Assembly: GCA_016267585.1 (NCBI GenBank)
Contig: JACQUT010000255.1
Location: forward strand, 1-5,257
DNA from: Cyanobacteria bacterium NC_groundwater_1444_Ag_S-0.65um_54_12
GTDB taxonomy: Bacteria > Cyanobacteriota > Sericytochromatia > S15B-MN24 > VGJW01
Direction: 5' to 3'
DNA length: 5,257 nt
A program made the position numbers and the translations under genes. Of this stretch, positions 1-5,257 are shown piece by piece (position 1 is the stretch's first letter; every line of letters begins with the position of its first letter). Below the pieces are notes generated by a model that ran no database searches, was not told the DNA's origin, and was given only the letters and a program-made list of their open reading frames with translations.

Positions 1-1
1 A

Positions 2-457
2 GGTAATGGCAAGGCCGGTAATGATTTACAAAAGGGTATCGTGGATAATCCTGATACCAGCATCGATGCTCCGCTAGCGGTGGCAGTCGATCAAGCTAAC
101 CGGGCTGTTTACTTTACCGATACTAATAATGGTCAAGTTGTTCGCATCGACGGAGACCTCAATGCTGTGCCAACCTTCACGGCGACGGTCGTGGCCAAAG
201 ATCTCGACCACCCGGGAGGGATCACTTTTAACCCGGCAACCAAGCATCTATTGATCGCCGATACGTCAAGCAATCGGATTCTTGTCTGGGACGGCGTGAC
301 CGGGCTCCATGCCAAGGCTACTTGCTCGGCGACTGCCGATCCAGCTACCGCGATCATCTGGCCGCAAAGTTTAGCGCTGGTCGGAGCGGAAGATTTCCCG
401 CTTTATTTTTCGGATTTCACCAGTAATCGGATACGCATACTGAATATTCGACCTTGA
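2..457 (+). CDS. NHL-repeat beta-propeller protein, C-terminal part
   Basis: The frame is open to the left edge, so the gene begins before the window; the GTG at 41 is only an internal codon. About 151 residues are visible. They start with a Gly-rich linker (GNGKAG), which in NHL proteins usually precedes a propeller blade. Three blade-like units follow, each with the pattern hydrophobic core, then YFTDTNNGQVVRID, LLIADTSSNRILVWD or LYFSDFTSNRIRILN. These D-T/F-x-x-N-R-I/V motifs are the NHL hallmark. NHL propellers are generally binding scaffolds, often extracytoplasmic, without catalysis. The ligand cannot be told from this fragment, and any signal peptide lies outside the window. The gene ends at TGA 455-457, only 6 bases from the converging small gene at 464, and I see no terminator hairpin between them. 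Family assignment is firm; function is unknown. Confidence 0.85.
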   Translation, partial: GNGKAGNDLQKGIVDNPDTSIDAPLAVAVDQANRAVYFTDTNNGQVVRIDGDLNAVPTFTATVVAKDLDHPGGITFNPATKHLLIADTSSNRILVWDGVTGLHAKATCSATADPATAIIWPQSLALVGAEDFPLYFSDFTSNRIRILNIRP

Positions 458-463
458 TTATAC

Positions 464-646
464 TTAGAAGTTTCCCTCGTCGATTTCCCGCAGCACATTT
501 GCCAGCTCATCCACCGAGGAGACGAGACGGTACCAGCGTTCGTCGGCGGTAGTGTTAGTAGCCAGTCGTTCAATTGCGGCATTCAAGCAAACCGGGACAT
601 GGGCTAGCAAGGAGTGTTCGTGATCGCCTGTTGCTGAGCAAGACAT
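464..646 (-). CDS. small 60-residue protein, last gene of the RiPP-like operon
   Basis: The ATG at 646 is preceded by GGAG (659-656) with 9-base spacing, and the frame runs 60 residues to TAA. I do not recognise the family. The N-terminal half carries two cysteines (C3, C20) and three histidines (H9, H11, H16). The C-terminal half is acidic and looks helical, ending SVDELANVLREIDEGNF. There is no signal peptide or membrane segment. It lies 106 bases after the metalloprotease gene on the same strand and fills the space up to the converging NHL gene. This position, with the good ribosome site, argues for a real gene. It could be a second substrate peptide, an immunity or accessory protein, or a small regulator; the sequence does not decide. 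The absence of family recognition and the short length keep confidence moderate. Confidence 0.55.
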   Translation of the reverse strand: MSCSATGDHEHSLLAHVPVCLNAAIERLATNTTADERWYRLVSSVDELANVLREIDEGNF

Positions 647-649
647 CTT

Positions 650-662
650 AGCGGTCTCCGCT
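650..662 (-). promoter_or_regulatory. hairpin covering the ribosome site of the 60-residue gene
   Basis: Inverted repeat AGCGG/CCGCT with a 3-base loop. On the minus strand the GGAG ribosome site (659-656) lies across the 5' arm and loop. If it folds in mRNA it would partly hide the site and reduce initiation at the ATG at 646. The repeat is seen; the regulatory effect is inference. Confidence 0.35.
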
Positions 663-752
663 TGTCTGAACGTGCATCCTTGCGACTACCGGTCAGGAGG
701 TTTCCGAACCATCCCCAGATTTCCTTCGGCAAAGCTGCCGGGGTCTTGAGCC

Positions 753-2066
753 TCACGAATTGTGAGAGTTGTCAAATTCAGTTTCGGCTTTTCGGGCCGA
801 CCGCCATTTTGCCAGGCGGGGCCAAAGATCGCGCCAGAGCGTCCGGACAAATAATATCTCGATCACGCCCTGAATCATCAAGGTCACCGAGCCGTCTGCC
901 AGCAACCGGTAATTGTGCGCTAGCCACCCCTGCCAGGTATTGTTGCCGGCCTGCCAGAGCAAACTCAGGATGGTAGGTATGCCATACCGGAAGAAAATTC
1001 CGAGGGACACGGCTGAGCCCACCAGAACGAGTAGGGAAAAGAGCTGGATTTTCCGGCGATCGCCCACCGCCAAAGCGGCGAGCGGACTGGGTGACTGTTG
1101 GCTGCGCCGACGCCATTGAACGAAACGGGTGAGTTTCTGATGAGTGACCAGCCTTTTTGCCAAGTAGCGTAGATAGCCGAGCGATTCGGGATGCAGGTTG
1201 TGGCAGCGCAAGAGATCCATGAGCACGAAATAGAGGTCCGTGCGCATGAAAACCTGTACCTGGAACATGACAAGCAAGAAACCACAGAGCAGGACCACCT
1301 GCAACAAACTCGCCAGCAAGGCTGGCAGGGGGAGCCAGGCTATAGCGAGCAGCGCCATTGCCGCTAACAGCAAATCGGTCGCCATGCCGGCCAAATATAC
1401 GCGGTAGCGCTGATAGCGCGGGCATGACCACAACCCGGTGACATCCGTCTGCACGACCAGGTTAGCCAGCCTGGTGCCCAGGCCAATCCAGGCCGGCACC
1501 CCATAAGAACGCGCTGCTATCAGATGCGCGAGTTCATGTAAGGCTATCATCCCGTAAAAGATTGCACTGTTGAACAGCATTACCCAGAGCAATGTGGTCG
1601 ACCAAAAAAAGTCCTGATAGCCAGGCAATAGCCCGGGCCGTAGCACCAGCGTGACCAGCGCGGCGCTCACCAGTGTCGCGTAAACTACTTTGGCTGGAAT
1701 TCCAAAGAGCCACTGCACGTGTCCCGGGCGAAGCCAGACCAAATTAGGCGGCTTGCTAGCTTTTTCTGCAACAGAACGGCCATCGACGGCTGCGATAAAA
1801 CCTACCTCCAGCAACTGTTCTATAAACGCGGTCACATCGATGACCTCTCCGCACTCGGCCGCTAGCTGTTCTTCGGCCAGGCGCGGCGTAGCACCCTGGC
1901 TGATAAGTTCGATGATACGGACTCCGACCGGCGGCAAACCAATAAACTCGCCGATATCCGGACGTCCCACAATATATTCCCCGTCCTCGCAGCGGATGTT
2001 AAGAGCATGTAATTGCAGCCTGGCTTCCGAGGCTATACTAGTGGGATACTGGCTCATACTTTGCAA
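753..2066 (-). CDS. PqqD-like domain fused to M50-type membrane zinc metalloprotease
   Basis: This is a 437-residue protein if it starts at TTG 2066, or 434 from the ATG at 2057. Residues ~15-95 look like a PqqD/RiPP-recognition winged helix: a G-E-Y beta strand, the segment IGEFIGLPPVGVRIIELI, then two helices ending FIEQLLEVGFI. A membrane domain follows, with hydrophobic segments near 121-142, 153-176, 223-243, 248-273, 341-371 and 388-408. HELAH at 177-181 is the HExxH zinc and catalytic motif. D277 in RTDLYF, 96 residues on, is the probable third zinc ligand, in the position of the N-x-D-G motif of M50/site-2 proteases. The protein is probably a membrane-embedded peptidase that acts on the operon's peptide, possibly also needed for its release or for self-protection. 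It overlaps the adenylating-enzyme gene, so translation is probably coupled. The substrate is inferred from context only. Confidence 0.85.
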   Translation of the reverse strand: MQSMSQYPTSIASEARLQLHALNIRCEDGEYIVGRPDIGEFIGLPPVGVRIIELISQGATPRLAEEQLAAECGEVIDVTAFIEQLLEVGFIAAVDGRSVAEKASKPPNLVWLRPGHVQWLFGIPAKVVYATLVSAALVTLVLRPGLLPGYQDFFWSTTLLWVMLFNSAIFYGMIALHELAHLIAARSYGVPAWIGLGTRLANLVVQTDVTGLWSCPRYQRYRVYLAGMATDLLLAAMALLAIAWLPLPALLASLLQVVLLCGFLLVMFQVQVFMRTDLYFVLMDLLRCHNLHPESLGYLRYLAKRLVTHQKLTRFVQWRRRSQQSPSPLAALAVGDRRKIQLFSLLVLVGSAVSLGIFFRYGIPTILSLLWQAGNNTWQGWLAHNYRLLADGSVTLMIQGVIEILFVRTLWRDLWPRLAKWRSARKAETEFDNSHNS

Positions 2067-3214
2067 TCAAGCTCCGGCGGATCCATCATGGAATGTCGCC
2101 ATGGGCTATTTTCGCCGCAAGCCGGGCAATCTGGCAGACGCGGAACTTCTACATAATAAACATGATCGTAAAGCATGAGATTCCAATGGAAGATGCGGCC
2201 AATGGTCTGTGGCTTCAGTCCCGCCAGGTAGTAAATCGCTTCCAGCGCCCCGAAATGCCCGCTCAGATTTGCCGAAGGGGCTATGACGGCATTTAGCGGC
2301 GGCTCGTCATGTAAACGCTCGATACCAGCAGGTGCCTGCTGCTCCCACTTCGCTGCTTCATGGCGCTCGAAGCAGCTGACACAAGGCGATACGTAGGGTA
2401 AATAAAGCCCGCACAGTAACATGGGACCGGCATAACCACAGAGCAGCCAGGGAGTCCTGGTACTTAGCGCCGCTTCGTTGACCCAGCGCTGGATTTGCTC
2501 TATCGGGGTATCGGCGCAGAGCACGAAGAGTTCGCGTTGCTGCATTAGCGGAATCAGATCGGAGCAAGAACCGATTTGCAGCTCTTGGCCCGTTACCAGC
2601 ACCTGGGGATTTAGTTGTTGCAGGCGCTCGATTGCTACTGCTACTTTCGAGCGGCCAATGTCAGCTGAGGTATACAAAAGCTGGCGATTGAGGTTGGAAA
2701 CCTGAATGACATCAAAATCCACGCAATGTAGCTCACCTATGCCAGCTGCTACCAGGCTCGCCGCCAGAGCAGAACCGGCTCCGCCCAAGCCCAGCAACGT
2801 GACCCGCGAGCGTTTGAGGCGTAAGAGCGTCTCGTAGGGCGAGGATCTAGGCTCGGTATCCACCCAGGCGTAGTAGTGCAAGCTGCGCTCTTGACGTGCC
2901 AGCTCTGACGGGCTTAGCTCGGGTGGTGGCAAGGCCGCTGCGTCTTCCACGAACCCCTGCTCGATCAACGAAGTGATGCCGGCGCAAATGCTGTCTGCTG
3001 TCAGTTCCGGGTAGACTTGCTGCATTTGCTGGACCACTTCCGCTACCGTGCTGGTGCCATCTAGCAGGCCCAGTAATTGCCAGATATGTCCCTCTTCGTC
3101 TTCTATTTCGGCACTTACTCCGACCTGCAAGGTACCGATGCGAATGAGTTGCTTGGCGGTACGAAAAGGGTTATGGACCCGCTTGATGCGCGGTAGTCGT
3201 AAATTGTTTGACAT
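2054..3214 (-). CDS. E1/ThiF-like adenylating enzyme with N-terminal PqqD-like domain
   Basis: 386 residues. Residues ~10-92 match the PqqD/RiPP-recognition fold: strands around GVSAEIED and HIWQLLGLLDG, then helices VAEVVQQMQQVYP and ITSLIEQGFVED. This domain usually holds a leader peptide. Residues ~135-370 are an E1/ThiF domain: GLGGAG (142-147) for ATP, D166-F-D168, SNLNRQ (173-178), K190 and the metal-site-like CADTP (D235). CVSC (278-281) and CPAC (363-366) form the expected structural zinc site. The reaction is probably ATP-dependent adenylation of a peptide carboxylate or amide, as in the microcin C enzyme MccB, which has a similar size and plan; TOMM ThiF-like partner proteins are the main alternative. 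It sits between the precursor-like gene and the protease. No YcaO partner is present in the operon, which argues against azoline formation. I assign the fold firmly and the product chemistry only tentatively. Confidence 0.88.
   Translation of the reverse strand: MSNNLRLPRIKRVHNPFRTAKQLIRIGTLQVGVSAEIEDEEGHIWQLLGLLDGTSTVAEVVQQMQQVYPELTADSICAGITSLIEQGFVEDAAALPPPELSPSELARQERSLHYYAWVDTEPRSSPYETLLRLKRSRVTLLGLGGAGSALAASLVAAGIGELHCVDFDVIQVSNLNRQLLYTSADIGRSKVAVAIERLQQLNPQVLVTGQELQIGSCSDLIPLMQQRELFVLCADTPIEQIQRWVNEAALSTRTPWLLCGYAGPMLLCGLYLPYVSPCVSCFERHEAAKWEQQAPAGIERLHDEPPLNAVIAPSANLSGHFGALEAIYYLAGLKPQTIGRIFHWNLMLYDHVYYVEVPRLPDCPACGENSPWRHSMMDPPELDCKV
2072..2075 (-). promoter_or_regulatory. ribosome site that decides the protease start
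   Basis: GGAG at 2075-2072 is 5 bases before TTG 2066-2064 but 14 bases before ATG 2057-2055. The ATG forms an ATGA overlap with the TGA stop (2056-2054) of the upstream gene, typical of coupled re-initiation. The ribosome site favours TTG and the overlap favours ATG; the difference is three residues. Confidence 0.5.
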
Positions 3215-3215
3215 A

Positions 3216-3220
3216 CTCCC
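3216..3220 (-). promoter_or_regulatory. ribosome site abnormally close to the ThiF-like start
   Basis: GGGAG (3220-3216) is followed by a single T and then ATG (3214-3212). A spacing of 1 base is far below the usual 5-10. An in-frame TAA (3238-3236) lies upstream with no start codon in between. The next possible start, TTG at codon 29, would cut into the PqqD-like domain, so the ATG is retained and translation may be weak. Confidence 0.5.
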
Positions 3221-3229
3221 GAAACCGCT

Positions 3230-3259
3230 AAAAAATTATCGGCGGAGAAATTCCGCCGA
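3230..3259 (-). terminator. intrinsic terminator or attenuator between precursor and enzymes
   Basis: Perfect 8-bp GC-rich stem TCGGCGGA/TCCGCCGA (3259-3252 with 3246-3239) and a 5-base loop, followed on the minus strand by TAA and six T (3235-3230). It lies after the precursor-like gene and 15 bases before the ThiF-like start. Such a leaky terminator is a common way to make more precursor than enzyme in peptide operons. No separate promoter is obvious between it and the next gene, so read-through is expected. Confidence 0.75.
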
Positions 3260-3308
3260 CCTTACACCGTTTCCGATACCGATAGCCGTACCCGGTCAGT
3301 ATCCGCGC

Positions 3309-3329
3309 TATGGTTGTAGAATAACCATA
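3309..3329 (-). repeat. 7-bp inverted repeat downstream of the precursor gene
   Basis: TATGGTT (3309-3315) and AACCATA (3323-3329) can form a 7-bp stem with a 7-base loop. It has no T-run, so it is not an intrinsic terminator. It lies between the precursor stop and the 3230-3259 terminator and could protect the 3' end of the short precursor transcript or bind a regulator. Either role is inference. Confidence 0.35.
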
Positions 3330-3369
3330 TGATAATCGGTATACCCACTACCTGATCTGGCCAGGATAG

Positions 3370-3543
3370 TTAGCTGGTGAAGACAAAATAGCCATACGAA
3401 CGGTTGTTATAGGAACCAGCTGGTGTCTCCAGTTTTTCCATGCGACGGATCTTGATCTCTAGTTTTTTGCTTGGGGACTTTTCAACCGGAACTTGCTGCG
3501 CTTCCCGAGCCGGTAAATTAGAAAAATCTTTTGTTTCGATCAT
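3370..3543 (-). CDS. candidate RiPP precursor peptide, 57 residues
   Basis: ATG at 3543 with AGGAG (3558-3554) 10 bases upstream; stop TAA 3372-3370. The 57-residue product has no signal peptide and no cysteine. Residues 1-27 are polar and charged. Residues 28-41 (LEIKIRRMEKLETP) form a charged amphipathic stretch that could pair with a PqqD-like domain. Residues 43-57 (GSYNNRSYGYFVFTS) change character sharply: Gly, Ser, Tyr, Asn and Phe, with three Tyr and two Phe. This leader/core split, the first place in the operon, a strong-looking promoter, and the terminator separating it from the enzyme genes are all typical of a RiPP precursor. The Ala-Gly at 42-43 is a plausible cleavage point but is not demonstrated. 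I cannot name a family. It does not end in Asn like microcin C peptides. Confidence 0.72.
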   Translation of the reverse strand: MIETKDFSNLPAREAQQVPVEKSPSKKLEIKIRRMEKLETPAGSYNNRSYGYFVFTS

Positions 3544-3582
3544 AGTAACAATACTCCTAACAATAATACCCCTTCAGCTTTT

Positions 3583-3591
3583 ACTATAGCA
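3583..3591 (-). promoter_or_regulatory. extended -10 promoter of the peptide operon
   Basis: On the minus strand the region reads TGCTATAGT, an extended -10 (TGn plus TATAGT, one mismatch from TATAAT). It lies about 40 bases before the precursor ATG, giving a short untranslated leader of about 33 bases with AGGAG inside it. No good -35 is seen at 17 bases, which extended -10 promoters tolerate. Confidence 0.55.
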
Positions 3592-3601
3592 TAACTGACG
3601 A

Positions 3602-3677
3602 ACAATCTTGCTTTTCACCAGACAAGCAGGCAAACTACCATATTTGATAGTTTGAGCAATGCTAGCATAAAGATTGT
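3602..3677. repeat. nested inverted repeats in the divergent promoter region
   Basis: Outer arms ACAATCTT (3602-3609) and AAGATTGT (3670-3677) enclose inner arms CAAACTA (3631-3637) and TAGTTTG (3648-3654). The centres nearly coincide (about 3639 and 3642). They sit between the start of the peptide operon and the zinc-ribbon gene, overlapping the likely promoter of the latter. A shared operator or DNA-loop site is possible; both roles are inference. Confidence 0.4.
3644..3671 (+). promoter_or_regulatory. possible promoter of the zinc-ribbon gene
   Basis: TTGATA (3644-3649) and CATAAA (3666-3671) are separated by 16 bases. The -35 is good and the -10 is weak. The transcript would have a leader of about 55 bases before the ATG at 3733. 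The -35 overlaps the inner inverted repeat. Confidence 0.3.
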
Positions 3678-3732
3678 CGTATCGCTTGCTTGGCCCTGCC
3701 AGCCTTTATTGTCAAAGAAGAGGAAAAACGCC

Positions 3733-4023
3733 ATGGCTCCCATCGATCATGAAGAGAGATACTTCAAAGAACTAGAAGAGCGCCGGCTAGCAGAACGGCG
3801 CCATCAACAAGCAATTGCCGCGCAAGACCAAGAGCGTCAGTCACATTACATGCGTTGTCCTAAATGTGGTGGCCAGCTGGAAGTAATCCAGCATGAAAAC
3901 ATCGAAGTCGATCGCTGTAAGGATTGCTCCGGTATCTGGCTAGATGCTGGAGAACTGGAGTACCTGACTTCGACCACCAAAAGTTCTACTTTTTTCGGTT
4001 TTTTGACGAGACGCAAGTCCTGA
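3733..4023 (+). CDS. TFIIB-type zinc-ribbon protein (zf-TFIIB domain)
   Basis: The chosen start is ATG 3733, with AGAGG (3719-3723) 9 bases upstream; the longer TTG reading from 3652 would start inside the promoter region and lacks a ribosome site. The product is 96 residues. Residues 1-39 are highly charged, rich in Glu, Arg and Gln, and probably one long helix or coiled coil. Residues 42-78 are a zinc ribbon: CPKC (42-45) and CKDC (62-65), then SGIWLDAGELE, the signature of the bacterial zf-TFIIB family. Four cysteines should bind one zinc. The tail TFFGFLTRRKS is short and basic. The molecular role of this family is not well established. It is divergent from the peptide operon and converges on the response regulator with 8 bases between stops. 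No evident role in peptide maturation, although a shared divergent control region is possible. Confidence 0.88.
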   Translation: MAPIDHEERYFKELEERRLAERRHQQAIAAQDQERQSHYMRCPKCGGQLEVIQHENIEVDRCKDCSGIWLDAGELEYLTSTTKSSTFFGFLTRRKS

Positions 4024-4031
4024 ACGGTTGC

Positions 4032-4772
4032 CTAACAGGGCACGCTGCTTGCGGCAGCCGGTTTGAACTGGGTGGTTTCCGCTGCCTTCATGCAGCGGTA
4101 GCCCACCCCGCGCACTGTCTTGATGACTATGGGGCAACCCGGAAAATGCTCCAGTTTTTCGCGCAAGCGGCAGATGTGAACGTCGACCACGCGATCATCG
4201 CCAAAGAAATCGTCACCCCACACGCGATAGAGAATAGAATCGCGGCTAATGGCTTTACCGATGTTAGAAACCAGGAGATATAACAAGCTGTATTCTTTGA
4301 AGGGCAGCTCCAGCGTCTCGTCGCCAATCGTGACGACGTGCTGATCAGTGTCTATCACCAGACCGTCGATTTGCAAGCGGTTATGGCTTTCCACCAGCGA
4401 GCGTTTCAACCGGTCAACCCGGCGTAAATTAGCTTTCACCCGGGCGGTCAACTCGATCAGACTGAAGGGCTTGGTGATGTATTCGTCAGCACCGATCGCG
4501 AGTCCCACTACTTTGTCAGTGTCGGTCCCTTTGGCGGTGAGCATGATGATCGGCATGACCAGCTCTGGCCGAACCGTGCGGCACACTTCCAGACCATCGA
4601 TATCTGGCATCATGAGGTCGAGAATTAGCAGATCCGGACGCTCTCGCCTGGCAGTATCGATTGCGGCGCGTCCGCTGGCAACCGTCAGTACAGTATAACC
4701 TTCGTATTCGAGCTGCTTTTGTAAAAGCAAACGGATGTTGGGATCATCGTCGGCGACTAGAATCTTGGCCAC
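4032..4772 (-). CDS. OmpR/PhoB-family two-component response regulator
   Basis: The start is GTG 4772 (246 residues). AAGGAGGT lies just upstream (4783-4776), whereas the longer TTG reading from 4796 would place that site inside the gene. Residues 1-118 are a receiver domain: acidic pocket D9-D10, phospho-acceptor D52 in LILDLMMPDIDG, T79, and K101 in ITKPF, so all key residues are present. Residues ~133-232 are a winged-helix DNA-binding domain with the ELPFKEYSLLYLL and VDVHICRLREKLE helices and the VRGVGYRC hairpin typical of OmpR/PhoB proteins. The C-terminal ~14 residues are an Ala/Ser-rich tail. It probably binds tandem direct repeats when phosphorylated. No sensor kinase is adjacent, so it is an orphan in this window. 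Repeats 85-135 bases upstream of its start (4857-4907) are candidate binding sites. Its signal and target genes are unknown. Confidence 0.95.
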   Translation of the reverse strand: MAKILVADDDPNIRLLLQKQLEYEGYTVLTVASGRAAIDTARRERPDLLILDLMMPDIDGLEVCRTVRPELVMPIIMLTAKGTDTDKVVGLAIGADEYITKPFSLIELTARVKANLRRVDRLKRSLVESHNRLQIDGLVIDTDQHVVTIGDETLELPFKEYSLLYLLVSNIGKAISRDSILYRVWGDDFFGDDRVVDVHICRLREKLEHFPGCPIVIKTVRGVGYRCMKAAETTQFKPAAASSVPC

Positions 4773-4812
4773 AGGACCTCCTTCGTGTAACCGCAATCTT
4801 GACCCGGATCTC

Positions 4813-4825
4813 GTCCATAATGGAC
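4813..4825. repeat. 13-base palindrome upstream of the response regulator
   Basis: GTCCAT and ATGGAC flank a single A, giving a perfect 6-bp inverted repeat. It lies about 40 bases before the regulator's GTG, where a promoter or transcription start would be expected, so it could be an operator for a dimeric repressor. The symmetry is seen; the role is inference. Confidence 0.4.
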
Positions 4826-4856
4826 CACCATACGAACGGACCAGCTTGCAGTACCC

Positions 4857-4907
4857 GTTAATAATCCAGGTTAATAATATTCTACCACCGAGGCTGGGGT
4901 TACTAAT
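4857..4907. repeat. three GTTAATAAT-like direct repeats
   Basis: GTTAATAAT occurs at 4857-4865 and 4870-4878 (13 bases apart), and GTTACTAAT, one mismatch, at 4899-4907. OmpR/PhoB-type regulators bind head-to-tail repeats about one helical turn apart, so the first pair is a reasonable candidate site for the neighbouring regulator. 13 is longer than the typical 11-base PhoB spacing. Confidence 0.45.
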
Positions 4908-4960
4908 CTCCGGTCAATTGAGCTATTGTTGCCGATTTTTGAAAGATAAGAAGCCGCAAA

Positions 4961-5008
4961 AAAGCTTTACTACAGCTTTATGCCAGAAAAGCTGGCAATT
5001 TTTCTTTT
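4961..5008 (+). terminator. terminator with alternative pairing, attenuator-like
   Basis: TGCCAG (4981-4986) pairs with CTGGCA (4992-4997) across a 5-base loop, followed by ATTTTTCTTTT, an intrinsic terminator on the plus strand. AGCTTT (4974-4979) can pair either with AAAGCT upstream (4961-4966) or with AAAGCT (4988-4993), which includes part of the terminator's loop and right arm. No plus-strand gene ends just before it, so it may end a leader transcript of the lipoprotein gene. Confidence 0.5.
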
Positions 5009-5110
5009 CTTGTGACTTCCTTGAACTGATCATCACTTGATCTTTACAACTAAGCACCGAATTTGCTAGCTTGTACCGGTTTGATGACCAACTCGCTAGC
5101 TAGGTATTCA

Positions 5111-5257
5111 ATGATAAGTAAATTCAAGTTGTGCTCGGCCACTTGCTTTGCCATCACCGCGGCTCTACTCGCTGGCTGTGGCTCGTCAGCCAGATCGCCG
5201 CACAGTGCTGTCGCTAACTCGCTGCTGACTGCTAGCGCGCTCGGATACCGCAAAGCC
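5111..5257 (+). CDS. lipoprotein, N-terminal part
   Basis: 49 residues are visible and the frame is open at the right edge. The N-terminus is a classic lipoprotein signal: a basic n-region (K4, K6), a hydrophobic stretch at 7-21, and the lipobox L-A-G-C at 20-23 followed by GSS. Signal peptidase II should cut before C23 and leave a lipid-anchored exported protein. The mature part seen so far is Ser/Ala-rich and shows no domain. The start is ATG 5111 with only a weak AGG (5102-5104) upstream. An in-frame ATG at 5084 would add nine residues and is the alternative; neither has a strong ribosome site. A 67-residue frame on the opposite strand (5253-5050) covers the same DNA, but the lipobox makes the plus strand far more convincing. 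It is divergent from the response regulator and may be one of its targets (inference). Confidence 0.75.
   Translation, partial: MISKFKLCSATCFAITAALLAGCGSSARSPHSAVANSLLTASALGYRKA

Follow-up and report, generated by a model that had tools for sequence, protein, structure and literature searches.

A compact ThiF-M50 gene cassette with a leader-bearing small peptide, a likely source of an undescribed kind of modified peptide

The question raised by this locus is what a small set of genes can make when it encodes a short peptide, an E1-like enzyme and a membrane protease. The window, by which the whole stretch of 5,257 nucleotides analysed is meant, carries on its minus strand, in this order, a precursor, a ThiF enzyme, an M50 protease and a 60-residue open reading frame (ORF) (Table 1). 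ORF calls and translations confirm all four as described in a first-pass annotation of this DNA, which had also bounded the set by a divergent gene at its head and a convergent gene at its tail, found here as a zinc-ribbon and an NHL-repeat gene, respectively. The M50 ATG at 2057 overlaps the ThiF stop codon as ATGA. The ThiF, M50 and precursor genes almost certainly form a compact three-gene cassette of the RiPP type, and the cassette likely makes a modified peptide of a so far undescribed kind.

Table 1. Coordinates of the features discussed, numbered from the first letter of the window
Feature	Position	Strand	Remarks
Precursor gene	3370..3543	-	57 aa; ORF; AGGAG upstream
RRE-like + ThiF/E1 adenylyltransferase gene	2054..3214	-	386 aa; Pfam PF00899 2e-38
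RRE-like + M50 membrane metalloprotease gene	753..2057	-	434 aa; Pfam M50 4.9e-6, just under cut-off
60-aa ORF	464..646	-	Small coding family, downstream of M50
Terminator-like hairpin, 9 bp then T-run	3238..3260	-	Precursor-ThiF spacer
Zinc-ribbon protein gene, divergent, head boundary	3652..4023	+	PF13453; ATG probably 3733
NHL-repeat protein gene, convergent, tail boundary	2..457	+	Incomplete at contig end

Recurrence in other genomes

Named genomes were searched with the ThiF alignment as the sole query, which gave 38 loci (L004-L041); many of these come from related genera, Nonomuraea above all, and are not independent. The M50 gene lies directly downstream of ThiF in all 36 loci with sequence there, and in 37 of the 38 the leader motif appears in a small ORF just upstream of ThiF, an adjacent precursor with leader and core being a feature of ThiF-like adenylyltransferase (TLAT) RiPPs. 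Adjacent ThiF and M50 genes accompanied by a small ORF with a fixed leader and a variable tail are what the first-pass annotation had named as support for its reading. The search pattern [KR][LMF][EDA][KRN][LIV]ET gave 37 matches in the 400 nt upstream of ThiF and none in the 1,156,752 codons elsewhere in the same loci. In L008 the gene pair is present and its precursor lies on the opposite strand at a distance of about 11 kb, and a plasmid relative (L066) has the ThiF-M50 pair and no recognisable precursor within 500-700 nt. In ORF clustering, ORFs that overlap ThiF and M50 aside, no third gene family reached beyond 13 of the 39 loci, and no YcaO partner, as expected of LAP/TOMM systems, was found in the window or in its genome (G000, 64.58% complete), which agrees with the self-contained operon first proposed.

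The order of the cassette is the same in cyanobacteria and actinobacteria, and for Chloroflexi the sole indication of its occurrence is the naming of ThiF homologues. Among 292 genomes sampled from the window's phylum, 291 hold no match to the enzyme at E 1e-30. A distant clade was represented by 30 loci drawn from a same-order actinobacterial sample, in which the distant ThiF matched 86 of 297 genomes; in a phylum-wide actinobacterial sample it matched 1 of 296, the centre genome itself. M50 is directly downstream in 12 of these 30 loci, and a recognisable precursor is present in 9, of which 6 end in Asn, so the chemistry may differ among clades. None of the 135 stretches of viral contigs that matched a pattern encodes a relative, and matches of the ThiF protein in a defence-system library were those of its E1 domain to E1-E2 models, with no system context.

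The window belongs to an incomplete bin. The neighbouring response regulator shares 87-88% identity with its counterpart in three genomes of the same family, though 66% with that of the fourth, and mis-binning was largely rejected. This regulator was found in the loci of seven relatives (L053-L059), at 77-88% identity, and the short flanks of these loci, compared as possible empty sites, contain no zinc-ribbon, NHL or cassette gene and so mark no insertion boundary.

The two enzymes and the precursor peptide

The ThiF domain scores 132.3 bits against a Pfam cut-off of 28.1, and the AlphaFold (AF2) model of the enzyme (pLDDT 91.3) aligns over almost its full length with MccB and PaaA, its best PDB matches. 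MccB, of the microcin C system, ranks first in both sequence and fold, and the match includes the N-terminal domain (Foldseek E 8.6e-26) at 21% sequence identity. All 30 aligned ThiF sequences share residues R177, K190 and D235. These align with those of MccB and are each numbered 10 higher than R167, K180 and D225 of EnfB, as given in excerpts of PMC12250964; judged from the alignment, the ATP/Mg residues of ThiF-like RiPP enzymes are intact in the window enzyme. Cysteines 278, 281, 363 and 366 are likewise invariant in the family (30-sequence alignment). Two further features of TLAT RiPPs are present, namely an N-terminal RRE joined to the ThiF/E1 domain, as seen from the PF00899 and fold matches, and the conserved Arg, Lys and Asp. 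The ThiF score and the fold support an E1-like enzyme with a leader-binding-type domain, although PqqD scores 15.6 bits in the ThiF protein and 19.1 bits in the M50 protein, both below the Pfam cut-off of 23.4.

The M50 domain scores 26.5 bits, just under its cut-off of 27.2. The protein contains HELAH at 174 and RTD at 272, the zinc site (H174, E175, H178 and D274) is invariant, and HExxH and RTD occur in 28 of 28 aligned sequences. Hydrophobic segments surround the HExxH and the distal Asp, an arrangement of site-2 proteases. For its AF2 model (pLDDT 90.6) the top PDB matches are a lasso RRE with leader, TbiB1, and the site-2 protease 3b4r, with Foldseek probabilities of 1.00 and 0.99, respectively; the E-value, 0.08 in each case, is weak. 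The second claim of the first-pass annotation, a membrane protease with its own leader-binding-type domain, is upheld by the intact zinc site and the RRE-like match, both domain scores being below the Pfam cut-offs. In both enzymes the models place an RRE-like fold at the front.

The leader of the window precursor ends ...KKLEIKIRRMEKLET and its tail is PAGSYNNRSYGYFVFTS. The typical leader motif across loci is IRKLEKLETT; the window has ETP where its relatives have ETT, the Arg of its tail stands 10 residues from the C-terminus, and its last residue is Ser. The motif NNR(S/V)(W/F/Y)G...TS of this tail is common to four database peptides (P0156, P0171, P0180 and P0182). As the sole query, the window peptide matched only itself, and a leader profile was needed, which gave 222 matches at E<=10. 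Among the 120 of these that were listed, the window included, the leader motif is found in the 119 others, T follows ET in 119, the fourth residue after ET is Arg in 99, and the C-terminal residue is Gly in 80. Comparison of the sequences indicates a fixed leader, conserved between phyla, and a variable tail. After one 65-residue tail (P0184) was dropped, as longer than 30 residues, 110 unique tails remained, 107 of them with Arg. Arg is the fourth residue in 83 tails (shuffles: mean 14, maximum 28), and in 92 of the 107 a distance of 4-7 residues separates the first Arg from the C-terminus, whether the preceding stretch is short or long. Gly ends 71 of the 110 (shuffles: mean 24, maximum 37) and Asn only one. 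The three tails without Arg hold Cys or Lys, and a Cys near the place of the Arg occurs in two far plasmid relatives and in one tail type of a distant clade. Arg, Cys and Lys are all absent from the distant-clade tail TGLISNPSGS (L086), which counts against an Arg-based ring.

Proposed chemistry and its alternatives

The proposal that we rather favour is that the ThiF enzyme adenylates and likely closes the tail of the precursor and that the M50 protease cuts off the leader. The RRE-like domain of each enzyme would bind the IRKLEKLETT-type leader, and the ThiF enzyme would use ATP to adenylate the C-terminal carboxylate of the precursor, a step that we regard as very probable. The activated carboxylate would then react with a side chain within the variable tail, with loss of water; a ring as the product, and neither a nucleotide adduct nor an amide, is a serious possibility, if slightly short of an even one. 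The ring partner would be the conserved Arg, or in some relatives a Cys, and Arg is a doubtful candidate for this role. The guanidine of Arg is a poor nucleophile. With its Arg 10 residues from the C-terminus and its ETP, the window member agrees least well with the ring argument, which rests on the common tails. The M50 protease would remove the leader at or just after ETT, giving a short peptide (16-17 residues in the window), and may also release it across the membrane, as no transporter is present in the set. Signalling is the leading guess for the role of the product, since BTAD/NB-ARC/TPR regulators adjoin the cassette in several actinobacteria. A bolder version would make the cassette a new RiPP class: ThiF would join the C-terminal carboxylate to the Arg guanidine as an acylguanidine macrocycle (a thiolactone with Cys), the intramembrane protease, guided by its RRE, would set the ring free, and TPR-type regulators would respond to it as a short signal. 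As a whole, this version is improbable.

A microcin C-like route, in which the ThiF enzyme would link a nucleotide to the C-terminus of the peptide by a phosphoramidate and give a Trojan-horse product, is suggested by the match to MccB and by the distant-clade tails ending in Asn (e.g. ...SNSTGN). It is unlikely here, as MccB acts on a C-terminal Asn (PMC12150305, in excerpt), whereas the Asn-ending precursor was found neither in the window, with its final Ser, nor, one unique tail aside, in the close family, and the set has no exporter. Equally unlikely is amidation of the C-terminus, or its coupling to a small amine from elsewhere, in which an outside nucleophile would attack the acyl-adenylate; EnfB also makes amides with added amines (part of PMC12250964), and, Arg and Gly aside, no tail residue is near-universal, one distant tail even being free of Arg, Cys and Lys, but an amine-supplying third enzyme is not widely common to the loci.

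The E1 domain could also serve solely to bind the leader, as a scaffold for a YcaO that is encoded elsewhere and forms azoles or thioamides, and this would be consistent with the NCBI label 'TOMM precursor leader peptide-binding protein' on several homologues and with the docking-only ThiF proteins of YcaO clusters (excerpts of PMC12150305). The invariant ATP/Mg residues, the many tails without Cys (e.g. TINRGGQSG) and the lack of a YcaO in the 64.58% complete genome and of a widely common third family make this very improbable. No more credible is the idea that the small ORF encodes a regulatory leader peptide or a small partner of the enzymes instead of a precursor: a hairpin does follow it in the spacer, as in attenuators, but it is the amino acid leader that is conserved between phyla, the tail varies in length and sequence around Arg, and RRE-like folds are found in both enzyme models.

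Known systems, the hairpin and the 60-residue protein

Within the excerpts available of the cited literature, the bond made by the ThiF-like enzyme differs from one RiPP pathway to the next. The ind cluster of Streptococcus pneumoniae, for an indolylamide RiPP, is like the window in being a minimal set with a precursor, an RRE-ThiF enzyme and a metallopeptidase. It reads precursor-ThiF-peptidase-transporter, and its enzyme IndF links Trp with the Ile at the C-terminus (PMC12150305, in part). As predicted in the window family, IndF works on a short tail, activates the C-terminal carboxylate and uses a reactive side chain few residues from the C-terminus, while the peptidase is of the M16 family instead of an RRE-fused M50, a transporter is present that the window set does not have, and the tail (EDTTNWYFI, with Trp as partner) differs from that of the window, all according to the same excerpts. 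PaaA (pantocin A), GrcB and EnfB share the RRE and ThiF domains and the spacing of the ATP/Mg residues with the window enzyme, but their precursors, partner enzymes and lineages differ, and the excerpts of PMC12250964 describe no M50 protease for them. M50 proteases act in the pearlin (TglG/TmoG) and epipeptide (EpeP) pathways (PMC10885120, in part), and these, like the daptide M50, are membrane proteases acting on a RiPP precursor, as proposed for the window. The daptide M50 model of NCBIfam, NF041824, gives 30.9 bits on the window protein against a cut-off of 300, which places it outside that family. To our knowledge, the partner enzymes of TglG/TmoG, EpeP and the daptide M50 are not ThiF-like, and we know of no M50 partner in the microcin C system.

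No ThiF-M50 RiPP class was found in the published literature, within the excerpts covered, though such a class may lie among the unannotated clusters of a 2025 survey. PMC7157772 was discarded as a precedent, its 'M50' matches being journal page codes in the references, and the letters of the leader gave, among the literature matches listed, only 'leklett', taken as a surname fragment. The family combines a leader of its own, its own membrane protease fused to an RRE, and an Arg that is nearly invariant amid otherwise variable tails, and the cassette is a very small system for new peptide chemistry, suited to testing two RRE-like domains that share one leader and whether one intramembrane protease does both leader removal and release without a transporter.

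A terminator had been proposed after the precursor, and a hairpin with a T-run was indeed found there. The scan of 400-3750 gave 6 terminator-like sites against 3.3 expected from shuffles and is weak alone; the spacer between precursor and ThiF folds with a z of -2.9 in the window, and z is -2 or lower in 31 of 38 such spacers, the window included. As strong folding recurs in the same spacer, the hairpin is probably a leaky attenuator between precursor and enzymes rather than a terminator, and it would keep precursor levels above those of the enzymes.

The 60-residue protein had been counted in the operon, and its ORF is present and belongs to a coding family, but no counterpart was found in the 38 loci (L004-L041) at E 0.01. 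One weak match to ZorG (0.0066), without system context, was set aside. Relatives occur in 2 of 194 genomes (G000 C131:159-332 and G016 C313:4277-4426), and no ThiF or M50 was seen by eye in the ORF lists of these contigs. Since it has no counterpart beside the other cassettes and both its relatives lie elsewhere, the 60-residue protein is probably outside the cassette.

Gene layout and conservation of the cassette

The window spans the entire contig C203 of its genome bin, which comprises 2,068,272 bases in 411 contigs (completeness 64.58%, contamination 1.97%). The contig most likely belongs to this bin, since its response regulator resembles those of same-family genomes, with 87-88% identity to three of them (86-88% by tblastn) and 66% to a fourth. 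Pfam PqqD matches, which would denote a leader-binding-type (RRE-like) domain, were obtained in both the ThiF protein (0.02) and the M50 protein (0.0017), each below the curated cut-off.

Minus-strand features of the contig
Feature	Coordinates	Strand	Basis
Precursor ORF, 57 aa	3543-3370	minus	ORF reading
ThiF/E1 protein, 386 aa	3214-2054	minus	ORF reading; Pfam ThiF 2e-38
M50 protease, 434 aa	2057 (start) to 753 (end)	minus	ATGA overlap with the ThiF stop; Pfam M50 4.9e-6, just below the curated cut-off
Small ORF, 60 aa	646-464	minus	ORF reading

The ThiF alignment alone was used to scan named genomes representing 84,980 species with one genome apiece; the scan went through two peptide patterns and would miss ThiF relatives lacking them. 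Among the 156 stretches matched by the patterns, 38 encode a ThiF relative (loci L004-L041): Calothrix, Nostoc, one cyanobacterial MAG and 35 actinobacterial loci, many of them from related genera and thus not independent. In all 36 loci whose sequence continues past ThiF, a homologous M50 gene directly follows it; L040 and L041 break off at a contig end within ThiF. The gap lengths computed for L016 and L038 look wrong. A motif-bearing small ORF lies upstream of ThiF in 37 of the 38 loci, the sole miss being L008, whose precursor is encoded on the opposite strand at a distance of about 11 kb. All 37 matches to the pattern [KR][LMF][EDA][KRN][LIV]ET fall in the 400 nt upstream of ThiF, with none in the rest of these loci (1,156,752 codons, six frames). 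The first-pass annotation had proposed a RiPP-like system in which adjacent ThiF and M50 genes follow a small ORF; this arrangement is borne out by the loci, and its interpretation is largely right.

Some loci have peculiarities of their own. The distant peptide of L008 (contig C55 of genome G292, Nonomuraea jiangxiensis), which retains the ThiF-M50 pair, is P0184 and has an unusually long tail. Sphaerisporangium rufum (L040, L041) seems to hold two cassettes, because precursors and ThiF starts are found at two contig ends and an M50 fragment opens L040. An 11.85-Mb replicon of Nonomuraea gerenzanensis (L065, NZ_LT559118.1), entered as a plasmid in a plasmid collection and listing just 10 features, carries a cassette precursor and ThiF.

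The spacer between precursor and ThiF contains a 9-bp hairpin and a T-run in the window, and the folding z-score was at or below -2 in 31 of 38 spacers (window plus 37 loci; each against 40 shuffles that approximately kept dinucleotides), the exceptions being L004, L006, L019, L032, L033, L035 and L036. The hairpin is probably an attenuator, which would hold precursor levels above enzyme levels.

Precursor peptides and enzyme models

A precursor profile built from 18 sequences (the window and 17 of the 37 precursors found) matched 222 proteins at E <= 10. Among the best 120 of these, which include the window's own, the ET of the leader motif is followed by T in 119, Arg stands fourth after ET in 99 and the C-terminal residue is Gly in 80. 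The listed peptides and the locus tails, minus one 65-residue tail, gave 110 unique tails, of which 107 contain Arg; the remaining three have Cys (two) or Lys and His (one). Counted back from the C-terminus, the first Arg is 4-7 residues away in 92 of these 107 tails, and this spacing holds for tails with an early Arg as well as for those with Arg 9-10 residues after ET. Gly ends 71 of the 110 unique tails, against a mean of 24 and a maximum of 37 in shuffles. The window tail, PAGSYNNRSYGYFVFTS, falls in a subgroup with peptides P0156, P0171, P0180 and P0182, characterized by NNR(S/V)(W/F/Y)G...TS. Equal contig sizes, the sole basis here, suggest that peptides P0181, P0171 and P0203 share contigs with the ThiF homologues P0002, P0027 and P0018, respectively.

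The AlphaFold2 model of the ThiF protein (pLDDT 91.3) was built from an alignment of 30 of the 120 proteins listed among 474 matches. Its best PDB matches, MccB (E 8.6e-26) and PaaA, extend over nearly the full length, and therefore the N-terminal domain also matches their leader-binding domain. R177, K190 and D235 are invariant in the 30 proteins, as are C278, C281, C363 and C366, the sole invariant cysteines, which are the zinc pair expected of the ThiF/E1 fold. The Arg, Lys and Asp of MccB align with those of the window ThiF by phmmer, and Arg167, Lys180 and Asp225, which the review PMC12250964 names for EnfB, have equal spacing at an offset of ten.

The M50 protease model, with pLDDT 90.6, was built from 28 sequences, taken from the window and from 27 of the 36 loci that have M50 downstream; H174, E175, H178 and D274 are invariant across the 28 aligned proteases. 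No PDB match reached E 0.001; the top two were TbiB1, a leader-bound lasso-peptide RRE (prob 1.00, E 0.08), and the site-2 protease 3b4r (prob 0.99, E 0.084). The protein is read as a predicted RRE-like domain plus site-2 protease on account of these probability scores and because both expected parts were matched.

Wider family and proposed chemistry

More distant ThiF relatives (35-40% identity) are found on plasmids of Streptomyces, Actinacidiphila and Nocardia. All three genes precede one encoding HExxH and RTD, and two have an upstream precursor with (I/F)RRL(E/D)(R/K)xETT, in which Cys takes roughly the usual position of Arg. A search of a single actinobacterial order yielded a ThiF relative (E <= 1e-55) in 86 of 297 genomes; among 30 loci taken from it, M50 lies immediately downstream in 12 and about 1 kb further along in 11, and 7 gave no match within the 1.5-kb flank. 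The 11 loci with M50 about 1 kb past the ThiF end (L077, L082, L085, L089, L090, L092-L095, L097 and L099) leave room for an extra gene and have no precursor with the searched motif. Nine of the 30 have a recognised precursor: six end in Asn (L074, L075, L078, L079, L081 and L084, with RRLDR(L/F)ETT leaders and tails ending in SNS(S/T)GN), two carry Cys in fourth position, and the tail of the remaining one (L086) lacks Arg, Cys and Lys. The C-terminal Asn would suit a microcin C-like nucleotide addition. The window's group is thus a single clade within a broader ThiF-M50 family whose members vary in their tails and perhaps in their products.

Gene set and order, the leader/tail pattern and the conserved active-site residues are the observed basis of a mechanism, along with the RRE-like folds predicted in the enzyme models. 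Both RRE-like domains would bind the leader, ThiF would adenylate the precursor C-terminus, a ring would close after adenylation, and the leader would be cut after ETT, followed by release. The ring is proposed because of the precedents of IndF and GrcB and the Arg near the C-terminus, replaced by Cys in some far relatives. Against it count the L086 tail and that of the window, whose Arg lies 10 residues short of the C-terminus; the window member would hence form a larger ring or follow other chemistry.

The nearest worked example is IndF, whose minimal cluster links Trp to the C-terminal Ile (PMC12150305). The authors of that paper counted 27,400 RRE-ThiF fusions and noted that new RiPP chemistry could be encoded by several clusters of their network; the cassette family may be one of these. 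M50 proteases are reported in pearlin and epipeptide pathways (excerpt of PMC10885120). The term M50 is absent from the excerpts of PMC7470986 and PMC12710340, as is ThiF from that of PMC13381572, and no ThiF-M50 precursor system appeared in the titles or abstract openings listed by searches of an open-licence library. The cassette is rated here as a variant among the ThiF-like adenylyltransferase RiPPs.

Other genes at the loci

The 60-aa protein, proposed earlier as an operon member, probably lies outside the system: none of the 38 loci gave a match at E 0.01, and its relatives among 194 genomes of the phylum are elsewhere in its own genome (40%; L064, G000 C131:159-332) and in a same-family genome (42%; L063, G016 C313:4277-4426), on contigs whose ORF lists revealed no ThiF or M50 by eye. 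These proteins, of about 60 aa, form a real small family in which a W is conserved and the C-terminus is acidic.

All-against-all ORF clustering of 39 loci, including the window, gave no third enzyme common to many. An AfsR-like family is present in 13 of the 39; when one BTAD domain was used as a BLAST query, 12 of the 35 loci from actinobacteria gave a match (L009, L011, L012, L013, L015, L017, L018, L019, L020, L031, L038 and L039). Three genomes carrying the family hold 104 BTAD matches in about 25 Mb, a density at which the 528,293 bases of those loci should contain about two; this estimate comes from genomes chosen as carriers and with differing search methods, and several loci are from close relatives. 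Nine of the 12 genes lie no more than about 0.6 kb from the cassette, either upstream in divergent orientation or downstream in the same orientation, and the three proteins tested with Pfam (L009, L012, L039) all have BTAD, NB-ARC and TPR. These regulators may sense or control the peptide.

An ABC-ATPase-like family, named by eye from sequence, is scattered over six loci, lies mostly kilobases away and was discounted as a cassette member; its nearest gene (L022) is about 0.45 kb beyond M50 on the opposite strand. Another family follows M50 in six loci (L014, L018, L023, L025, L028 and L030), and its sole member tested, from L030, is named DUF3105 by Pfam. In all of these loci except L025, the precursors have two-Cys tails around a CR(N/D) motif.
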